Source of the DNA: Nesterenkonia sp. E16_10
GTDB lineage: Bacteria > Actinomycetota > Actinomycetes > Actinomycetales > Micrococcaceae
Reading direction: 5' to 3'
Assembly (NCBI RefSeq): GCF_017347085.1
Contig: NZ_JADPSA010000016.1
Span: 62,001-126,000 of the forward strand
Length of the DNA: 64,000 bases
Shown here: positions 1-64,000 of the stretch, piece by piece
Layout of the letters: each line of letters starts with the position of its first letter
Position numbering within the stretch: the first letter of the stretch is position 1
Notes under the pieces: model-generated
The model's input: only the letters and a program-made list of their open reading frames with translations
Database searches by the model: none
Told to the model about the DNA's origin: nothing
Made by a program: the position numbers and the translations under genes

Positions 1-1
1 C

Positions 2-1066
2 GAGATCGCTGAGCGGCTGCAGGCGCCGATCGTGCATGCGCTTCGCGGCAAGGAGCACGTGGAGTGGGACAACCCCTACGACGTCGGGATGACCGGGCTG
101 CTTGGGTTCTCCTCCGGGTACCGGGCGATGGCCGCCTGCGAGACCCTGCTGGTGCTCGGTTCTGATCTGCCGTATCAGCAGTTCTATCCCGAGCATGCGA
201 AGGTCGTGCAGGTCGACATCCGCGGCTCCCAGATCGGCCGACGCACCCCGGTCGATGTTGGACTGGTCGGCTCGGTGAAGGACACCGTGGAGGCGCTGCT
301 GCCGAAGCTCGACGTGCATCAGGACTCTCGGCACCTCGATGGGGCGACGAAGCACTATGCCAAGACCCGCAAGGACCTCGACGCGCTGGCCACCCCGTCC
401 AAGCGGACGATCCATCCGCAGTACCTGACCAAGCTGATCAACGATGCCGCCGACGACGACGCGATCTTTTTGCCCGACGTCGGCTCCCCGGTGGTCTGGG
501 CCTGCCGGTATCTGACCATGAACGGACGACGTCGGCTGCTCGGCTCGTTCAGTCACGGGTCCATGGCGAATGCGATCTCGCAGGGGATCGGCGTGCAGAT
601 GGCCGAGCCGGAGAAACAGGTGATCGCGCTTTCCGGTGACGGTGGGCTGGCGATGCTGATGGGGGAGCTGCTGACCATCACGCAGAACGAACTGCCGGTC
701 AAGACCGTGGTCTACAACAACTCCTCACTGAACTTCGTCGAGGTGGAGATGAAGGCCGCCGGCATCGTCAATTTCGGCACCGAGCTGAAGAACCCCAACT
801 TCGCGAAGGTGGCCGAGGCGATGGACATCAAGGGGATCCGAGTCGAGAAGTCCGAGGATCTTCCTGCGGCCGTGGAGGAGTTCCTCGCGCACGACGGCCC
901 TGCGCTGCTCGATGTCGTCACCGAGCGTCAGGAACTCTCGATGCCGCCGAGCGTGACCGCTGAGCAGGCGAAAGGCTTCACGCTCTACGCGGTGCGTACG
1001 GTGCTCAGTGGCCGCGGCGATGAGCTCGTCGACCTCGCGAAGACGAACTTCCGCCAACTGTTCTGA
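2..1066 (+). CDS. poxB: Pyruvate dehydrogenase (quinone)/pyruvate oxidase, 3' part
   Basis: Thiamine-pyrophosphate flavoenzyme that decarboxylates pyruvate to acetate and CO2 and passes electrons to the membrane quinone pool. The frame is open from the first codon of the window. 354 residues are visible and roughly 220 N-terminal residues (most of the Pyr domain) lie outside. The visible part covers the central FAD-binding domain (VLGSDLPYQQFYPEHAKVVQ) and the C-terminal TPP domain with the GDGG...NN signature near residues 210-240. The C-terminal lipid/membrane-activation region follows. It ends just before a strong hairpin, so it is probably the last gene of its transcript. A related TPP enzyme such as acetolactate synthase is possible, but the spacing and C-terminus fit PoxB better. 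Confidence 0.9.
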   Translation, partial: EIAERLQAPIVHALRGKEHVEWDNPYDVGMTGLLGFSSGYRAMAACETLLVLGSDLPYQQFYPEHAKVVQVDIRGSQIGRRTPVDVGLVGSVKDTVEALLPKLDVHQDSRHLDGATKHYAKTRKDLDALATPSKRTIHPQYLTKLINDAADDDAIFLPDVGSPVVWACRYLTMNGRRRLLGSFSHGSMANAISQGIGVQMAEPEKQVIALSGDGGLAMLMGELLTITQNELPVKTVVYNNSSLNFVEVEMKAAGIVNFGTELKNPNFAKVAEAMDIKGIRVEKSEDLPAAVEEFLAHDGPALLDVVTERQELSMPPSVTAEQAKGFTLYAVRTVLSGRGDELVDLAKTNFRQLF

Positions 1067-1080
1067 TTCTTCGCTCGTCC

Positions 1081-1120
1081 ACAGAACCGCCCCGGCCCTG
1101 TTGCGCCGGGGCGGTTCTGT
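1081..1120 (+). terminator. Strong hairpin terminator after poxB
   Basis: A perfect 15-bp stem (1081-1095 pairs with 1106-1120) closes a 10-nt loop, 14 nt after the poxB stop codon. There is no long T tract, which is common for high-GC actinobacterial terminators. Confidence 0.85.
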
Positions 1121-1166
1121 CTAGTGTGTGCTTCAGCAGCACTGACGCAATGGACGGGACAGGTTC

Positions 1167-1859
1167 ATGAACACTTCAGCGGGTCGGCTTGGTGTGGTGA
1201 GTGCTGTGCTGGTTCTCGGGTGCCTCCTGAGTTCCTGCGGCGGTAACGATGCCGGACCTGAACTCGGCGGGTCCGATGTAGAGCCGAGCGCGGAGGAGAC
1301 CTCACCGGAGGATGGAGCTTCGGATCCAGAGGAGCCGGGTGATGACGCGGAAGCCACCGCGGAACCTGAGCCGTCACCGACGCCGGTCCCTGCGTCCTCG
1401 GACGGTCCCGCGCAGAACTGGCCTGAGCCTGAGATTCCGGCGGAGATCTATGAGGAGACTGAGGAGGGGGCGCTGGCGGCGCTGGAGTATTGGTTAGAAG
1501 CTAGGACATTCCTCCAACTCACCGGCGATGCTCGTCCACTACTGAGTGCATCCTCGGAAGATTGTGCCTTCTGCGCAGTTGCTGTCGAACAGTACGAATA
1601 CGTATATGGGGACGAATCCGGCTGGTACGTGTCGGATCGATCCACTGTCGAGGATGCCAAGGTCTCAGACGTTCGCGAGGGGTTCGATACGGGCGTCTTC
1701 TTTGATCTACGCGAAGCAGAATTCAGCGTGTACGACCAAGCGGGTGAGGTCCTCGGTTCGGGAGGCGGCGAAATAGTCTCGAACGTGGAAGCCCACGTTG
1801 AGTACGTCGAGAGTCAATGGATTGTCCTCGATATCTACGCTCCATCGAGTGGTGAGTAA
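1167..1859 (+). CDS. DUF6318-like lipoprotein
   Basis: A 230-residue exported lipoprotein of unknown function. A signal peptide ends in a lipobox (LLSSC, Cys24). A Glu/Pro-rich acidic linker (about residues 30-90) leads to a C-terminal globular domain that starts near ALEYWLEARTFLQLTGD and has a C-x-x-C pair (CAFC). This resembles the DUF6318 family common in Micrococcaceae (recognition from memory, not a search). The 3' half is visibly less GC-rich than its neighbours and carries a TTA codon, which is rare in such genomes. It is followed after 6 nt by another exported protein, so the two are probably co-transcribed. Confidence 0.8.
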   Translation: MNTSAGRLGVVSAVLVLGCLLSSCGGNDAGPELGGSDVEPSAEETSPEDGASDPEEPGDDAEATAEPEPSPTPVPASSDGPAQNWPEPEIPAEIYEETEEGALAALEYWLEARTFLQLTGDARPLLSASSEDCAFCAVAVEQYEYVYGDESGWYVSDRSTVEDAKVSDVREGFDTGVFFDLREAEFSVYDQAGEVLGSGGGEIVSNVEAHVEYVESQWIVLDIYAPSSGE

Positions 1860-1865
1860 GAGGCC

Positions 1866-2966
1866 ATGTGGCGTCTGATTGGGTTCGTCTCGATCGGGGT
1901 GTTGGTGGCTTTGCTGTTGGGCACGGTGTTGCCCCCTGCCGCTTATGCGTCACGGGATGAGGATCGCGCAGAGGTGGATGTGGGTGCGGGTTTCAGCGAT
2001 CAGGCGGTTAAGGCCGAAGTCGAGAGGGAGAGTCTCAGATCCGGGCCTGGCCGGCTCGACTGGCCACCGGTGCCAGACAGGGACTGGGGCGCTCCCGCTG
2101 GATCTCGCGACAACGTGGACGAGAGTGAGTCCACGACGCGCGAACGTTCTTACGCTTTTTGCTCCGGCGCCGGTGGTTCGTTAGCTAGTGAATGCAGACA
2201 GGAGATTGTCTCGAATTGCGACGCTTACGACCCAACGGCTTCACTTCTAATCGAAATGGGCGCTGGCGAACTAGGCTACGCGTGTCAGTACGAACCCGAG
2301 ATCGAAGAGATCGAAGAGGCTGCCGGTCCGGAGGTCCCAGCACAGGATGATTTGGGCGAGATCCTGGAGCGACTCCCCGGAGAAGTTCAGCGGGCCTTCG
2401 CAACCCTCCCTATCGCCGGGGGATCCGTCGAGTTTGAACCCGACCTCCTCGGCTTCGGCTACCGGAACCGGCACACGCATATGTTCGCCGACGTCGAGAC
2501 CCAGACCCTGAACCAGACTCTTCTCGGCATCCCCGTGGAGATCCGCGTGAACCCGCCGAGCTTCCAATGGGACTACGGCGATGGCGCCAGTCGCGTCACC
2601 TACGAGCCCGGACAACCAATGCCCGAGAGCTGGCAGGGCGAGACCGTGGTCAAGACCAATCAGGAAACCCTCACAAGTCACGTCTATACCGAGACCGGGC
2701 GCTTCCCGGTCAGCCTGACCACCACCTTCGTCGGGGAGTATCGCGTCGGCGGCGGACCCTGGATCGTGATCCCCGGCTCGGTGGATGTCCAGGCCTCACC
2801 GGGGGAGGCAGATATCTGGCGAGTCGCCGCCCGCAACGTCTCCGGCTCCTGCCGCAACACCGTCGACTGGGGCTGCAACGGACCCGTCACCCTTGAACCG
2901 GGTGACACCCCACCTAAGATCTTCGCCGACCAGTACGACGCCAACGGCAACTGGCTGGGGGACTGA
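1866..2966 (+). CDS. Secreted PKD-like domain protein
   Basis: A 366-residue exported protein. A hydrophobic signal segment (about residues 3-28, ending in AYASR) is followed by a Cys-containing variable region (residues 85-150). The C-terminal part has PKD/Ig-like features: WDYGDG near residue 236, then SHVYTETGRFPVSLTTTF. That WxYGDG...H.Y...G.y.v pattern is the hallmark of PKD folds, which usually mediate surface or carbohydrate contacts. It lies 6 nt downstream of the DUF6318-like lipoprotein gene. The 2130-2280 stretch is AT-richer and has a TTA codon, as in its partner. Specific function unknown. Confidence 0.8.
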   Translation: MWRLIGFVSIGVLVALLLGTVLPPAAYASRDEDRAEVDVGAGFSDQAVKAEVERESLRSGPGRLDWPPVPDRDWGAPAGSRDNVDESESTTRERSYAFCSGAGGSLASECRQEIVSNCDAYDPTASLLIEMGAGELGYACQYEPEIEEIEEAAGPEVPAQDDLGEILERLPGEVQRAFATLPIAGGSVEFEPDLLGFGYRNRHTHMFADVETQTLNQTLLGIPVEIRVNPPSFQWDYGDGASRVTYEPGQPMPESWQGETVVKTNQETLTSHVYTETGRFPVSLTTTFVGEYRVGGGPWIVIPGSVDVQASPGEADIWRVAARNVSGSCRNTVDWGCNGPVTLEPGDTPPKIFADQYDANGNWLGD

Positions 2967-2981
2967 ACTACCCGGGGAGGG

Positions 2982-4004
2982 TCAGCGGAGAGGGAGGTGG
3001 TTGCCGGCGATCATGCAGCGCACCGAACCGCCCGCGGACTCCAGGGTGGGGACCTCCACCGGCACCAACGTGCAGTGTGCCGAGATCGTCTCCCGCTGCT
3101 CGTCGGTCAGGCTCGCCTCGGCGGTGGTGGAGAGCACCAGGTAGCGTCCATCGGGCCCGGCGAGTTCCAGGCAGTTGCCGGCGAAGCGGTTGACCTGGGA
3201 TTCGCTGAGTCCCACCACGGTCCGGCCGGAGTCGCGCAGCACCTCGAGCACGTGCTCGCGCTGGGCGAGGTCACGGATCATCGCGCTGCTGATCAGGGCG
3301 AGGTCTGTGCCCACGGACATCATGACGTTGGTGTGGTAGACCGGCACCCCGTCGCCGTCGGTGGCGTCGAAGAGCACCGGGGTGTAGCCGAAGTCCCGGC
3401 AAAACTCTGCGAAGAGTCCACCGGAGAGCCGCCGGGACCGGCAGGCGTAGGCCAGGCGCTCGCGGTGATCCAGCACCATCGAACCGGTGCCCTCGAGGTA
3501 CTCCCCGAAGCGTTCAGCCGAGGAGTAGTCCACCACCCGGCGGACTCGATGGGTCTCCTGCAGGTGCGCCAGAATGTCCTCGCGCCGCTCGGCCCGGCGG
3601 TTCTCCGCATACATCGGGTACAGCGTGACCGTGCCGTCAGGGTGGGTGCTGAACCAGTTGTTCGGGAACACGCTGTCCGGCGTCTCCGCGGAGGAGTCAT
3701 CGAAGAGGTTCACTCCGATGCCCAGACCTCTCAGGGTGCGCCCGAGCTCGGTGACCTCGGCATAGGCTGCGGCCGCTACTGCACGGGAGGCCTCCCGGGC
3801 GGCTGAGGGCACCAGTGCCTGGAGGATGCGCTGCTGGAAGCTGTTGTCCGCCGCCGTCTCAGGATTCGGTGTGAAGTGGTGCGGTCGCACCAGCACCACC
3901 CGGGAGGGGGCCTGCTCGGTCACCGAACCGGCGGCCGAAACACTCGCCTCCTTGCCCGGTCCCAGGTTGAATCGTCCCGCCGGGGCCTCAAGCACTTCAG
4001 TCAT
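2982..4004 (-). CDS. ctlX: CtlX-type citrulline hydrolase (arginine deiminase superfamily)
   Basis: A 340-residue guanidino-group-modifying enzyme. NNWFST and the following Asp, the EGTGSMVLD segment with catalytic Glu, the VYHTNVMMS segment with the catalytic His, and a C-terminal Cys (SVRCMIAGNH) match the CtlX/amidinotransferase-like branch, which hydrolyses citrulline to ornithine, CO2 and ammonia. Its stop is close to the convergent PKD-like gene. It follows ocd by 6 nt on the same strand, so the pair would convert citrulline to ornithine and then to proline. A dimethylargininase-like activity is the main alternative. Confidence 0.85.
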   Translation of the reverse strand: MTEVLEAPAGRFNLGPGKEASVSAAGSVTEQAPSRVVLVRPHHFTPNPETAADNSFQQRILQALVPSAAREASRAVAAAAYAEVTELGRTLRGLGIGVNLFDDSSAETPDSVFPNNWFSTHPDGTVTLYPMYAENRRAERREDILAHLQETHRVRRVVDYSSAERFGEYLEGTGSMVLDHRERLAYACRSRRLSGGLFAEFCRDFGYTPVLFDATDGDGVPVYHTNVMMSVGTDLALISSAMIRDLAQREHVLEVLRDSGRTVVGLSESQVNRFAGNCLELAGPDGRYLVLSTTAEASLTDEQRETISAHCTLVPVEVPTLESAGGSVRCMIAGNHLPLR

Positions 4005-4010
4005 GGAGGA

Positions 4011-5039
4011 TCACCCCACCGGCTTCATCGAGCTGACCAGGGAGAACAGGTCCTTGGGGTCCTCGGGATCGGCGACCAGGTCCAGCGAGGTCTGCAGATC
4101 GGTCCCGGCGGTGGCATCACGGACGAAGCGCAGCGCCGAGAGGTCAGCGATCGCGAAACCCACCGAGTCGAAGATCGTGATCTGCTCCGCGGACTGCCGC
4201 CCGGCCGCGGCCCCGGTGAGCACCTGCCAGAACTCGACCACTGGGAAATCGGGCTCCATCTGCTGAATCTCGCCCTCGATCCGGGTCTGCTCCGGGTACT
4301 CCACGAACACCCGGCCGCGGCGCAGGATTTCGGCGTCGAGCTCGGTCTTGCCCGGGCAGTCTCCGCCCACGGCGTTGATATGCACGCCGGGGGAGATCTG
4401 CGCAGAGCTCAGGATGGTGTCCTGCGCCTTGTCCGCGGTGCAGGTGGTGATGATGTCGGCGCCCGCGACGGCCTCGCTGGTGGATGATGCCAGGGGGACC
4501 CGGAAGCCGAGCGGCTCAAGGTTTCGACGCAGCTTCTCCATCGCCGCCGGGTCCACGTCGAAGACCTGCAGGTCCTCGATGCCCAGCGCGGAGCGGATCG
4601 CCAGCGCCTGGAACTCGGCCTGGGATCCGGCGCCGATCAGCGCCATCCGCTCGGAGTCCGGGCGAGCGAGCGCCTTCGCGGTCATCGCCGAGGTCGCGGC
4701 GGTGCGCAGCGCCGTGAGCAGGGTCATCTCAGCGAGGAACGTGGGGTAGCCGTTGTCCACATCGGCGAGCATCCCGAAGGCGGTGACGGTCTGGAAGCCG
4801 CGCGAGGGGTTCAGCGGATGGCCGTTGACGTACTTGAACGAGTAGGTCTCCATATCCGAGGTGGGCATCAGCTCGATGACACCGAATGGGGTGTGACTGG
4901 CGATGCGCGGGATCTTGTCGAAGCTCTCCCAGCGCCTGAAGTCGTCCTCGAGGTAGGCGATCATCTCGGTCATCAGGTGCTCGACCCCATCGCGCTGGAT
5001 CCAGCGGGCCATGTTGCCGACGTCGACGAACTGCGTCAT
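4011..5039 (-). CDS. ocd: Ornithine cyclodeaminase
   Basis: A 342-residue mu-crystallin/OCD-family enzyme that converts L-ornithine to L-proline and ammonia with bound NAD+. The N-terminal substrate domain includes the GFQTVTAFG and AEMTLLTALRTAATSA segments. The Rossmann domain has GAGSQAEFQALA near residues 136-147. The start has a clear GAAGGAG Shine-Dalgarno 5-6 nt upstream. It is the first gene of the ocd-ctlX pair and diverges from an Lrp/AsnC regulator, the classic arrangement for local amino-acid-responsive control. Related alanine dehydrogenases or lysine cyclodeaminases cannot be excluded. Confidence 0.9.
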   Translation of the reverse strand: MTQFVDVGNMARWIQRDGVEHLMTEMIAYLEDDFRRWESFDKIPRIASHTPFGVIELMPTSDMETYSFKYVNGHPLNPSRGFQTVTAFGMLADVDNGYPTFLAEMTLLTALRTAATSAMTAKALARPDSERMALIGAGSQAEFQALAIRSALGIEDLQVFDVDPAAMEKLRRNLEPLGFRVPLASSTSEAVAGADIITTCTADKAQDTILSSAQISPGVHINAVGGDCPGKTELDAEILRRGRVFVEYPEQTRIEGEIQQMEPDFPVVEFWQVLTGAAAGRQSAEQITIFDSVGFAIADLSALRFVRDATAGTDLQTSLDLVADPEDPKDLFSLVSSMKPVG

Positions 5040-5108
5040 GAGGAACTCCTTCAGGGGTGGGGCGTGAAGCGTGTCGGGGTGATGGGCCTCAGCCTAGAGA
5101 TCTCGATG

Positions 5109-5189
5109 TGTACATGTAAGAGCAGTTATGTTGAAATTCGGGTTGATCAAGTGGCAGTTTGTCAGGGTGCGATTAGCATGATGTACATG
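5109..5189. promoter_or_regulatory. Paired TGTACATG palindromes between ocd and the Lrp-type gene
   Basis: The octamer TGTACATG occurs at 5109-5116 and again at 5182-5189, each inside an 8-bp palindrome (TACATGTA and ATGTACAT). The copies are 73 bp apart, close to seven helical turns, and the second overlaps the start region of the regulator gene. This fits cooperative binding by the Lrp/AsnC protein encoded next door, but the assignment is an inference. Confidence 0.45.
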
Positions 5190-5618
5190 CCGCGACTCAC
5201 CGATCTCGACCGCCGCCTCATCTCCGCGCTGCGCAAGGACGGCAGGGCGCCGGTGGCGGCGCTCGCCGAACAACTCGGGGTCGCCCGCGCCACCGTGACC
5301 AGCAGGATTGAGAAGCTCAAGGCCCAGGGGGTGATCGTGGGCTTCAGCGTGCGGGTCCACGACCACAACGAGACCGGAGAGGTCCGCGCGATCTCCTTCA
5401 TCGAGGTGGTCGGGCGCACCACCGATCACGTGATCGCCGAGCTGCGCGGCTTCCCGGAGATCATGGCGCTGCACACCACCAACGGCGGCTGGGACCTGGT
5501 GGCGGAGATCTCCTGCGAGAACCTGCGCGACTTCGACGAGGTGCTGCGCCGTGTCCGCGGGATCAAGGGCGTGGTCAACAGCGAGACCAGCCTTCTTCTG
5601 AGCTCCGTGGTCCGCTGA
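5178..5618 (+). CDS. Lrp/AsnC-family transcriptional regulator
   Basis: A 146-residue regulator. An N-terminal winged helix-turn-helix (LTDLDRRLISALRKDGRAP, then VARATVTSRIEKL) is followed by a RAM ligand-binding domain (about residues 70-146). The start at 5178 is chosen because AGGGTG lies 8 nt upstream; in-frame ATGs at 5181 and 5187 are alternatives. It diverges from ocd-ctlX and probably controls their transcription in response to an amino acid such as ornithine, arginine or citrulline. That is inferred from position. Confidence 0.9.
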   Translation: MMYMPRLTDLDRRLISALRKDGRAPVAALAEQLGVARATVTSRIEKLKAQGVIVGFSVRVHDHNETGEVRAISFIEVVGRTTDHVIAELRGFPEIMALHTTNGGWDLVAEISCENLRDFDEVLRRVRGIKGVVNSETSLLLSSVVR

Positions 5619-5734
5619 GAGCCGGGGTCGGGGCGGGCCCGGGTGCGAGCCGGGGCCGGGATCAGGGGAGCTGAGCGCTGGGGGCTGCGCCGTCGTCGGC
5701 GCCGGCGCCGTCGTCGTTCTCCCGCCAATCCTCA

Positions 5735-5788
5735 TGGGTGGTTGAGTTCTCCGGCGGATATGTCAGTGCCGGATATCTCAACCACCCA
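5735..5788. repeat. Long imperfect palindrome upstream of the M16 protease
   Basis: Perfect 12-bp arms (5735-5746, TGGGTGGTTGAG, and 5777-5788) enclose 30 nt that contain a further CCGGC/GCCGG pair (5751-5755 with 5768-5772) and a direct repeat of GGATAT. It sits between the Lrp-type stop and the protease promoter. It could be the terminator of the upstream gene or a dispersed REP-like palindrome. Confidence 0.7.
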
Positions 5789-5790
5789 GG

Positions 5791-5796
5791 TAGATT
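5791..5796 (+). promoter_or_regulatory. -10 TAGATT for the M16 gene (leaderless)
   Basis: TAGATT ends 8 nt before ATG 5805, so transcription would begin at or next to the start codon. No convincing -35 is visible. Confidence 0.5.
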
Positions 5797-5804
5797 GGGT
5801 GGCT

Positions 5805-7106
5805 ATGCGCGTCACCATTGATCCCCACACCGAAGGCGTCCTGAACAACGACGCCGGCTCCACCGTCCGCCGCTCCGTGCTCCCCGCCGGGGTGCGGGTG
5901 CTCACCGAGGAGATGCCGGGCCAGCGCTCGGTCACCCTGGGCTTCTGGATCGGGGTGGGCTCCCGCGACGAGGCCGCCCATCAGCACGGCTCCACCCACT
6001 TCCTGGAGCACCTGCTCTTCAAGGGCACCAAGACCCGCTCCTCGCTGGAGATCGCCTCAGCCTTCGACAGCGTGGGCGGTGAATCCAACGCGCTGACCGG
6101 CAAGGAGCACACCTGCTACTACGCCCGCGTGCTCGACACCGATCTGCCCATGGCCGTGGAGGTGCTCACCGACATCGTCACCTCCGCGCTGCTGGACCCC
6201 GCTGAGATGGAGATCGAGCGCGGGGTGATCCTCGAAGAGCTCGCCATGGCCGAGGACGACCCCGAGGACGTGGTCCACGAACGGTTCGGCTCTCAGGTCC
6301 TCGACGGTCACCCGCTGGGCCGCCCGATCGGCGGAACCCCCGAGGAGATCAACGCCGCCAGCCGCGAGGACGTCTTCAACCACTACCAGCGCTGGTACCG
6401 CCCCGATGAGCTGGTCATCACCGCCGCCGGCGGACTCGACCACGACCACGTGGTCTCTCTCATCGCCGAGGCGCTGGAGAAGTCCTCCTGGGACATGAGC
6501 GTCCCCGGCTCGCCGGCGCAGCGCAGAGTCGGACAAGAGACCGAGATCCCGGTCCGCGCCGGCACCGAGACCATCATCAAACCGGTGGAACAGTCCCAGG
6601 TGATCCTCGGCGGACGCGGCATGGCCGCCTCGGACGAGGACCGCTTCGCGCTCTCGGTGATGCACGCGGTGCTCGGCGGCGGCATGTCCTCCCGGCTCTT
6701 CCAAGAGGTCCGGGAGCGCCGCGGGCTGGCCTATTCCACCTACTCCTTCTCCTCGGCGATGACCGACGCCGGCTATTTCGGGCTTTACGCCGGCTGCCTG
6801 CCGAACAAGGTCGCCAAGGTCACCGAGGTCATGGCCGCCGAGCTCGACCGGATCGCCACGGATCATGTCAGTGCCGAGGAGCTGACCCGCGCGAAGGGAC
6901 AGCTGCGCGGCGGCACCGTGCTGGGCATGGAGGAGACCTCCTCGCGGATGTCTCGGCTGGGCCGGGCGGAGCTGGTGCGCGGGGAGTTCGTCGACATCTC
7001 CGACACGCTGGACCAGATCGACGCCATCACCGCCGAGGACGTGCGCAAGGTCGCCGCCAGGCTGGCCGGCTCGCCGCGAGCCGTCACGGTGGTCGGACCC
7101 GCCTGA
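5805..7106 (+). CDS. M16 family zinc metallopeptidase
   Basis: A 433-residue processing-peptidase-like protease. The zinc site HFLEHLLFKGT (HxxEH) is near residues 66-76 and the distal Glu lies in the IERGVILEELAM helix. A C-terminal M16 domain contains the GGGMSSRLFQEVRERRGLAY signature. In actinobacteria this gene is often found near pnp and dapB, but here dapB is 6 kb away. The start at 5805 fits a leaderless transcript; a GTG at 5799 is in frame but would leave only 2 nt after the -10 hexamer. Confidence 0.9.
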   Translation: MRVTIDPHTEGVLNNDAGSTVRRSVLPAGVRVLTEEMPGQRSVTLGFWIGVGSRDEAAHQHGSTHFLEHLLFKGTKTRSSLEIASAFDSVGGESNALTGKEHTCYYARVLDTDLPMAVEVLTDIVTSALLDPAEMEIERGVILEELAMAEDDPEDVVHERFGSQVLDGHPLGRPIGGTPEEINAASREDVFNHYQRWYRPDELVITAAGGLDHDHVVSLIAEALEKSSWDMSVPGSPAQRRVGQETEIPVRAGTETIIKPVEQSQVILGGRGMAASDEDRFALSVMHAVLGGGMSSRLFQEVRERRGLAYSTYSFSSAMTDAGYFGLYAGCLPNKVAKVTEVMAAELDRIATDHVSAEELTRAKGQLRGGTVLGMEETSSRMSRLGRAELVRGEFVDISDTLDQIDAITAEDVRKVAARLAGSPRAVTVVGPA

Positions 7107-7145
7107 ACCGGAGGGTGACGCTGCAGTCCAGACCGAGGGGGCCTC

Positions 7146-7661
7146 ATGCACCACAGGCATAGCCGCGGAGATCTCCGACGAGTCGGTGCCGTGGTCACGA
7201 TGCTCGGCCTGTTGCTGCTGACATCCTGCGCCGGGGATTCAGATGCTATCGGGGCTGAGAGTCCTGACGATCGGTCCACCAGCGCTCCTGCGGCGACCTC
7301 CCCGGCGGAAGGGCTCGACGACGGCGGCGGTGGCAGCCCCGAGATGAAGCCCACCCCGGTGCGTGAGACCTCGGAGCTGGTGTCCGAGCACCTCTCCAGC
7401 TGGCAGGAGTACAGCACTCCCTCGGAGACCGAGCTGCAGATGGCCTTCTACAGCGGCAACCCCGCCTGCTATGGCGTGCGTGCGGTGGTGGAAGAGACCG
7501 ACACCCAGGTCCGGGTAGCCACCATCTCAGGCACGCTGCCCGATGCGATCAACTCCGCCTGCACCCAGGAGGCCCGCTACGTCGCCCTGGTCATCGAGCT
7601 CGACCAGCCGCTGGGCGAGCGTGAAGTCGTGCCGCTGAACGAGGTCGAGCTGACGCGCTGA
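7146..7661 (+). CDS. Small lipoprotein of unknown function
   Basis: A 171-residue protein with a basic N-terminus, a hydrophobic segment and a lipobox (LLLTSC, Cys near residue 28), then a Ser/Pro/Gly-rich linker and a roughly 100-residue domain (SEHLSSWQEY to VVPLNEVELTR) with a Cys pair (NPACYG and NSACTQ) that could form a disulfide. A GAGGGGG ribosome site precedes the start. It follows the M16 gene by 39 nt and may share its transcript. I do not recognise the C-terminal domain. Confidence 0.8.
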   Translation: MHHRHSRGDLRRVGAVVTMLGLLLLTSCAGDSDAIGAESPDDRSTSAPAATSPAEGLDDGGGGSPEMKPTPVRETSELVSEHLSSWQEYSTPSETELQMAFYSGNPACYGVRAVVEETDTQVRVATISGTLPDAINSACTQEARYVALVIELDQPLGEREVVPLNEVELTR

Positions 7662-7747
7662 CCGGCTTGTCCGATGTCCGGTTGACCCACTGCCCGACTG
7701 GCGCGATGGCCCGTCGGCCCGCGCCTGACCCTCTGTGGCTCGCACGT

Positions 7748-8128
7748 TCAGTGCGGCCCGGACCAGATCTGACTCTGGGCAGCCCCAGTGGCTTCGACCC
7801 CGCCGAAGTAGACCTCGATCTGGGTGATTTGCCCGTCGACCACCTTCATGATCTCCACGTTGCTGAAGGGCTGCTCGTTCGGCAGCTGCGCGATGTAGCG
7901 CAGCATCACCGTGCCGGGTTCGATCTCCAGCACCGTGGTGATCTCCTGGCGCAGGAACCGCTCTGCGGTGGGGAAGCAGGTGTCGAGAAACGTGGATTTG
8001 CCCACGTGGTCATCCTGCGGTGAGTTGAAGGTCATGTCATCGCTGAGCAACATGCGGGCTGCCCGCCGGTCTCCAACTCGGTAGGCGGCGAACTGCGCCA
8101 GAACCGTCTCCATCGGCGTCCTGATCAT
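7748..8128 (-). CDS. NTF2-like (SnoaL-type) protein
   Basis: A 126-residue single-domain protein with the NTF2/SnoaL cone-fold pattern: an N-terminal helix (MIRTPMETVLAQFAAYRVGD), a polar pocket strand, and a C-terminal sheet ending in VDGQITQIEVYFGG. Such proteins bind or isomerise small molecules, and the substrate is not readable from sequence. It lies 62 nt downstream of moaD on the same strand but has its own leaderless-type -10, so a molybdenum cofactor role is not implied. Confidence 0.8.
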   Translation of the reverse strand: MIRTPMETVLAQFAAYRVGDRRAARMLLSDDMTFNSPQDDHVGKSTFLDTCFPTAERFLRQEITTVLEIEPGTVMLRYIAQLPNEQPFSNVEIMKVVDGQITQIEVYFGGVEATGAAQSQIWSGPH

Positions 8129-8135
8129 GCTCCGG

Positions 8136-8141
8136 AATCTA
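8136..8141 (-). promoter_or_regulatory. -10 TAGATT for the NTF2-like gene (leaderless)
   Basis: On the minus strand TAGATT ends 7 nt before the ATG at 8128, the spacing expected for a leaderless mRNA. Confidence 0.5.
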
Positions 8142-8190
8142 CTTGAGGGTCCCGTGGCATGTCAGCGGCTCGCGGCCCCAGATGCTTCGG

Positions 8191-8523
8191 TCAGCCGCCG
8201 GCGAAGGGCGGAAGCACATCGAGCTGGTCCCCGGGACGCACTCGGGAGGTCTCCGTCCGGGCCCTGACCCCATTGATCAGGACCGAACTGCGCGCGCAGA
8301 CCTTCTCCAGGCTGGGAGCGGTCGCGTCGGAGCCGGCGCCGGCGTCGGTGCTGGCACCCTGCTCCCGGACCATCCGCGGCAGGTCCGCCAGCAGCTCCAG
8401 GACGGCTATTCCCTCTGCCGGGACCGGCAGTCGCAGCTCCTGCGCCCCGGCCGCTTCGGCGGCGGCGGCGAAGAACCGTACATGGATCGGCGCAGGGGTC
8501 GTCGCGGCGGAGGTCTCGGTCAT
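8191..8523 (-). CDS. moaD: Molybdopterin synthase small subunit MoaD
   Basis: A 110-residue ubiquitin-like sulfur carrier of molybdopterin synthase. The beta-grasp start (IHVRFFAAAAEAAG) and the C-terminal PPFAGG ending with the Gly-Gly that is thiocarboxylated are both present. An acidic Ala/Gly/Ser insert (about residues 55-70) makes it longer than the usual 80-85 residues. It follows moaA by 5 nt. The MoaE partner is encoded about 4 kb away in the divergent operon. Confidence 0.93.
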   Translation of the reverse strand: MTETSAATTPAPIHVRFFAAAAEAAGAQELRLPVPAEGIAVLELLADLPRMVREQGASTDAGAGSDATAPSLEKVCARSSVLINGVRARTETSRVRPGDQLDVLPPFAGG

Positions 8524-8528
8524 CTGGT

Positions 8529-9779
8529 TCAGCCTCCGATGGCGGACATGGAGCGGTCAGGGCGGTGGAAGCTGGCCAGATCGAAGCCGGGCCGGTCGGT
8601 GCCGTGGGCCGCGGGCTTGAGCCACATCGCTTCGGCCCAGGCCTGGGCGATCTCGGCGTCGGTGGTGTTCGGGTTCCGCAGCAGGTGCATCAGGTCGAAC
8701 TCCTCGTTGGAGAACAGGCAGCTCATCACCCGGCCCTCGGCGGTGAGGCGGGTGCGCCGGCAGTCCGCGCAGAACGGCTCGGTCACCGAGGCGATCACAC
8801 CGACCCGGCCCAGCGGCTCGCCCGCCAGCCCGTCCAGGATCGCCTCCGCGGTGGTGCCCAGCGGATAGACGTCGAAGCGTTCCGCTGGGGCTCCGTCGCG
8901 GTTCTCCGGCGTCGGGCTCAGCACGAACCGTGCCGAGAGCAGCTCCCGGGTCTCCGCCGCGGAGATGGTGCCTTCCTTGTTCCACTGCTGGTCCCCGTCC
9001 AGCGGCATCTGTTCGATGAAGCGCAGCTCGAAATCGCGCTCGATCGACCAGGCGAGCAGGTCTGCGGCGTGGGCGTCGTTGATCCCGCGCATCAGCACGG
9101 CGTTGATCTTCAGCGGGGTCAGCCCGGCCGCGGCGGCGGCCTCGACCCCGACCAGCACCTTGTCCAGGGAGTCCCGGCGGGTCAGCTGGGCGAAGGTCTC
9201 CCGGTGCACCGAATCCAGTGAGATGTTCACCCGGGTCAGTCCGGCCTCCGCCAGGGCGGCGGCCTTGCGCTCGAGCCCGATGGCATTGGTGGTCATCGCG
9301 ATGGGCAGCTCCGGATGGTCCGCGCGCAGCGCCGCGATGATGTCGACCAGATCGGCCCGGACCAGCGGCTCGCCGCCGGTGAGCCGGAGTTCGCGGACCC
9401 CGAGGGTGTTGACCCCGATGTCCACCAGCCGGCGGATCTCCTCGGCCGAGAGGAGCTGATCCTTGCTCAGCCAGGGGAGCCCCTCGGCGGGCATGCAGTA
9501 GGTGCAGCGCAGATTGCACTTGTCGATCAGTGAGATCCGCAGGTCCGTGGCGCGCCGGCCGAAGGAGTCCATCAGCCCGCGGGCCGGATCGGCACCGCTG
9601 GTGTCCGCGGCAGCCGCTGCGGATGAGCTGTCACGGCCCGAAGCCCGCAGACCGGAGGATCTCTGCTGCGAAGGCAGGCCGGGCATGCCCAGCGAGACCG
9701 GGGCGGAGGCGCCCGCGCGCACCGGGGCGCTGCTCGAGTCGCCTCGTGCGGGGGAGTGGTCAGCTGAAAGCTGCTGCAT
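8529..9779 (-). CDS. moaA: GTP 3',8-cyclase MoaA
   Basis: A radical-SAM enzyme of about 416 residues catalysing the first step of molybdenum cofactor synthesis, GTP to 3',8-cyclo-7,8-dihydro-GTP. The N-terminal cluster motif CNLRCTYC (CxxxCxxC), the C-terminal second-cluster cysteines (CADC, then VMSC) and the terminal Gly-Gly are all visible. A low-complexity Ser/Ala-rich extension of about 70 residues precedes the catalytic domain. ATG 9779 is preferred over an in-frame GTG at 9827 that has no ribosome site and abuts the divergent moeA promoter. Both remain possible. Confidence 0.92.
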   Translation of the reverse strand: MQQLSADHSPARGDSSSAPVRAGASAPVSLGMPGLPSQQRSSGLRASGRDSSSAAAAADTSGADPARGLMDSFGRRATDLRISLIDKCNLRCTYCMPAEGLPWLSKDQLLSAEEIRRLVDIGVNTLGVRELRLTGGEPLVRADLVDIIAALRADHPELPIAMTTNAIGLERKAAALAEAGLTRVNISLDSVHRETFAQLTRRDSLDKVLVGVEAAAAAGLTPLKINAVLMRGINDAHAADLLAWSIERDFELRFIEQMPLDGDQQWNKEGTISAAETRELLSARFVLSPTPENRDGAPAERFDVYPLGTTAEAILDGLAGEPLGRVGVIASVTEPFCADCRRTRLTAEGRVMSCLFSNEEFDLMHLLRNPNTTDAEIAQAWAEAMWLKPAAHGTDRPGFDLASFHRPDRSMSAIGG

Positions 9780-9831
9780 CTGGCCATCGTAGCCCCGCGG
9801 CCTGTCATAAGGAGATGTCAGAGCCACTGCG

Positions 9832-9837
9832 TAGACT
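9832..9837 (+). promoter_or_regulatory. -10 TAGACT for moeA (leaderless)
   Basis: TAGACT ends 7 nt before ATG 9845. An alternative in-frame ATG at 9815 has AAGGAG directly abutting it, which is too close to work. Confidence 0.5.
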
Positions 9838-9844
9838 GGGAACC

Positions 9845-11188
9845 ATGTCAGAGACCACCCCCCGCGTACCCGTCGAAGAGCACATCAGCCGACTCAAAGA
9901 GGTGCTCGGCGCCGCACTGGGCGCCCGTGCCGCCGAGACCGTCGAGGTCTCCTCCGGGGGAGTCGCCGGCCGGATCGTCGCGGAACGCCTGGTCTCCGAG
10001 GTTCCCCTGCCCGGGTTCGACAACTCCCAGATGGACGGCTTCGCGCTGCGCGCCGCCGACCTCACCGTGCGCGACGGCGCGGCCACCCTGCCGGTGGCCG
10101 GCACCACCGCCGCCGGTCAGGAGCCCGCTCTGCTGCCCCTGGGCGCTGCCTTCGAGGTGATGACCGGAGCCCCGGTCCCGGCAGGTGCCGATCTGGTCAT
10201 CCCGGTCGAGTTCACCCAGGGCTTCGGTGCCGAAGAGGTCCGGTTCACCGGGCTCACCGAGGCTGACGTCGTCCGCGGCCGCTACATCCGGGCAGTGGGC
10301 TCCGACATCGAGGCCGGCGCCCTCCTGGCCGAGCCCGGTGACGTGATCAGCCCGGCCCAGCTGGCGGTGCTCGCCGCCTGCGGCTTCTCCGAGATCAGCG
10401 TGCTGGAGCCGATCCGCACCCTGGTGGTCTCCACCGGGGATGAGATCCGCCGACCCGGCTCCGAGCTGCGCCCCGGCCAGCTCTACGACGCCGACACTCC
10501 GCTGCTCGGGGCGGTGCTGGAGACCTTCGGCCACCAGGTGGAGACCTCCCGGATCGGCACCGATGATCCGGCCTGGTTCCTGGAGGCGCTGGATGCGCTG
10601 GTCGCGGTGCATCACCCGCACCTGATCATCACCGCCGGGGGCATCAGCAAGGGCGCCTACGAGGTGGTCCGCCAAGGTCTGGGACGACGCGGGATCTCCT
10701 TCGGCGTCGTCGCGCAGCAGCCCGGGGGCCCGCAGGGCTGGGGTCGGCTCGAAGGTGACCTCGAAGGCCGTGGGCTGCTGCACTGGCGCGCCCAGAGCGA
10801 CGATGCCCGGGCGCCGATCGCGGTCATCGCGCTGCCTGGCAACCCGGTCTCCTCCGCAGTGAGCATGGAGACCCTGGTCCGCCCGGCGCTGGCCGCGGTG
10901 GACCCCAACTGTGCTCCGCCGCGTCGGATCACCGTGCGCACCACCGAAGACATCAGCTCCCCACCGGGCGTCCGGCAGTTCCGCCGGGTGCGGATCCTTG
11001 ACGACGCCGCCGCCGAGACCGGCGCGGTGCCCGCCGTGGCGCTCGAGGGCGGACCTGGTTCGCACCTGCTGGGCCACCTGGCACGGGCCGATGCTCTGCT
11101 GGAGCTTCCGGAGGACGACGTCGAGATCCCGGCCGGCTCCCAGCGGCAGGCCGTGCTGATCACCGGTCGCGGGGTCGGCACCCGATGA
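9845..11188 (+). CDS. moeA: Molybdopterin molybdenumtransferase MoeA
   Basis: A 447-residue enzyme that inserts molybdate into adenylylated molybdopterin. Family landmarks are SQMDGFAL near residue 60, the TGAPVPAGAD loop, STGDEI at the start of the MPT-binding domain, GGISKG, LPGNPVSS, and a C-terminal domain IV. It heads the moeA-moaC-moaB-moaE operon, with ATGA overlap to moaC, and diverges from moaA-moaD. The start at 9845 is supported by the TAGACT -10 element 7 nt upstream. Confidence 0.93.
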   Translation: MSETTPRVPVEEHISRLKEVLGAALGARAAETVEVSSGGVAGRIVAERLVSEVPLPGFDNSQMDGFALRAADLTVRDGAATLPVAGTTAAGQEPALLPLGAAFEVMTGAPVPAGADLVIPVEFTQGFGAEEVRFTGLTEADVVRGRYIRAVGSDIEAGALLAEPGDVISPAQLAVLAACGFSEISVLEPIRTLVVSTGDEIRRPGSELRPGQLYDADTPLLGAVLETFGHQVETSRIGTDDPAWFLEALDALVAVHHPHLIITAGGISKGAYEVVRQGLGRRGISFGVVAQQPGGPQGWGRLEGDLEGRGLLHWRAQSDDARAPIAVIALPGNPVSSAVSMETLVRPALAAVDPNCAPPRRITVRTTEDISSPPGVRQFRRVRILDDAAAETGAVPAVALEGGPGSHLLGHLARADALLELPEDDVEIPAGSQRQAVLITGRGVGTR

Positions 11189-11727
11189 GCGATCAGCCCA
11201 CGCGTGACATGGAACAGCCCGGGCAGAGCGCCGGGCACCGCCTGACCCACGTCCGCGGCGACGGCAGCGCGCATATGGTCGACGTCTCCGGCAAGGAGGT
11301 CACCCAGCGCGTGGCCCGGGCTCAGGCCGTGGTCAACACCACCGCCGAAGTCACCGCGCTGCTCGCCACGGACGGACTGCCCAAGGGTGACGCGCTGGCC
11401 ACCGCACGGATCGCCGGAATCATGGCGGCGAAGAAGACCCCTGAGCTGATCCCGCTGTGCCACCCGCTGCCGGTCGCGAAGGTCACCGTGGATCTCGCGG
11501 TCGATTCCCCGGCTCCTGGTTCGGTGCTCATCACCACCGAGGTGAAGACCACCTCGCGCACCGGCGTGGAGATCGAAGCATTGACGGCGGCCACCGTGGC
11601 GGCGTTGACTCTGTACGACATGATCAAAGCCGTGGACAAGGGCGCCGTGATCACGGATCAGATGGTGCTCTTCAAGACCGGCGGCGCCAGCGGAGCATGG
11701 TCCAGGACTGAGACGGAGACTCGATGA
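11185..11727 (+). CDS. moaC: Cyclic pyranopterin monophosphate synthase MoaC
   Basis: A 180-residue enzyme that converts the MoaA product to cyclic pyranopterin monophosphate. The conserved LIPLCHPLPV segment, the TGVEIEALTAATVAALTLYD helix and the KAVDKG active-site region are present. An N-terminal tail of about 20 residues precedes LTHV. The ATG overlaps the moeA stop (ATGA), implying translational coupling. Confidence 0.95.
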   Translation: MSDQPTRDMEQPGQSAGHRLTHVRGDGSAHMVDVSGKEVTQRVARAQAVVNTTAEVTALLATDGLPKGDALATARIAGIMAAKKTPELIPLCHPLPVAKVTVDLAVDSPAPGSVLITTEVKTTSRTGVEIEALTAATVAALTLYDMIKAVDKGAVITDQMVLFKTGGASGAWSRTETETR

Positions 11728-12314
11728 CCGACACCCCGCACGCCACCCCGCCCGTGGATGACCCCGGAGCCGAGCTGCCGGATCTCGGCGAGACCGACTA
11801 CTCCGACGCCGAGACCGCCCGCATGATCGCTCCGGTGATCGTCTCGACCCGTGCGGCCACCGGGGTCACCGAGGATCGCTCCGCGCCCGTGATCGCGGAG
11901 TTCGCGCGCAAGATCGGCTTCTTCGCCCGCCCCCCGGTGCTGATCCCCGACGGGGAGGGGGTCCTCGCGGCCCTCTCCGAGCTGCTGGTGCAGATCGAGC
12001 CCGCGGTGATCATCACCTCCGGCGGCACCGGGCTCACCCCCGATGACATGACCCCGGAGTTCACCAAGCCGCTGCTGGACAAGGAGATTCCCGGCGTGAT
12101 GGAGGCCGTGCGCGCCCACGGCCGGGCCAAGAACCCGCTGGCCTCGCTCAGCCGCGGAGTCGCCGGGGTCACCGGCAAGACCGTGATCGTGAATCTGCCC
12201 GGCTCTCCGAAGGCCGTGCGTGAGGGCATGGAGGTGCTCATCGAGCTGCTGCCCCATCTGTGCGACCAGGTCGCCGATATCCGTGACCACGAGGCCTGGG
12301 GCAGCGAGGAATGA
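11724..12314 (+). CDS. moaB: MoaB/Mog-type molybdopterin adenylyltransferase
   Basis: A 196-residue protein of the MoaB/Mog family that adenylylates molybdopterin before metal insertion. Signatures are TSGGTGLTPDDMTPE near residues 93-107 and NLPGSPKAVREG near residues 157-168. The N-terminus carries about 35 extra acidic/Pro-rich residues. It overlaps moaC by ATGA and moaE by ATGA. Mog and MoaB cannot be separated by eye. Confidence 0.92.
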   Translation: MTDTPHATPPVDDPGAELPDLGETDYSDAETARMIAPVIVSTRAATGVTEDRSAPVIAEFARKIGFFARPPVLIPDGEGVLAALSELLVQIEPAVIITSGGTGLTPDDMTPEFTKPLLDKEIPGVMEAVRAHGRAKNPLASLSRGVAGVTGKTVIVNLPGSPKAVREGMEVLIELLPHLCDQVADIRDHEAWGSEE

Positions 12315-12799
12315 GCTCTGAGGCACCCCGTGAGCTCAACCAGGCAGGCCTTGCCGCCGATGAGCCCTTCGAGTTTCCGCAGGATCGGGTGATCCTCGCC
12401 CGGCTCAGCGCCGAGCCGCTGACCCCCGCCCAGGCGGAGGCAGAGGTCTGGGCGGAGCGGGCCGGCGCCGTCGTCGGCTTCTCCGGGATCGTGCGCAACC
12501 ACGACCAGGGCCAGCCGGTGCACCGGCTCAGCTACACGGCGCACCCCTCCGCCGCCGAGGCGATCGCCCAGGTCGCGGTCGAGGTCGCCGCCAGGTTCCC
12601 CACCGTGCGGGTCTGGTTGGCGCACCGGGTCGGCGAGCTGGGCATCGGGGACCACGCGCTGGTCGCTGCGGTGGCCTCCGCGCACCGTGCCGAGGCGTTC
12701 CAGGCCTGCGCGGAGCTGGTCGAAGCGACCAAGCAGCAGGTCCCGATCTGGAAAGAGCAGTTCTTCGCCGACGGCAGCAAGGAATGGGTCGGACTCTAG
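12311..12799 (+). CDS. moaE: Molybdopterin synthase catalytic subunit MoaE
   Basis: A 162-residue large subunit that, with thiocarboxylated MoaD, builds the dithiolene of molybdopterin. The FSGIVRNHDQG segment, LSYTAHP, the HRVGELGIGD core, and KQQVPIWKEQFF with the catalytic lysines are present. It is the last gene of the operon and is followed by a short tandem repeat and a convergent gene. Confidence 0.94.
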   Translation: MSSEAPRELNQAGLAADEPFEFPQDRVILARLSAEPLTPAQAEAEVWAERAGAVVGFSGIVRNHDQGQPVHRLSYTAHPSAAEAIAQVAVEVAARFPTVRVWLAHRVGELGIGDHALVAAVASAHRAEAFQACAELVEATKQQVPIWKEQFFADGSKEWVGL

Positions 12800-12843
12800 C
12801 CTGCTGGTGGGCTTCCGGGATCAACGCCCTCAGGGTGCGGCTG

Positions 12844-12899
12844 CCCTGGTCCGGCGGCCCTGGTCCGGCGGCCCTGGTCCGGCGGCTACGATCCGGCGG
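12844..12899. repeat. 14-bp tandem repeat (three perfect units plus one degenerate)
   Basis: CCCTGGTCCGGCGG is repeated exactly at 12844-12857, 12858-12871 and 12872-12885. A fourth unit at 12886-12899 keeps TCCGGCGG. It fills the gap between the convergent moaE and the small membrane protein gene. Confidence 0.9.
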
Positions 12900-12920
12900 C
12901 CCTCAGCGGAGGATCAGGAC

Positions 12921-13373
12921 CTACCGGCCTGAGCGGTCGGACTTCTCCATGGCGATGGCCTTGCGCATGTTCTTCCTGGCCCGGGTGCGATCCCCGGCGA
13001 TGTCGTAGGCGATGGAGAGCCGGAACCAGGAGCGCCAGTCTTCTGGGGCGGCCTCGGCCTCGGCGGCGTAGATCTTGAACTGCTCATCGGCCTGTGCGCG
13101 GTTCGCCCGGCCTCCGGCGGAGCGCTCCACCGTGTCCTCGGGCAGCCCGCCCTCGGTCTCCAGCTTCCGGCCCAGCCGCTCGGTGCCGATGCCGAAGAGC
13201 AGCTCCCGGGCCAGCACCCAGACGCCGAGGATCACGATCAGCATCGCGCCGGCGCCGATGAGCTGCGCGGCGAGGTCATCGACCCGCAGGAACCGCCATG
13301 CGGAGGCCCCGGCGCCGACCAGCATGATGGCGAGCAGGACGATGACCAGTCCGGTCCAGAACTTCGTCTTCAT
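12921..13373 (-). CDS. Small two-helix membrane protein with TPR-like tail
   Basis: A 150-residue protein. Two hydrophobic segments (about residues 5-27 and 35-58) precede a soluble part with a helical EDWRSWFRLSIAYDIAGDRTRARKNMRKA segment that resembles a single tetratricopeptide-like repeat. It lies 5 nt downstream of dapB on the same strand and is likely co-transcribed. I recognise no named family; a short membrane companion of dapB seems to recur in related genomes (weak recollection). Confidence 0.75.
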   Translation of the reverse strand: MKTKFWTGLVIVLLAIMLVGAGASAWRFLRVDDLAAQLIGAGAMLIVILGVWVLARELLFGIGTERLGRKLETEGGLPEDTVERSAGGRANRAQADEQFKIYAAEAEAAPEDWRSWFRLSIAYDIAGDRTRARKNMRKAIAMEKSDRSGR

Positions 13374-13378
13374 CCGGG

Positions 13379-14140
13379 TTACAGCCCCAGATCCAGGTAG
13401 CCGTCGAGCCCGTGGGTCAGCCCGGGGCGTGAGCCCACGGTGCGCAGGCCCAGCAGCACGCCGGGCATGAAGGAGGCCCGGTCGAAAGAGTCGTGGCGGA
13501 TGCTGAGCTGCTCGCCGGCGGAACCCAGCAGCACCTCCTGGTGGGCGACGAGCCCGCGCAGCCGCACCGAATGCACGTGGATCCCCGCCACCTCTGCGCC
13601 GCGGGCACCCTCCAGAGCGGTCTCGGTGGCATCGGGGGAGGGGCCGACGTCGGCGGCCTCCCGCGCCTGGCCCATCAGCTCCGCGGTGCGCACCGCGGTG
13701 CCGGAGGGGGCGTCGACCTTCTTGGGGTGGTGCAGCTCGATGATCTCTGCGGAGTCGAAGTACTGCGCGGCCTTAGCGGCGAAGGCGGTGGCCAGCACCG
13801 AGCCCAGGGCGAAATTCGGGGCGATCAGCACCCCGACGGAGGCGTGCTGGGCCAAGAGCTCCTCCAGCGCCTTCAGCCTGGCGGCATCCCATCCGGTGGT
13901 GCCGACCACGGCGTGGAGGCCATGTTCCACGGCGAAGCGCACATTGGCCTCGGTGGACTCCGGAACGGTCAGGTCCACCACATGGGTGGCGCCTGCGGAG
14001 AGCAGCTCGGGCAGCTCGGCCCCGCGGCCCAGTGCGGCGACCAGCTCCATGTCCGGCGCGTTCTGCACGGCCTCCACGGCCTCGGTGCCCATGCGTCCGC
14101 CTGCGCCGAGGACGGCGACTCGAATCTCTGCTGTGCTCAT
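13379..14140 (-). CDS. dapB: 4-hydroxy-tetrahydrodipicolinate reductase
   Basis: A 253-residue NAD(P)H-dependent reductase of the lysine/diaminopimelate pathway. The N-terminal Rossmann GAGGRMG motif (residues 12-18), the catalytic segment ELHHPKKVDAPSGTA and the C-terminal LGLRTVGSRPGLTHGLDGYLDL are typical. It works directly after DapA, which is encoded 9 kb downstream, and DapF is at 37 kb, so three DAP-pathway enzymes share the window without forming an operon. Confidence 0.95.
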   Translation of the reverse strand: MSTAEIRVAVLGAGGRMGTEAVEAVQNAPDMELVAALGRGAELPELLSAGATHVVDLTVPESTEANVRFAVEHGLHAVVGTTGWDAARLKALEELLAQHASVGVLIAPNFALGSVLATAFAAKAAQYFDSAEIIELHHPKKVDAPSGTAVRTAELMGQAREAADVGPSPDATETALEGARGAEVAGIHVHSVRLRGLVAHQEVLLGSAGEQLSIRHDSFDRASFMPGVLLGLRTVGSRPGLTHGLDGYLDLGL

Positions 14141-14146
14141 CTCCCC

Positions 14147-14152
14147 AGCCTA
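14147..14152 (-). promoter_or_regulatory. -10 TAGGCT for dapB (leaderless)
   Basis: On the minus strand TAGGCT ends 6 nt before the dapB ATG (14140), consistent with a leaderless mRNA. Confidence 0.45.
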
Positions 14153-14200
14153 TCGCTCACCCCGCCGGCCCCGGTGACCCGCTCGGAGGCGGGTCCAGGG

Positions 14201-14230
14201 GTGTTGGAAAGTGTTTGCTTGTGTTTGAAT
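14201..14230. promoter_or_regulatory. Three tandem 10-bp GTGTTTG-type repeats, candidate DeoR operator
   Basis: Consecutive 10-mers at 14201, 14211 and 14221 all begin GTGTT, and the last two begin GTGTTTG. The period is one helical turn. They lie directly upstream of the DeoR-family gene, and TGTTTG-rich direct repeats are typical of operators for this family, so autoregulation of the gal operon is likely. Confidence 0.55.
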
Positions 14231-14263
14231 ATGCGTGACCGTTCGACAGGAGAGGAGACGTCC

Positions 14264-15103
14264 ATGCTGGCAGCCCAGCGCCGCACCGGAATCGTCTCGC
14301 TGCTCGAGGCCTCCGGGGCGGTGAGCGTCAGTGAACTCGCCGCACGCTTCGAGGTCTCGGACATGACCATCCGCCGGGACCTGGACCACCTTGCCGCCCA
14401 CGGACTGATCGCCAAGGTCCATGGCGGGGCCGTGACTCCGGACGGGTCCTCCACCAGCCTCTCCGCGCGACGCACCGAGGAGCCAGGTTTCCAGGCGAAG
14501 TCCGCCCAGTCCCGGGCCGAGAAGCAGGCCATCGCCGCGGCCGCCATGGACCTGGTGCGGCCGGGCATGTCCATCGGCCTCTCTGCCGGCACGACCACCT
14601 GGGCGTTGGCGCACCAGTTGCGCGGGATCGCCGAGCTCACCGTGGTCACCAACTCCCCGCGGATCGCGGAGATCTTCCACCGCGGCGCCGATCAGGCGCC
14701 GGTCGAGGGCGCGGCCACCGACCAGACCATCATCCTCACCGGGGGAGTGCGCACGCCCTCGGATGCGCTGGTCGGTCCGATCGCGAACCAGGCGCTGCGA
14801 TCCCTGCACCTGGACCTGGTCTTCCTCGGCGCCCACGGCTTCGCGCTGGACGCCGGATACACCACCCCGAATCTGGAGGAGGCCGAGACCAACCGCACCT
14901 GGCTGGCGACCGCGCCGCGCGCCGTCGCGCTGGCCGATCACAGCAAATGGAACACCACCGCGCTGGGCACCTTCGCCGAGCTGGAGCAGATCCCCACACT
15001 GATCACCGATGCCGGGCTCGCGGACGCCGCAGGCGAGGCGCTGCGCGAGCGGCTCGAGTCGCTGATCCTCGCTGAGCCCACCGAGACCAGGAGCCCCCGA
15101 TGA
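14264..15103 (+). CDS. DeoR-family regulator of the gal operon
   Basis: A 279-residue repressor. The N-terminal DeoR helix-turn-helix (RRTGIVSLLEASGAVSVSEL then SDMTIRRDLDHL) is followed by the DeoRC sugar-phosphate-sensing domain (SIGLSAGTTTWALA, LTVVTNSPRIAE, DLVFLGAHGF, ALADHSKW). The start at 14264 is preceded by AGGAGAGGAG; an in-frame ATG at 14231 lacks this. It overlaps galT by ATGA, so it is part of the operon it most likely controls, perhaps sensing galactose-1-phosphate or another sugar phosphate (inference). Confidence 0.92.
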   Translation: MLAAQRRTGIVSLLEASGAVSVSELAARFEVSDMTIRRDLDHLAAHGLIAKVHGGAVTPDGSSTSLSARRTEEPGFQAKSAQSRAEKQAIAAAAMDLVRPGMSIGLSAGTTTWALAHQLRGIAELTVVTNSPRIAEIFHRGADQAPVEGAATDQTIILTGGVRTPSDALVGPIANQALRSLHLDLVFLGAHGFALDAGYTTPNLEEAETNRTWLATAPRAVALADHSKWNTTALGTFAELEQIPTLITDAGLADAAGEALRERLESLILAEPTETRSPR

Positions 15104-16320
15104 CCACCCCCGACAGCGCAGCGCAGCGACCCCCCTCCGAGGAGCCAGCCGGCGCACCCACCCTGCCGGCGGCGCAGCGCACCCGCGCCCAGCTCGCCGA
15201 CGGCCGGGAGATCTTCTTCTTCGACGACGCGCCCCGCCGACGCACCGTCCAGGACCGTCGCGAGATCTCCCGACCGGTGGGCGGCAACGAGATGCGCTAT
15301 GACCCGCTGCTGCGGGAATGGGTGGCCATCGCCGCCGCCCGGCAGCACCGCACCCACCTGCCCGCCACCGCGGAATGCCCGCTGTGCCCCTCCACTCCGA
15401 AGCGCGCCACCGAGGTCCCGCAGGACCAGTACGACGTCGTGGTCTTCGAGAACCGGTTCCCCTCCTTCCGCGGCGACATTCCGATCCCCGAGGACCTGCT
15501 GAGCACCAGGACGGCGGCGCAGGAGACCGCCGGGCTGCGCCAGCCCGGATCCGGGCGGTGCGAGGTGGTCTGCTTCACCGACCAGCACAGCTCCGCGCTT
15601 GGACAGGTCAGCCTCAGGCGGATGCGCACGGTGCTCGACGCCTGGGCGGACCGCACCGCCGCGATGCTCGCCGAGCCCGGCGTCGAACAGGTCTACTGCT
15701 TCGAGAACCGCGGCGAGGAGATCGGGGTGACGCTGAACCACCCGCACGGGCAGATCTACGGCTACCCCTTCATCACCCCGCGCACCCGCACCCTGCTGGA
15801 CTCCGCTGCGGACTTCCGCGCCCGCCGGGGAGCCGATCTCTTCGCCGAGGTCCTGGCCGGCGAGGTCGCCGACGGTCGCCGGATCGTGGCGCGCACCGCC
15901 CACTGGACCGCGTTCGTCCCAGCCTGGGCACGCTGGCCGGTGGAGCTGCACATCTATCCGCACCGTGCTGTGGAGCGGCTGCCTGAGCTCACCGACGCCG
16001 AACGCGATGACTTCGCCGCGCTCTACCTGGATCTGCTGCGCCGCGGAGATCAGCTCTTCGACGCACCCCTGCCCTATATCTCCGGTTGGCAGCAGGCCCC
16101 GGCCTCGGCCGAACCTGGACTGATGCGGCTGCACCTGCAGCTGTTCTCGATCCGCCGGGCGGAGAACAAGCTGAAGTACCTGGCCGGCTCCGAATCCGGC
16201 ATGGGCGTGTTCATCAATGACATCGCCCCGGAGGAGACGGCACGCCGACTGGTGGCGATCGGGCCCCAGACGGCAGAATCAGGGTCGGCAACACCCACAG
16301 ACACAGAGGAGACACCATGA
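15100..16320 (+). CDS. galT: Galactose-1-phosphate uridylyltransferase
   Basis: A 406-residue Leloir-pathway enzyme that exchanges UMP between UDP-glucose and galactose-1-phosphate. The N-terminal Cys pair (AECPLCPS), the catalytic LNHPHGQIYGYP motif (HxH nucleophile) near residue 213, and the C-terminal His-containing ELHIYPHR are present. About 60 variable N-terminal residues precede NEMRYDPLLREWV. Overlaps on both sides (ATGA) place it in the gal operon. Confidence 0.95.
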   Translation: MTTPDSAAQRPPSEEPAGAPTLPAAQRTRAQLADGREIFFFDDAPRRRTVQDRREISRPVGGNEMRYDPLLREWVAIAAARQHRTHLPATAECPLCPSTPKRATEVPQDQYDVVVFENRFPSFRGDIPIPEDLLSTRTAAQETAGLRQPGSGRCEVVCFTDQHSSALGQVSLRRMRTVLDAWADRTAAMLAEPGVEQVYCFENRGEEIGVTLNHPHGQIYGYPFITPRTRTLLDSAADFRARRGADLFAEVLAGEVADGRRIVARTAHWTAFVPAWARWPVELHIYPHRAVERLPELTDAERDDFAALYLDLLRRGDQLFDAPLPYISGWQQAPASAEPGLMRLHLQLFSIRRAENKLKYLAGSESGMGVFINDIAPEETARRLVAIGPQTAESGSATPTDTEETP

Positions 16321-17315
16321 AGCTGCTGGTCACCGGCGGTGCCGGGTATATCGGATCCGTGGTGGTCCAGCGGCTGCTCGCCGAGGGTCACACCGTGGAG
16401 GTCCTGGACAACCTCAGCACCGGCCACGCGGACTCGGTCCTGGAGGGGGCGCGCTGGCATCAGGCCGAGCTGCTCGAGGTCGGTAAGATCCTGGACGCCA
16501 GCTTCGACGGCGTGGTCCACCTGGCGGCGCGTTCCCTGGTGGGGGAGTCGGTGAGCCACCCGGAGCGTTACTGGCATGGCAACATCGTGGCCACCCTGGC
16601 GCTGCTGGACGCGATGCGCTCGGCAGGGGTCCGCCGACTGGTGTTCTCCTCCACCGCCGCGGTCTACGGCGAGCCCGCCGGCGCCAGCATCGCCGAATCC
16701 GATCCGACCATGCCGACCAACCCCTACGGCGCCTCGAAGCTGGCCATCGATCACATGCTCACCGCCGAGGCCCATGCCCACGGCCTGGCCGCGATCAGCC
16801 TGCGCTACTTCAACGTCGCCGGGGCCTCGGGGGACCTGCGGGAACGCCACGACCCGGAGACCCACCTGATCCCTAACCTGCTCAAGGTCGCCGCCGGGGA
16901 GAAGGAATCTGCCAGCATCTTCGGCACCGACTATCCCACCGAGGACGGCACCGCGGTCCGTGACTACATCCACGTGCTCGACCTCGCCGAGGCGCACCTG
17001 CGGGCGCTGGAGGCCGCAGAGCCTGCGACCCACGAGATCTACAACCTCGGCACCGGCACCGGCACCTCGGTGCGCCAGGTGATCGACGCCGTCCGCGAGG
17101 TCACCGGCGCGGAGGTCCCAGCCGCGCAGGAGCCCCGCCGCGCCGGAGACCCGGCGGTGCTGGTCGCCTCCGGGGCCCGCGCGCTGGAACGTCTGGGCTG
17201 GAGCCCCACCCGAGAGGTCCGCGAGATGGTCGCCGACGCCTGGGCCGCACTGGGGCATGAGGTCAAGACCCCGCACCCGAGCACCCGAGCCCAGGCCTCG
17301 GGAGACCCGGCATGA
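16317..17315 (+). CDS. galE: UDP-glucose 4-epimerase
   Basis: A 332-residue NAD-dependent short-chain dehydrogenase that interconverts UDP-galactose and UDP-glucose. TGGAGYIGS is at residues 6-14, the catalytic YGASK near residue 140, and RDYIHVLDLAEAH lies further downstream. The ATG overlaps the galT stop and the end overlaps galK. Besides galactose breakdown it can feed cell-wall sugar synthesis. Confidence 0.95.
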   Translation: MKLLVTGGAGYIGSVVVQRLLAEGHTVEVLDNLSTGHADSVLEGARWHQAELLEVGKILDASFDGVVHLAARSLVGESVSHPERYWHGNIVATLALLDAMRSAGVRRLVFSSTAAVYGEPAGASIAESDPTMPTNPYGASKLAIDHMLTAEAHAHGLAAISLRYFNVAGASGDLRERHDPETHLIPNLLKVAAGEKESASIFGTDYPTEDGTAVRDYIHVLDLAEAHLRALEAAEPATHEIYNLGTGTGTSVRQVIDAVREVTGAEVPAAQEPRRAGDPAVLVASGARALERLGWSPTREVREMVADAWAALGHEVKTPHPSTRAQASGDPA

Positions 17316-18532
17316 GCCCCGAGATCGATGGGCTCGAAGGGAGCGGGCTCGAAGGGCGCGGGCTCGAAAGTCTGGCCGAGCGCTTCCACGCCGTATATGG
17401 CAGACCCGCCGCCGGGATCTGGGCCGCCCCGGGACGAGTCAACCTGATCGGGGAGCACACCGACTACAACGGCGGCTACGTGTTGCCCTTCGCGCTGCCC
17501 CAGGTCAGCAAGGTGGCCGCCGCCGCCCGTGAGGACCGCACGGTCAAGGTGCGGTCGCTGCTCAACGGGGAGACCGCGGAGTTCAGCCTGGACGGGCTGG
17601 CCCCGGGCGTCGTCGAGGGCTGGGCCGGCTACGCCGCCGGGGTGCTCTGGTCCCTGGAGCAGGCCGGACACCGACTTCCGGGCATGGATCTGCTCATCGA
17701 CTCCAACGTCCCGGTGGGCGCTGGACTCTCCTCCTCCGCCGCCCTGGAATGCTCGGTGGCGCTGGCCGCCACCGAGATCGCCGGCGTGGTGCTGCCCGCC
17801 GCAGAGCTGGCCCGGCTGGCTCAGCACGCGGAGAACGACTTCGTGGGCATGCCCTGCGGGATCATGGACCAGATGACGGCGGTCGCGGCCGAAGCCGAGC
17901 ATGCGCTGCTGCTGGACACCCGCAGCATGAGCACGGAACAGGTCCCGTTCACCCTGGCCCAGGACGATCTGGCCCTGCTGGTCCTGGACTCCCTCGCCGA
18001 ACACCGCCTGGTGGACGGGGAGTACGCCGCCCGCCGAGCCCAGTGCGAGGCCGGCGCGCGGATGCTGGGGGTCACGAGTCTGCGCGAGCTCACCGACGAC
18101 GACGTCGCGCCCGAGGATCTGCTCGCACGGATCACCGATGAGGTCATCCTGCGTCGGGTCCGGCACGTGCTCACCGAGAACGCCCGGGTGCTCGCGGCCC
18201 GGGAGGCGCTGCGCACCGGGGCCTACGCCCAGCTCGGCGAGATCCTCTCCGCGGCCCACGTCTCCGCGCGGGACGACTTCGAGATCACCGTGGAGGAGAC
18301 CGACACGATGGTGGAGACGCTGCTCACGGTCCCGGCCTCGGTCGACGTGCAGCCCGCGCTGGGCGCCCGGCAGGTGGGCGGCGGCTTCGGCGGCTGTGTG
18401 ATCGCGCTGATCCACGCGGACTCCTTTGACGGGCTGCTCGCCGCGGTGCAGGAGAATGCCCGCCGACGCGGCTTCACCGAGCCCACCGGCTTCCTCGCCC
18501 GCGCCTGCCCCGGCGCCCGACGTCTGGCCTGA
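17312..18532 (+). CDS. galK: Galactokinase
   Basis: A 406-residue GHMP-family kinase that makes galactose-1-phosphate from galactose and ATP. The galactokinase signature GRVNLIGEHTDYNGG (about residues 37-51), the ATP-binding PVGAGLSSSAALE, and the C-terminal GGGFGGCVIAL are all intact. The first 20 residues are a repetitive Gly-Leu-Glu stretch encoded by a 15-bp tandem repeat, probably a non-functional extension. Last gene of the operon, converging with a membrane-protein gene 15 bp away. Confidence 0.95.
   Translation: MSPEIDGLEGSGLEGRGLESLAERFHAVYGRPAAGIWAAPGRVNLIGEHTDYNGGYVLPFALPQVSKVAAAAREDRTVKVRSLLNGETAEFSLDGLAPGVVEGWAGYAAGVLWSLEQAGHRLPGMDLLIDSNVPVGAGLSSSAALECSVALAATEIAGVVLPAAELARLAQHAENDFVGMPCGIMDQMTAVAAEAEHALLLDTRSMSTEQVPFTLAQDDLALLVLDSLAEHRLVDGEYAARRAQCEAGARMLGVTSLRELTDDDVAPEDLLARITDEVILRRVRHVLTENARVLAAREALRTGAYAQLGEILSAAHVSARDDFEITVEETDTMVETLLTVPASVDVQPALGARQVGGGFGGCVIALIHADSFDGLLAAVQENARRRGFTEPTGFLARACPGARRLA
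17330..17374. repeat. 15-bp tandem repeat in the 5' end of galK
   Basis: Three units starting GGGCTCGAA at 17330, 17345 and 17360 encode the Gly-Leu-Glu repeats. Being in frame, copy-number change would alter only the N-terminal tail. Confidence 0.8.
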
Positions 18533-18547
18533 GAACCTGCCGCGGCC

Positions 18548-19762
18548 CTAGCGGCCGGCGGCGGCGTTGCCCGCGGCATGGGCCAGGGCCTCGAGCGGGC
18601 CGCGGCGGCGCAGCATGAAGCGCAGCAGCCCCGCACCCAGGGCGCCGATGACCATCAGCATCAGCATCTGGGCCGGGGAATACTCGGTGAGGAAGGTCAG
18701 GAAGTCCGGCACCTGGGTGCCGCGCCAGAAGTGGAGCACCACCAGGTGTGCCACGTAGAGGGTCAGCGGCATCGCACCCGCCCCGATCAGCGGAGCCAGC
18801 AGCCAGCGCAGCTTCTCTGCGGCGAGCAGGCATACGCCCAGCACCAGCATCGAGGTGCCGATGGTGTGGATCAGATCCATCGTGGAGCCCTGATGCGGAG
18901 TCCCCAGCAGGAACCACAGATCCTCATTGACCAACGGGATCTGATAGGTGCCCACCAGAAGCTCGGCGCGCACCTCGGCGCTGGACCAGCCGTAGCGCGC
19001 GGCGAGCTCGGGGATCAGCGTGGACTGCCAGAGCATCCACAGGTGCACCGCATAGCTGACCACTGCCAGCCCCAGCCCGATTCCGGCCAGCTTCAGCGCG
19101 ACGGGGGCCCGCTGCAGCTGCAGCCGACCGATCGCCATGCCGGTGAAGAGGTAGGCCGGCCAGATCAGCAAGGGGTAGTAGCCGGTCAGCGCCAGGTCCA
19201 TGCCCAGCACGGCGGGATTCGCCAGGTCGGCGACTCCGGGGGAGTGCCAGAGCCGCCACATGTCGGGGAATCCCTCCCAGGAGCTGCGCAGATCATTGTG
19301 CAGCCACCAGAACGCCGCTGGGGCCGCCGCCACCCAGGCCCCGGCCAGGGCGAACAGCGGCACCGCGCCCAGACGCAGGAACGGCAGCGCCAGCAGGAAG
19401 AGCAGTCCGTAGTGCACCAGGATGATGGCCACCCCGGAGTTCAGCGCGGCCACCAGCAGTCCGATCACCACCACGATCAGCGCACGCACCGCGATGGCCT
19501 TGCGATCACCGGCGAGCTGCGCCCCGGAGTGAGCCCGGCCGCCGCCGCCGGTGAGCAGCGAGAGCCCCACGCCGGCCAGCATCGCGAACAGCGCCGAGGG
19601 GCGCCCGGTGAAGAGCAGGCCGGTCCAGCTGGCGTCGTTTGCGGGCTCGGAGATGGTGGGCAGCACGTGGACGGTCATCATGCCCAGAAGCGCGAGGCCG
19701 CGGGCGGCATCGACTCCTGAGATGCGCCGCAGGCGTGAGGAGGTGGGGCCGGCTTTGATCAC
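18548..19762 (-). CDS. Multi-pass membrane protein, DUF418/DUF1624-like (putative acyltransferase)
   Basis: A 404-residue integral membrane protein with about ten hydrophobic segments. It opens with the R-x-x-G-V-D-A-A-R-G-L-A-L-L-G-M pattern of the heparan-alpha-glucosaminide N-acetyltransferase-like (DUF1624) and DUF418 families, and has a late segment LIGAGAMPLTLYVAHLVVLH typical of DUF418. The role is probably modification or export of a cell-surface glycan (inferred). The start is GTG, with a leaderless-type TAACGT upstream. Confidence 0.82.
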   Translation of the reverse strand: MIKAGPTSSRLRRISGVDAARGLALLGMMTVHVLPTISEPANDASWTGLLFTGRPSALFAMLAGVGLSLLTGGGGRAHSGAQLAGDRKAIAVRALIVVVIGLLVAALNSGVAIILVHYGLLFLLALPFLRLGAVPLFALAGAWVAAAPAAFWWLHNDLRSSWEGFPDMWRLWHSPGVADLANPAVLGMDLALTGYYPLLIWPAYLFTGMAIGRLQLQRAPVALKLAGIGLGLAVVSYAVHLWMLWQSTLIPELAARYGWSSAEVRAELLVGTYQIPLVNEDLWFLLGTPHQGSTMDLIHTIGTSMLVLGVCLLAAEKLRWLLAPLIGAGAMPLTLYVAHLVVLHFWRGTQVPDFLTFLTEYSPAQMLMLMVIGALGAGLLRFMLRRRGPLEALAHAAGNAAAGR

Positions 19763-19769
19763 CGTACGT

Positions 19770-19775
19770 ACGTTA
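19770..19775 (-). promoter_or_regulatory. -10 TAACGT for the DUF418-like gene (leaderless)
   Basis: On the minus strand TAACGT ends 7 nt before the GTG at 19762. It overlaps a CGTACGTACG palindrome. Confidence 0.4.
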
Positions 19776-19888
19776 CTGCCTCGCCCACCGAACCGGAGTC
19801 GAGACCCGACCGGAGCAGCCGACCGGGCAATTCACGGGCAGCTCACCGGCCGCCTCCCCGGGCACCGGGAAAACTCTTCGCACCCGGT

Positions 19889-19917
19889 GCAACCTTTTCT
19901 CGGCCCCGGCGGTAGTA
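19889..19917 (+). promoter_or_regulatory. Candidate ECF-type promoter of the sortase/sigma operon
   Basis: GCAACC (19889-19894) is separated by 17 nt from GTAGTA (19912-19917). An AAC-containing -35 with a GTA-like -10 is the general shape of ECF sigma promoters. This would let the sigma factor encoded in the same cluster drive its own operon. Confidence 0.35.
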
Positions 19918-19934
19918 CTGGTGTGAGCACAAAA

Positions 19935-19950
19935 AGTGATCACCATCACT
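19935..19950. promoter_or_regulatory. Palindrome AGTGAT-N4-ATCACT before the DUF4397 gene
   Basis: Perfect 6-bp arms around 4 nt lie 30 nt upstream of the start codon, within the expected 5' untranslated region. Candidate operator; the binding protein is unknown. Confidence 0.4.
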
Positions 19951-19979
19951 GCCTTCAGGCACCCTGAAAGGACATCGCC

Positions 19980-20804
19980 ATGCGCAAGTCACTTCCACTC
20001 GCCACCACCGCGCTCGTCGGTATGGCCATTGCCGCCACCGCAGTCCCCGCCTACGCCGCCGAGGAGGGCGAAGCCTCAGCCCAGCTCTCGGTGCTGCATG
20101 CCGTGCCAGATCTTCCCGTAGACGTCTACGTCAACGGTGAACTGACCCTCGATGACTTCAACCCCGGCGACCTCGCCGGGCCGCTGGAACTGCCCGGCGG
20201 CGACTACTCAGTGGCCATCACCGCCGCCGACGCCGAAGATGATTCGGATCCGGTGCTCGGTCCCGTGGACGTCTCCCTGGAGAGCGGCGGGAACTACACC
20301 GCAGCGGCCCACCTCGACGCCGACGGCAACCCGACCGTGACCGCCTTCGGCAACGACACCTCGGAGCTCGCAGCCGGTGAGGGCCGCCTCACGGTGCGCC
20401 ACGTGGCCGCCGCCCCGGCCGTCGACGTCTGGGCCAACGGCGAGGTGGCCGTCGAGTCGCTGTCGAACCCGGACGAGGCCTCGCTGGACCTGCCTGCCGG
20501 CACGCTTGAGGCCGCCGTGTCTCTGGCCGGCGAGTCTGACCCGGTCATCGGCCCGGCCGACGTCGACGTCGCCGAAGGCGTCAACACGATCGTCTACGCC
20601 TGGGGCTCCGCCGCGGACGGCAACCTGGCGCTCGCCACCCAGACCGTGGACGCCACGCACTCCTCGCCGGACGGCGTGCCCACCGGCAACTTCGAGGTCG
20701 TCGCCGGCCAGTCCACCGCCGGCTGGGTCGCCGGCATCGGCGTGCTGGCTCTGATCGGTGTCGGCACCGTGGCGATGGGTGTTCGCGCCAAGAGCCGCGT
20801 CTGA
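19980..20804 (+). CDS. DUF4397 surface protein with C-terminal anchor
   Basis: A 274-residue secreted protein. A signal peptide ends at AVPAYAA (about residue 25). DUF4397-type beta-rich domains follow (LSVLHAVPDLPVDVYVNGE, repeated as LTVRHVAAAPAVDVWANGE). The C-terminus has a short PTG-containing stretch (GVPTGNFEV), a hydrophobic helix and a basic tail (RAKSRV), the layout of a cell-wall sorting signal but without a standard LPXTG. It lies 1 nt upstream of a class F sortase gene, which suggests it is that enzyme's substrate (inference). Confidence 0.88.
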   Translation: MRKSLPLATTALVGMAIAATAVPAYAAEEGEASAQLSVLHAVPDLPVDVYVNGELTLDDFNPGDLAGPLELPGGDYSVAITAADAEDDSDPVLGPVDVSLESGGNYTAAAHLDADGNPTVTAFGNDTSELAAGEGRLTVRHVAAAPAVDVWANGEVAVESLSNPDEASLDLPAGTLEAAVSLAGESDPVIGPADVDVAEGVNTIVYAWGSAADGNLALATQTVDATHSSPDGVPTGNFEVVAGQSTAGWVAGIGVLALIGVGTVAMGVRAKSRV

Positions 20805-20805
20805 G

Positions 20806-21525
20806 ATGAACAACCACCGTCGTCGCCTGCGGGCGGGTCACTCCGCCGGCCTGGCTCTCGTGCTCAGCGCTGCTCTGGTCGCAACAGGGTGCGCCACCTC
20901 AGCTGCTGAGCGCCCCGAGGGCCAGGCGGCGACGGTCTCGGCCTCCGGAGAATCCCAGGAGCCTTCGGCGTCTTCCCCTTCGCCGGAGGCCCCTGGGTCT
21001 CCGGAGGCCACCCCATCGGTTCTGAGTCCAGGATCCATCCCGGTGCAGCCTGCCGACCAGGGGCAACAGGAGCCCACCCCTGAGCCCACGCAGCTGCTCT
21101 ACCCGGGCATCGATGCGGATATCCCGGTGGAGCCGCGCGGCGTCGCCGAGGATGGTCAGATGGACATCCCCGACGACGCCGCCCAGGCGGCCTGGTATGA
21201 GTACGGAAAGGCGCCGGCAGATGAGGTCGGGACCACCGTCATCTCGGCTCACGCCGGTTCCCAGGAGACCCCCGTCGGGCCGCTCTATGCACTGAAGGAC
21301 TCCCGGCCAGGCGAGGAGGTCACGGTCCTTGACGAAGCCGGCGTGGAGCACCACTATGAAGTCACACAGGTGGAGCAGCTCGGCAAGGACGGACTGGACT
21401 TCGCTCCGTACTTCGAGCGAGCCGGAGAACACCGTCTCGTGCTCATCACCTGTGGGGGTCAGTGGATCGACGAGCGCAGCAGCTATGCGGACAACATCAT
21501 TGTGGTCGCTGAACCCCTCGACTGA
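20806..21525 (+). CDS. Class F sortase, lipoprotein form
   Basis: A 239-residue transpeptidase-family protein. A lipoprotein signal ends in VATGC near residue 26. A Ser/Pro/Glu-rich spacer (about residues 30-95) precedes the sortase beta-barrel. The catalytic triad is readable: His in VISAHAGS, Cys in LITCGG and Arg in IDERSS. Class F sortases are an actinobacterial group often fused to lipid anchors. It sits between a candidate substrate gene and an ECF sigma/anti-sigma pair. Confidence 0.9.
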   Translation: MNNHRRRLRAGHSAGLALVLSAALVATGCATSAAERPEGQAATVSASGESQEPSASSPSPEAPGSPEATPSVLSPGSIPVQPADQGQQEPTPEPTQLLYPGIDADIPVEPRGVAEDGQMDIPDDAAQAAWYEYGKAPADEVGTTVISAHAGSQETPVGPLYALKDSRPGEEVTVLDEAGVEHHYEVTQVEQLGKDGLDFAPYFERAGEHRLVLITCGGQWIDERSSYADNIIVVAEPLD

Positions 21526-21559
21526 GCAGGCGAGCGCCCCGGCTGCGGGGACCGCGCCC

Positions 21560-22117
21560 TTGCCCTCCGACGAAGGAGACGCCCTGGATCAGCAGCCTCT
21601 TGCGACGCGCTTCGCGGCCGGGGAACCCGCAGCCATGCATGACCTCTACCAGCAGCACGCGAGCTTCGTGTTCTCGCTGTGCATGGTCGCGCTGCGGCAT
21701 CGTCAGGACGCAGAGGATGCCACCCAGCAGGTGTTCACCCGCGCCTGGCGCTCGCGGGAGAGCTATGACCCTTCCCAGCCGACCGGCGCCTGGATCACCG
21801 GGATCACCCGCCGGGTGATCGCTGACGTATTCGCCCGGCGCGAGCGCGATCAGCAGACCGCCGAGGCCGGGGCCGATGTGATGGTGCGCAACGGCGCGAC
21901 ACGGCCCACCGACGCCGTGATCGATCGAGTCGTGGTCCAGCAGAGCCTGCGACAGCTGGGTCCGCCGCAGGATGAGATAATTCGCCTGGCTTATTCCGAG
22001 GATCTTCCGCTCAGAACGATCGCGGAACGCCTGGAGATGCCGCTCGGCACCGTGAAATCCCATGTCCATCGGGGCCTGGCACGCATGAGAGAAAGTCTGG
22101 AGGTGCATAGTGACTGA
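21560..22117 (+). CDS. ECF sigma factor (SigK-like)
   Basis: An extracytoplasmic-function sigma factor of about 185 residues. Region 2 spans LATRFAAGEPAAMHDLYQ to FTRAWR with the DAEDATQQVF core. Region 4 includes IIRLAYSEDLPLRTIAERL and GTVKSHVHRGLARMRE. The start is uncertain: no ATG or GTG lies before region 2. Candidates are TTG 21560, TTG 21500, or a CTG at 21584 that has a perfect AAGGAG 6 nt upstream. It overlaps the downstream anti-sigma gene by 8 nt, a typical sigma/anti-sigma coupling. Confidence 0.88.
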   Translation: MPSDEGDALDQQPLATRFAAGEPAAMHDLYQQHASFVFSLCMVALRHRQDAEDATQQVFTRAWRSRESYDPSQPTGAWITGITRRVIADVFARRERDQQTAEAGADVMVRNGATRPTDAVIDRVVVQQSLRQLGPPQDEIIRLAYSEDLPLRTIAERLEMPLGTVKSHVHRGLARMRESLEVHSD

Positions 22118-23081
22118 GCAGATCCCACCGCGGAACGGTTCCAGCTCGGATGGGCACCTCACAGACGAGCACCTCGCGATCCTCGCCGACCCCCGGCTCG
22201 GCCGCACCGAGCCCACTGCTGAGCCCGCCGCCGGGCAGGCGCACCAGCTGCGGCCTTCCGTGCAGCGAGAGCACCTCACGCTGTGTGGACCCTGTCGCGC
22301 GGCATTCGAGGCCACCGAACGCGCCATGGAGGCGCTGCGGGATCCCGCCGCACTCCACGAGCCCCCCGCCGAGCTCTGGGACCGCATCGCCGCCGAGATC
22401 GCCGCGATCTCGGAAGAGACCCGGGGTGCCGGCCCGAGCCCCTCGGGCCGAGGCCGCCCGGCGGAGGACCGCTCGGACAGAGACCGCCCAGCGGAGGACC
22501 TCCCGATGGAGGACCGCTCGGGGGAGGACCGCCTGGACGGAGGCCGCCCGATGGCCTCGGTCAGCGAGCTGGGCTCCCGCCGGCGCCGGCGGGCCGGCAC
22601 CGCGGAGCATCCTCCTCGTCGGCTCTGGGTTCCGCTGGCGGCGGCCGCCGCGGGTGCCGTGCTCGGCGGTGCGGCGGTGGCAGCGCTGCTCGCCCAGAAC
22701 GACCCGGCGGAGGTCCAGCCCCCCGTGGCGGTGACCACCGTGGTCGGCGACGCCACCCTGGAGCCGGTGGCCGCAGAGGACTTCACCGGCCGCGCCGAAA
22801 TGGTCGAGACCGAGGCCGGGGACCTGGAGCTCACCGTGGAGATCTCAGCCGCCCCGGACCCGGAGGCCGGGTACTTCGAGGTCTGGCTGCGTGACGCGGA
22901 GGGCACCCAGCTGATCTCGCTCGGCTCCGCCACCGCCGGGGCCACCACCTTCACCGTCCCGGCGGGGATCGATCTGAGTCAGTATCCCGTGGTCGACGTC
23001 TCGCACGAACACTTCGACGGCGACCCCAGCCACAGCGGCACCACCTTGGGCGCCGGGCCCATGGAGGAGCCAGACAGCTGA
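22110..23081 (+). CDS. RskA-like membrane anti-sigma factor
   Basis: A 323-residue single-pass membrane regulator. The cytoplasmic N-terminus has a zinc-anti-sigma-like HLTLCGPC (Hx3Cx2C) near residues 53-60, then a long Arg/Asp/Glu-rich linker built of imperfect repeats (about residues 108-150). A transmembrane helix lies near residues 173-195. The extracytoplasmic C-terminal domain with YFEVWLRDAEGTQLISLG is characteristic of RskA. It would hold the adjacent ECF sigma factor inactive until proteolysis. GTG start within the sigma gene, preceded by TGGAGG. Confidence 0.9.
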   Translation: MTEQIPPRNGSSSDGHLTDEHLAILADPRLGRTEPTAEPAAGQAHQLRPSVQREHLTLCGPCRAAFEATERAMEALRDPAALHEPPAELWDRIAAEIAAISEETRGAGPSPSGRGRPAEDRSDRDRPAEDLPMEDRSGEDRLDGGRPMASVSELGSRRRRRAGTAEHPPRRLWVPLAAAAAGAVLGGAAVAALLAQNDPAEVQPPVAVTTVVGDATLEPVAAEDFTGRAEMVETEAGDLELTVEISAAPDPEAGYFEVWLRDAEGTQLISLGSATAGATTFTVPAGIDLSQYPVVDVSHEHFDGDPSHSGTTLGAGPMEEPDS

Positions 23082-23133
23082 CCGCGCGTCCAGGTTCCCG
23101 CCCGTCGCTGGCCCCCGGGCGGGACCCAGGCGG

Positions 23134-23139
23134 TAGGCT
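23134..23139 (+). promoter_or_regulatory. -10 TAGGCT for dapA (leaderless)
   Basis: TAGGCT ends 7 nt before ATG 23147. Confidence 0.5.
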
Positions 23140-23146
23140 GTTGCCC

Positions 23147-24109
23147 ATGGCAAGCGACAATGAGCCCACACACGAATTCGATCCGCACCTCACCGAGGGG
23201 CAGGTCCAGCACCCGGATCAGACCGACCCGTTCTTCGGGCACCTGATCACGGCGATGGTCACGCCGTTCACCCCGGATGACAAGATCGATTTCGATGCCT
23301 TCGAGGCGCTCGCCGTGCGACTCGTCGAGGAGGGCAACGACTCGCTGGTGGTCTCGGGCACCACGGGGGAGACCTCCACGCTGGAGGACCACGAGAAGGA
23401 GTCCCTGGTCCGTGCCGCGAAGTCCGCCGTCGGGGACCGGGCCAAGGTCATCGCCGGCACCGCGACCAATCACACCGACCACGACCTGCTGATGGCCAAG
23501 CGTGCCGAGCGCGCTGGGGCCGACGGCCAGCTGGTGGTCACCCCGTATTACAACAAGCCCAGCCAGGACGGCGTCTTCGCGCACTTCACCGCGGTGGCCA
23601 ACGCCGCGGACCTGCCGCTGATGATCTACGACATCCCCGGACGCACCGGCATCCCGATCGCCACCGAGACGATCCTCAAGCTTGCCGAGCACCCGCACAT
23701 CATGTCGCTCAAGGACGCCAAGAACGACATCACTGCCACCACCGAGGTGCTGACCAAGACCGACCTCGAGGTCTACTCTGGCGATGACCAGAACGTGCTC
23801 GCCTGGATGGCCATGGGCGCCGCTGGCGTCGTCTCGGTCACCGCCCACGTGGCCTCCCCGACCTTCCGCCGGATGATCGACGCGGTGCTGAACTATGAGC
23901 TGCGCGAGGCCCGCATCGCCCACGGCGAGCTCGGCCCGGTGATCCGCGCGATGATGACCCGCGTCCAGGGCGCGGTCTCCTGCAAGCAGGTGCTCAACTG
24001 GCTCGGCACCGGCATGTACCCCGGCGTCCGCCTGCCCCTGGTGCAGGCCAATGAACTCGAGAAGCAACTGATCATCGCCGACCTGCGCGAGGCAGGCTGG
24101 CAGCTCTGA
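23147..24109 (+). CDS. dapA: 4-hydroxy-tetrahydrodipicolinate synthase
   Basis: A 320-residue TIM-barrel aldolase condensing pyruvate with aspartate semialdehyde, the committed step of lysine/DAP synthesis. SGTTGETSTL, the YDIPGRTG tyrosine segment and the Schiff-base lysine in MSLKDAKND are present. An N-terminal tail of about 28 acidic residues precedes FFGHLITAMVTPF. It precedes RNase J, the common actinobacterial dapA-rnj arrangement. Confidence 0.95.
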   Translation: MASDNEPTHEFDPHLTEGQVQHPDQTDPFFGHLITAMVTPFTPDDKIDFDAFEALAVRLVEEGNDSLVVSGTTGETSTLEDHEKESLVRAAKSAVGDRAKVIAGTATNHTDHDLLMAKRAERAGADGQLVVTPYYNKPSQDGVFAHFTAVANAADLPLMIYDIPGRTGIPIATETILKLAEHPHIMSLKDAKNDITATTEVLTKTDLEVYSGDDQNVLAWMAMGAAGVVSVTAHVASPTFRRMIDAVLNYELREARIAHGELGPVIRAMMTRVQGAVSCKQVLNWLGTGMYPGVRLPLVQANELEKQLIIADLREAGWQL

Positions 24110-24206
24110 GCCATCCGTCCGAAGCACGGGCGGGCAGCAGGAGCGCAGCACACAACCACTACACAATTGAGGTCCCCACCGGGATCTCTTGAGGAGGAAT
24201 CTCACC

Positions 24207-25889
24207 TTGGCAGCACAGCGCCTCATCACTCCACCGAAACTACGCCGCGGCACCCTGCGCACGGTCGCTCTGGGCGGCCTGGGGGAGGTCGGGCGCAACA
24301 TGACGGTCTTCGAGATCGGCGGCAAGCTGCTGATCGTCGACTGTGGCGTGCTGTTCCCCGAAGAGGAACAGCCCGGCGTTGACCTGATCCTTCCTGACTT
24401 CAGCTATATCGAGAACCGCCTCGACGACGTCGTCGGCCTGGTGCTCACCCACGGCCACGAGGATCACATCGGCGCCGTCCCGTACCTGTTGCGCAAGAAG
24501 CCCGACATCCCCCTGATCGGCTCCACCCTGACCCTGGCCTTCATCGAGGCCAAGCTCACCGAGCACCGGATCAAGCCCTACACCCTCGAGGTCAAAGAGG
24601 GCGACGTCGAGGACTTCGGTCCCTTCCAGTGCGAGTTCGTCGCGGTCAACCACTCCATCCCGGACGCGCTGGCGGTGTTCATCCGAACCGAAGCCGGTTC
24701 GGTGCTGCACACCGGTGACTTCAAGATGGACCAGCTTCCGCTGGACGGGCGGATCACCGACCTGCGCCACTTCGCGAAGCTCGGCGAAGAGGGCGTGGAC
24801 CTGTTCCTCACCGACTCCACCAACGCCGATGTCCCCGGCTTCACCACTCCGGAGAAGGAGATCGGTCCGACCCTGGACCAGCTCTTCGGCACCTCCAACC
24901 GGCGGATCATCGTCGCGTCCTTCTCCTCCCACGTGCACCGGGTGCAGCAGGTGCTCAACGCCGCCCACGCGCACAACCGCAAGGTCGCCTTCGTGGGCCG
25001 CTCGATGGTGCGCAATATGGGCATCGCCTCGAAGCTGGGCTTCCTGGACGTGCCCGAGGGCATCCTGGTGGACATGAAGAAGGTGGACAACTACCCCGAC
25101 TCCGAGGTGGTGCTGATGTCCACCGGTTCGCAGGGCGAGCCGATGGCGGCGCTCTCGCGGATGGCCAACGGCGACCACCCGATCCAGGTGGGTGAGGGTG
25201 ACACCGTCATCCTGGCCTCCTCACTGATCCCGGGCAACGAGAACGCGGTCTTCCGCGTGATCAACGGGCTGCTCAAGCTCGGCACCGACGTGATCCACAA
25301 GGGCACCGCGAAGGTCCACGTCTCCGGGCACGCCTCCGCCGGCGAGCTGCTTTACTGCTACAACATCGTCAAGCCCAAGAACGTGATGCCGGTCCACGGC
25401 GAGACCCGCCACCTGATCGCCAACGGCAAGCTCGCCGAGGACACCGGGGTCCCCAGCGACCGGGTGATCCTCGCCGACGACGGCACCGTGGTGGACCTGC
25501 ACCAGGGCGTGGCGCAGATCGTGGGTCAGGTCGAGTGCGGCTACGTCTACGTGGACGGCTCCTCCATCGGTGAGATCACCGACAACGACCTCAAGGACCG
25601 TCGGGTTCTGGGCGAAGAGGGCTTCATCTCGGTGGTCGTGGTGGTCAACCGGCAGACCGGCAAGATCATCTCCGGTCCCGACATCCACGCCCGCGGTGTG
25701 GCCGAGGAGGATCAGGTCTTCAAGGACATCAAGCCCAAGATCTCCCGCGCGCTCACCGAGGCGATCCAGGACAACAAGGAGCACACCACGCATCAGCTGC
25801 AGCAGATCGTGCGTCGCACCATGGGCTCCTGGGTGGCGCGCAAGCTGCGCCGCAAGCCGATGATCGTCCCGGTGGTCGTCGAGACCTGA
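24207..25889 (+). CDS. rnj: Ribonuclease J
   Basis: A 560-residue metallo-beta-lactamase-fold ribonuclease with endo- and 5'-exonuclease activity in RNA maturation and decay. The zinc motif THGHEDHIGA is near residues 75-84, followed by the beta-CASP region (SSHVHRVQQV, STGSQGEPM, GHASAGE, PVHGE) and a C-terminal dimerisation domain. TTG 24207 is chosen because GAGGAGG lies 9 nt upstream; TTG 24189 has none. The length fits the family (about 555). Confidence 0.94.
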   Translation: MAAQRLITPPKLRRGTLRTVALGGLGEVGRNMTVFEIGGKLLIVDCGVLFPEEEQPGVDLILPDFSYIENRLDDVVGLVLTHGHEDHIGAVPYLLRKKPDIPLIGSTLTLAFIEAKLTEHRIKPYTLEVKEGDVEDFGPFQCEFVAVNHSIPDALAVFIRTEAGSVLHTGDFKMDQLPLDGRITDLRHFAKLGEEGVDLFLTDSTNADVPGFTTPEKEIGPTLDQLFGTSNRRIIVASFSSHVHRVQQVLNAAHAHNRKVAFVGRSMVRNMGIASKLGFLDVPEGILVDMKKVDNYPDSEVVLMSTGSQGEPMAALSRMANGDHPIQVGEGDTVILASSLIPGNENAVFRVINGLLKLGTDVIHKGTAKVHVSGHASAGELLYCYNIVKPKNVMPVHGETRHLIANGKLAEDTGVPSDRVILADDGTVVDLHQGVAQIVGQVECGYVYVDGSSIGEITDNDLKDRRVLGEEGFISVVVVVNRQTGKIISGPDIHARGVAEEDQVFKDIKPKISRALTEAIQDNKEHTTHQLQQIVRRTMGSWVARKLRRKPMIVPVVVET

Positions 25890-25920
25890 TCCCACGTGGA
25901 TCGTCTCCACCCCCCTCACC

Positions 25921-25959
25921 ACGCCGCTGGGCCTCGCATCGCGCGGGGCCCAGCGGCGT
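25921..25959 (+). terminator. Terminator hairpin after rnj
   Basis: A perfect 13-bp stem (25921-25933 with 25947-25959) has a 13-nt loop and lies 31 nt downstream of the rnj stop. Confidence 0.8.
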
Positions 25960-25986
25960 ATCCGGGCCCAATGGCACCGCGGGTGC

Positions 25987-26027
25987 CCCTGGTCCCGGGG
26001 GAGCCCGCAGCCTCCCCGGGACCAGGG
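25987..26027. terminator. Second strong hairpin upstream of ftsK
   Basis: A perfect 14-bp stem (25987-26000 with 26014-26027) around a 13-nt loop, 27 nt after the first hairpin and 53 nt before the ftsK -10. It may insulate ftsK from read-through. Confidence 0.7.
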
Positions 26028-26079
26028 CCTGGCCCGGGTGAAAGGTGTGCCGATCGGTGACCGGACCCGGCATCGAGGG

Positions 26080-26085
26080 TAGGTT
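26080..26085 (+). promoter_or_regulatory. -10 TAGGTT for ftsK (leaderless)
   Basis: TAGGTT ends 7 nt before ATG 26093. A GTGACC about 17 nt upstream could be a weak -35. Confidence 0.5.
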
Positions 26086-26092
26086 AGCTTCT

Positions 26093-29000
26093 ATGGCGAC
26101 ACGTACTTCCCCCGCTCGAGCCGCCAGCACCAAAGGAAGCAAGACCTCCAAGAGTGCATCCGGCCGCGCGACGACGTCGAAGAATTCCTCCAACCCACCA
26201 GCAGAGGCCCCTCGCGGGAACCTGCTGGCCTCCGCCGCGCGCGGCTTCTGGCTGGCCCTGGCCACGCCTGTGGCCTCTGCCGTGCGCGGGATCGGGCGGC
26301 AGGTGAAGGTTCATCCCGATGATCGCCGCGACGGCGCCGGGCTGGTGTTCTTCCTGCTCGCGCTGCTCACCGCGGTGGTCGACTGGTGGGGGGCCCGCGC
26401 CCTGGATCACTGGGCGCTGAACCTGGTGCACACCTCCACGGCAGGCACCTTCGGCTGGGCCTCGGTGATCCTGCCGCTGATCCTGTTCATCGCCGCGGTG
26501 CGCTACTTCCGCGCACCCCAGGACCACTCCAGCAACGCCCGGATCGCCGCGGGCAGCGCGATCATCCTGGTCGCCTCCGCCGGTGTGGTGCACCTGGCCA
26601 ATGGCCTGCCCAGCATCAACGAGGCCTTCACCGTCGGCGAGGACGGCAGCTTCACCGCGCTGCTGAACTCCGGAGGAGTCATCGGCTACCTGGTCAGCGT
26701 CCCGCTGGCCTCCCTGGTGACCGTCTACCCGGTCTGGGCGCTGCTGATCCTCGCGCTGCTCTCGGGACTGCTGGTCCTCACCGACACTCCGCTGCGCCGA
26801 GTGCCCGACCGGGTCGCCGTCGCCAAGAGCTTCCTCGTCGGGGAGCGCCGCGAACCGCTGGAAGATCCGAATCTGCCCAGCGGCGGGGCTGCCCAGCAGT
26901 CCGCACCGGCGCAGAAGTCCGGGTCGAGGTCCGGGTCGAGGTCTGCGGCCGCCGCAGCGCCCGCCGCCCCCTCCAGCTCCGAGGACGACGCCGCGGCCCG
27001 CCCGCTCCGCACCCCGCGCCACGCCGAGGACGGCTCCGCCGAGGGCCACACCAAGAAGTCTCTGCTCTCGAAGATCATGGGCTCCAAGCAGGACTCCGAG
27101 GACTCCGACATCGAGTCCTTCGGCCACGAGGACCCCGAGTCGAAGCGAGCCACCGAGGGAGCCTATGAGGACCCGGTGCTCGAGGAGTCCGAGTCCTCCA
27201 GCTCCCCGGCCGTGCCTGCCGGGGTGCGTCGCCCCACCGCCCAGGAGCGCGCCATCCAGCGCGCCCGGGACAAGGCTGACACCGCCGCAGCCCAGGCGGC
27301 CCCTGCCGCGGCAGCGGCTCCTGCCGTGCCGCCGTCGGGCGTTCCGTCCTCCGCCGCACTCAAGCGCAACCCCGACCCCGAGGCGCCCGCCCCGGCCGCC
27401 GCCATGCCGGTGCGCTCCGAGCAGCTCACCCTCGGTGGCGACGTCACCTACACCTTGCCGGAGCAGGGTCTGCTGCCCTCGGGCCCGCCGGCCAAGGAGC
27501 ACACCGCCGCCAACGATGAGATCGTCCACGCGCTGAACCAGACCTTCCAGCAGTTCAAGGTCGAGGCCCAGGTCACCGGGTTCTCCCGCGGTCCCACCGT
27601 CACCCGCTACGAGGTGGAGCTGGTCCCGGGCACCAAGGTGGAGAAGGTCACCGGTCTGGAGAAGAACATCTCCCTTGCCGTGGCCTCCAACGAGGTCCGG
27701 ATCCTTTCCCCGATCCCGGGCAAATCCGCCATCGGCATCGAGATCCCGAACAAGGACAAGGAAGTCGTCGCCCTGGGCGACGTGCTGCGTTCCAACGCTG
27801 CCCGCAAGACCGAGCACCCGATGGTCATGGGTGTCGGCAAGGATGTGGAGGGTGGGTTCGTCGTCGCGAACCTGGCGAAGATGCCGCACCTGCTCGTCGC
27901 CGGCGCCACCGGTGCGGGCAAGTCGGCCTTCGTGAACTCCATGGTCACCTCGATCCTCATGCGAGCCACCCCCGATGAGGTGCGCCTGGTCATGGTGGAC
28001 CCCAAGCGGGTGGAGCTCACCGCCTACGAAGGTGTCCCACACCTGGTCACCCCGATCATCACCGACGCCAAGAAGGCCGCCGAGGCGCTGCAGTGGGTGG
28101 TCAAGGAGATGGACAACCGCTACGACGACCTCGCCCACTTCGGCTATAAGCATGTCGATGACTTCAACAAGGCCGTGCGCAACGGCGCGATCCAGCTGCC
28201 CCCGGACTCCAAGCGCGACCTGCGCCCCTATCCGTACCTGCTGGTGATCGTCGACGAGCTCGCCGACCTGATGATGGTGGCCCCGCGCGACGTCGAAGAC
28301 TCGATCGTGCGCATCACCCAGCTCGCCCGCGCCGCCGGCATCCACCTGGTGCTGGCTACCCAGCGTCCCTCGGTCAACGTGGTCACCGGCCTGATCAAGG
28401 CGAACATCCCCTCCCGGATGGCCTTCGCGACTTCCTCCTCCACCGACTCCCGCGTGGTGCTGGACTCGGTGGGTGCCGAGAAGCTGCTCGGACAGGGCGA
28501 CGCCCTGTTCCTGCCCGCCGGCCGGCCCAACCCGATGCGCGTGCAGGGTGCCTGGGTCAACGACTCCGAGGTTCACGCGGTGGTCGAGCACGTGAAGTCC
28601 CAGCTCAAGGCCCAGTACCGCGAAGACGTGGTCCCCGAGAAGGTCTCCAAGAAGATCGACGAGGACATCGGCGACGATCTCGACGTGCTCCTGCAGGCCA
28701 CCGAACTCGTGGTGACCACGCAGTTCGGCTCCACCTCGATGCTCCAGCGCAAGCTGCGCGTGGGCTTCGCGAAGGCGGGTCGCCTGATGGACCTCATGGA
28801 ATCCCGCGGTGTGGTCAGCGCGTCCGAGGGCTCCAAGGCCCGTGACGTGCTGGTCGCCCCGGAGGAGCTTCCCGGTCTGCTGGCCATGATGCGCGGCGAG
28901 GAGCCGCGCGCGGCGGCGCCCAGCGAGGACGCCCCGGAGGCCTATGACAACACCGGCATCGAATACGAGCCGGGCCAGTCGGTGCAGACCGCGCCCAGCG

Positions 29001-29464
29001 GGATCGTCGGCGGCGCAGCTCAAGGTGCTCCCACCGCCCCGAGCCCCGCACCGGCCGCAGGGCCCGGTTCTGCGGCTCCCGGCTATGCAGCGGTCTCCTC
29101 GGCCTCTGCCGTCTCTGGCGCCTCGGCCCCGTCCGGTTATTCGCCGGTCTCGGCCGTCTCGGCGCTCTCGGCGGATTCGGCACCAGACCCGGTGGGCTAC
29201 CCCGCCACCCAGCCCACCCAGGTCCAGCAGGTCCAGGCGCGCGAGGTCGAGGACTACGCCGCACGCCGCGGCGCGGAGCCCACGCAGACCGAACCCACCC
29301 AGGCCGTCGGTCAGCGCCAGGTCAGCCGGGCCTCGCTCTCCAGCGCCGATCTGATCGCCCGCGATCTCGCCGAACGCACCGCGGCCCTGCCCGAGGCGAG
29401 GGACTATCATGACGGGCACGACTCCACGTCCGGCGAGGACATGTGGGAACTGACCGGACGCTGA
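26093..29464 (+). CDS. ftsK: DNA translocase FtsK
   Basis: A 1123-residue septal DNA translocase for chromosome segregation. Four or five membrane helices lie in about residues 82-232. An Ala/Pro/Ser/Glu-rich linker runs to about residue 430. The motor has Walker A GATGAGKS near residues 603-610 and Walker [13 protein letters not shown]. The winged-helix gamma domain (about 866-930, [21 protein letters not shown]) reads KOPS sites. A low-complexity tail of nearly 200 residues follows the gamma domain, which is unusual because gamma is normally near the C-terminus. It is followed by pgsA after 7 nt. Confidence 0.95.
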
Positions 29465-29471
29465 GAGACTC

Positions 29472-30164
29472 ATGACTGACACACCGCGTGAACCAGCTGC
29501 ACAGACCGGGCCACCGGTCGAACCGCCGCTGCTCAATATCGCCAACATCCTGACCATGCTCCGCATCGCGCTCGTCCCGGTCTTCATCTGGTTCCTGGTG
29601 CTCGACGCCCAGGGAGAGGTGTTCGGCGGCTCCGGGGAGGCGACCAACGGCGGCTGGCGCTGGGCTGCGGCCGGGGTGTTCGCCCTTGCGGTGCTCACCG
29701 ACAAGATCGACGGCGATCTCGCTCGATCTCGGAACCTGGTCACCGACTTCGGCAAGATCGCCGATCCGATCGCCGACAAGCTGCTGATCGGTGCGGGCCT
29801 GGTCATGCTCTCGCTGCTCGGGGAGCTGCCCTGGTGGGTCACCCTGGTGATCCTGGCCCGCGAGCTCGGTGTCACGGTGCTGCGCATGGTCGTGATCCGT
29901 TATGGGGTGATGCCGGCCTCCCGCGGCGGCAAGCTCAAGACCGTGCTGCAGTCCGCAGGCCTGCTGCTGATGCTGCTGCCGCTGGTGGTCATCGCCACCT
30001 GGCTCGCCGACGTCGCGTTCTGGATCATGATCCTCGCCCTGGTCGTCACCGTGGTCACCGGCGTGGACTACCTGATCTCCGCGATCCGGATGCGCCGCCG
30101 AGTGCGGGCGGACCGCGCCGCCCCGCAATCTGAGGATCCGCTCCGGGGCCGCGATCATGACTGA
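29472..30164 (+). CDS. pgsA: CDP-diacylglycerol-glycerol-3-phosphate 3-phosphatidyltransferase
   Basis: A 230-residue integral membrane enzyme making phosphatidylglycerol-phosphate. The CDP-alcohol phosphotransferase motif is complete (IDGDLAR, then G-x3-D-x3-D in FGKIADPIADK, about residues 77-100). Several hydrophobic helices flank it. It lies 7 nt after ftsK and overlaps cinA by 8 nt, a conserved actinobacterial trio with clgR. Confidence 0.93.
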   Translation: MTDTPREPAAQTGPPVEPPLLNIANILTMLRIALVPVFIWFLVLDAQGEVFGGSGEATNGGWRWAAAGVFALAVLTDKIDGDLARSRNLVTDFGKIADPIADKLLIGAGLVMLSLLGELPWWVTLVILARELGVTVLRMVVIRYGVMPASRGGKLKTVLQSAGLLLMLLPLVVIATWLADVAFWIMILALVVTVVTGVDYLISAIRMRRRVRADRAAPQSEDPLRGRDHD

Positions 30165-30846
30165 TCTCACCCAAGAGCCCGACCCGGCATCTGGCACTGA
30201 GCCCGACCCCGCATCTGGCAAGGTGTCCGGCCGCGCCGGGGAGGTGGCGCGGGCCGCCGAGCGCCGGACGGAGCCGCGCACCATCATCCAGAGCCTGGGT
30301 CACCGCGACCTCACGCTGGCCACCGCCGAGTCGCTGACCGCCGGCGGCCTGTCCTCCCGCATCGCCGAGGTGCCCGGCACCTCGGTGGCGCTGCTGGGCG
30401 GCGTGGTCGCCTATTCCAGCGCCGTAAAGCGTAATGTTCTCGACGTCGATGCGCAGCTTCTCGAGGATCGCGGGGCCGTGGACCCGGACGTCGCGGCAGC
30501 CATGGCGCGCGGCGTCGCGTCCGTGACCGGAGCCGATATCGGCATCGCCACGACCGGTGTGGCCGGCCCCGAGCCGCATGAGGGCAAGGACGTGGGCACC
30601 GTGTACCTGGGCCTGGCCTGCAGAAAGACCTCTGCCGAGCGGCTCGGACTGCACCTGCCCGCCGGTGCCGAACCTGCCGCGGCAGGGCTGAACCCGGAGG
30701 ACGCCCAGACCTGGCTCTCCGGCTCCCTGCTGCTGGACCTCCACGGTGATCGCGCGGAGATCCGGGCAGCCTCGGTCGAGGGCGCATTGAAGCTCGTCGA
30801 AGACTTCTTGCGGACCGAACCTCACGGCATCGGGGATCGCGACTAG
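30157..30846 (+). CDS. cinA: CinA C-terminal domain protein / nicotinamide-nucleotide amidohydrolase
   Basis: A 229-residue PncC-type protein carrying only the CinA C-terminal domain, which deamidates nicotinamide mononucleotide in pyridine-nucleotide recycling. TAESLTAGGLSSRIAEVPG, GGVVAYSSAVKRNVL and IATTGVAGPEP are present. An N-terminal tail of about 40 residues contains a duplicated Asp-Pro-Ala-Ser-Gly block. An insert near residues 160-190 makes it longer than the usual 160-170. Its TAG stop doubles as the first bases of a TAGAGT -10 for the next gene. Confidence 0.9.
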   Translation: MTDLTQEPDPASGTEPDPASGKVSGRAGEVARAAERRTEPRTIIQSLGHRDLTLATAESLTAGGLSSRIAEVPGTSVALLGGVVAYSSAVKRNVLDVDAQLLEDRGAVDPDVAAAMARGVASVTGADIGIATTGVAGPEPHEGKDVGTVYLGLACRKTSAERLGLHLPAGAEPAAAGLNPEDAQTWLSGSLLLDLHGDRAEIRAASVEGALKLVEDFLRTEPHGIGDRD

Positions 30847-30849
30847 AGT
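30844..30849 (+). promoter_or_regulatory. -10 TAGAGT overlapping the cinA stop, promoter of the ClgR-type gene
   Basis: The hexamer begins with the cinA stop codon TAG. Transcription from here would give a leader of about 85 nt containing an AGGTACCT palindrome before the regulator's ribosome site. Confidence 0.4.
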
Positions 30850-30940
30850 AGGAGCGTAGGTACCTTCAGCCGCCCCGGGAAGAAAACACCTGCGAAGACC
30901 GTTGATGACAGGTGGAACATACCGAAAGAGGAGTGAGTCC

Positions 30941-31387
30941 ATGGTGAGACAACCAGTCACCGTCAACGGCGTGACCCGTTGGAAAGATATGGACGTCGAC
31001 GGCGTCGCCACGACCCAGCCGCGAGAGTCCAAGGGCGTGGTCCTGCGCCAAGAGATCGGTGACGTCCTGCGCAGCATCCGTCAGGCCGAGGGCCGCACCC
31101 TGCGCGATGTCTCTCATGATGCGCGAGTGTCCCTGGGCTACCTCTCCGAGGTGGAGCGCGGACAGAAGGAAGCCTCTTCGGAGCTGCTGGCCTCGATCTG
31201 CTCGGCACTCGAGGTGCCCCTCTCCACGATGCTCTCCCAGGTCGCGGAGCGCATCGCCACCGCCGAGGGCCTGCATGTCCCCGACACCGTACCTACCGAG
31301 TTCCAGCGCGAGTTCGGCGGCGGTGTCGTCCCGGACCGGGTGCCCGACGCACTGACCCGAGAAGAACTCGCCCGCAGCGGGTCCTGA
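30941..31387 (+). CDS. clgR: ClgR-type XRE-family regulator
   Basis: A 148-residue protein with a Cro/C1 helix-turn-helix ([39 protein letters not shown]) and a C-terminal tail with [19 protein letters not shown]. Position after pgsA-cinA and the HTH sequence fit ClgR, the actinobacterial activator of clp protease genes and other stress genes. The start at 30941 has AAGAGGAG about 8 nt upstream. In other actinobacteria ClgR is itself degraded by Clp; I cannot judge from sequence whether the C-terminus here acts as a degron. Confidence 0.88.
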
Positions 31388-31483
31388 GGGCTTTACACCG
31401 GAGCCGTATGGGTCCGCCCGGCATGAGCGAGCAAGAAGACGACTGACCGAAGCCGTCTGCGAACAGGCCGAGACTCAGCATCG

Positions 31484-31509
31484 GAGGGCTGCCCTATAGG
31501 GCGGCCCTC
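31484..31509 (+). terminator. Terminator hairpin after the ClgR-type gene
   Basis: GAGGGC (31484-31489) pairs with GCCCTC (31504-31509) around an inner GCCCT/AGGGC stem with one T-G apposition. A T/C-rich run follows and leads into the next promoter. Confidence 0.75.
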
Positions 31510-31520
31510 TTCTGCTGTCT

Positions 31521-31526
31521 TAGACT
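31521..31526 (+). promoter_or_regulatory. -10 TAGACT for the MarR gene (leaderless)
   Basis: TAGACT ends 7 nt before ATG 31534. Confidence 0.5.
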
Positions 31527-31533
31527 GTTGCTC

Positions 31534-32118
31534 ATGGAAAGTTTTGATCGACGCGCGAAGGTCCACGAGCTGGAGCAGGAATTCAACCGACTCTTCGTCC
31601 GGCGACGATTCAACGCCCTGCAGCTGGCGCGCCAGATCGACTCGGAGATCGAGCCGGCCTCCTATTCCGTGCTCGCCACGCTCCAGCAGATGGGCCCGCA
31701 GCGGATGACCGCCATCGCCCGGCACCTGGGGATCGGCAAGCCCACGCTCTCGCGTCAGCTCAGCACCTTGGAGCACCGCGGCTTCGTGGAGAAGGCCACC
31801 GACCCCGCCGACGGTCGGGCACAGATGGTCTCGCTCACCGAGGAGGGCCGCGCCCGCCTGGAGGCTGCCCAGGCAGACCGAGCCGAGCGATACCTGCAGA
31901 TGCTCACCCCCTGGCAGGAGCTGGAGATCCAGACGCTCTCCAAGCTGCTGGCCAAGTTGAACCAGGCCTATACCGACTTCGACGCCGAGCAGGACCCCGC
32001 GCTCACCCAGGGCGCGGAGATCCCAGGAGCAGTGAGCCTCGCCGGGCCCGAAGAGCCCTCGGCCGGATCAGCCGCGCCCCAGGGGACCGCAGACAGCACC
32101 GACAAGAGGATTTCATGA
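31534..32118 (+). CDS. MarR-family transcriptional regulator
   Basis: A 194-residue winged-helix regulator. The MarR core (about residues 10-150) includes PASYSVLATLQQMGPQRMTA, the recognition helix GKPTLSRQLSTLEHRGFVEK and the wing DPADGRAQMVSLTEEG. A disordered acidic tail of about 40 residues follows. It overlaps the DUF3046 gene by ATGA. Ligand and targets are not evident. Confidence 0.9.
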   Translation: MESFDRRAKVHELEQEFNRLFVRRRFNALQLARQIDSEIEPASYSVLATLQQMGPQRMTAIARHLGIGKPTLSRQLSTLEHRGFVEKATDPADGRAQMVSLTEEGRARLEAAQADRAERYLQMLTPWQELEIQTLSKLLAKLNQAYTDFDAEQDPALTQGAEIPGAVSLAGPEEPSAGSAAPQGTADSTDKRIS

Positions 32119-32333
32119 GAGAAAGTCGATTCTGGTTCCTCATGGAGGGCGAGTTCGGACCGAACTATGCCCACGTGCTCGCCGACTCACTGGTGCTGAG
32201 CCAGTATCAGCTGACGGTGAAGTCCGCGCTGCAGGCCGGAGTGAGTCCCCGCGACGTCTGGGACGCCGTGTGTGACCAGCAGGATGTGCCTGCTGATCGG
32301 CGGCTCGGACGGGACATCGCGCCCAAGAGCTGA
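32115..32333 (+). CDS. DUF3046 family protein
   Basis: A 72-residue small protein of unknown function (MRESRFWFLMEGEFGPNYA; LSQYQLTVKSALQAGVSPRDVWDAVC). DUF3046 members regularly sit just upstream of recA in actinobacteria, as here. Overlap with the MarR gene implies co-expression. Confidence 0.9.
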   Translation: MRESRFWFLMEGEFGPNYAHVLADSLVLSQYQLTVKSALQAGVSPRDVWDAVCDQQDVPADRRLGRDIAPKS

Positions 32334-32393
32334 GCCGGTCCCCGGAGACGGGGCAGCCGCCGCGAGGACCCGGCCGGACACGCCGGGCGGCAG

Positions 32394-32409
32394 TCGAAGA
32401 TATGTTCGA
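32394..32409. promoter_or_regulatory. LexA (SOS) box of recA
   Basis: TCGAAG-ATAT-GTTCGA matches the actinobacterial LexA consensus TCGAAC-N4-GTTCGA at 11 of 12 arm positions. It overlaps where the -35 of the recA promoter should lie. Confidence 0.8.
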
Positions 32410-32419
32410 TTCGATGCGC

Positions 32420-32425
32420 TAGAGT
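32420..32425 (+). promoter_or_regulatory. -10 TAGAGT of the recA promoter
   Basis: TAGAGT lies 10 bp downstream of the LexA box and about 130 nt before the recA start, implying a leader of about 120 nt. Confidence 0.5.
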
Positions 32426-32554
32426 TTTCCCCAGAGGGCCCGAGCTGCGGAGTCGATCCGGTTGGATGCACATCGTCTGCCCGTGCACGAGGGCATGTCA
32501 GAGGGTCCGCCTAATCTGACACCACATACATACAACGAGTCATCGAGGTGAATC

Positions 32555-33598
32555 ATGGCAGTCAGCAAAGATCGTGAGAAGGCGCTTGAAGCAGCGCTGG
32601 CACAGATCGACAAGCAGTACGGCAAGGGTTCGGTCATGCGTCTGGGTGATGAGACCCGAGCGCCCATCGAGACCATCCCGACCTCCTCGATCGCCATGGA
32701 CGCCGCACTCGGCATCGGCGGCTTCCCCCGCGGCCGTGTCGTAGAGATCTACGGCCCCGAGTCCTCCGGCAAGACGACCGTGGCCCTGCACGCAGTGGCC
32801 AACGCCCAGAAGATGGGCGGCATCGCGGCCTTCATCGACGCCGAGCACGCCCTGGACCCGGTGTACGCCCAGAAGCTGGGTGTGGACACCGACGCGCTGC
32901 TGGTCTCCCAGCCGGACACCGGCGAGCAGGCGCTGGAGATCATGGACATGCTGGTCTCCTCCGGATCGATCGACATCGTCGTGATCGACTCCGTCGCCGC
33001 GCTGGTGCCGCGCGCCGAGATCGAAGGTGAGATGGGCGACTCCCACGTGGGTCTCCAGGCTCGCCTGATGTCGCAGGCGCTGCGCAAGATCGCAGGCCGA
33101 CTCTCGCAGACCAAGACCACCGCAATCTTCATCAACCAGCTGCGCGAAAAGATCGGAGTCTTCTTCGGATCCCCGGAGACCACCTCCGGCGGCAAGGCGC
33201 TGAAGTTCTATGCCTCGGTCCGCGTGGACGTACGCCGCATCGAGACCCTCAAGGAGGGGACCAACGCGGTGGGCAACCGGACGCGCGCCAAGATCGTGAA
33301 GAACAAGATGGCCCCGCCGTTCAAGCAGGCCGAATTCGACATCATCTACGGCGAAGGCATCTCCCGCGAGGGTGGCCTGATCGACGTGGGCGTGGAGAAC
33401 GGTCTGGTGAAGAAGTCCGGCGCATGGTTCACCTACGACGGAGACCAGCTGGGCCAGGGCAAGGAGAAGGCTCGAACCTTCCTCAAGGACAACCCCGATC
33501 TTGCTGATGAGATCGAGCGTCGTATCCGTGAGAAGCTCGGTCTGCTCGCCCCGCTGGAAGAAGAGGGTGGACCCGCGCTGAAGGCCGTCGACGCCTGA
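32555..33598 (+). CDS. recA: Recombinase RecA
   Basis: A 347-residue DNA strand-exchange ATPase and LexA co-protease. Walker [10 protein letters not shown], Walker [12 protein letters not shown], the QALRKIAG L2-proximal region and the [11 protein letters not shown] segment are present, with no intein. The start is preceded by GAGGTGA. It is under an SOS box and followed after 12 nt by recX, its modulator. Confidence 0.98.
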
Positions 33599-33610
33599 TA
33601 GGAGGCGACT

Positions 33611-34750
33611 ATGGGTGATCAGCAGCAGAAGATCGAAGCGCTGCGGGCTGCCATGACGAGCATCCAGGAGCGGGACCCGGACGCCCCGGTTCCCGACTTC
33701 CTGGTGGTGGACACCTCGGTGTCCGTCGCGCCGGCCGAGGTGACACCTGCTCGGGCCGAGTCCACCGGAGCCAGCTCGGTTCCGTCAGGCCCAGGAGCCG
33801 CCGCCGGCGCTGACTCCGAGCCTGCTGCTTCTGGGTCCGCGACCTCCGCCCCCGCCACCTCTGGGGGCGCTGGCGAATCTGGTGAGGATGAATCCACCGA
33901 CCCGGAGTTCCTGGATCCTGAATCTGACGCCCCGGATTTCGAAGATCTTGAATCCGGTGACCTCGAGTTCGTAGCCTCCGCCGAGGCGCGTCCCCTCATA
34001 GAGCCGGAGAAGCTCTCGGAGGATCCCGTCTCGTTCTCGGCGGGGGAGCCCGTCGGCACCGGGGTCCAGGCCGAGGCTCGGTCGGGGACCGGGGCTGGGA
34101 CCGAAGTGGAGACTGGGCCCGAGACTGGTGCGCGCGCGGCGTTGCCCGTCGAGGCGGAGGCTGAGTCGCCCGTCGACGAGGCGGAGGCTGAGTCACCCGT
34201 CGAGGCGGAGGCTGAACCCGCTGCGGAGGGAGTGGCCGCACTGCCTCCGGAGGAGCAGTACGAGAAGGCACGTGCGGTCGTGCTGCGCCGACTCACGGGA
34301 TCCCCTAAGTCGCGGCACCAGCTCGCCGTGGCGCTGAAGGAGAAGGAGTTCAGCCCAGAGGTGATCACCCGGGTGCTGGATCGGATGGAAGAGGTACATC
34401 TGGTCAATGACACCGATTTTGCCCAGACCTGGGTCAGGGGTCGTCACGAGCTGAAGAACCTCGGGAAGTCTGCGCTGCGCCGGGAACTGCGTGAAAAGGG
34501 CATCAGCGAGCTGGTGGCCCAGGAGGCGCTGGAGCAGATCAGCCCTGAGGATGAAGGTGCTGCGGCGCGCGAACTCGTCCGGCGCAAGCTCCAGGGCAGA
34601 CCCGTGCCCACCGGCCCCAGCCCGGAGGAGCGCGCCGAACGGGACAAGGTCACCCGCAGATTGGTCTCGATGCTGGCCCGCCGAGGCCACTCCCCAGGGG
34701 CGGCGTTCCAGATCGTCCGAGAAATGATCCAGGAGCACTCGGGCGAGTAG
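33611..34750 (+). CDS. recX: RecX with a long acidic N-terminal extension
   Basis: A regulator that inhibits or modulates RecA filaments. The RecX core is in the last 170 residues ([70 protein letters not shown]). About 210 residues precede it: an Ala/Ser/Glu/Pro/Asp-rich, presumably disordered region that ends in 27-bp-unit repeats encoding Ala-Glu-Ser-Pro-Val. Typical RecX proteins are 150-270 residues, so 379 is unusually long. GGAGG precedes the start. Its stop overlaps the miaB -10. Confidence 0.93.
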
Positions 34751-34753
34751 AAT
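34748..34753 (+). promoter_or_regulatory. -10 TAGAAT overlapping the recX stop, leaderless promoter of miaB
   Basis: The recX stop TAG is the first half of TAGAAT. ATG 34762 follows after 8 nt. Confidence 0.5.
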
Positions 34754-34761
34754 CCACTGCA

Positions 34762-36336
34762 ATGAGTGATGCACTGATGGACCGCGCCGAGACCACCGCA
34801 GCAGATCCCGACCGAGTCGAGGCCTCTGCCGCAGACGCGCATTCGGCGGCGACGCGCCGACGCACCTACGAGGTGCGCACCTTCGGGTGTCAGATGAACG
34901 TGCATGACTCCGAGCGGATGTCCGGGCTTCTCGAAGATGCCGGCTACGGCCCCGCGCAACCGGGTGCCACGGCGGACCTGGTGGTGTTCAACACCTGCGC
35001 GGTGCGCGAGAACGCGGACAACAAGCTCTACGGACATCTCGGGATGCTCCGCCAGACCAAGGCCGAGCACGAGGGCATGCAGATCGCCGTCGGCGGCTGT
35101 CTGGCACAGAAGGACCAGGAGACCGTCCAGAAGAAGGCTCCCTGGGTCGACGTCGTCTTCGGCACCCACAACATCGGCTCGCTGCCGACGCTGCTGGAAC
35201 GCTCCCGTCACAACGCCGAGGCCGAGATCGAGATCCTCGAATCCCTCGAGACCTTCCCCTCGACCCTGCCGACCAAACGCGAGTCCGTGCACTCCGGCTG
35301 GGTCTCCATCTCGGTGGGCTGCAACAACACCTGCACCTTCTGCATCGTGCCGGCGCTGCGCGGGAAGGAACGCGACCGTCGCCCCGGAGAGATCCTGGCC
35401 GAGGTCCGCGCGCTCGTCGCCGACGGTGCCGTGGAGGTCACGCTGCTGGGCCAGAACGTGAACACCTACGGCGTAGAGTTCGGCGACCGCGGTGCCTTCG
35501 CGAAGTTGCTGCGCGCCTGCGGAGAGATCGAAGGACTTGAACGTGTCCGGTTCACCAGCCCCCACCCGGCGTCGTTCACCGATGACGTCATCCACGCCAT
35601 GGCCGAGACGCCGAACGTCATGCCCCAGCTGCACATGCCCCTGCAGTCCGGTTCGGACAAGGTCCTCAAGGACATGCGCCGCTCCTACCGATCCAAGAAG
35701 TTCCTCGGGATCCTGGAGAAGGTGCGCGAGTCCATGCCGGAGGCCGCGGTGACCACCGACATCATCGTCGGCTTCCCAGGGGAGACCGAGGCCGACTTCG
35801 CTGACACCATGCGGGTGGTGGAGGCCTCCCGTTTCGCCTCGGCCTACACCTTCCAGTACTCACCCCGCCCCGGCACCCCGGCAGCCACCATGGAGGATCA
35901 GATCCCCAAGGCGGTCGTGCAGGAACGGTTCGAGCGTCTGTGCGCCCTGCAGGACCGCATCGGCGCCGAAGAGAACGCCAAACTCGTCGGCAGCTCCCAG
36001 GAGCTGCTGGTCACGGCCGACTCCGGGACGAGATCCCGCGAGACCGGACGACTCAGCGGGCGGTCGCGGGACAACCGACTGGTGCATTTCACCGTGCCCG
36101 CCGGAGCCAGCTCTCCGCGTCCCGGGGACTTCGTCACGGTCACCATCACCGAGGCCGCCGGGTTCCACCTGCTCGCGGATCCGGCAGGGCCGGGAGACTA
36201 CCGACTTCGCCGCTCACCCGCCGGGGAGGCCTGGGACCGCTGGCAGGCGGACTCCTGCGGAGTGGGCACCACGCAGGTGGGCGGACCCACCCCGGCGGTC
36301 TCCCTCGGCATGCCGACCCTGCGTCCCGCCTCCTGA
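34762..36336 (+). CDS. miaB: tRNA-2-methylthio-N6-dimethylallyladenosine synthase
   Basis: A 524-residue radical-SAM methylthiotransferase that modifies i6A37 of tRNAs. The N-terminal UPF0004 domain has three cluster cysteines ([21 protein letters not shown]). The radical SAM motif CNNTCTFC is near residue 187. A C-terminal TRAM domain follows ([12 protein letters not shown] to FVTVTITEA). It acts on the product of MiaA, whose gene overlaps it (TGATG). The C-terminal tail of about 60 residues after TRAM is longer than usual. Confidence 0.96.
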
Positions 36337-37307
36337 TGAGCGCTGCTGAGCTCGCGCCGCTGACCACCACGGAGGACTCTGCAGCCGCAGCGCCCACGGC
36401 CCCGCTGATCGTCCTGGTCGGCCCCACCGCCTCCGGAAAATCCGCCTTGGGCATCGAGCTGGCAGAGCGGCTCGACGGGGAGATCATCAACGCCGATTCC
36501 ATGCAGCTCTACCAGGGAATGGACATCGGCACCGCAAAGATCACGCCGGACGAGGCTGGGGCCGTGCCGCACCACCTGCTGGACGTCCTCGACGTGACCC
36601 GGGAGGCCTCGGTCGCGGACTTCCAGGAACAGGCGCGCCAGGTCATCGGTGAGATCAGGGCCCGTGGCAAGACCCCGATCATGGTCGGAGGCTCGGGGCT
36701 CTACGTGCGCGCCGTGATCGACGTCATTGAGTTCCCACCCACCGACCCGGAGCTGCGCAGCCGCCTGACCCGGCGACTCGAGGAGGAGGGCGCGGCGCCG
36801 CTGCGTCTGGAGCTGCGCGACCTGGACCCTGAATCCGCCGCGGTCATCAAGGATGACCGTCGCCTGATCCGCGCCCTGGAGGTGGTGCTGCTGACCGGAC
36901 GGACCTTCTCCTCGTTCATGCCGCAGCGAATCCACGAACCCAGCCTGGAACCGGTGGTGCAGCTCGGACTCGACGTGGACCGGTCCCTGCTCCACCAGCG
37001 CATCGCCCACCGTGTGCAGCGCATGGCCGAACAGGGTCTGCTCGAGGAGGTGCGCCAGCTCGACGACGCCGGGCTGCGCCGCGGACGCACCGCACCTCGG
37101 GCCATCGGATACCAGCAGTTCCTTCAGGTCCTCGACGAGGAGCTCACCCTGGCCGAGGCGATCGAATCCACCACGACGGCCACCCGCAGGTTCGCCCGCC
37201 GGCAAGAGACCTGGTTCCGTGCCGACCCCCGCGTGACCTGGTTGCACGCGCCCTCCGAAGACCTCTGCGGGCAGGCCCTGGAAGCGATACGGCAAGCCCA
37301 GCGTTGA
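36336..37307 (+). CDS. miaA: tRNA dimethylallyltransferase
   Basis: A 323-residue enzyme that transfers the dimethylallyl group to A37 of tRNA. The P-loop GPTASGKSALGIELAERL (about residues 28-45), the following NADSMQLYQGMDIGTAK, GGSGLYVRAVI and RAIGYQQF are present. The ATG overlaps the miaB stop. Works immediately before MiaB. Confidence 0.96.
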   Translation: MSAAELAPLTTTEDSAAAAPTAPLIVLVGPTASGKSALGIELAERLDGEIINADSMQLYQGMDIGTAKITPDEAGAVPHHLLDVLDVTREASVADFQEQARQVIGEIRARGKTPIMVGGSGLYVRAVIDVIEFPPTDPELRSRLTRRLEEEGAAPLRLELRDLDPESAAVIKDDRRLIRALEVVLLTGRTFSSFMPQRIHEPSLEPVVQLGLDVDRSLLHQRIAHRVQRMAEQGLLEEVRQLDDAGLRRGRTAPRAIGYQQFLQVLDEELTLAEAIESTTTATRRFARRQETWFRADPRVTWLHAPSEDLCGQALEAIRQAQR

Positions 37308-37387
37308 ACACCTCAGCAGCAGATACCCGTCCCAGCAGCACCGAATCCCAGCAGCAGCGCACCGACGCAGCAACGAAGGAGAACCGC

Positions 37388-38362
37388 GTGGCCCATCACC
37401 TCACCGGCCTGGAGGCCCTGCGCGGCACCGCAGTCACCAAGGCTCACGCCACCGGCAACGACTTCGTCATGATCGCGGACCCCAAGGGAGAACACACGCT
37501 CGAGGCACACCAGGTCGCCGCGCTCTGCGACCGGCACCTCGGCATCGGCGGCGACGGGCTCATCCGGGCGGTCCCCGCGCATCGGGTGGCCGGCGACGCC
37601 ATGGTCTCCCGACTGCTCGCCGAGGACCCCGAGCTGAGCAGCACCGACGAGGCTCCGCTGTGGTTCATGGACTACCGGAACTCCGACGGCTCGGTGTCCG
37701 AGATGTGCGGCAACGGCGTGCGCGCCTTCGCGCACTTCCTGATCCATCAGGACCTGGTGCAGCTCCTCGAGGGTCAGCAGCTGCCGGTCCTGACCCGCGC
37801 CGGGCTGCGCAGCGTGCGCAAGGTGCCCGAGGGTTACGCGATCGGCATGGGCGTATGGTCCTTCCTCGACCCCGACCAGGCCGCCACCAACGCCTCTGAC
37901 GCGCTGGTGATCGCCGCCGGACTGGAGGAGCCCCGGCCAGCCCTGAGCATCTCGATGGGCAATCCACACACCGTCGTCGCCCTCGGAGACGAGACCACGC
38001 TGCAGGACCTCAACCTCCACGAGGCGCCCAAGGTGGACCCGCTTCCACCCGCGGGGACCAACGTGGAGTTCGTGGTCCCCGCCGAACCGCTGGTCACCCC
38101 GGATGCGGACGGTCAGGCCGTGGGGCGGGTGCGTATGCGCGTACACGAACGCGGGGTCGGGGAGACCATGTCCTGTGGGACCGGCGCCTGCGCCGCGGCC
38201 GCTGCGGTCCGGGTCTGGGCCGCAGATGACACGGTGAACCTCTGGAAGGTCGACGTCCCCGGCGGACAGGTCACCGTCCGGTTCACCGCCCGTGAGGACG
38301 GGGCCGAGGATGTGGAGCTCTCAGGGCCGGCTCAGCTGGTGCTGACCGGGACCCTCACCTGA
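37388..38362 (+). CDS. dapF: Diaminopimelate epimerase
   Basis: A 324-residue cofactor-independent epimerase converting LL- to meso-DAP for lysine and peptidoglycan. Both catalytic cysteines are visible (EMCGNGVRAF and MSCGTGACAAA), along with HATGNDFVMI near the N-terminus. GTG 37388 is chosen because AAGGAG lies 6 nt upstream. The frame extends back to a TTG overlapping the miaA stop (37304), but that stretch is CAG-rich low complexity. Confidence 0.94.
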   Translation: MAHHLTGLEALRGTAVTKAHATGNDFVMIADPKGEHTLEAHQVAALCDRHLGIGGDGLIRAVPAHRVAGDAMVSRLLAEDPELSSTDEAPLWFMDYRNSDGSVSEMCGNGVRAFAHFLIHQDLVQLLEGQQLPVLTRAGLRSVRKVPEGYAIGMGVWSFLDPDQAATNASDALVIAAGLEEPRPALSISMGNPHTVVALGDETTLQDLNLHEAPKVDPLPPAGTNVEFVVPAEPLVTPDADGQAVGRVRMRVHERGVGETMSCGTGACAAAAAVRVWAADDTVNLWKVDVPGGQVTVRFTAREDGAEDVELSGPAQLVLTGTLT

Positions 38363-38377
38363 ACAGGCGCGCCTTCC

Positions 38378-38396
38378 GCTCACCAGGTCGGTGAGC
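38378..38396. terminator. Hairpin between convergent dapF and the methyltransferase gene
   Basis: GCTCACC/GGTGAGC (7 bp, 5-nt loop) is nested inside an outer CTTCC/GGAAG pairing, in the 74-bp gap between two convergent genes. Likely bidirectional terminator. Confidence 0.5.
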
Positions 38397-38436
38397 TGGC
38401 GTCCCCGGAAGGGCGATGAGCTGACAAGCCCTGCAC

Positions 38437-39054
38437 TCAGCTGCGGGTGATCCGCAGCAGCCGAAAGCCCTTCGCGGTCTCGGCGCGCCCGCTCCGGAAC
38501 TCTCCGGCGACGCCGGCGAGCATCGTGGAGATCCAGGACAGCAGCGAGTCTGCCCCGAGGTTCTTCTGGACCACCAGCCAGGCCTCGCCCCCGGAGCTCA
38601 GCCGCGGCAGCCAGTGCTCCAAGATCCCGTGAAGCACCTCCTTGCCCACACGGATCGGAGGATTGGACCAGATGGTGTCGAACTCGATGTCCTGGGGCAC
38701 CTCCTCGGGCGCCAGCACCCGCAGGTTGCTCAGGCCCAGCGCCGCCGCGTTCTCCGCACACAGGATGCGAGAACGTTCATTGACGTCCACCGCCCAGACC
38801 GTGGCTTCCGGAGAGCGCATCGCGAGAGTCAGCGCCAACGGACCCCAGCCACATCCGATGTCGAGCAGGTGGCCCTGGGCGGCCGGATCCGGAGCATGCT
38901 TGAGCAGCACGGCCGTGCCCTTGTCCACGCCATCGGGGGAGAAGATCCCCCCGGCGGTGGACACGGAGACCTCGCTGCCGCCCAGGGTGACGCTCATGGA
39001 TCGGCGGGTGAAGGGCCCCTCGGGGGAGGCGGAGAAATAATGCTGGGAGTTCAC
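38437..39054 (-). CDS. RsmC-like class I SAM methyltransferase (MTS domain)
   Basis: A methyltransferase of about 205 residues. SAM motif I is LLDIGCGWGPLALTLA, the acidic end of strand 2 is WAVDVNER, and the catalytic NPPI motif lies in DTIWSNPPIRVGKEVLH. NPP[FYI] and the MTS layout match the RsmC/RlmG group of 16S/23S rRNA guanine-N2 methyltransferases, in the single-domain form. GTG 39054 is chosen because a TACGAT -10 lies 7 nt upstream (leaderless) and the residues before it look non-coding. Confidence 0.88.
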   Translation of the reverse strand: MNSQHYFSASPEGPFTRRSMSVTLGGSEVSVSTAGGIFSPDGVDKGTAVLLKHAPDPAAQGHLLDIGCGWGPLALTLAMRSPEATVWAVDVNERSRILCAENAAALGLSNLRVLAPEEVPQDIEFDTIWSNPPIRVGKEVLHGILEHWLPRLSSGGEAWLVVQKNLGADSLLSWISTMLAGVAGEFRSGRAETAKGFRLLRITRS

Positions 39055-39061
39055 AGGGTGA

Positions 39062-39074
39062 ATCGTAGTAGACT
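39062..39074. promoter_or_regulatory. Back-to-back divergent -10 elements (methyltransferase and hflX leader ORF)
   Basis: On the minus strand TACGAT (39067-39062) is 7 nt from GTG 39054. On the plus strand TAGACT (39069-39074) is 7 nt from ATG 39082. A single base separates the hexamers, so each promoter's -35 region lies over the other gene's start. Confidence 0.5.
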
Positions 39075-39081
39075 CATGCGC

Positions 39082-39120
39082 ATGTGGATTCACCTGACGT
39101 ACTCCCGCCCGCGCGGTTGA
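39082..39120 (+). CDS. Putative leaderless 12-residue leader peptide upstream of hflX
   Basis: A 12-codon ORF (MWIHLTYSRPRG) whose ATG lies 7 nt after TAGACT. Two other genes in the window (the MarR gene and moeA) have the same hexamer at the same spacing. Arg-Pro-Arg near the end matches the Arg/Lys-X-Arg/Lys pattern known for macrolide-dependent ribosome arrest. It lies 257 nt upstream of hflX, with hairpins in between. Existence as a translated peptide is inferred from position and promoter; a chance ORF is possible. Confidence 0.4.
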   Translation: MWIHLTYSRPRG

Positions 39121-39139
39121 GTCACCCCTTCGCCATCTG

Positions 39140-39158
39140 GTCGGCTCGCTGAGCCGGC
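39140..39158 (+). other. Hairpin 1 in the hflX leader
   Basis: An 8-bp stem (39140-39147 with 39151-39158, one G-T) with a 3-nt loop, 19 nt after the small ORF stop. Confidence 0.5.
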
Positions 39159-39202
39159 AGTGCCGTTCGACGCCGACGCCGCGCGTCCGCCGGACTGCGC
39201 CG

Positions 39203-39229
39203 TCTCGGATCCCTCCTGCGGATCCGGGA
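39203..39229 (+). terminator. Hairpin 2 in the hflX leader, possible attenuator
   Basis: A 10-bp stem (39203-39212 with 39220-39229, one T-G) around a 7-nt loop CTCCTGC. No T tract follows. It lies between the small ORF and the proximal hflX promoter. Confidence 0.45.
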
Positions 39230-39298
39230 ACTGGCCGAACGGACACCATCCACACCCCCGGACAAGTCCCGCCCGATCTCCAGAGCCGCCCCGCACAC

Positions 39299-39327
39299 TT
39301 AACCGTGTCCAGGGTCGAACGTAGGAT
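39299..39327 (+). promoter_or_regulatory. Proximal hflX promoter
   Basis: TTAACC (39299-39304), a 17-nt spacer and TAGGAT (39322-39327). Transcripts from here would have a leader of about 45 nt containing a GGGCCAG/CTGGTCC hairpin (39346-39352 with 39361-39367) just before the AAGGAG ribosome site. Confidence 0.5.
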
Positions 39328-39377
39328 GGAGATCCACGACGGGCAGGGCCAGCCCGAAAACTGGTCCTAAGGAGATC

Positions 39378-41003
39378 ATGACCAAGCAGAAGCACACGCC
39401 CGCACCTTCCGGGGAGACCCCGGAGGACGCCACGACGCCGGCCGCCGAGCAGTCCTCCGTCGATGCGACCATCGAACGGATCCTCGCCGCTGATCGCGCA
39501 CGCGAAGACGCGCCGAAACGGACCACCCGCTTCGAGGCTGACTCGAGCTTCAAACGCCGCGGCATCCTGGGCGAACAGGCCCGCGAGATCGCCGGTGAGA
39601 CCGCGCACTCCGAGTCCGACGGCGAGCAGTTCGAGCTCATGGAACGCCGCTCGCTGCGCCGCGTCGATGGGCTCTCCACCGAGCTCGAGGATGTCTCCGA
39701 AGTCGAGTACCGGCAGCTGCGCCTGGAGCGCGTGGTGCTCGCCGGGCTCTGGGGCGAGGGAACCGTCGCCGAGGCAGAGTATTCGCTGCGCGAGCTCTCC
39801 GCCCTCGCGGAGACCGCGGGCTCCACGGTGCTCGACGGCTTCCTGCAGCGCCGTGCCAAGCCCGATCCGGGCACCTTCTTCGGCTCCGGCAAGGCCGAGG
39901 AGATCCGCGTGGCCGTGGCCGACCTCGGTGCCGACACCGTCGTGGTGGACTCCGAGCTCGCCCCCTCCCAGCGCCGTGGCCTCGAGGACATCGTCAAGGT
40001 CAAGGTCATCGACCGCACCGGGCTGATCCTGGACATCTTCGCCCAGCACGCGAAGTCTCGGGAAGGCAAGGCCCAGGTGGAGCTGGCCCAGATGGAGTAC
40101 ATGCTTCCCCGGCTGCGCGGCTGGGGCGAATCGCTCTCCCGGCAGGCCGGCGGCCAGGTCGGCGGCGCGAGCGCCGGCATCGGATCCCGCGGTCCCGGTG
40201 AGACCAAGATCGAGCTCGATCGGCGCCGGATCAACGCGCGCATGGCGAAGCTGCGCAAGGACATCGCGGCGATGAAGCCGGCCCGCGATGCCAAGCGGGC
40301 CAACCGCAAGCGCAATGCCGTGCCCTCCGTCGCGATCGCCGGGTACACCAACGCGGGCAAGTCCTCGCTGTTGAACCGGCTCACCGACGCCGGGGTCCTG
40401 GTGGAGAACGCCCTGTTCGCCACCCTCGACCCCACCACCCGTAAGGCCGTCACTCCCGATGGGATCGGCTACACGCTTTCGGACACCGTCGGCTTCGTCC
40501 GGCAGCTGCCCACGCAGCTGATCGAAGCCTTCCGCTCGACCCTGGAGGAGGTCGCTGATGCCGACCTCATCCTGCACGTGGTCGACGCGTCGCACCCCGA
40601 GCCCGAGAGCCAGATCAGCGCGGTGCGCACCGTGCTCGCCGAAGTGGACGCCCACGAGGTCGATGAGGTCATCGTGCTCAACAAGGCCGACGTCGCCGAC
40701 TGGGACGTGGTGGAACGCATTCGTCGTCGTGAACCGCACACCATCGTGGTCTCGGCCCACTCCGGGCAGGGGATCGAGGAGCTGCGCGAACTGATCAGCA
40801 GCTCCATCCCGCGGCCCAGCGTCCCACTGGAGCTGATGGTGCCCTACGCCCAGGGCGACATCGTCTCCCGGCTCCACGCCGAGGACGCCGAGATCCTCTC
40901 CACCGAGTATCAGGAGGAGGGCACCCTGCTGAAGGTGCTGGTCCGCCGAGAACTGGTGGGAGATCTCGCCGAATTCCAGGTCAAGGCAGAGCCGACGCCT
41001 TGA
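39378..41003 (+). CDS. hflX: GTPase HflX
   Basis: A 541-residue ribosome-associated GTPase that splits stalled or hibernating ribosomes; homologues contribute to macrolide/lincosamide tolerance. The N-terminal HflX domain (about residues 105-300, with FFGSGKAEEIR and GAGETKIE-type GPGETKIELDRRRI) is followed by the G domain: G1 GYTNAGKSSLLNRL near residue 320, then DTVGFVRQLP and NKADV. An acidic N-terminal extension of about 100 residues is present. TTGA overlap joins it to dinG. Confidence 0.95.
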   Translation: MTKQKHTPAPSGETPEDATTPAAEQSSVDATIERILAADRAREDAPKRTTRFEADSSFKRRGILGEQAREIAGETAHSESDGEQFELMERRSLRRVDGLSTELEDVSEVEYRQLRLERVVLAGLWGEGTVAEAEYSLRELSALAETAGSTVLDGFLQRRAKPDPGTFFGSGKAEEIRVAVADLGADTVVVDSELAPSQRRGLEDIVKVKVIDRTGLILDIFAQHAKSREGKAQVELAQMEYMLPRLRGWGESLSRQAGGQVGGASAGIGSRGPGETKIELDRRRINARMAKLRKDIAAMKPARDAKRANRKRNAVPSVAIAGYTNAGKSSLLNRLTDAGVLVENALFATLDPTTRKAVTPDGIGYTLSDTVGFVRQLPTQLIEAFRSTLEEVADADLILHVVDASHPEPESQISAVRTVLAEVDAHEVDEVIVLNKADVADWDVVERIRRREPHTIVVSAHSGQGIEELRELISSSIPRPSVPLELMVPYAQGDIVSRLHAEDAEILSTEYQEEGTLLKVLVRRELVGDLAEFQVKAEPTP

Positions 41004-43033
41004 GCGTGAGCACCAGCCGGTCCACGGGATACCGGGAGACCACGGACCTGCTCGAGCGCGCGGTCACCGCCATGGGTGGGGTCAAGCGCGAAGGTCAGGT
41101 GACCATGGCCGAGCATGTGGCCATGGCGCTACGCAAGCGCCGCCACCTGCTGGTCCAGGCCGGCACCGGCACAGGCAAGTCTCTTGCCTACCTGGTGCCG
41201 GCGGTGGTCCACGCCTTGGACGCGGAGAAACCGGTGCTGATCTCCACCGCCACCCTCGCGCTGCAGGCCCAGATCATGGGCCGAGACCTGCCGCGGCTGC
41301 TGGAGAACATCGCGGAACATGTGGAACGTCCGGTGGACGTCGCCCTGGTGAAGGGCCGGGCGAACTACGCCTGCAAACACAAGATGGACGGCGGCTTCCC
41401 CGAGGACGACGACGAGCAGGCGCTCTTCGCGTTCGCCGATGAACCCACCGGCGGGGTCACCGCCTTCGAGCCCGGCTCCCAGCTGGGCAAGGAGATCGTG
41501 ACGCTGCGCGAGTGGGCCGAGGTCACCGAGACCGGAGATCGCGACGACCTGCCCCAGGGGGTGACCGACCGGGCCTGGCGCCAGATCTCGGTCAACGCCG
41601 TGGACTGCATCGGGCCGCGCAAATGCCCGATGGCCGCCGAGTGCTTCTCCGAGCGCGCCCGCGAGAAGGCCAAGGACGCCGACCTGGTCATCACCAACCA
41701 CGCCATGCTCGCCATCGACGCCTTCGAAGGCCTCGACGTGCTGCCAGACCACGACGCCGTCATCGTCGATGAGGCCCACGAACTGGCCGACCGGGTGACC
41801 TCCGCCGTCACCGCCCAGCTCTCGGCGCAGATGATCAAGGCCGCAGCCTCCTCCGCAAAACGTCACACCGCGATCAACGTCGAGGCGCTGCAGAGCTCCG
41901 CGGTCGCCGTGGAGGCGGCCTTCCACCGAGTCGACTCAGGTCTGCTCGCGCGGGGTCTCAACCCCCAGCAGCGCGAGGCGATCGAGCTGGCCCGCAACGC
42001 CGCGCGCACCGCGCTCTCCGACTCCAAGCCCACCGGCGACGCCGAGGCCGATCCTGGTCGCAGCACCGCCAGGTCCCGGATGCAGGCCGTGCTCGACACC
42101 GCCAACCGGATCCTCGACTCCCCGGAGACCCCCGATGTGGTCTGGCTGAACCGCCCCGGCGCGTTCGTGCCGGGACGGGGCTACCAGGAGGCCGATCTCG
42201 AGGAATCCCCGCTCATCTACGTCGCGCCCACCTCCGTGGCCGGGCGGCTGCGCGAAGGCCTCTTCGGGGATCGCACCGTGGTGCTGACCTCCGCCACGCT
42301 GACCATCGGCGACAGCTTCGATCCCGTGGCCGGTTCACTGGGGCTGGCGGGGGAGAAGGCCCCGGCCTGGGACGCCGTAGACGTGGGAAGCCCCTTCGAC
42401 TACCCCAAGCAGGGGGTGCTCTACGTCGCCAAGCACCTGCCGCCGCCGTCGATGAAGACCGCGCAGGCCCAGCGCGATGAGCTGGCCGGCCTGATCGAAG
42501 CCTCGAAGGGCGCGACCCTGGCGCTGTTCTCCTCCCGTCGGGCGGCCGAGGAGGCGGCCGAGGACCTGCGTCAGCGTCTGGACCTCCCGATCCTCTGCCA
42601 GGGTGATTCCACCATGTCCTCGCTGGTGCGCGCCTTTGCCGAGGATGAGGAGACCTGCCTGTTCGGCACCATGAGCCTGTGGCAGGGTGTGGATGTGCCC
42701 GGACGCTCCTGCCGACTGGTGGCCATCGATCGGATCCCGTTCCCCCGCCCGGACGACCCGCTGGTCAGCGCGCGCAGCCAAGAGGTCACCCGGCATGGCG
42801 GCAACGGGTTCATGCAGGTCGCGGCCACCCACGCCGCCACCCGGCTGGCCCAGGGCGCTGGACGACTGATCCGCACCTCCCAGGACAAGGGGGTGCTGGC
42901 GATCCTTGACTCACGCCTGGCCAACGCGCGCTACGGCGGCTTCCTGAAACAGTCGATGCCAGATTTCTGGCCCACCGTGAACGGGGACCTGGCCCGCGGG
43001 GCGCTCGCCCGGCTCGCCGAGCTGGAGAGCTAG
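41000..43033 (+). CDS. dinG: ATP-dependent DNA helicase DinG/XPD-like
   Basis: A 677-residue superfamily 2 helicase. Walker A QAGTGTGKS is near residues 52-60, then the DEAH box (VDEAHEL, about residue 256) and C-terminal motifs TSATLTIGDSF and QGVDVPG. Four cysteines between motifs I and II (NYACK, VDCIG, RKCPM, AECFS) fit the 4Fe-4S cluster of the XPD/DinG group. Start is TTG 41000, overlapping the hflX stop, or GTG 41006. No LexA box is seen directly upstream; it is probably transcribed with hflX. Confidence 0.93.
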   Translation: MSVSTSRSTGYRETTDLLERAVTAMGGVKREGQVTMAEHVAMALRKRRHLLVQAGTGTGKSLAYLVPAVVHALDAEKPVLISTATLALQAQIMGRDLPRLLENIAEHVERPVDVALVKGRANYACKHKMDGGFPEDDDEQALFAFADEPTGGVTAFEPGSQLGKEIVTLREWAEVTETGDRDDLPQGVTDRAWRQISVNAVDCIGPRKCPMAAECFSERAREKAKDADLVITNHAMLAIDAFEGLDVLPDHDAVIVDEAHELADRVTSAVTAQLSAQMIKAAASSAKRHTAINVEALQSSAVAVEAAFHRVDSGLLARGLNPQQREAIELARNAARTALSDSKPTGDAEADPGRSTARSRMQAVLDTANRILDSPETPDVVWLNRPGAFVPGRGYQEADLEESPLIYVAPTSVAGRLREGLFGDRTVVLTSATLTIGDSFDPVAGSLGLAGEKAPAWDAVDVGSPFDYPKQGVLYVAKHLPPPSMKTAQAQRDELAGLIEASKGATLALFSSRRAAEEAAEDLRQRLDLPILCQGDSTMSSLVRAFAEDEETCLFGTMSLWQGVDVPGRSCRLVAIDRIPFPRPDDPLVSARSQEVTRHGGNGFMQVAATHAATRLAQGAGRLIRTSQDKGVLAILDSRLANARYGGFLKQSMPDFWPTVNGDLARGALARLAELES

Positions 43034-43144
43034 CCGGACCGCGGCGATACGGCAGGTGTTGCCGATGGTGCAGCGCCGCCGAGGTGGGACCGCAGAACTC
43101 GGATCGATCCAGCACGATGGTTGGCCACGAGAGGCCGGTAGACG

Positions 43145-44575
43145 ATGACAGATTCCACAGGTCCAGCGGGCCCGGCAGGTCCGGCAGGCCCAGCGGGACT
43201 AGGACGCCCGGGAGGCATAGGACGCCCAGCAGTTTCGAGGCGTCCCAGCGCCGCAGTCGCCTTCGGGCTGTTCGCGGCAGCGTTCATCCTGACCGGCTGC
43301 GGCGTGGGCGTTGATGACGACGACGCCGGCTCAGCCCCCTCTGAGGTTTCGAACTCCCAGCCGCCGGGCACCGACCATGAGGAAGCCGACCCGGGGGAGG
43401 CTGGCGGAACTCCCACGGAGACTGCTGAGCCGTCCACGGAGGAGTTCACCATCGCCGGCGCCGGGGACGTGCTCCTGCACGGCCCGGTGCTCGATCAGGC
43501 GGCCGTCCTCGCCGATGACGCGGACTACTCCTTCGCGCCGCTCATGCGAGGAGTCGAAGACCTCATCGGCGGCGCGGACCTCGCGTTGTGCGGACTGGAG
43601 ACCCAGATCGCTCCCGAGGGCGTGGAGCCCGCCGGATACCCGGTGTTCGCCGCACCGCCGGAGATCGCCGCCGACCTCGGCGAGGTCGGCTTCCACGGCT
43701 GCTCCACGGCGAACAACCATTCCTTCGACCAGGGTCGCGCCGGGCAGAAGCGCACGCTTGACGTCCTCGATGACGCGGCACTGGGTCATGCGGGCACAGC
43801 ACGGACCGAGGCCGAGGCGGAGCAGCCTCAGCTCTACACCCTGGAACGCGGCGGACGCGAAGTGACCGTGGCGCACCTGGCCACCACCATGCTGCACAAC
43901 CAGGCCGCCCCGCCGCCGGAGGACGAGAGGTGGCGGGTCGCGGATGTCTCTGCCCAGGAGCTCACCGACCAGGCGGCCATGGCGCGGGAGGACGGCGCCG
44001 ACGTCGTGGTCGCCTCCGTGCACTGGGGCGAGGAGTATGCCCATGAGCCGGCCCAGGAACAGCGAGCCTATGGAGAGGCGCTGGCCGCCGGTGGCGAGGT
44101 CGATGTGGTGTTCGGCAGCCATTCACACACGCCGCAGCCGTTGGAGCGTCTCGAGGGCGGCCCGACGGATGAGGGCATGTGGGTGGTGTGGTCGATGGGG
44201 AACTTCCTGTCCAACCAGGACGAGGCCTGCTGCGTCCCGGAGACCGCCAGCGGGACCGTGGTCTACGCCACGGTGGAGGTCGACGAGGATGCCGCGCGGG
44301 TCAGCGGCCTGGACTGGCTGCCCGTCACGGTGGATCGAGGTCCCACCGATGAAGAGCCGCACCGGGGAATCTGGCCGCTGCGCGACCTCACGCAGGGGAA
44401 GACTCCCTCGGGCGTTAAACTGAGCCCGGGAAGGATCGAGGACCGGTGGTCACGGATGCTCGACGTCATGACCGAGCAGCAGCTTCGTGAGGATCCACCC
44501 GCGCCCACGGGGGACGAACCAACGGTGGTGCAACGAAGTCACGAGAGCGCAGCGCCGAGCCAGGACCACGGGTGA
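43145..44575 (+). CDS. CapA-family lipoprotein with collagen-like N-terminus
   Basis: A 476-residue exported protein of the CapA/PgsA (poly-gamma-glutamate capsule) metallophosphatase-like family. Landmarks are IAGAGDVLLHGP, DLALCGLETQI, STANNHSFDQG, VVVASVHWGEEY and VVFGSHSHTPQPLE. The lipobox LTGC is at residues 49-52. Before the hydrophobic segment is a Gly-Pro-Ala repeat (residues 6-18) plus a Gly/Arg/Pro stretch, an odd cytoplasmic prefix for a lipoprotein. Function in cell-surface polymer metabolism is inferred; a plain phosphoesterase is possible. Confidence 0.88.
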   Translation: MTDSTGPAGPAGPAGPAGLGRPGGIGRPAVSRRPSAAVAFGLFAAAFILTGCGVGVDDDDAGSAPSEVSNSQPPGTDHEEADPGEAGGTPTETAEPSTEEFTIAGAGDVLLHGPVLDQAAVLADDADYSFAPLMRGVEDLIGGADLALCGLETQIAPEGVEPAGYPVFAAPPEIAADLGEVGFHGCSTANNHSFDQGRAGQKRTLDVLDDAALGHAGTARTEAEAEQPQLYTLERGGREVTVAHLATTMLHNQAAPPPEDERWRVADVSAQELTDQAAMAREDGADVVVASVHWGEEYAHEPAQEQRAYGEALAAGGEVDVVFGSHSHTPQPLERLEGGPTDEGMWVVWSMGNFLSNQDEACCVPETASGTVVYATVEVDEDAARVSGLDWLPVTVDRGPTDEEPHRGIWPLRDLTQGKTPSGVKLSPGRIEDRWSRMLDVMTEQQLREDPPAPTGDEPTVVQRSHESAAPSQDHG

Positions 44576-44608
44576 GCGCAGAGCCGAGGCGCCGAGAGCG
44601 CGACTGGC

Positions 44609-45322
44609 TCAGAGGCTGCGCAGCACCGTGACGACCTTGCCCATGATGGTGGACTCGTCACCGAGGATCGGCTCGTACTGTCGGTTCTGTGGCAGCAGCC
44701 AGACGTGGCCGTCGCGGCGCTTGAGGGTCTTCACCGTGGCCTCGTCCTCGAGCAGTGCGGCAACGATGTCCCCGTTCTCCGCGGTGCTCTGCCGACGCAC
44801 CACCACCCAGTCGCCCTCGAAGATCCCGGCCTCGATCATCGAGTCGCCGCGGACCTGAAGCATGAACAGCTCGCCCTCGCCGGTGAGCTGGCGCGGCAGC
44901 GGCATGATGTCTTCGACCTGCTGATCGGCGAGGATCGGTCCGCCGGCCGCGATCTGGCCCACCACAGGGATCTCAGAGATCCGGCTGTCGGACTGGGTGC
45001 GGTAGCCCTGCAGATCGACCACCGAGTCGCGGGCTGCGGCCTCCTGGGCCTGTTCGCTGAGCACCGGAGTCCCGGCTGAGTCCCGCAGCACCTCCATGGC
45101 GCGGGGCCGTCCGGGCACCCGTCGGAGATAGCCCAGCTCCTGGAGTCGCGCCAGCTGGTGGGTCACCGAGGAGAGCGAGGCCAGCCCGCAGGAGTCACCG
45201 ATCTCACGCATGGAGGGCGGGTAGCTGCGCTCAGCCAAGGATTCCTGGATGACGTCGACGATCTGACGCTGCCGATCGGTGAGTCGCGGCGCTGCCGATG
45301 AGTCCCTGGTGTTCTGCGCCAT
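44609..45322 (-). CDS. lexA: LexA repressor
   Basis: A 237-residue SOS repressor and self-cleaving serine protease. Winged helix: [28 protein letters not shown] and [18 protein letters not shown]. The cleavage-site Ala-Gly lies in [11 protein letters not shown], the catalytic Ser in GDSMIEAGI and the Lys in [10 protein letters not shown]. The start is taken as 45322 because GGAGG lies 5 nt upstream; the frame extends to 45463, but that part reads as untranslated leader. It diverges from a LysM gene, with LexA-box-like palindromes in the gap. Confidence 0.95.
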
Positions 45323-45507
45323 TGCTGCCTCCATATGTTGTGCCGAGCGTTCTGCGTCCCACGCCGATGTCCTGCTGCCCCGGTGGAACTGGAGCCGCGC
45401 CGGGCCCGGTCTGGTCTTGCTGGACCGGTCTGGAGCTGCGCCGCCCAGGACCCATGTCGGCATCCATGTCAGAGCCTGCTGATGGACTGTTCCCTGTGAG
45501 ATTCGCT

Positions 45508-45523
45508 TCGAAGATCACTTCGA
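45508..45523. promoter_or_regulatory. LexA box of lexA
   Basis: TCGAAG-ATCA-CTTCGA has perfect dyad arms and matches the TCGAAC-N4-GTTCGA consensus at 10 of 12 arm positions. It lies 186 bp upstream of the chosen lexA start, implying autoregulation and a long 5' leader. The 322-bp gap 45323-45644 holds this site, the two LysM-side boxes and the lexA leader; I see no further gene there. Confidence 0.65.
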
Positions 45524-45591
45524 ACTTGGCGCTCAGGTTACTCGAAATCGTAGAGAGATTCCATTGATTCTGCGGCGAGTCTGGTCAAGTT

Positions 45592-45627
45592 TCGAATCTA
45601 TGTGCTAGAAATAGTACACACGTTCGA
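45592..45627. promoter_or_regulatory. Two tandem degenerate LexA boxes before the LysM gene
   Basis: 45592-45607 (TCGAAT-CTAT-GTGCTA) and 45612-45627 (TAGTAC-ACAC-GTTCGA) each keep one near-perfect half-site. They are 20 bp apart start to start, two helical turns, and end 17 bp before the LysM start codon. Confidence 0.5.
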
Positions 45628-45644
45628 ATGAGAGGTTCTTTCCC

Positions 45645-46010
45645 ATGAGTACAGCGCAGCTTGCACTTGCACCTGTCGACTCTGCACCCGCCTCGGCGGT
45701 GCACCTCACTCGCCGCGGTCGTTTCCTCCTGCTAGGTCTGCCCGCGCTGGCCGTCCTGGCGGTCGCACTCTTGGGGGCGCTCCTGCTCGCCACCTCCCTG
45801 CTCAACCAGGCACAGGCGTCCTCCGGCGGGGTCCCCGGCGTGGACGCCCAGGTCGTCACCGTCGGCGCGGGGGACACCCTCTGGAGCGTGGCCGCCTCTG
45901 TGGAATCCGAGGAGCACACTCAGGTCCTGATCGGCCAGATCGCTGAGCTCAACGGCCTCGACGACTCGGCACTCACCCCGGGCCAGGAGCTGTTCGTCCC
46001 GCAGGACTGA
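45645..46010 (+). CDS. LysM-domain membrane protein, putative SOS cell-division inhibitor
   Basis: A 121-residue protein with one membrane helix (about residues 27-52) and an extracytoplasmic LysM peptidoglycan-binding domain (about residues 70-118, VTVGAGDTLWSVAASV to LTPGQELFVPQD). Divergence from lexA, plus LexA-like boxes in its promoter, is the arrangement of YneA in Bacillus and Rv2719c (ChiZ) in mycobacteria, which delay division during DNA damage. Role inferred from context. Ribosome site GAGAGG precedes the ATG. Confidence 0.85.
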   Translation: MSTAQLALAPVDSAPASAVHLTRRGRFLLLGLPALAVLAVALLGALLLATSLLNQAQASSGGVPGVDAQVVTVGAGDTLWSVAASVESEEHTQVLIGQIAELNGLDDSALTPGQELFVPQD

Positions 46011-46051
46011 GCCGGCCCACGGGGCGCTCGGGTCGGTGCACGTCACCGGGC

Positions 46052-46057
46052 TAGAAT
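46052..46057 (+). promoter_or_regulatory. -10 TAGAAT for hisC (leaderless)
   Basis: TAGAAT ends 6 nt before GTG 46064. Confidence 0.5.
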
Positions 46058-46063
46058 GACCCG

Positions 46064-47203
46064 GTGACTTCATCCCGCTCCAGGAACCTGTCCAGACTGC
46101 CGCTGCGCGAGGAGCTCCAGGGTCAAGAGCCCTACGGAGCCCCGCAGCTGAGCGTGAAGGCGATGCTCAACGTCAACGAGACCACCTATGACGTCCCCGC
46201 AGATGTGGTCGACGCCATCGGCAAAGAGGTCCGACTGGCAGCCGCCCAGCTCAACCGCTACCCAGACCGTGAATTCTCGGTGCTGCGGGAGAAGCTCGCC
46301 GAATACCTGAACCGAGATCTCGTCTCGGAGAGCGAGCCGGCCGCCCTCACGGCCGAGAACATCTGGGCCGCCAATGGCTCCAACGAGATCATGCAGCACA
46401 TCCTGCAGGCCTTCGCCGGGCCGGGCCGCTCCGTGCTCTCCTTCCCGCCGACCTACTCGATGTATCCGCTCTACGCCCGCGGCACCTACAGCGAGTACAT
46501 CGCCGGCACCCGCGCCGCGGACTTCACCCAGAGCCCCGCAGATGTCGCCGCGCAGATCCGTGAGCACCGCCCGAACGTCGTGATCCTGTGTTCGCCGAAC
46601 AACCCCACCGGCACCGCGCTGTCCCTGGAGACCGTGGAGGCCGCCTACGCCGCGGCCGAGGAGTCGGACACCATGGTGGTGGTGGATGAGGCCTACGGAG
46701 AGTTCCGACAGTCCGGCACCGGATCGGCGCTGGCCCTGCTGCCGGGACGAGAGCGGCTGATCGTCTCCCGGACCATGAGCAAGGCCTTCGCGCTGGCCGG
46801 GGGCAGGCTCGGCTACCTCGCCGCGGCCCCAGAGGTCACCGACGCCATGCGACTGGTCCGACTGCCCTATCACCTCTCCGCGGTGACCCAGGCGACAGCC
46901 ATCGCCGCCCTGGACCACTCGGCGACCCTGATGGCCAACGTGGAACGCATCAAGGACCAGCGCGATCGGATCGTCACCGCTCTGGAAGCGATGGGGCTGC
47001 GCCCGGCGCCCTCGGACGCGAACTTCGTCTTCTTCGGCGGACTCGACGATGAGAAGGCCGCGTGGCAGCACCTCCTCCAGGACGGGATCCTGATCCGCGA
47101 TGTCGGGATCCCCGGGCATCTGCGGGTGACCGCCGGGACCGAGCCGGAGACCTCCGACTTCCTGGCCTCACTGCAGCGCTTCATCACCAGCACCACCGCG
47201 TAG
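46064..47203 (+). CDS. hisC: Histidinol-phosphate aminotransferase
   Basis: A 379-residue PLP-dependent class I/II aminotransferase of histidine synthesis. [11 protein letters not shown] near the N-terminus, [18 protein letters not shown] and the PLP lysine in [17 protein letters not shown] are present. GTG start just after a TAGAAT -10. It heads the hisC-hisB-hisH-priA genes. Its TAG stop overlaps a TAGACT hexamer that could be a second promoter for hisB. Confidence 0.94.
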
Positions 47204-47206
47204 ACT
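47201..47206 (+). promoter_or_regulatory. -10 TAGACT overlapping the hisC stop, possible hisB promoter
   Basis: The hisC stop codon TAG opens TAGACT. Initiation about 7 nt later would give a leader of about 30 nt carrying the hisB ribosome site GCAGGAG. Confidence 0.35.
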
Positions 47207-47241
47207 TAGATGTTGGCGTACCCCACCACCAAGCAGGAGTT

Positions 47242-47859
47242 ATGGGAGCAGAATTGATCTCTGGGCGCATCGCCCGGATGGAACGTGTCACCAGCGAGTC
47301 CAGCGTCAAGGTCCGGATGGACCTCGATGGCACCGGGACCTCGAACATCAGCACCGGCGTGCCGTTCTATGACCACATGCTCACCGCGCTGTCCCGGCAT
47401 TCGCTCATCGACCTCGACGTGGAGTCGTCCGGCGACATCCACATCGATGTGCACCACACCGTGGAGGACACCGCGATCGTGCTCGGTGAGGTGCTGCGCG
47501 TCGCGCTCGGGGACAAGCGGGGCATCCGCCGGTTCGGCAATGCCACCATCCCGCTGGACGAGGCGATCGCGCAGGCCGTGGTCGATGTCTCCGGCAGGCC
47601 CTACCTGGTGCACTCCGGGGAACCCGAAGGTCAGCAGTATCACCTCATCGGAGGGCACTTCACCGGTTCCATGACCCGCCATGTCTTCGAGGCGATCACG
47701 TACCACTCCGGGATCTGCCTGCACATGACCCTGCTCGGCGGACGCGACCCGCACCACATCGTGGAGGCCCAGTTCAAGGCCTTCGCCCGGGCCCTGCGCG
47801 AAGCCGTGGAGTCTGACCCCCGCACCGACGAGATCCCCTCCACCAAGGGTGCCCTGTGA
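47242..47859 (+). CDS. hisB: Imidazoleglycerol-phosphate dehydratase
   Basis: A 205-residue manganese enzyme of histidine synthesis. The metal-binding motifs [24 protein letters not shown] and [17 protein letters not shown] are intact. Monofunctional form, without the phosphatase domain of enterobacterial HisB. ATG 47242 has CAGGAG 6 nt upstream. Overlaps hisH by GTGA. Confidence 0.95.
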
Positions 47860-48497
47860 GCGGCAGGCCCGACGTCGTCGTCCTGGACTACGGTTCAGGC
47901 AACATCCACTCCGCGGTCCGGGCGCTGGAGCGCGCCGGCGCGGAGGTCACCCTGACCAAGGACACCGACGCGGTGCTCAACGCCTCCGGACTCGTGGTGC
48001 CCGGTGTGGGCGCCTTCGCCGCGGTGATGTCCGCGCTGCGCGAGATCGATGGACCCCGCTGGATCGGACGCCGGATCGCCGGCTCCCGCCCGGTGCTCGG
48101 CATCTGTGTGGGCCACCAGGTGATGTTCGACCGCGGAGTCGAGCACGGAATCCCCGCAGAGGGCCTGGGGGAGTGGCCCGGTGAGGTCACCGCACTGCCC
48201 GCTGACGCCGTGGTCCCGCACATGGGGTGGAACACCGTGCGTCCTCCCGAGGACAGCGTGCTCTTCGAGGGGCTTGCCGACGAGCGGTTCTACTTCGTGC
48301 ACTCCTATGCCGTGCAGTCCTGGGACTTCGATCAGTCCGTGCAGTCCATGCACCCGCCGAAGGTCACCTGGAGCCACCACGGCACCGACTTCGTCGCCGC
48401 CGTGGAGAACGGGCCGCTCTCGGCCACCCAGTTCCACCCGGAGAAGTCCGGCGACGCCGGGATGCAGCTGCTGCGCAACTGGATCCTGAGTCTCTGA
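47856..48497 (+). CDS. hisH: Imidazole glycerol phosphate synthase subunit HisH
   Basis: A 213-residue class I glutamine amidotransferase that supplies ammonia to HisF. The nucleophile is in [11 protein letters not shown] (Met is more usual than His after VG), and the His and Glu of the triad lie in [10 protein letters not shown]. The N-terminal [10 protein letters not shown] is typical. GTG start overlapping the hisB stop. HisF itself is not within the window. Confidence 0.95.
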
Positions 48498-48604
48498 CCG
48501 GAGTCCCCGAAGCCCCGGCGGTGACCTGCGGGTCCGCCGCCGGCGCATCTGATCCACCCAGACATACCTCCCGATAAGCCCCACCACCAGCCGAAAGTTG
48601 ATCC

Positions 48605-49366
48605 ATGACTGAGTCCTCCGCGACCACCGCCCCCGTTCCCGCCCTGGAGCTGCTGCCCGCCGTCGATGTGGCCGACGGTCAGGCCGTGCGACTGGTCCAG
48701 GGTGAGGCCGGCTCCGAGACCGGCTACGGCGACCCGCTGGAGGCGGCACTGAACTGGCAGCAGCAGGGCGCGGAATGGATCCACCTGGTGGACCTCGACG
48801 CCGCCTTCGGTCGCGGTGACAACCGGGACATCATGGCCCGGGTGGTCAGGGAGCTGGGCGTGAAGATCGAGCTCTCCGGCGGCATCCGCGACGACGAGTC
48901 CCTGGACCGCGCCCTGGAGCTCGGCGCCACCCGGGTCAACCTCGGCACAGCCGCGCTGGAGGACCCGGAGTGGACCGCCCGCGCCATCGAGCGCCACGGC
49001 GACGCGATCGCCGTGGGCCTGGACGTGCGCGGCGAGACCCTCGCCGCCCGCGGCTGGACCCGCGAGGGCGGCAACATCTGGGAGGTGCTGCAGCGCCTCG
49101 AGGACGCCGGCTGCCCCCGCTATGTGGTCACCGACGTCACCAAGGACGGCACCCTGCGCGGCCCCAACACCGAACTGCTCGCCCAGGTCTGCGCCAAGAC
49201 GCGCAAGCCCGTGGTCGCCTCCGGAGGCATCTCCTCGCTCGAGGACGTCGCCGCGCTGGCCAAGATGGTCTCCCTCGGCGTCGAGGGCGCCATCATGGGC
49301 AAGGCGCTCTACGCAGGGAAGTTCGAGTTCCCTGAGGCGCTGAAGGTGGCCGCAGCCTCCGCATGA
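48605..49366 (+). CDS. priA: Phosphoribosyl isomerase A (HisA/PriA)
   Basis: A 253-residue TIM-barrel isomerase. In actinobacteria this protein serves both histidine (ProFAR isomerase) and tryptophan (PRA isomerase, TrpF) synthesis. The two catalytic aspartates are in [18 protein letters not shown] and in [17 protein letters not shown] 107-nt gap separates it from hisH and ATGA overlap joins it to the next gene. Dual activity is known for the family, not shown by this sequence. Confidence 0.94.
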
Positions 49367-50262
49367 GCCAGAACGCCGCCAGCAAGGATCTTCCCGGACA
49401 TATCGCTGCCCTGCTGCAGCGTGCACCTCGAGACGCGCAGGGTCGCCCCGCGGACTCTGCCGGGATTCCCTGGGCGGATCGCGATCTCTCGGCGGAGGGC
49501 AACCCGCTGCACACCTTCGACGGCGACGACGGCCTGGCCACCCCCGCGGTCCGCTCCGCCCGGGAGCGGCTGCTCGCCGGGGAGCTCGACGAGGCAGGAT
49601 TTGTCAACGCCCTCATCGGCCAGCGGCTCTTCGTCCCGGTCCTCGCCGAGCTGGCCGAGGAGGCCGAACCGGTCCCGGCCAGCGGGACCGGCGAGGAGAA
49701 CGCCCCGGTGGGGGACAAGCAGGCCGATATCACCCTGATCAGCCTCACCAACCGCGACGGCCGGACCACCATGCCGGTGTTCAGCTCGGTGCAGGCGCTC
49801 ACGGCGTGGCACGAGAAGGCGCGGCCCGTGGCGGCCGAGACCGAGCGGATCATGCTGGCAACCCTTGCCGAGGGTGCCGAGCTGGCGGTGCTGGATCCGG
49901 GTGCGGAGCTGACCTTCGTGCTGCGCCGCCCCGCGGTGGAGGCTCTGGCGCAGGGGACCCGTTGGTCGCCCTCGTATCAGGACCCCGAGCTGGCCGAGGC
50001 CCTGACCGGAGTCCTGGATCTGTGCCCCGGAGTCACCCAGCTGCAGCTGCAGCCCGGTGAGGGAGTGGGGACCCGCACCGCGACCGGGGATCCTGTCGCC
50101 GGGGGCGGCAGCGGACCGGAGCTGAGCATCGGCGTCGTTCTGCGGCCCGAGGCCGATGAGGTGGATGCCCGGCTGGCCCTGGCCAGTGTGCAGACCGCCC
50201 TGGAGGATGTCCAGATGCTGCGCAAACGTGCCGACTCGGTCCAGCTCAAGCTGGTCCGCTGA
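49363..50262 (+). CDS. SseB-family protein
   Basis: A 299-residue protein with an SseB N-terminal domain ([34 protein letters not shown], then [18 protein letters not shown]). SseB-type genes commonly follow priA/hisA in actinobacteria, as here by ATGA overlap, but their cellular role is not established. The C-terminal part (about residues 180-299) looks like a second alpha/beta domain. No membrane segment. Confidence 0.85.
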
Positions 50263-50316
50263 ACCGAGGCCGTTGGACTCCGGGCTTCGGGGCAGAGCCC
50301 GTCTCGCAGCCTGAGC

Positions 50317-50901
50317 TCAGGCCCGGTCTGCCGCCGCCACGGTGTCCTTGATCTGCTCGCAGATCTGTCGCAGCGTATCCGCCTCGGCGTCGTCCAGTGC
50401 AGGGTGGAAGAGCTGCTTGATATGGGTCGCATGCAGCCGGGAGGCCTGTTCGAAGACGCGGTGGCCCTCTTCTGTGAGCTGGGCGGTCATGCCGCGCCGG
50501 TCCTCGGCGTCGGCGAAGCGATCGATCAAGCCGCGCTTCTGCAGCGACTTGACCTGGTAGGAGAGCCGAGAGGGAGAGAAGACCATGCCTTCGGCGAGTT
50601 CCCCCATACGAAGCTGATGGTCCTCGGCCTCGGCCAGAAGCAGCATCAGGTTATAGTCGCTGAGCCGCAGCCCGGTGCTGGTGTGCAGCCGCTTCTCCAT
50701 GCGGTCGCTGATGATCGCGGAGGTCTCGAAGAAGGACCGCCAGGCGCGGGCCTTGGGAGAGAACCCGGTGAGGTCCTGCCGGCTCCGCGGGTCCTCGAGC
50801 TCCGCGGTGCTCTCGGCGGCCTCGGCGGTCGCCTCCTCGGGTGCGCTCTGCCCGGACGCGTCCGCGGCGTCACCGGTGGTGTCACTGTGGCCTGCCGTCA
50901 C
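50317..50901 (-). CDS. MarR-family transcriptional regulator
   Basis: A 194-residue winged-helix protein: LRLSDYNLMLLLAEAEDHQLRMGEL, the recognition helix FSPSRLSYQVKSLQKRGLI and the wing FADAEDRRGMTAQLTEEG. About 40 acidic residues precede the core. GTG start with GAAGGGG upstream. It lies downstream of the PepSY lipoprotein gene on the same strand and has a possible own -10 (TAGAAT on the minus strand near 50950). Target unknown. Confidence 0.88.
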   Translation of the reverse strand: MTAGHSDTTGDAADASGQSAPEEATAEAAESTAELEDPRSRQDLTGFSPKARAWRSFFETSAIISDRMEKRLHTSTGLRLSDYNLMLLLAEAEDHQLRMGELAEGMVFSPSRLSYQVKSLQKRGLIDRFADAEDRRGMTAQLTEEGHRVFEQASRLHATHIKQLFHPALDDAEADTLRQICEQIKDTVAAADRA

Positions 50902-50956
50902 GGCGCCACCCCTTCTCTGCCCTCGTCAACTGGTACTGCAATCAGCCCATTCTATG

Positions 50957-51625
50957 TCAGTCGTCACCGTTCGCGACCTCGCCGGTAGCCACATCCACGT
51001 AGACCTCGGTGCCGTTGTCGAGCTCGATCTCCCAGGTCACCGCGCCGTTCTCATCATCGAGCTCGGCCTGTTCCGGGGTCCCGCCGCCTTCTTCGGCGGC
51101 GGTGCGCAGTGCATCGGCGAACTCGATCTCCACCGCGTCGGCATTGCGCTGATCATCGGAGTCGAGGTCGTCCTCCTGGGTGTTGCTGATCTCGAAGCTC
51201 TCCCGGTCGACGTCCAACTCCCACTCGGAGCCGCCGTCGAGGATCGTGAACTCGTAGTAGCTGGACTCGGTGTCGAAATCTAAGACGACGGCCTCGGGGT
51301 ACTCCTGCTTCACGGCATCCACGGCCTGATACAGCGGGTCATCGCCCTCGGCGTCACCGGCCTGCGGGCCATCGGTCTCGGTGGCCTCCGCCTCCGGGGA
51401 TCCAGTGGGGTCCTCGGTCGGTTCGGCGTCTGCGGTGGCGTCCTCGGTGGCCTCGTCGGTGGTTTCCTCCGTGGCTTCGGCCTCCACCGTCTCGGTGACC
51501 GTGGCGGTCGGCTGCGCGTCGTCGTCATCGGAGTTCAGCTCATCGCTGGCGCAAGAGGTCAGGGCCAGGGCCGAGACGGCGGCCACGGAGAGCAGTGCGG
51601 AAGAGTTGTTCCATCGGGAGATCAT
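50957..51625 (-). CDS. PepSY-domain lipoprotein
   Basis: A 222-residue exported lipoprotein. The signal peptide ends with the lipobox ALTSC (Cys near residue 25). A Thr/Glu/Ala/Asp-rich linker (about 28-95) precedes two PepSY-like beta-alpha units (YQAVDAVKQEYPEAVVLDFDTES; WELDVDRESFEI; then VTWEIELDNGTEVYVDVATGEV). PepSY domains are thought to inhibit proteases or sense envelope conditions. ATG 51625 has GAAGGA upstream. It diverges from a histidine kinase gene, so a sensory link is possible but not shown. Confidence 0.87.
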   Translation of the reverse strand: MISRWNNSSALLSVAAVSALALTSCASDELNSDDDDAQPTATVTETVEAEATEETTDEATEDATADAEPTEDPTGSPEAEATETDGPQAGDAEGDDPLYQAVDAVKQEYPEAVVLDFDTESSYYEFTILDGGSEWELDVDRESFEISNTQEDDLDSDDQRNADAVEIEFADALRTAAEEGGGTPEQAELDDENGAVTWEIELDNGTEVYVDVATGEVANGDD

Positions 51626-51775
51626 CGCGGTGTCCTTCGTGTGGGGGCCTGGAAAGTCTTGAGCTCCCAGTGATAGCCGCCCTACCTGCGTAGACGCTGA
51701 AAGCGGCGCCTGCCTCGAAGCCGACTCCGGTGCTTCTCTCCACGCCGGAGCCCAGCCGTCGCCGGGCCCGGTGGC

Positions 51776-51781
51776 TAAACT
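51776..51781 (+). promoter_or_regulatory. -10 TAAACT for the histidine kinase (leaderless)
   Basis: TAAACT ends 6 nt before GTG 51788. The GGAGG in between is only 1 nt from the start codon and so unlikely to act as a ribosome site. Confidence 0.45.
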
Positions 51782-51787
51782 GGAGGC

Positions 51788-52951
51788 GTGCCCTTCACCT
51801 TCTGGCGCGGCATTCCCTTGGACCTCGTGATCGCTGCACTGGTCACCGCGGTCATGATCTTCGCCGCCATGGAGTCGACCGATCAGCCCGCGCGACAGGT
51901 TGATGCCACGGTGATCGAGATCCTGCTGTTCGTCGGAGCCTGGACCGCCATCGCCCGGCGGGCCCCGCGGACCGCGGTGATCGGTGCCAGCGTGAGCTTC
52001 TACGCCGCCCTGAGCGTCGGAGTCCCCAGCTTCACCCCGGTCCTCGCCATCGGTGTGCCGGTGCTGATCGCCGCCCGGAAGGGTCACCTCTGGTGGGCGC
52101 TCTCGATGGTTGCGCTGGCGGGTCTGATCAGCGTCCCGCACAGATTGAGCGGGCCCGGGGCGGAGCCGCTGGGCCAGGTGGCGCTTAGCAGCCTGTTCGA
52201 CATCTCGCTGCTCCTGGTGATGCTGCTGCTGGGCGAGGCGATGCGCAGCCGCAGCGCGGCCCGCGAGGAGTCCGCGCTGCGACTCAGACTGGCCGAACAG
52301 CAGCAACAGCGTCAGCTCGTCGAGGAGCGGCTGGACGCAGCCCGGGACCTCCACGATGTCCTCACCCACACGGTGGCGGTGGTGGGCCTCCAGGCCAGCG
52401 TGGCCGCCCAGACCATCGAGAGTGATCCGGAGATCGCTAAGCAGGCGGTGGCGCGGCTCCGGGCCGCGCATCAGGAGGCCACCGTGGATCTGCGCAGCAC
52501 CCTCGCGGTGCTGCGGGAACACGACTCCGCAGCACCCACTGAGCCCGCGTTCGAAGGGCGTCAGATCGAAGAGCTCATCGACGCCGTCCGGGCCTCCGGA
52601 CTGGACGTCTCGTTCAACGTCCAAGGCGACCTCGCCACCCTGCAGCCCTCGACGGAACTGGTGTTGCATCGCATCATGCAGGAATCCCTGACCAATGTGC
52701 TGCGCCACTCCACCGCGGAGCGCGTGGAGGTCGATCTGGACCTGCAGGCCGATGCGGTCGAGGTGGTCATCCGTGACCGCGGCGGCCTGCGTGGGGCCTC
52801 CGCGGTCCGGCCCGAGACCCGCAGCGCGGGCCTGCAGGCGTTGGCTGAGCGGATCGCGTCGGCAGGAGGTCGGCTGGACTACGGACCAGCCGACGACGGC
52901 GAGCCCGGCTACCGCGTGGAGGCCCGGCTTCCCACCGGTGTTCCGCGGTGA
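51788..52951 (+). CDS. NarL-type (HisKA_3) sensor histidine kinase, orphan
   Basis: A 387-residue membrane kinase. Four to five hydrophobic helices fill residues 8-155, with a short coiled linker of Arg/Glu/Gln. The HisKA_3 dimerisation helix carries the phosphorylated His in RDLHDVLTHTVAVVGLQA (about residue 190). The ATPase domain has the N-box HRIMQESLTNVLRHS and the G-box AGLQALAERIASAGG. Such kinases normally pair with a LuxR-type response regulator, but none is encoded on either side. Confidence 0.9.
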   Translation: MPFTFWRGIPLDLVIAALVTAVMIFAAMESTDQPARQVDATVIEILLFVGAWTAIARRAPRTAVIGASVSFYAALSVGVPSFTPVLAIGVPVLIAARKGHLWWALSMVALAGLISVPHRLSGPGAEPLGQVALSSLFDISLLLVMLLLGEAMRSRSAAREESALRLRLAEQQQQRQLVEERLDAARDLHDVLTHTVAVVGLQASVAAQTIESDPEIAKQAVARLRAAHQEATVDLRSTLAVLREHDSAAPTEPAFEGRQIEELIDAVRASGLDVSFNVQGDLATLQPSTELVLHRIMQESLTNVLRHSTAERVEVDLDLQADAVEVVIRDRGGLRGASAVRPETRSAGLQALAERIASAGGRLDYGPADDGEPGYRVEARLPTGVPR

Positions 52952-53007
52952 GTCTGCGACCCCGGTTCGCCCACGCGCCAGGCAGACTCGCCGGGTCGGG
53001 CCGGACG

Positions 53008-56000
53008 TCATGGCAGCTCAGGGTGTCGCCACCACTGAATGATCCGAGGCTTCTCGGGACCGATCCAGACTGCCCGACCCGGCGTGAGTCGGCCCAGGAT
53101 CGGGATGGAGATCCCGAATGCGTCCCCTTGTGAGCGGCTCAGCGGGCTGAGCACAAAGTTCGCGGAGCCGGTGCGGGCCCGGTAGCCCCACGGTAGCTGG
53201 CGGAAGACGTTCATGCTCGGTTGCGCCGTGGCCAGAACCCTCCCTCCGGATTCCAGCCACGCCTCGATGCTTCGATGCTGCTCGGGAGTGCACCGATCGG
53301 CGTCGTCGACCAGCAGCAGCTCGGCGCCCTCGGCGGCGATGTCGCCTCGATCACCGGGTGGAGAGAGCTCGGCGATCGTCAGGCACCGGCGCTGGGCCGA
53401 CACGACATGCAGCGCGTTGGTCTTCCCGGTCTGGGAGGTGCCAAGCAGCAGACCGACCTGCCAGGAGTGGTCCTCCAACCGGGCGGGCAAGTGGGTGAAC
53501 TGGCTCAGTCCCAGCAGCAGCGCCCCCGATTCCCGTTCCAGCGCCGGGAGCTCCACCGAGTCCGGCAGGGGCTGCACCCGGAGCATGGGCCTGCTCACCG
53601 GTGGGATCAGCTCGGTCGCCGAGCTCTCCGATGACTGTTCCAAGGTGCCGGTCACCAGCTGGAGGGTCAGCCCCGGGGCCGGCACATCAGCGGTGATCAG
53701 CACCCCGCGCCCGGCCAATCGATCGGTGACCCGCAGCTTCGGCCAGAGATGCCGGACGTCCTCAGAGACGCCGTAGGGCAGGTAGATCCTGCGCGGGAGT
53801 CGCGAACCCAGCCTGCCCAGGGCGAGCTCGCGACCGCCCGCGATCAAGACGCTGAGGCCGTAGCCGATTCCCTCGCTGATGAGCGCGCCCAGATCGTATT
53901 CAAGATCCCCGCCACCCGCTGCGTAGGCCGATCCATGCCACCGTGAGTGCCCCGTCAGGACGAGGACCAGCGGGAAGCGCTCTCGCGAGGGGTCGACACG
54001 CCGTCCGACCACGAGCCGGTGCAGTTCGCTCACGAGATGGGCCGCCTCCTGCAGGTGTTCCGTAGTGACCCAGGAACCTACCCGGGGATGGGACCGGAAC
54101 CCTTGAAGCGAATGATCGCCGTCCAGGAGATAGATGTGGACCGGCCCGGGGCGCGCCAGGAGCTGGCGGACCAGCGAGTCCACGCATACGGTGCCGCCAG
54201 AGCCTGCCTCGCCGAGCAGGGCGACGCCCTCACCGGCACTCAGATCGAGGTGGAGGAGGCGTTGTGCCTGCTGGGCCGGGTCGTCGAGCAGACCTAACAG
54301 AATCTCCTCGGCGGGGAGCGGCGCTCGCAGCAGCTCAGGCAGGGGTGGGAGCAGCGGAGTGTGCGGTCGCCGGACCTGCCTCCGACGGATATGCGCGTCC
54401 AGCGCCTTCACCAGCTGCGGGGTGGTCTCCCGCCAAGCTGCCCCTGCGGGCCGGGGCGCCCGTTCAGGTCGCGCGGTGAGCTTCTCGGAGCGCTCGCGCA
54501 GCTGCACGGCGTGAAAGGGCGCCGGTGGCTCTCCGGGGCGTTGGATGACGCCGCGCCCTGGCAGCCCCCGCGGAATGTGTGCCGGCTCGGCGGTTCCCAC
54601 CAGTTCCCGCGCCTCGTCATCGCTGCGCAGCCGCAGACAGATGATGCTCCCGATGTTGGCACGGATGTCTGCCGTGACCACCCCCTGTGGGCGTTGGGTG
54701 GTGAGGATCAGATGCAGGCCCAGGGATCGACCAAGGGTAGCCAGGCGCAGGAGCTCGTCCATCGCCGCTGGAAGCTCCTGCGTGAAGATGCGGAACTCGT
54801 CGAAGACCACGAGAAGGCGAGCCAAGGGTCGGTCGGGCCGAGAACGGCGAAAATCTGCGTAGTCGGTGGCGCCGGACTCCAGGAACATCCGTTCCCGCCG
54901 GGTGAGTTCCGATCGGACGCCCTCCAGCGCGCGATCGGCCTGAGCCTGGGTGAGGTCGGTGACCAGACTCAAGGTGTGCTCCAGTCGCGCCAGGTGCTGG
55001 AAGCTCGAGCCGCCCTTGAAGTCGAAGAGCAGGAAGTTCAGCTCGCTGGGGTCGTACCTCGACGCCCAGCCGAGCAACATCGACTTCAGCAGTTCGGACT
55101 TGCCGGCCCCCGTCGTTCCGGCGAGCAGGATATGCGGGCCGTCTTCCACCAGATCCAACAGCTCCTCGCCCGCGGCCCCGCGGCCCAACAGCGTCTCCAG
55201 CCGCAGATGCGCGCTGCCAGCCATCAACGGGTCCGGCACCGCGGCGGTGCACTGCATGGGGACTGCGGTCTCCGCAGCTTCCCCCGAGATCCGGGGGAGC
55301 CCCAGTCTGAGGTGGTGATGGAGTGTTCGTCGGGACAACCCATCAGGCACCAGCCCGGTCGCGACCCTCCGTGCAGCGCCTGCCTCGATCCGGTGGATCT
55401 GCCCCGACACAAGGTCCACCTGCCACCCGTCGGAAGCCCTGGGGAGGGGCGCCTGCTGTTCCGAGGCTCGATTCGTCGAGTCCTGGGCCCGCGCAGGCTG
55501 GGCCGGGACGATCACATGCCACCCGGCGTCGAGGGCGGCTCGGATATGTACCGGGTCAAGCTGGGCTGGACTGAGCAGCACCGGTGCAGTCCCCGCGGCG
55601 GGCCTGAGCCCTCGCGTGGTCAGCGTGGTGTGAAGGTTGTTCCGCGGCACTACGCTCACGTGGGTGTAGTCGCGCAGCTCCGTGACAGAGAGAAGGTCCG
55701 CCGACTGGGCTCCGGCGATCTGGTCGGGACCTGCTGCGAGCACCACTTGGGGCGCCGTGCCGAAATGATGGGTGAGCTGGGCCAGAATCCAGCGAAGGAC
55801 GCTGAGCTGCTCCCGAGAGGGGCCCAAGAGAACGGTGCATTCCGACCCGCGAAGCGCCAGGGCCGTCGCGGTGGAGACCGAGAGCTCGGGCAGATCGACC
55901 AGCGCCTCGGCATCACCGGGGCCCTGCAGTTCAGCATCGATCTTCGCTTCGCCCACGGTCACCACGACGCCACCGTCCTCTGTGCAGGTGAGCGAGCTCC

Positions 56001-56982
56001 GTGGGTGGGACCGCGCTCGCAGTGCCCTAATGGAGGCGCCAGGAGGGGCCAGAAGATCTCGGCGCTGGCGGCCCCATGCGGCGGCGCCCGCGCGGACGGT
56101 ACGACGGAACCGTCTGCGGTGCCGGTGCGCCACCAGGAGTGTGACCACGGCGATGAGCGCGGACGCCGCGCTGAACAGCAGGAAGATCCACATACCGGTG
56201 ACCAGTACCAGCACGATTCCCACGACAAGCGGCGCCAGAGACATCAGCAGCATCGTGCGGTGGCGTCCGGCGGGGGCCTCTTGGCAGACATGCACGGGAG
56301 GCAGGGGCCAGGTCCGCGGGAGCGCCGCAGGCGGCACGTCCTGGACGAGCTCCACGCGCGACCCGCCGACGCTGACCGGCGCGTCGGTGCGGAGTACCTG
56401 CGGGGCGGTCCCCGGGCGGGTGAGCATCACCTGTTCTGCGCTGACCGTGATCGAAGCATGGCAGGGTTCCAGGCGCGGGTCGTTGATCCGGATGTCTGCC
56501 GTGCCGCGGTGCTGCGTCCCTCGGCCCAGCACGTGGACTCCTCGCGGGATCCTCACCATCCACCCGGAGTCCGGCCCGGTGCTGAGACAGAGCCGCAGCG
56601 GAGGTGGTGCGGGGCTGGCTCGCCGCGTCGGCCGGGACCGAGCGTGCAGCACCACGACCATGCCCTGATGTATGGAGACAGAGTCTGCGGCATGGTCCGC
56701 CAAGGGCCGTTGGTCCAGGACCGCGACCCATGAGCGGTCGACGTCCACATCGGAGCCCGGGGCCCCAGGGAAACCAGCAGTCCTGACGCTGCGGACCCAG
56801 GCATGCAGCGCGTCATCGATCTGCGTCCCGCAGGGAGCGGTGGCGCCTTCGAGGAGGATCCGCAGTTCATGGACGTGCGCGCCACCCGCGGCAAGGCGCA
56901 ACAGGTTCCACAGTGACTCAGAGACCGAGCCCGGAGCGTGCACGACCGTGCAGGCCAGAGTCATCGGCGGTGCCAGGCTCAT
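53008..56982 (-). CDS. FHA-FtsK/SpoIIIE ATPase, EssC/EccC-like
   Basis: A 1324-residue membrane ATPase. Order: an N-terminal domain of about 110 residues; an FHA-like domain (about 137-207, VHVLGRGTQ to NDPRLEPCHASI); two membrane helices (about 244-290); and three FtsK-like ATPase modules. Module 1 is complete (Walker A GTTGAGKSE near residue 620, Walker B LLVVFDEF). Module 2 has lost the P-loop lysine (GEAGSGGT near 920). Module 3 keeps GTSQTGKT near 1180. This is the plan of EssC/EccC motors of type VII secretion, but no WXG100, EccB or EccD gene is visible. AGGAGGAG precedes the ATG. It diverges from the tad operon. Confidence 0.88.
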   Translation of the reverse strand: MSLAPPMTLACTVVHAPGSVSESLWNLLRLAAGGAHVHELRILLEGATAPCGTQIDDALHAWVRSVRTAGFPGAPGSDVDVDRSWVAVLDQRPLADHAADSVSIHQGMVVVLHARSRPTRRASPAPPPLRLCLSTGPDSGWMVRIPRGVHVLGRGTQHRGTADIRINDPRLEPCHASITVSAEQVMLTRPGTAPQVLRTDAPVSVGGSRVELVQDVPPAALPRTWPLPPVHVCQEAPAGRHRTMLLMSLAPLVVGIVLVLVTGMWIFLLFSAASALIAVVTLLVAHRHRRRFRRTVRAGAAAWGRQRRDLLAPPGASIRALRARSHPRSSLTCTEDGGVVVTVGEAKIDAELQGPGDAEALVDLPELSVSTATALALRGSECTVLLGPSREQLSVLRWILAQLTHHFGTAPQVVLAAGPDQIAGAQSADLLSVTELRDYTHVSVVPRNNLHTTLTTRGLRPAAGTAPVLLSPAQLDPVHIRAALDAGWHVIVPAQPARAQDSTNRASEQQAPLPRASDGWQVDLVSGQIHRIEAGAARRVATGLVPDGLSRRTLHHHLRLGLPRISGEAAETAVPMQCTAAVPDPLMAGSAHLRLETLLGRGAAGEELLDLVEDGPHILLAGTTGAGKSELLKSMLLGWASRYDPSELNFLLFDFKGGSSFQHLARLEHTLSLVTDLTQAQADRALEGVRSELTRRERMFLESGATDYADFRRSRPDRPLARLLVVFDEFRIFTQELPAAMDELLRLATLGRSLGLHLILTTQRPQGVVTADIRANIGSIICLRLRSDDEARELVGTAEPAHIPRGLPGRGVIQRPGEPPAPFHAVQLRERSEKLTARPERAPRPAGAAWRETTPQLVKALDAHIRRRQVRRPHTPLLPPLPELLRAPLPAEEILLGLLDDPAQQAQRLLHLDLSAGEGVALLGEAGSGGTVCVDSLVRQLLARPGPVHIYLLDGDHSLQGFRSHPRVGSWVTTEHLQEAAHLVSELHRLVVGRRVDPSRERFPLVLVLTGHSRWHGSAYAAGGGDLEYDLGALISEGIGYGLSVLIAGGRELALGRLGSRLPRRIYLPYGVSEDVRHLWPKLRVTDRLAGRGVLITADVPAPGLTLQLVTGTLEQSSESSATELIPPVSRPMLRVQPLPDSVELPALERESGALLLGLSQFTHLPARLEDHSWQVGLLLGTSQTGKTNALHVVSAQRRCLTIAELSPPGDRGDIAAEGAELLLVDDADRCTPEQHRSIEAWLESGGRVLATAQPSMNVFRQLPWGYRARTGSANFVLSPLSRSQGDAFGISIPILGRLTPGRAVWIGPEKPRIIQWWRHPELP

Positions 56983-57236
56983 GTCGTCTCCTCCTGGTCC
57001 TCAGGGTGCGCAGAGCTCTGAGCAGCCTCTGCAAGGTGCGCGCGAGACGCCCCGTCGTGGGGTGTGCTGCATCGAGGCTATGTCAGCATGAACCACCGCC
57101 CGGTCAGCGCCTGCCCGCTGTGGAGGACCTGTGATCACCGCCTATTTTCCACAGGATGTGAACAATCGCTGGTCACCTGCTGAGGAGCTGGCTATCGTGA
57201 GCTCACCACACTGGAATCAGGGATGAGGCCGAGCCT

Positions 57237-58463
57237 GTGGATGCTTTGACGATCGTTGAAGACGAGGTGCGGGAACAGATCCGGCACCGCGGGCTCGATC
57301 CTGCGGAAAATCCTACGGGCGTTCGGGAGCTGGTCGAGGCCGCCGTCGTCGAGTACGACCGTCGGTCGATGGTGACCGCGCTGCCCCTCATCGGCCCGGT
57401 TCAGCAGGCGGTCAAACACCTTGTGGATGCACTCGCCGGCTTCGGGGAGCTCCAGCCGCTTCTCGAGGACCCCTCGGTGGAGGAGATCTGGATCAACAGC
57501 CCAAGTGCGGTGTTCGTGGCTAGGGCGGGCCGGTCCGAACTGACCTCGTTGACCTTGAGTGAGTCGCGCGTCCGCGACCTCGTGGAACGGATGCTCAAGA
57601 GTTCAGGTCGCCGCCTGGATCTGTCCTCACCGTTTGTCGACGCGACCCTGCCGGACGGGTCGCGCCTGCACGTCGTGATCCCCGACATCACCCGGCGCCA
57701 TTGGGCGGTCAATATCCGCAAGTTCATCGCGCGAGCCCATACGCTCGAGGACCTGGTCCACAGGGGGTCTCTGAGTGTGGAGGCTGGCGAGTTTCTGGGC
57801 GGGTGCGTAGACAGTGGATTGAATATCCTCGTATCGGGCGCGACCCAGTCCGGCAAGACGACCCTGCTGAACTGTCTCTCCTCGGGAATCGGCCCGAGAG
57901 AGCGGGTCATCACGGTCGAGGAGATCTTCGAGCTTCAGCTGCCGCTGCGTGATGTGGTGGGGCTGCAGTGTCGACAGTCCAACCTTGAAGGCGAGGGCGC
58001 GATCCCTCTGCGCCGGCTGGTCAAGGAGGCGCTGCGCATGCGCCCCGACAGGCTCATCGTCGGGGAGGTCCGCGAGGCCGAGAGCCTGGACATGTTGATC
58101 GCTCTGAATGCAGGCTTGCCGGGAATGGCCACCGTTCACGCCAACAGCGCCCAGGACGCGGTCACCAAGATCTGCACCCTCCCGCTCCTGGCAGGTGAGA
58201 ACATCTCCCGCAGCTTCATCCTGCCCACCGTCGCGTCCTGTCTGGACCTGGTGGTTCACTGCGTCCGGGAGCGTGACGGCAGTCGGCATGTGGGACAGAT
58301 TCTGGCTGTGGGCAGCCGAGTCGAAGCTGACACGATCGAGACGACGCTGCTCTTCGACGCGCCGGACGGCAAGCTGGAGGTGACCGAGTCAGCGGTCTTC
58401 GATCTCCCCAAGCTCTCGCGGGAGCACCGGGCCAGATTCGCCCGGGCAGGGATGCCGGGATGA
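57237..58463 (+). CDS. tadA: TadA/CpaF secretion ATPase
   Basis: A 408-residue type II/IV secretion ATPase powering Flp pilus assembly. An N-terminal domain (about 1-90) precedes DPSVEEIWINSP and the RecA-like core with Walker A SGATQSGKTTLLN near residue 200, Asp/His boxes (VEEIFELQL; RMRPDRLIVGEVREAE) and GMATVHANS. GTG start with GAGG 8 nt upstream. First gene of a tightly packed tad operon; the TadZ/Ssd-like gene that often precedes it in actinobacteria is absent. The 254-bp gap before it (56983-57236) shows no gene. Confidence 0.93.
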   Translation: MDALTIVEDEVREQIRHRGLDPAENPTGVRELVEAAVVEYDRRSMVTALPLIGPVQQAVKHLVDALAGFGELQPLLEDPSVEEIWINSPSAVFVARAGRSELTSLTLSESRVRDLVERMLKSSGRRLDLSSPFVDATLPDGSRLHVVIPDITRRHWAVNIRKFIARAHTLEDLVHRGSLSVEAGEFLGGCVDSGLNILVSGATQSGKTTLLNCLSSGIGPRERVITVEEIFELQLPLRDVVGLQCRQSNLEGEGAIPLRRLVKEALRMRPDRLIVGEVREAESLDMLIALNAGLPGMATVHANSAQDAVTKICTLPLLAGENISRSFILPTVASCLDLVVHCVRERDGSRHVGQILAVGSRVEADTIETTLLFDAPDGKLEVTESAVFDLPKLSREHRARFARAGMPG

Positions 58464-59320
58464 GTCTGCTGCTGGGATTGGGACTGGGGTTCGGGCTGCT
58501 GCTGATCTACGCGTCCTTCTGGTCCCGTCCACCCGGAGCCCCTGGGGCCGTACGCACACGCCGTCGGAGGCTGCGGAAGCTCCTTGATGAGGCTGGGCAT
58601 CCCAAGATTCCGGTCACCGGGGTACTCACCGCGGTCCTGGTCTGCGCGGTCGCAGCCTTCTTGGCGATCCTGGTGTTCACCGCGGCGGTTCCGGTGGCGC
58701 TGTGTTTCGCGCTCTTCGCCGGGACGGTGCCGGTGCTGACGCTGCGCTGGCAGGCGGGCAAGCGCCGCGCCCTGCTGCGCGGCATCTGGCCTGATGCGGT
58801 GGATCACCTGCGGTCGGCCGTCCGATCGGGGATGTCCCTGCCGGAGGGGCTGATCCAACTGAGCACCTCGGGGCCGGAGCCGCTGCGTGAACCGTTTCTG
58901 GAGTTCGCGAAGGACTATCGAGCCGGGCAGACCCTCGGGGTCGCGCTGGAGAGATTGAAGCTGCGCCTCGCCGATCCCGTGGGGGACCGGATCGTAGCGG
59001 CCCTGCTGATCACCCGCGAAGTAGGTGGCTCGGATCTGGGCCGGCTGCTCAGCACCCTGGCCGAATTCCTGCGCGAGAATGCCCGGACGCGCGGCGAATT
59101 GGAGGCTCGCCAGTCCTGGACGGTGAACGCCGCGAAGCTCGCGGTGGCCGCGCCCTGGATCGTGGTGCTGCTGCTCTCCCTCCAGCCGGAGGCGGCCGAG
59201 GCATACCGCGGGGCAGCCGGCATGCTCGTGCTAGGTGCCGGGCTCATCGTGTCCCTGGTCTGCTACCGCCTGATGCTCCGCATAGGTGCCCTGCCCCCGG
59301 AAGCGCGGGTGCTCGCGTGA
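58460..59320 (+). CDS. tadB: TadB-like pilus assembly membrane protein
   Basis: A 286-residue type II secretion F-domain protein, the inner-membrane platform of the Flp pilus. Membrane segments lie near residues 2-18, 55-95 and 230-275, with the cytoplasmic F domain between (AVRSGMSLPEGLIQL, VALERLKLRLADPVGDRIVAAL). ATGA overlaps on both sides. Confidence 0.9.
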   Translation: MSLLLGLGLGFGLLLIYASFWSRPPGAPGAVRTRRRRLRKLLDEAGHPKIPVTGVLTAVLVCAVAAFLAILVFTAAVPVALCFALFAGTVPVLTLRWQAGKRRALLRGIWPDAVDHLRSAVRSGMSLPEGLIQLSTSGPEPLREPFLEFAKDYRAGQTLGVALERLKLRLADPVGDRIVAALLITREVGGSDLGRLLSTLAEFLRENARTRGELEARQSWTVNAAKLAVAAPWIVVLLLSLQPEAAEAYRGAAGMLVLGAGLIVSLVCYRLMLRIGALPPEARVLA

Positions 59321-60261
59321 ATGAGGCGATCCTCGGCTGGGTGCTGATCTGTGGGCTCGGCCTGGGCCTGGGGCTGGTGACCATGTTGCGCGCACTGCCG
59401 GTGAACAACCAGCCGAGCTTCTCGGCTCGGGTGGCACCGTATCTCCGCTCCACGGACTCCCGGTTCGCGCTCGCAGACTCGGTCTCGGAACCCACTCGCG
59501 CTCTGGGCGTCATAGCCAAGATCATGGCCCCGGTGCTTCGGCAGGTGCTGGGTCAGCTCGATCGCTTCAGTCTCGACACCCAACAGCTCAGTCATCGGCT
59601 GGAGCAGGCCAATTCGAGAGTCAGTCCCAATGACTATCGCCTCCAGCAGCTTGGTCTCGGGGTCCTCGGCGCCCTGCTGGGAACACTGGCGAGCCTGCTG
59701 GGTGTCTGGGCAGGCAGCCTCAACGGCTTCTCGGCCTCGGTCATCGTCCTGGGGCTGGCTGGGCTGGGCGTCGCGCTGCGCGACAACCTGCTCACCAGTC
59801 AGATCCGGCGCAGACAGGCGCGCATGCTCACAGAGTTTCCCACCATCGCGGAGATGATCGCGTTGGCGGTCAGCGCCGGGGAAGGCGCTCCCGGAGCATT
59901 CTCCCGCGTGGGACGGCTGGCGCGCGGTGAACTTGCCTTTGAGCTGACCCGGGTGCTGCATCAGACCCAGGCCGGGACCAGCTTCTCCACGGCACTGAAG
60001 CAGATGTCCACCCGGGTGGGCTCGGCGCCGATCTCCCGGTTTCTCGAAGGCGTCATCGTGGCGATGGAGCGCGGGACGCCTCTGGCCGAGGTCATGCACG
60101 CTCAGGCTCTGGATGTCCGGGAGCTCGCCCGGCGCGAGCTCATCGAGACCGCGGGGAAGAAGGAGATCGGGATGCTGGTGCCGCTGGTCTTCGGCGTGCT
60201 GCCGCTGACGGTGCTCTTCGCGATCTACCCGGGCCTCTCGCTGCTGGAGATCGGGATCTGA
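59317..60261 (+). CDS. tadC: TadC-like pilus assembly membrane protein
   Basis: A 314-residue second F-domain platform protein. Helices near residues 5-25, 105-150 and 275-310 flank the T2SSF domain (IAEMIALAVSAGEGAPGAF, GTSFSTALKQMSTR, GVIVAMERGTPLAEVMHAQ). GTG start overlapping tadB. A 69-nt gap then separates it from the pilin-like gene. Confidence 0.9.
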   Translation: MNEAILGWVLICGLGLGLGLVTMLRALPVNNQPSFSARVAPYLRSTDSRFALADSVSEPTRALGVIAKIMAPVLRQVLGQLDRFSLDTQQLSHRLEQANSRVSPNDYRLQQLGLGVLGALLGTLASLLGVWAGSLNGFSASVIVLGLAGLGVALRDNLLTSQIRRRQARMLTEFPTIAEMIALAVSAGEGAPGAFSRVGRLARGELAFELTRVLHQTQAGTSFSTALKQMSTRVGSAPISRFLEGVIVAMERGTPLAEVMHAQALDVRELARRELIETAGKKEIGMLVPLVFGVLPLTVLFAIYPGLSLLEIGI

Positions 60262-60330
60262 CCCACCGCCGCCCAGAAGAGTCCACCACTGCACCACCCG
60301 AACAACCACACCACTGATTAGGGGTAGAAC

Positions 60331-60525
60331 ATGTTGCACATCGAGAAGATCGTTGACCAGGCGGCCTGCGCCGCAGTCGTTCTCAAAGAGGAGGAGCGGG
60401 GTGACGTGCCCGGCTGGGTGATGATCACCTTGATGAGCGCCGTATTGGTGGCAGGGCTGCTCGCGATCGCTCAACCAGCCCTGCAGGGACTGTTCAACGA
60501 TGCCATCAACCAGGTCTCGCGCTGA
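60331..60525 (+). CDS. Flp pilin-like small protein
   Basis: A 64-residue protein: a short charged N-terminus ending in EEERGDVPGW, then one hydrophobic helix (ITLMSAVLVAGLLAIAQPAL) and a short tail. Size, position and helix fit the major Flp/Tad pilin. The usual Glu five residues after the Gly cleavage site is missing (GDVPGW), so processing may differ. AGGGG lies 5 nt before the start. Confidence 0.8.
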   Translation: MLHIEKIVDQAACAAVVLKEEERGDVPGWVMITLMSAVLVAGLLAIAQPALQGLFNDAINQVSR

Positions 60526-60934
60526 TCCGCACGGTCCGCTGAGCCGTGCGCGGGTCCGACCGACAGGCGAGGAGCGCGGCGCCGCCACGGCTGAGTTCGC
60601 CATGGTCTCCGCGCTCCTGGTCCTGCTCAGCTTCGCGATCCTCCAGCTGACCCTGATGGTGCACGTGCGCAACACCCTGATCGACGCCGCGTCCACCGGA
60701 GCCCGCTTCGGCGTGCTGGAGGACCGCACGGCCAGCGACGGGGTTCAACGCACCCGCGACCTGATCGAATCCTCGATCTCCTCGCGCTACGCCCAAGGGG
60801 TGGGCTACGAATACGTGGCCCAATCGGAGGGCCAGACGCTGCGCATCACGGTCCAGGCTCAGGTACCGGTGCTGGGGCTGTTCCCGGGGGTCGGCAGCCT
60901 CGAGGTGACAGGCAGTGCCTATGACTTTGAGTGA
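60500..60934 (+). CDS. TadE-like pseudopilin
   Basis: A 144-residue minor pilin. The prepilin-type motif GAATAEF (Gly followed by Glu at +5) opens the hydrophobic helix near residues 27-50, and a small globular domain follows. The start overlaps the pilin gene by 26 nt; in-frame GTG 60549 is an alternative giving a shorter leader. Overlaps the next TadE-like gene. Confidence 0.87.
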   Translation: MPSTRSRADPHGPLSRARVRPTGEERGAATAEFAMVSALLVLLSFAILQLTLMVHVRNTLIDAASTGARFGVLEDRTASDGVQRTRDLIESSISSRYAQGVGYEYVAQSEGQTLRITVQAQVPVLGLFPGVGSLEVTGSAYDFE

Positions 60935-61379
60935 GCGCCTCGCCCGGGGGCTGCGTCAGGGTCACGACGAGTCGGGTTCCAGCCTGGTCGAGTTCATCAT
61001 GCTCGCCGTGCTGGTCCTGATCCCAGTCATCTACTTCATTCTGGGCGTTGCGGCGGTCCAGGCCGCCGCCTATGCCAGCCTGGGTGCCTCCGATCAGGCG
61101 GCCCGGATGTATGTCCTGGGCGGAGAGGACCTCGGGTCGGATGAGCGATCAGCCCGAAGCCAGGCTGCGGTCACGACGGCGCTGGCCGATTTCGGCATCG
61201 GCCCCGAACAGGCGGAGATCACCATGTCCTGCCCTGCAGGCAGCTGCGAGGACGACGGCGACGTGGTCGCCTTCACCGTGGAGGTCCGGGTCCCGGTGCC
61301 GCTGATCCCTGAGTTCGGGAGCTGGCGGTCCACCCTGGTCACGGTCTCCTCCACCTCGGCCCAGGTCCAGGCAGGTTGA
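60915..61379 (+). CDS. Second TadE-like pseudopilin
   Basis: A 154-residue minor pilin with GSSLVEF (Gly then Glu at +5) before its helix (about residues 25-50), and a C-terminal domain with a probable disulfide pair (SCPAGSC). GTG 60915 is preferred because GAGGTGA lies 6 nt upstream; ATG 60921 is the alternative. Overlaps the previous gene by 20 nt. Confidence 0.87.
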   Translation: MPMTLSERLARGLRQGHDESGSSLVEFIMLAVLVLIPVIYFILGVAAVQAAAYASLGASDQAARMYVLGGEDLGSDERSARSQAAVTTALADFGIGPEQAEITMSCPAGSCEDDGDVVAFTVEVRVPVPLIPEFGSWRSTLVTVSSTSAQVQAG

Positions 61380-61380
61380 G

Positions 61381-61956
61381 ATGCCCATCAGCGCTCCGGG
61401 CACTCCGAGAAACCTGACGACCCCGAGGAACCTGAGAAGCCCAGGAGGCATAGGAGGCCTGAGAGGCCCGAGACACACGAGTGTGGAGGTTCGTTCCCGA
61501 CAGAGCGGGGTCAGCGCCGTGAAGCTGCGGCGGCTGGAGCAGGAGGACGCCGGACAGTCCAGCATCCTGATCCTGGGGATGCTGCTGGTGGTGCTGCTGC
61601 TCGTCTCGGTCATGGCAGGCGCCACCGCGGTGAACCTGGAGGCCCGCAAGCTGCTCTCTGCCGCCGATGGTGCCGCCTCGGCCGCCGCGCAGGCAGCTGA
61701 ACAGGGTGCCTCCGGTGCCGGCCCGCGAGTCAACAGTGACCAGGTGCTCGCTCAGGCGCAGAATTATCTGGCCGTCTCCGGAGCCGATCGTCGTTTCAGC
61801 GACCTGGCCGTTTCGCGGACCTGGGTCACCGACACGGGGGAGACCGCGCACGTGGAGCTGGCCGCCGTCGTGGACCTGCCGCTGGTCTCGGTGATCCTGC
61901 CGGCCCAGGTTCCGATCACAGTGGAGTCCCATGCCCGGGTGAGTCTCAACCGGTGA
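61381..61956 (+). CDS. TadG-like pilus assembly protein
   Basis: A 191-residue protein with a repetitive Pro/Arg/Asn/Gly N-terminus (about residues 5-32), one membrane helix (about 58-82, beginning DAGQSSILILGM), and an extracytoplasmic domain (AADGAASAAAQAAEQGA, DLPLVSVILPAQVPITVESHA) of the TadE-like family found next to actinobacterial tad loci. It lacks the +5 Glu of its neighbours. Its last 45 bp recur 1125 bp downstream. An internal GTG start nearer the helix is possible. Confidence 0.85.
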   Translation: MPISAPGTPRNLTTPRNLRSPGGIGGLRGPRHTSVEVRSRQSGVSAVKLRRLEQEDAGQSSILILGMLLVVLLLVSVMAGATAVNLEARKLLSAADGAASAAAQAAEQGASGAGPRVNSDQVLAQAQNYLAVSGADRRFSDLAVSRTWVTDTGETAHVELAAVVDLPLVSVILPAQVPITVESHARVSLNR

Positions 61957-61957
61957 G
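61913..61957 (+). repeat. 45-bp direct repeat, copy A (3' end of tadG-like gene)
   Basis: Covers the last codons and stop of the tadG-like gene. It differs from copy B (63038-63082) at three positions only. Confidence 0.9.
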
Positions 61958-62034
61958 CGGCTGACCCTTACCTTCCGGGGTCGCCAGGCGCGACGATGGA
62001 GCTCCGATACATCACCTGCTGGCAGGGGCCCCTG

Positions 62035-62958
62035 ATGGACACCACCTTGACCGAGCGGTACACCATCGCCGCGACCAGACATCTGCCCCCGAAGGTGCGG
62101 GAAGAGTCCCGGGCCAACCTCGAAGCGTCCATCGGCCAGGCGATCGCCCGCCGCGTCGACAGCGGGGAGGAACCGACCACGGCCGAACGTGCCGTGTTGA
62201 CCGACCTCGGCGACCCAGCCGGTCTGGCCGCCGGCTACGCGCACCGCCCGCTCCATCTGATCGGACCACGGTATTACCTCACCTGGTGGCGTCTGCTCCG
62301 GACCCTGCTCGCCTTCGTGCCGATCTGCGCGGCAGGAGGAGTCGCCCTGGGACAGACGCTCGACGGGGCCGGGATCGGCGCGATCCTCAGCGCCTCGATC
62401 ACCGTCGGAGTCTCGTTGATCGTGCATCTCAGCTTCTGGGTCACCCTGGTCTTCTTCATCCTCGAACGCTCCGGGGTGGCGATCGACGCAGGCTGGGACC
62501 CCGACGAACTTCCCGTGCCGGGGGCAGACAGCGCCAGATCGGAGCTCATCGCCACACTCGTCTTCCTCGGGCTGGCCGCCGGCGCGGTGTTGTGGGACCG
62601 ATTCCGTGGATTGGCTCTGGTCGACGGCGAGGCGCTTCCGATTCTGAACACCGCCCTCTGGCCCTGGCTGCTGGGACTGATCGCGCTGCACGCGATCTTC
62701 GCGGTGGTGCTGCAGCGGCGGGGTCGGTGGGACGCTCGACTGGCGGTCGCCAACACCGTGCTCGGGCTGGTGTTCGTGAGCCTGATCCTGAACCTGCTGG
62801 TGCGCGGGACCCTGGTGAGTCCACAATTCCTCGACTCTGGAGTGTTCGAAGCAGAGACGCTGCGCACTCTCGGGATCCTGCTCGGGTTCGGCGTGGTCGG
62901 TTTATGGGGATGGTCCATCCTGGACGGATGGCTCAAGCGCCGCCGCGATGCCCCCTGA
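62035..62958 (+). CDS. HAAS-domain (permease-prefix) membrane protein
   Basis: A 307-residue protein. The N-terminal helical HAAS/DUF1700-type domain (TLTERYTIAATRHLPPKVREESRANLEASI to DLGDPAGLAAGYAHRP) is followed by about six membrane helices (from residue 85). HAAS proteins usually sit beside a PadR repressor gene, which is absent here. ATG 62035 has CAGGGG 6 nt upstream; in-frame ATG 61996 is an alternative. It contains a TTA codon. It is bracketed by the 45-bp direct repeats, suggesting it was inserted after the tad operon. Confidence 0.83.
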   Translation: MDTTLTERYTIAATRHLPPKVREESRANLEASIGQAIARRVDSGEEPTTAERAVLTDLGDPAGLAAGYAHRPLHLIGPRYYLTWWRLLRTLLAFVPICAAGGVALGQTLDGAGIGAILSASITVGVSLIVHLSFWVTLVFFILERSGVAIDAGWDPDELPVPGADSARSELIATLVFLGLAAGAVLWDRFRGLALVDGEALPILNTALWPWLLGLIALHAIFAVVLQRRGRWDARLAVANTVLGLVFVSLILNLLVRGTLVSPQFLDSGVFEAETLRTLGILLGFGVVGLWGWSILDGWLKRRRDAP

Positions 62959-63037
62959 CGTCCGGCCGGGCGCCTCACCCGTCAACCCAGCTTCCTGCGA
63001 TCGATCCCACGGCCGTCGGGTGCTCAAACAAGGGGGT

Positions 63038-63082
63038 CGATCACAGCGGAGTCCCATGCCCGGGTGAGCCTCGACCGGTGAG
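63038..63082 (+). pseudogene. 45-bp direct repeat, copy B: tadG 3'-end remnant
   Basis: 42 of 45 bp match the end of the tadG-like gene, and the reading frame still encodes ITAESHARVSLDR followed by a stop (ITVESHARVSLNR in the intact gene). No start or upstream part remains. It lies 29 bp before the prfB start. Confidence 0.8.
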
Positions 63083-63096
63083 GGCGCAGACGACGG

Positions 63097-63102
63097 TACT
63101 GT
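63097..63102 (+). promoter_or_regulatory. -10 TACTGT for prfB (probably leaderless)
   Basis: TACTGT ends 9 nt before ATG 63112. Confidence 0.35.
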
Positions 63103-63111
63103 AGTCCTGTT

Positions 63112-64000
63112 ATGGCTGAGACTGATTTCCCCACCGCACTTCGTGACCTGCGCAATACGCTGCGCCGCATCACGGAGGTCACCGACGTTGAAAAGCTCAA
63201 GGCGCAGGTCGTCGAGCTCAGTGATATGGCCGTGGCGCCAGACCTCTGGGACGACCAGGCCAACGCGCAGAAGGTCACCTCCGAGCTCAGTCATCGGCAG
63301 TCCGAGCTGGAGCGCCTGGAGCGGCTCGAGACCCGGATCGACGACGTCGAGATGATGGTCGAGATGGCCAAGGAAGAGGGCGACGACGAGGTGCTCGACG
63401 ACGCCGTCCGCGAGGTCGCCTCGATCCACAAGGCGCTGGAGTCCCTGGAGATCGTCACCCTGCTCTCGGGGGAGTACGACGAGTACGACGCCGTGATGAC
63501 CATCCGCTCCGGCGCCGGTGGCGTGGACGCCGCAGACTTCGCCGAGATGCTGCTGCGGATGTACACGCGCTGGGCCGAACGCCGCGGCTGGAACGTCAAG
63601 GTGCTCGACACCTCCTACGCCGAGGAGGCCGGGCTGAAGTCCGCCACCATCGAGATCAACGCCCCCTACGCCTTCGGCACCCTCTCGGTCGAGGCCGGCA
63701 CGCACCGGCTGGTGCGGATCAGCCCCTTCGACAACCAGGGCCGCCGGCAGACCTCCTTCGCCGCCGTCGAGATCATCCCGCTGCTTGAAGGCACCGAGAG
63801 CATCGACATCGACGAGAACGACCTCAAGATCGACGTCTTCCGCTCCTCCGGGCCCGGCGGACAGTCGGTGAACACCACCGACTCGGCCGTGCGCATCACC
63901 CACCTGCCCACCGGCACCGTGGTCTCGATGCAGAACGAGAAGTCCCAGATCCAGAACCGCGCCGCCGCGATGCGGGTGCTGCAGTCCCGGCTGCTGGTGC
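63112..64000 (+). CDS. prfB: Peptide chain release factor 2, 5' part
   Basis: The first 296 codons of RF2, which terminates translation at TGA and TAA; the end lies beyond the window. The N-terminal helical domain, the stop-recognition SPF tripeptide ([13 protein letters not shown]) and the catalytic GGQ ([20 protein letters not shown]) are intact. The frame is uninterrupted, so there is no programmed +1 frameshift of the enterobacterial type. In actinobacteria prfB typically precedes ftsE-ftsX-smpB. Confidence 0.96.

Follow-up and report, generated by a model that had tools for sequence, protein, structure and literature searches.

A conserved, putatively leaderless mini-ORF upstream of hflX in Nesterenkonia, a putative ribosome-sensing attenuator

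Described leaders and the Nesterenkonia locus

The hflX product is a ribosome-rescue or ribosome-splitting factor, and its substrate is undissociated 70S ribosomes. In Listeria monocytogenes, the leader rli80 precedes the homologue hflXr (lmo0762), and the accessible portion of the published account describes a 14-amino-acid ORF with an RLR motif, an intrinsic terminator, and start-codon and pairing mutants that alter induction (PMC6310831). The uORFC-6-1 motif, located upstream of hflX mainly in Bacillales, combines an RLR-containing ORF with a covarying structure that, in the available part of its description, is confined to the region after the start codon (PMC8632094). Macrolides and ketolides arrest ribosomes at +x+ motifs ([RK]-x-[RK]), according to the accessible sections of work covering ErmDL and similar erm leader peptides (PMC8298421). 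In mycobacteria, hflX is tied to the antibiotic response through whiB7, and the main text of the review describing this link, in its available part, does not contain the words uORF, leader or attenuation (PMC12493154).

In the window (the whole stretch of DNA that was analysed, 64,000 nucleotides), hflX is preceded by a 12-codon, putatively leaderless ORF (Table 1); the best-matching named relative of this HflX is that of Nesterenkonia aurantiaca (100% in the best segment). As in the accessible description of rli80-hflXr, a short ORF with an Arg-x-Arg motif stands before an hflX homologue and RNA pairing involves the ORF, but here the ORF lies at a transcript start defined by the -10 element, many relatives have only 5-7 codons rather than 14, and no intrinsic terminator (hairpin plus T run) was found in 38950-39480. 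An Arg-x-Arg uORF with covarying RNA structure before hflX is likewise shared with uORFC-6-1, whereas the different phylum, the leaderless ORF, the RPR of the window, and a helix (P1) that at the genus level includes the start region set the present leader apart from that motif as the available text describes it. Lacking both the Listeria terminator and the start-downstream structure of uORFC-6-1, it was not filed as a member of either. The +x+ motif in a short leader also recalls ErmDL, for which the accessible text places the stall with x in the P site, as the trigger would be here; erm, however, is a methyltransferase gene, that text makes no mention of a leaderless ORF, and stalling on the present ORF is predicted. 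The mycobacterial case shares an actinobacterial hflX tied to the antibiotic response but, in the review's available text, through a transcription factor.

We propose that the leader serves hflX as an attenuator that senses ribosomes and is probably of the macrolide type, a reading to which we give a probability of about two in three. Comparison between genomes supports conservation of its promoter spacing, its ORF, the +x+ motif and the P2 hairpin, and shows that the P1 strands vary jointly within the genus; predicted are where transcription begins, that the ORF is translated and holds drug-stalled ribosomes, and in which direction and at which level (transcription or translation) hflX responds. 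Elements of this kind are already known, and the leaderless, very short, RNA-overlapping form was not found described: no account of such an hflX leader in Actinobacteria appeared among the open-licence literature matches listed, a negative weakened by one set of matches that included no hflX paper. An Rfam search of 38900-39500 returned one chance-level match, to another family on the minus strand (12 bits versus a gathering score of 37.8).

Table 1. Features of the hflX leader region in the window.
Feature	Position	Strand	Remarks
-10 TAGACT, distal (leader) promoter	39069-39074	+	7 nt before ATG; identical in 8 clade leaders
Putatively leaderless 12-codon ORF, MWIHLTYSRPRG and stop	39082-39120	+	ATG at 39082; peptide identical in 9 genomes
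P1 5' strand, TGTGGAT	39083-39089	+	inside ORF start
P2 hairpin, (A/G)CUC-CCG..CGG-U(U/C)-GAG(U/C)	39101-39122	+	overlaps last ORF codons in window clade
Arg-Pro-Arg, codons 9-11	39106-39114	+	+x+ type arrest motif; kept in 18/21 distinct class-B peptides
Second clade hairpin	39140-39158	+	pairing in 93.8% of cells (8 leaders); two-sided changes in no pair
P1 3' strand, ATCCACA	39248-39254	+	55/56 cells paired in 8 clade leaders
CAAG(U/C)CCCGC block, proposed P3 5' strand	39263-39272	+	conserved in alignments
-10 TAGGAT, proximal hflX promoter	39322-39327	+	TAGGAT in 7/8 clade leaders, TAGAAT in 1
P4 hairpin, GGGCCAG-N8-CTGGTCC	39346-39367	+	just before hflX Shine-Dalgarno; stem invariant in 8 leaders
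hflX Shine-Dalgarno	39369-39374	+	
hflX (541 aa)	39378-41003	+	Pfam GTP-bdg_N, GTP-bdg_M, MMR_HSR1

The mini-ORF, its promoters and its peptides

Among eight aligned leaders of the window's clade, drawn from nine genomes with L022 left out (HflX 99.6% identical), the ORF has a single variable site, which is synonymous, whereas the 7-nt spacer between the -10 element and the ATG occurs in seven forms. A near-invariant ORF beside a variable spacer is the pattern expected for a transcript that begins at the ATG, and together with the -10 spacing it suggests an mRNA starting at the A of that codon. The initial annotation had claimed the ORF, its position behind the -10 element and its Arg-x-Arg codons from one sequence and had proposed comparing the hflX upstream regions of relatives; that comparison found all three conserved, the ORF at the level of codons and, as expected of an attenuator, upstream of a rescue gene.

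Such a mini-ORF lies upstream of hflX in all 30 Nesterenkonia genomes searched. It begins with ATGTGG in 27, of which 26 stand behind TANNNT and one (L030) behind GATACT, a placement taken from L056 of the same species; the remaining ORFs encode MKIWARTxFxRLRG (two genomes) and MRLYRI (one). Defined as TANNNT-N6..8-ATG/GTG with 4-16 codons and at most 600 bp ahead of where the hflX match begins, the ORF and its TANNNT 6-8 nt ahead were found at 29 of the 30 loci, compared with 1/30 on the reverse strand and 0.5 in shuffled sequences, and two of those 29 have a second such ORF. When the leaderless pattern ATGTGGAT was searched genome-wide in the 30 genomes, 25 of 34 matches were at hflX. A wider regulon of MWI leaderless ORFs was not supported, since the nine matches away from hflX do not exceed the 15 of a reversed control pattern.

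Beyond Nesterenkonia, an ORF of this definition occurs at 23 of 62 hflX loci in other Micrococcaceae (reverse strand 5, shuffles 3.7) and is absent within 600 bp upstream at the other 39. Occurrence was at chance in the family of Actinomyces bowdenii (3/50 loci; reverse 1, shuffles 2.6) and at further non-Micrococcaceae loci (3/57; reverse 2, shuffles 2.2), and five of these six loci form a self-similar Actinomyces-type MWxxRMx set (MWILRMR, MWIFRMR, MWNLRMR, MWISRMR and MWITRMP). Shared descent is at most partly corrected for in the tests of the comparison. In the MT-type leaders of other genera, an inverted repeat spans the -10 element and the ATG.

The assignment of both promoters rests on conservation of their -10 elements, since a generic sigma-70 scan found neither the distal nor the proximal promoter in the window's leader region. 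The initial annotation had taken the proximal promoter to leave the leader in control of part of hflX expression, which holds for the window; in the genus, the proximal block is present at 16 of 30 loci and missing at 14, where another promoter may exist. In the window this promoter would give leader-independent hflX transcripts; at loci without the block, the leader promoter may be the main hflX promoter.

WhiB7-dependent promoters have an AT-rich element just upstream of the -35 element, and it is conserved along with the promoter. AAATAAT at 39035-39041, upstream of the leader, had been suggested as an element of this type, and hflX is linked to whiB7 in mycobacteria, as the available part of the review reports (PMC12493154). 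This heptamer, however, lies in the His-Tyr-Phe codons of a methyltransferase gene (Pfam MTS, 8.8e-30) that diverges from the leader on the minus strand, its probable start near 39054 lying about 27 bp from the mini-ORF, and within 60 nt before the ORF both AAATAAT and AAATAGT are missing from eight (L030, L031, L033, L034, L043, L046, L047 and L050) of the 28 Nesterenkonia leaders tested. The suggested element was therefore abandoned, and a WhiB7-type activated promoter driving hflX deserves next to no credence.

Leader peptides fall into two classes. Class B comprises peptides of at least 12 residues and five Actinomyces-type 7-mers sorted by likeness, and 18 of its 21 distinct members contain [RK]-x-[RK] versus 4.1 expected (sd 1.8; maximum 12 in 2000 draws), a count that depends partly on the sorting and leaves three peptides without the motif. 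Pro, Leu, Ile or Met occupies the middle position, the variants RLR, RIR, RMR and RPK use different codons, and in one genome Lys (codon AAA) replaces Arg at the second motif position to give Arg-Pro-Lys. RPR, the drug-arrest motif of the window, and RLR, RIR and RMR occur in different sequence contexts, although the counts ignore shared descent. Retention of +x+ with different codons and middle residues fits the expectation for a macrolide-arrest leader.

The short class (5-7 residues, two with 4) includes MFLIFE, MLIFL, MTLFFV, MTYLFFV and MWIYFI. Its fraction of Ile, Leu, Met, Phe, Val, Trp and Tyr after the initial Met is 0.72, versus 0.195 (sd 0.035) in random windows, taken over 29 loci with repeated peptides included. 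Erythromycin-resistance E-peptides were set aside as a model for this class, with no usable support among the open-licence literature matches listed. Among 25 distinct short peptides MKNK alone contains +x+, and the other 24 would agree with a mini-ORF that senses the general state of the ribosome (initiation or early-elongation arrest, or idle 70S) rather than macrolide arrest, the motif being relevant in some lineages only. P1 covers the start-codon region, where the presence of any ribosome would be enough to open the helix, and 70S ribosomes can start leaderless messages, according to the accessible part of one study (PMC6897966). We nevertheless regard such general sensing as doubtful, given the varied codons and middle residues with which most of the longer and Actinomyces-type peptides keep their motif.

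RNA structure of the leader

The P2 hairpin, of the form GCUC-CCG-loop-CGG-U(U/C)-GAGC, lies after the ORF in most Nesterenkonia. An alignment of 13 leaders misplaces L034, so P2 was re-aligned alone in 20 of the 30 loci, a set that leaves out near-duplicates (L022, L023, L024, L026, L027 and L029), two leaders with long loops (L046 and L047), one with an unclear 5' side (L050) and L045. In these 20 distinct hairpins 98.8% of cells pair (shuffled, 90.4%), the covariation score is 0.252 (shuffled, 0.096), and two-sided changes affect 14 cells (shuffled, 4.3), values reached by none of 500 shuffles in each case; the other two of the five measures, pairs changed on both sides (2 versus 1.6) and pair types (5 versus 5.0), are within the shuffled range. 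A P2 model matched L179, a locus from another genus, immediately after the mini-ORF of that locus (E 0.005), and its other eight matches in 78 sources were weak (E 0.19 or more). Its search of the window's own genome gave no matches and is uninformative because the known site was missed too.

P1 pairs the start of the ORF with a downstream segment and is nearly invariant in the window clade, with no covariation there. Across the genus the two strands vary jointly: AUGUGGAUUCG has CGAAUCC as its partner, AUGAAGAUCUGGGC has GCCCAGA, which stands equally far behind P2, and AUGUGGAUCAUG has CAUGAUCCGCAU. Matched pairs exceeded permuted pairs in 26 of the 30 Nesterenkonia leaders (P 0.0001; L022, L027, L029 and L045 left out) and over 11 distinct ORF starts (P 0.002). 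Shuffles of individual leaders gave weak to moderate results (p 0.005-0.61; Fisher chi-square 126.7 with 52 d.f., the leaders not being independent). P1 was not significant in the window leader alone (p 0.26 against shuffles) and is absent from its single-sequence MFE structure. For the 46 leaders under 330 nt in length, folds suffered no more from a shuffled 20-nt 5' end than from shuffled control segments (mean z -0.56 versus -0.73 and -0.56), and a 30-nt duplex test was mostly null; neither of these energy tests singled out the ORF start. The drug-responsive attenuator that the initial annotation had suggested is strengthened by the covarying P2 and by genus-wide pairing of the ORF start.

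The recurrence of a TCCACA-like sequence in the clade, together with the inverted repeat of the MT-type leaders elsewhere, could instead point to conservation as a DNA-level feature only, such as a promoter, an operator or TCCACA repeats resembling DnaA boxes. However, neither TTATCCACA nor TTGTCCACA (DnaA-box consensus) occurs exactly on either strand of 39061-39380, the 5' arm differs from species to species in concert with the 3' arm, and the composition is frame-specific, making this reading very improbable.

Alternatively, P1 and P2 may belong to a noncoding 5' leader whose structure acts like a riboswitch or binds a protein, with no role for the ATG at +1 or for the short frame. The score-based covariation of P2 and the joint variation of the P1 strands agree with this, as do the almost frozen synonymous sites of the window ORF and an invariant CUCC..GGU(U/C)GAG that resembles a recognition element. 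It accounts poorly for an ATG or GTG that in two families keeps a position set by the promoter although the sequence after it differs widely (the search itself demanded ATG/GTG), and for stops that come early in frame 0, at a median of 6.5 codons versus 24.5 and 35 in the other frames of 46 distinct ORFs, a comparison biased by searches that demanded a frame-0 stop within 26-31 codons. With +x+ and hydrophobic composition also far from random, a noncoding leader appears unlikely.

Of two hairpins noted initially between the ORF and the proximal promoter, that at 39140-39158 has a stem kept throughout the eight aligned clade leaders, whereas the other, which the window has near 39203-39229, is not conserved, its region missing in four of the eight. 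The P3 5' block could pair with CGGGC at 39340-39344 near the Shine-Dalgarno, a pairing proposed by eye, and P4 offers no covariation because its stem does not vary.

Proposed mechanism in Nesterenkonia and in other genera

In the proposed attenuator, the transcript from the distal promoter would start at the A of the ATG, as the -10 spacing suggests, and the mini-ORF would be read by a ribosome from the 5' end. Without stress the ribosome would finish quickly, leaving the leader RNA to fold into P1 and P2. A macrolide-type drug would hold the ribosome on the mini-ORF, and on the ORF of the window its P site would most likely contain Pro10, with Arg11 the next residue due; the held ribosome would keep the ORF single-stranded, melt P2 and alter the downstream fold, with more HflX as the predicted outcome. 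By geometry, P2 would melt under a ribosome whose P site is at codon 10 while the 5' strand of P1 stayed largely uncovered, whereas arrest in the first codons would instead open P1. The leader would thus be a compact system in which ORF codons double as arrest peptide and regulatory RNA strand. If true, leader-peptide control of hflX would extend to a second phylum, with leaderless ORFs of 4-15 codons replacing the terminator-linked design of Listeria.

These leaderless mini-ORFs (4-15 codons) could also act as sensors of 70S occupancy for actinobacterial hflX, the arrest motif adding drug specificity in some lineages, a tentative extension that we hold to be rather doubtful. It follows from the ability of leaderless starts to use undissociated 70S ribosomes, the substrate of HflX: by occupying the 5' AUG, surplus or drug-held 70S would open either P1 or the ribosome-binding site (RBS) and induce the splitting factor. 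If correct, it would give a ribosome-splitting factor a direct substrate-sensing loop and possibly link leaderless starts to ribosome splitting.

Pairing of the mini-ORF with the RBS of the next gene was assessed in 24 Nesterenkonia and 30 other leaders, with gene starts chosen by script and by eye and those of L060, L202 and L216 uncertain. As a universal mechanism it was rejected, since in Nesterenkonia it did not outdo chance (P 0.97 over 24 loci); the 54 loci combined gave P 0.058. Outside Nesterenkonia, mini-ORFs pair with their own site better than with those of other species (30 loci, P 0.0026; mean energy -14.4 versus -12.7 kcal/mol), most strongly (ranks 1-4 of 30) in Galactobacter (L068), Actinomyces (L125) and five further loci (L174, L178, L179, L188 and L191), which points to translational attenuation in Actinomyces, Galactobacter and some Micrococcaceae genera. 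The codons for Arg-Met-Arg in Actinomyces-type leaders, CGUAUGC(G), have a complement, (C)GCAUACG, immediately ahead of the Shine-Dalgarno (by eye in L125, L127 and L270), so a ribosome arrested on these codons would uncover that site.

Possible alternative partners for the ORF start

The start of the leader ORF, which is predicted to pair with a downstream segment in the P1 helix, has more than one candidate partner in the window and its close Nesterenkonia relatives (the clade), given an additional ATCCAC, likewise present in the clade leaders, and TCCACA repeated in four loci near the P3 block, a conserved stretch upstream of the proximal hflX promoter (table).

Positions of features upstream of hflX
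Feature	Locus	Position
Additional ATCCAC	Window	39332-39337, shortly 3' of the proximal -10 element
Repeated TCCACA	L026-L029	Close to the P3 block
Leaderless MWIFLR mini-ORF	L062 (Micrococcus terreus)	832 bp 5' of the hflX match

Inverted repeat in MT-type leaders

By eye, an approximate inverted repeat, AGTGATAGAG-TTTT-CTCTATGACT, spans the -10 element to the ATG in MT-type leaders of several Micrococcaceae genera (L063, L068, L161, L163, L198, L201, L212 and others) and is possibly an operator.

Leader length and position

In L179, L188, L191 and L192, a further ORF appears, by eye, to be situated between the mini-ORF and hflX; the leader may therefore control an operon in which hflX is a later gene. 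The Micrococcus terreus mini-ORF lies beyond the 600-bp limit and was thus not included in the count of leaderless ORFs made within that distance. Four-codon leaderless ORFs (MANK and MKNK) occur upstream of hflX in two genomes, L189 and L193; in L189, the ORF is followed by a minimal GCTCCCGTTGAGC, a weak match to the model of the P2 hairpin (E 3.1).
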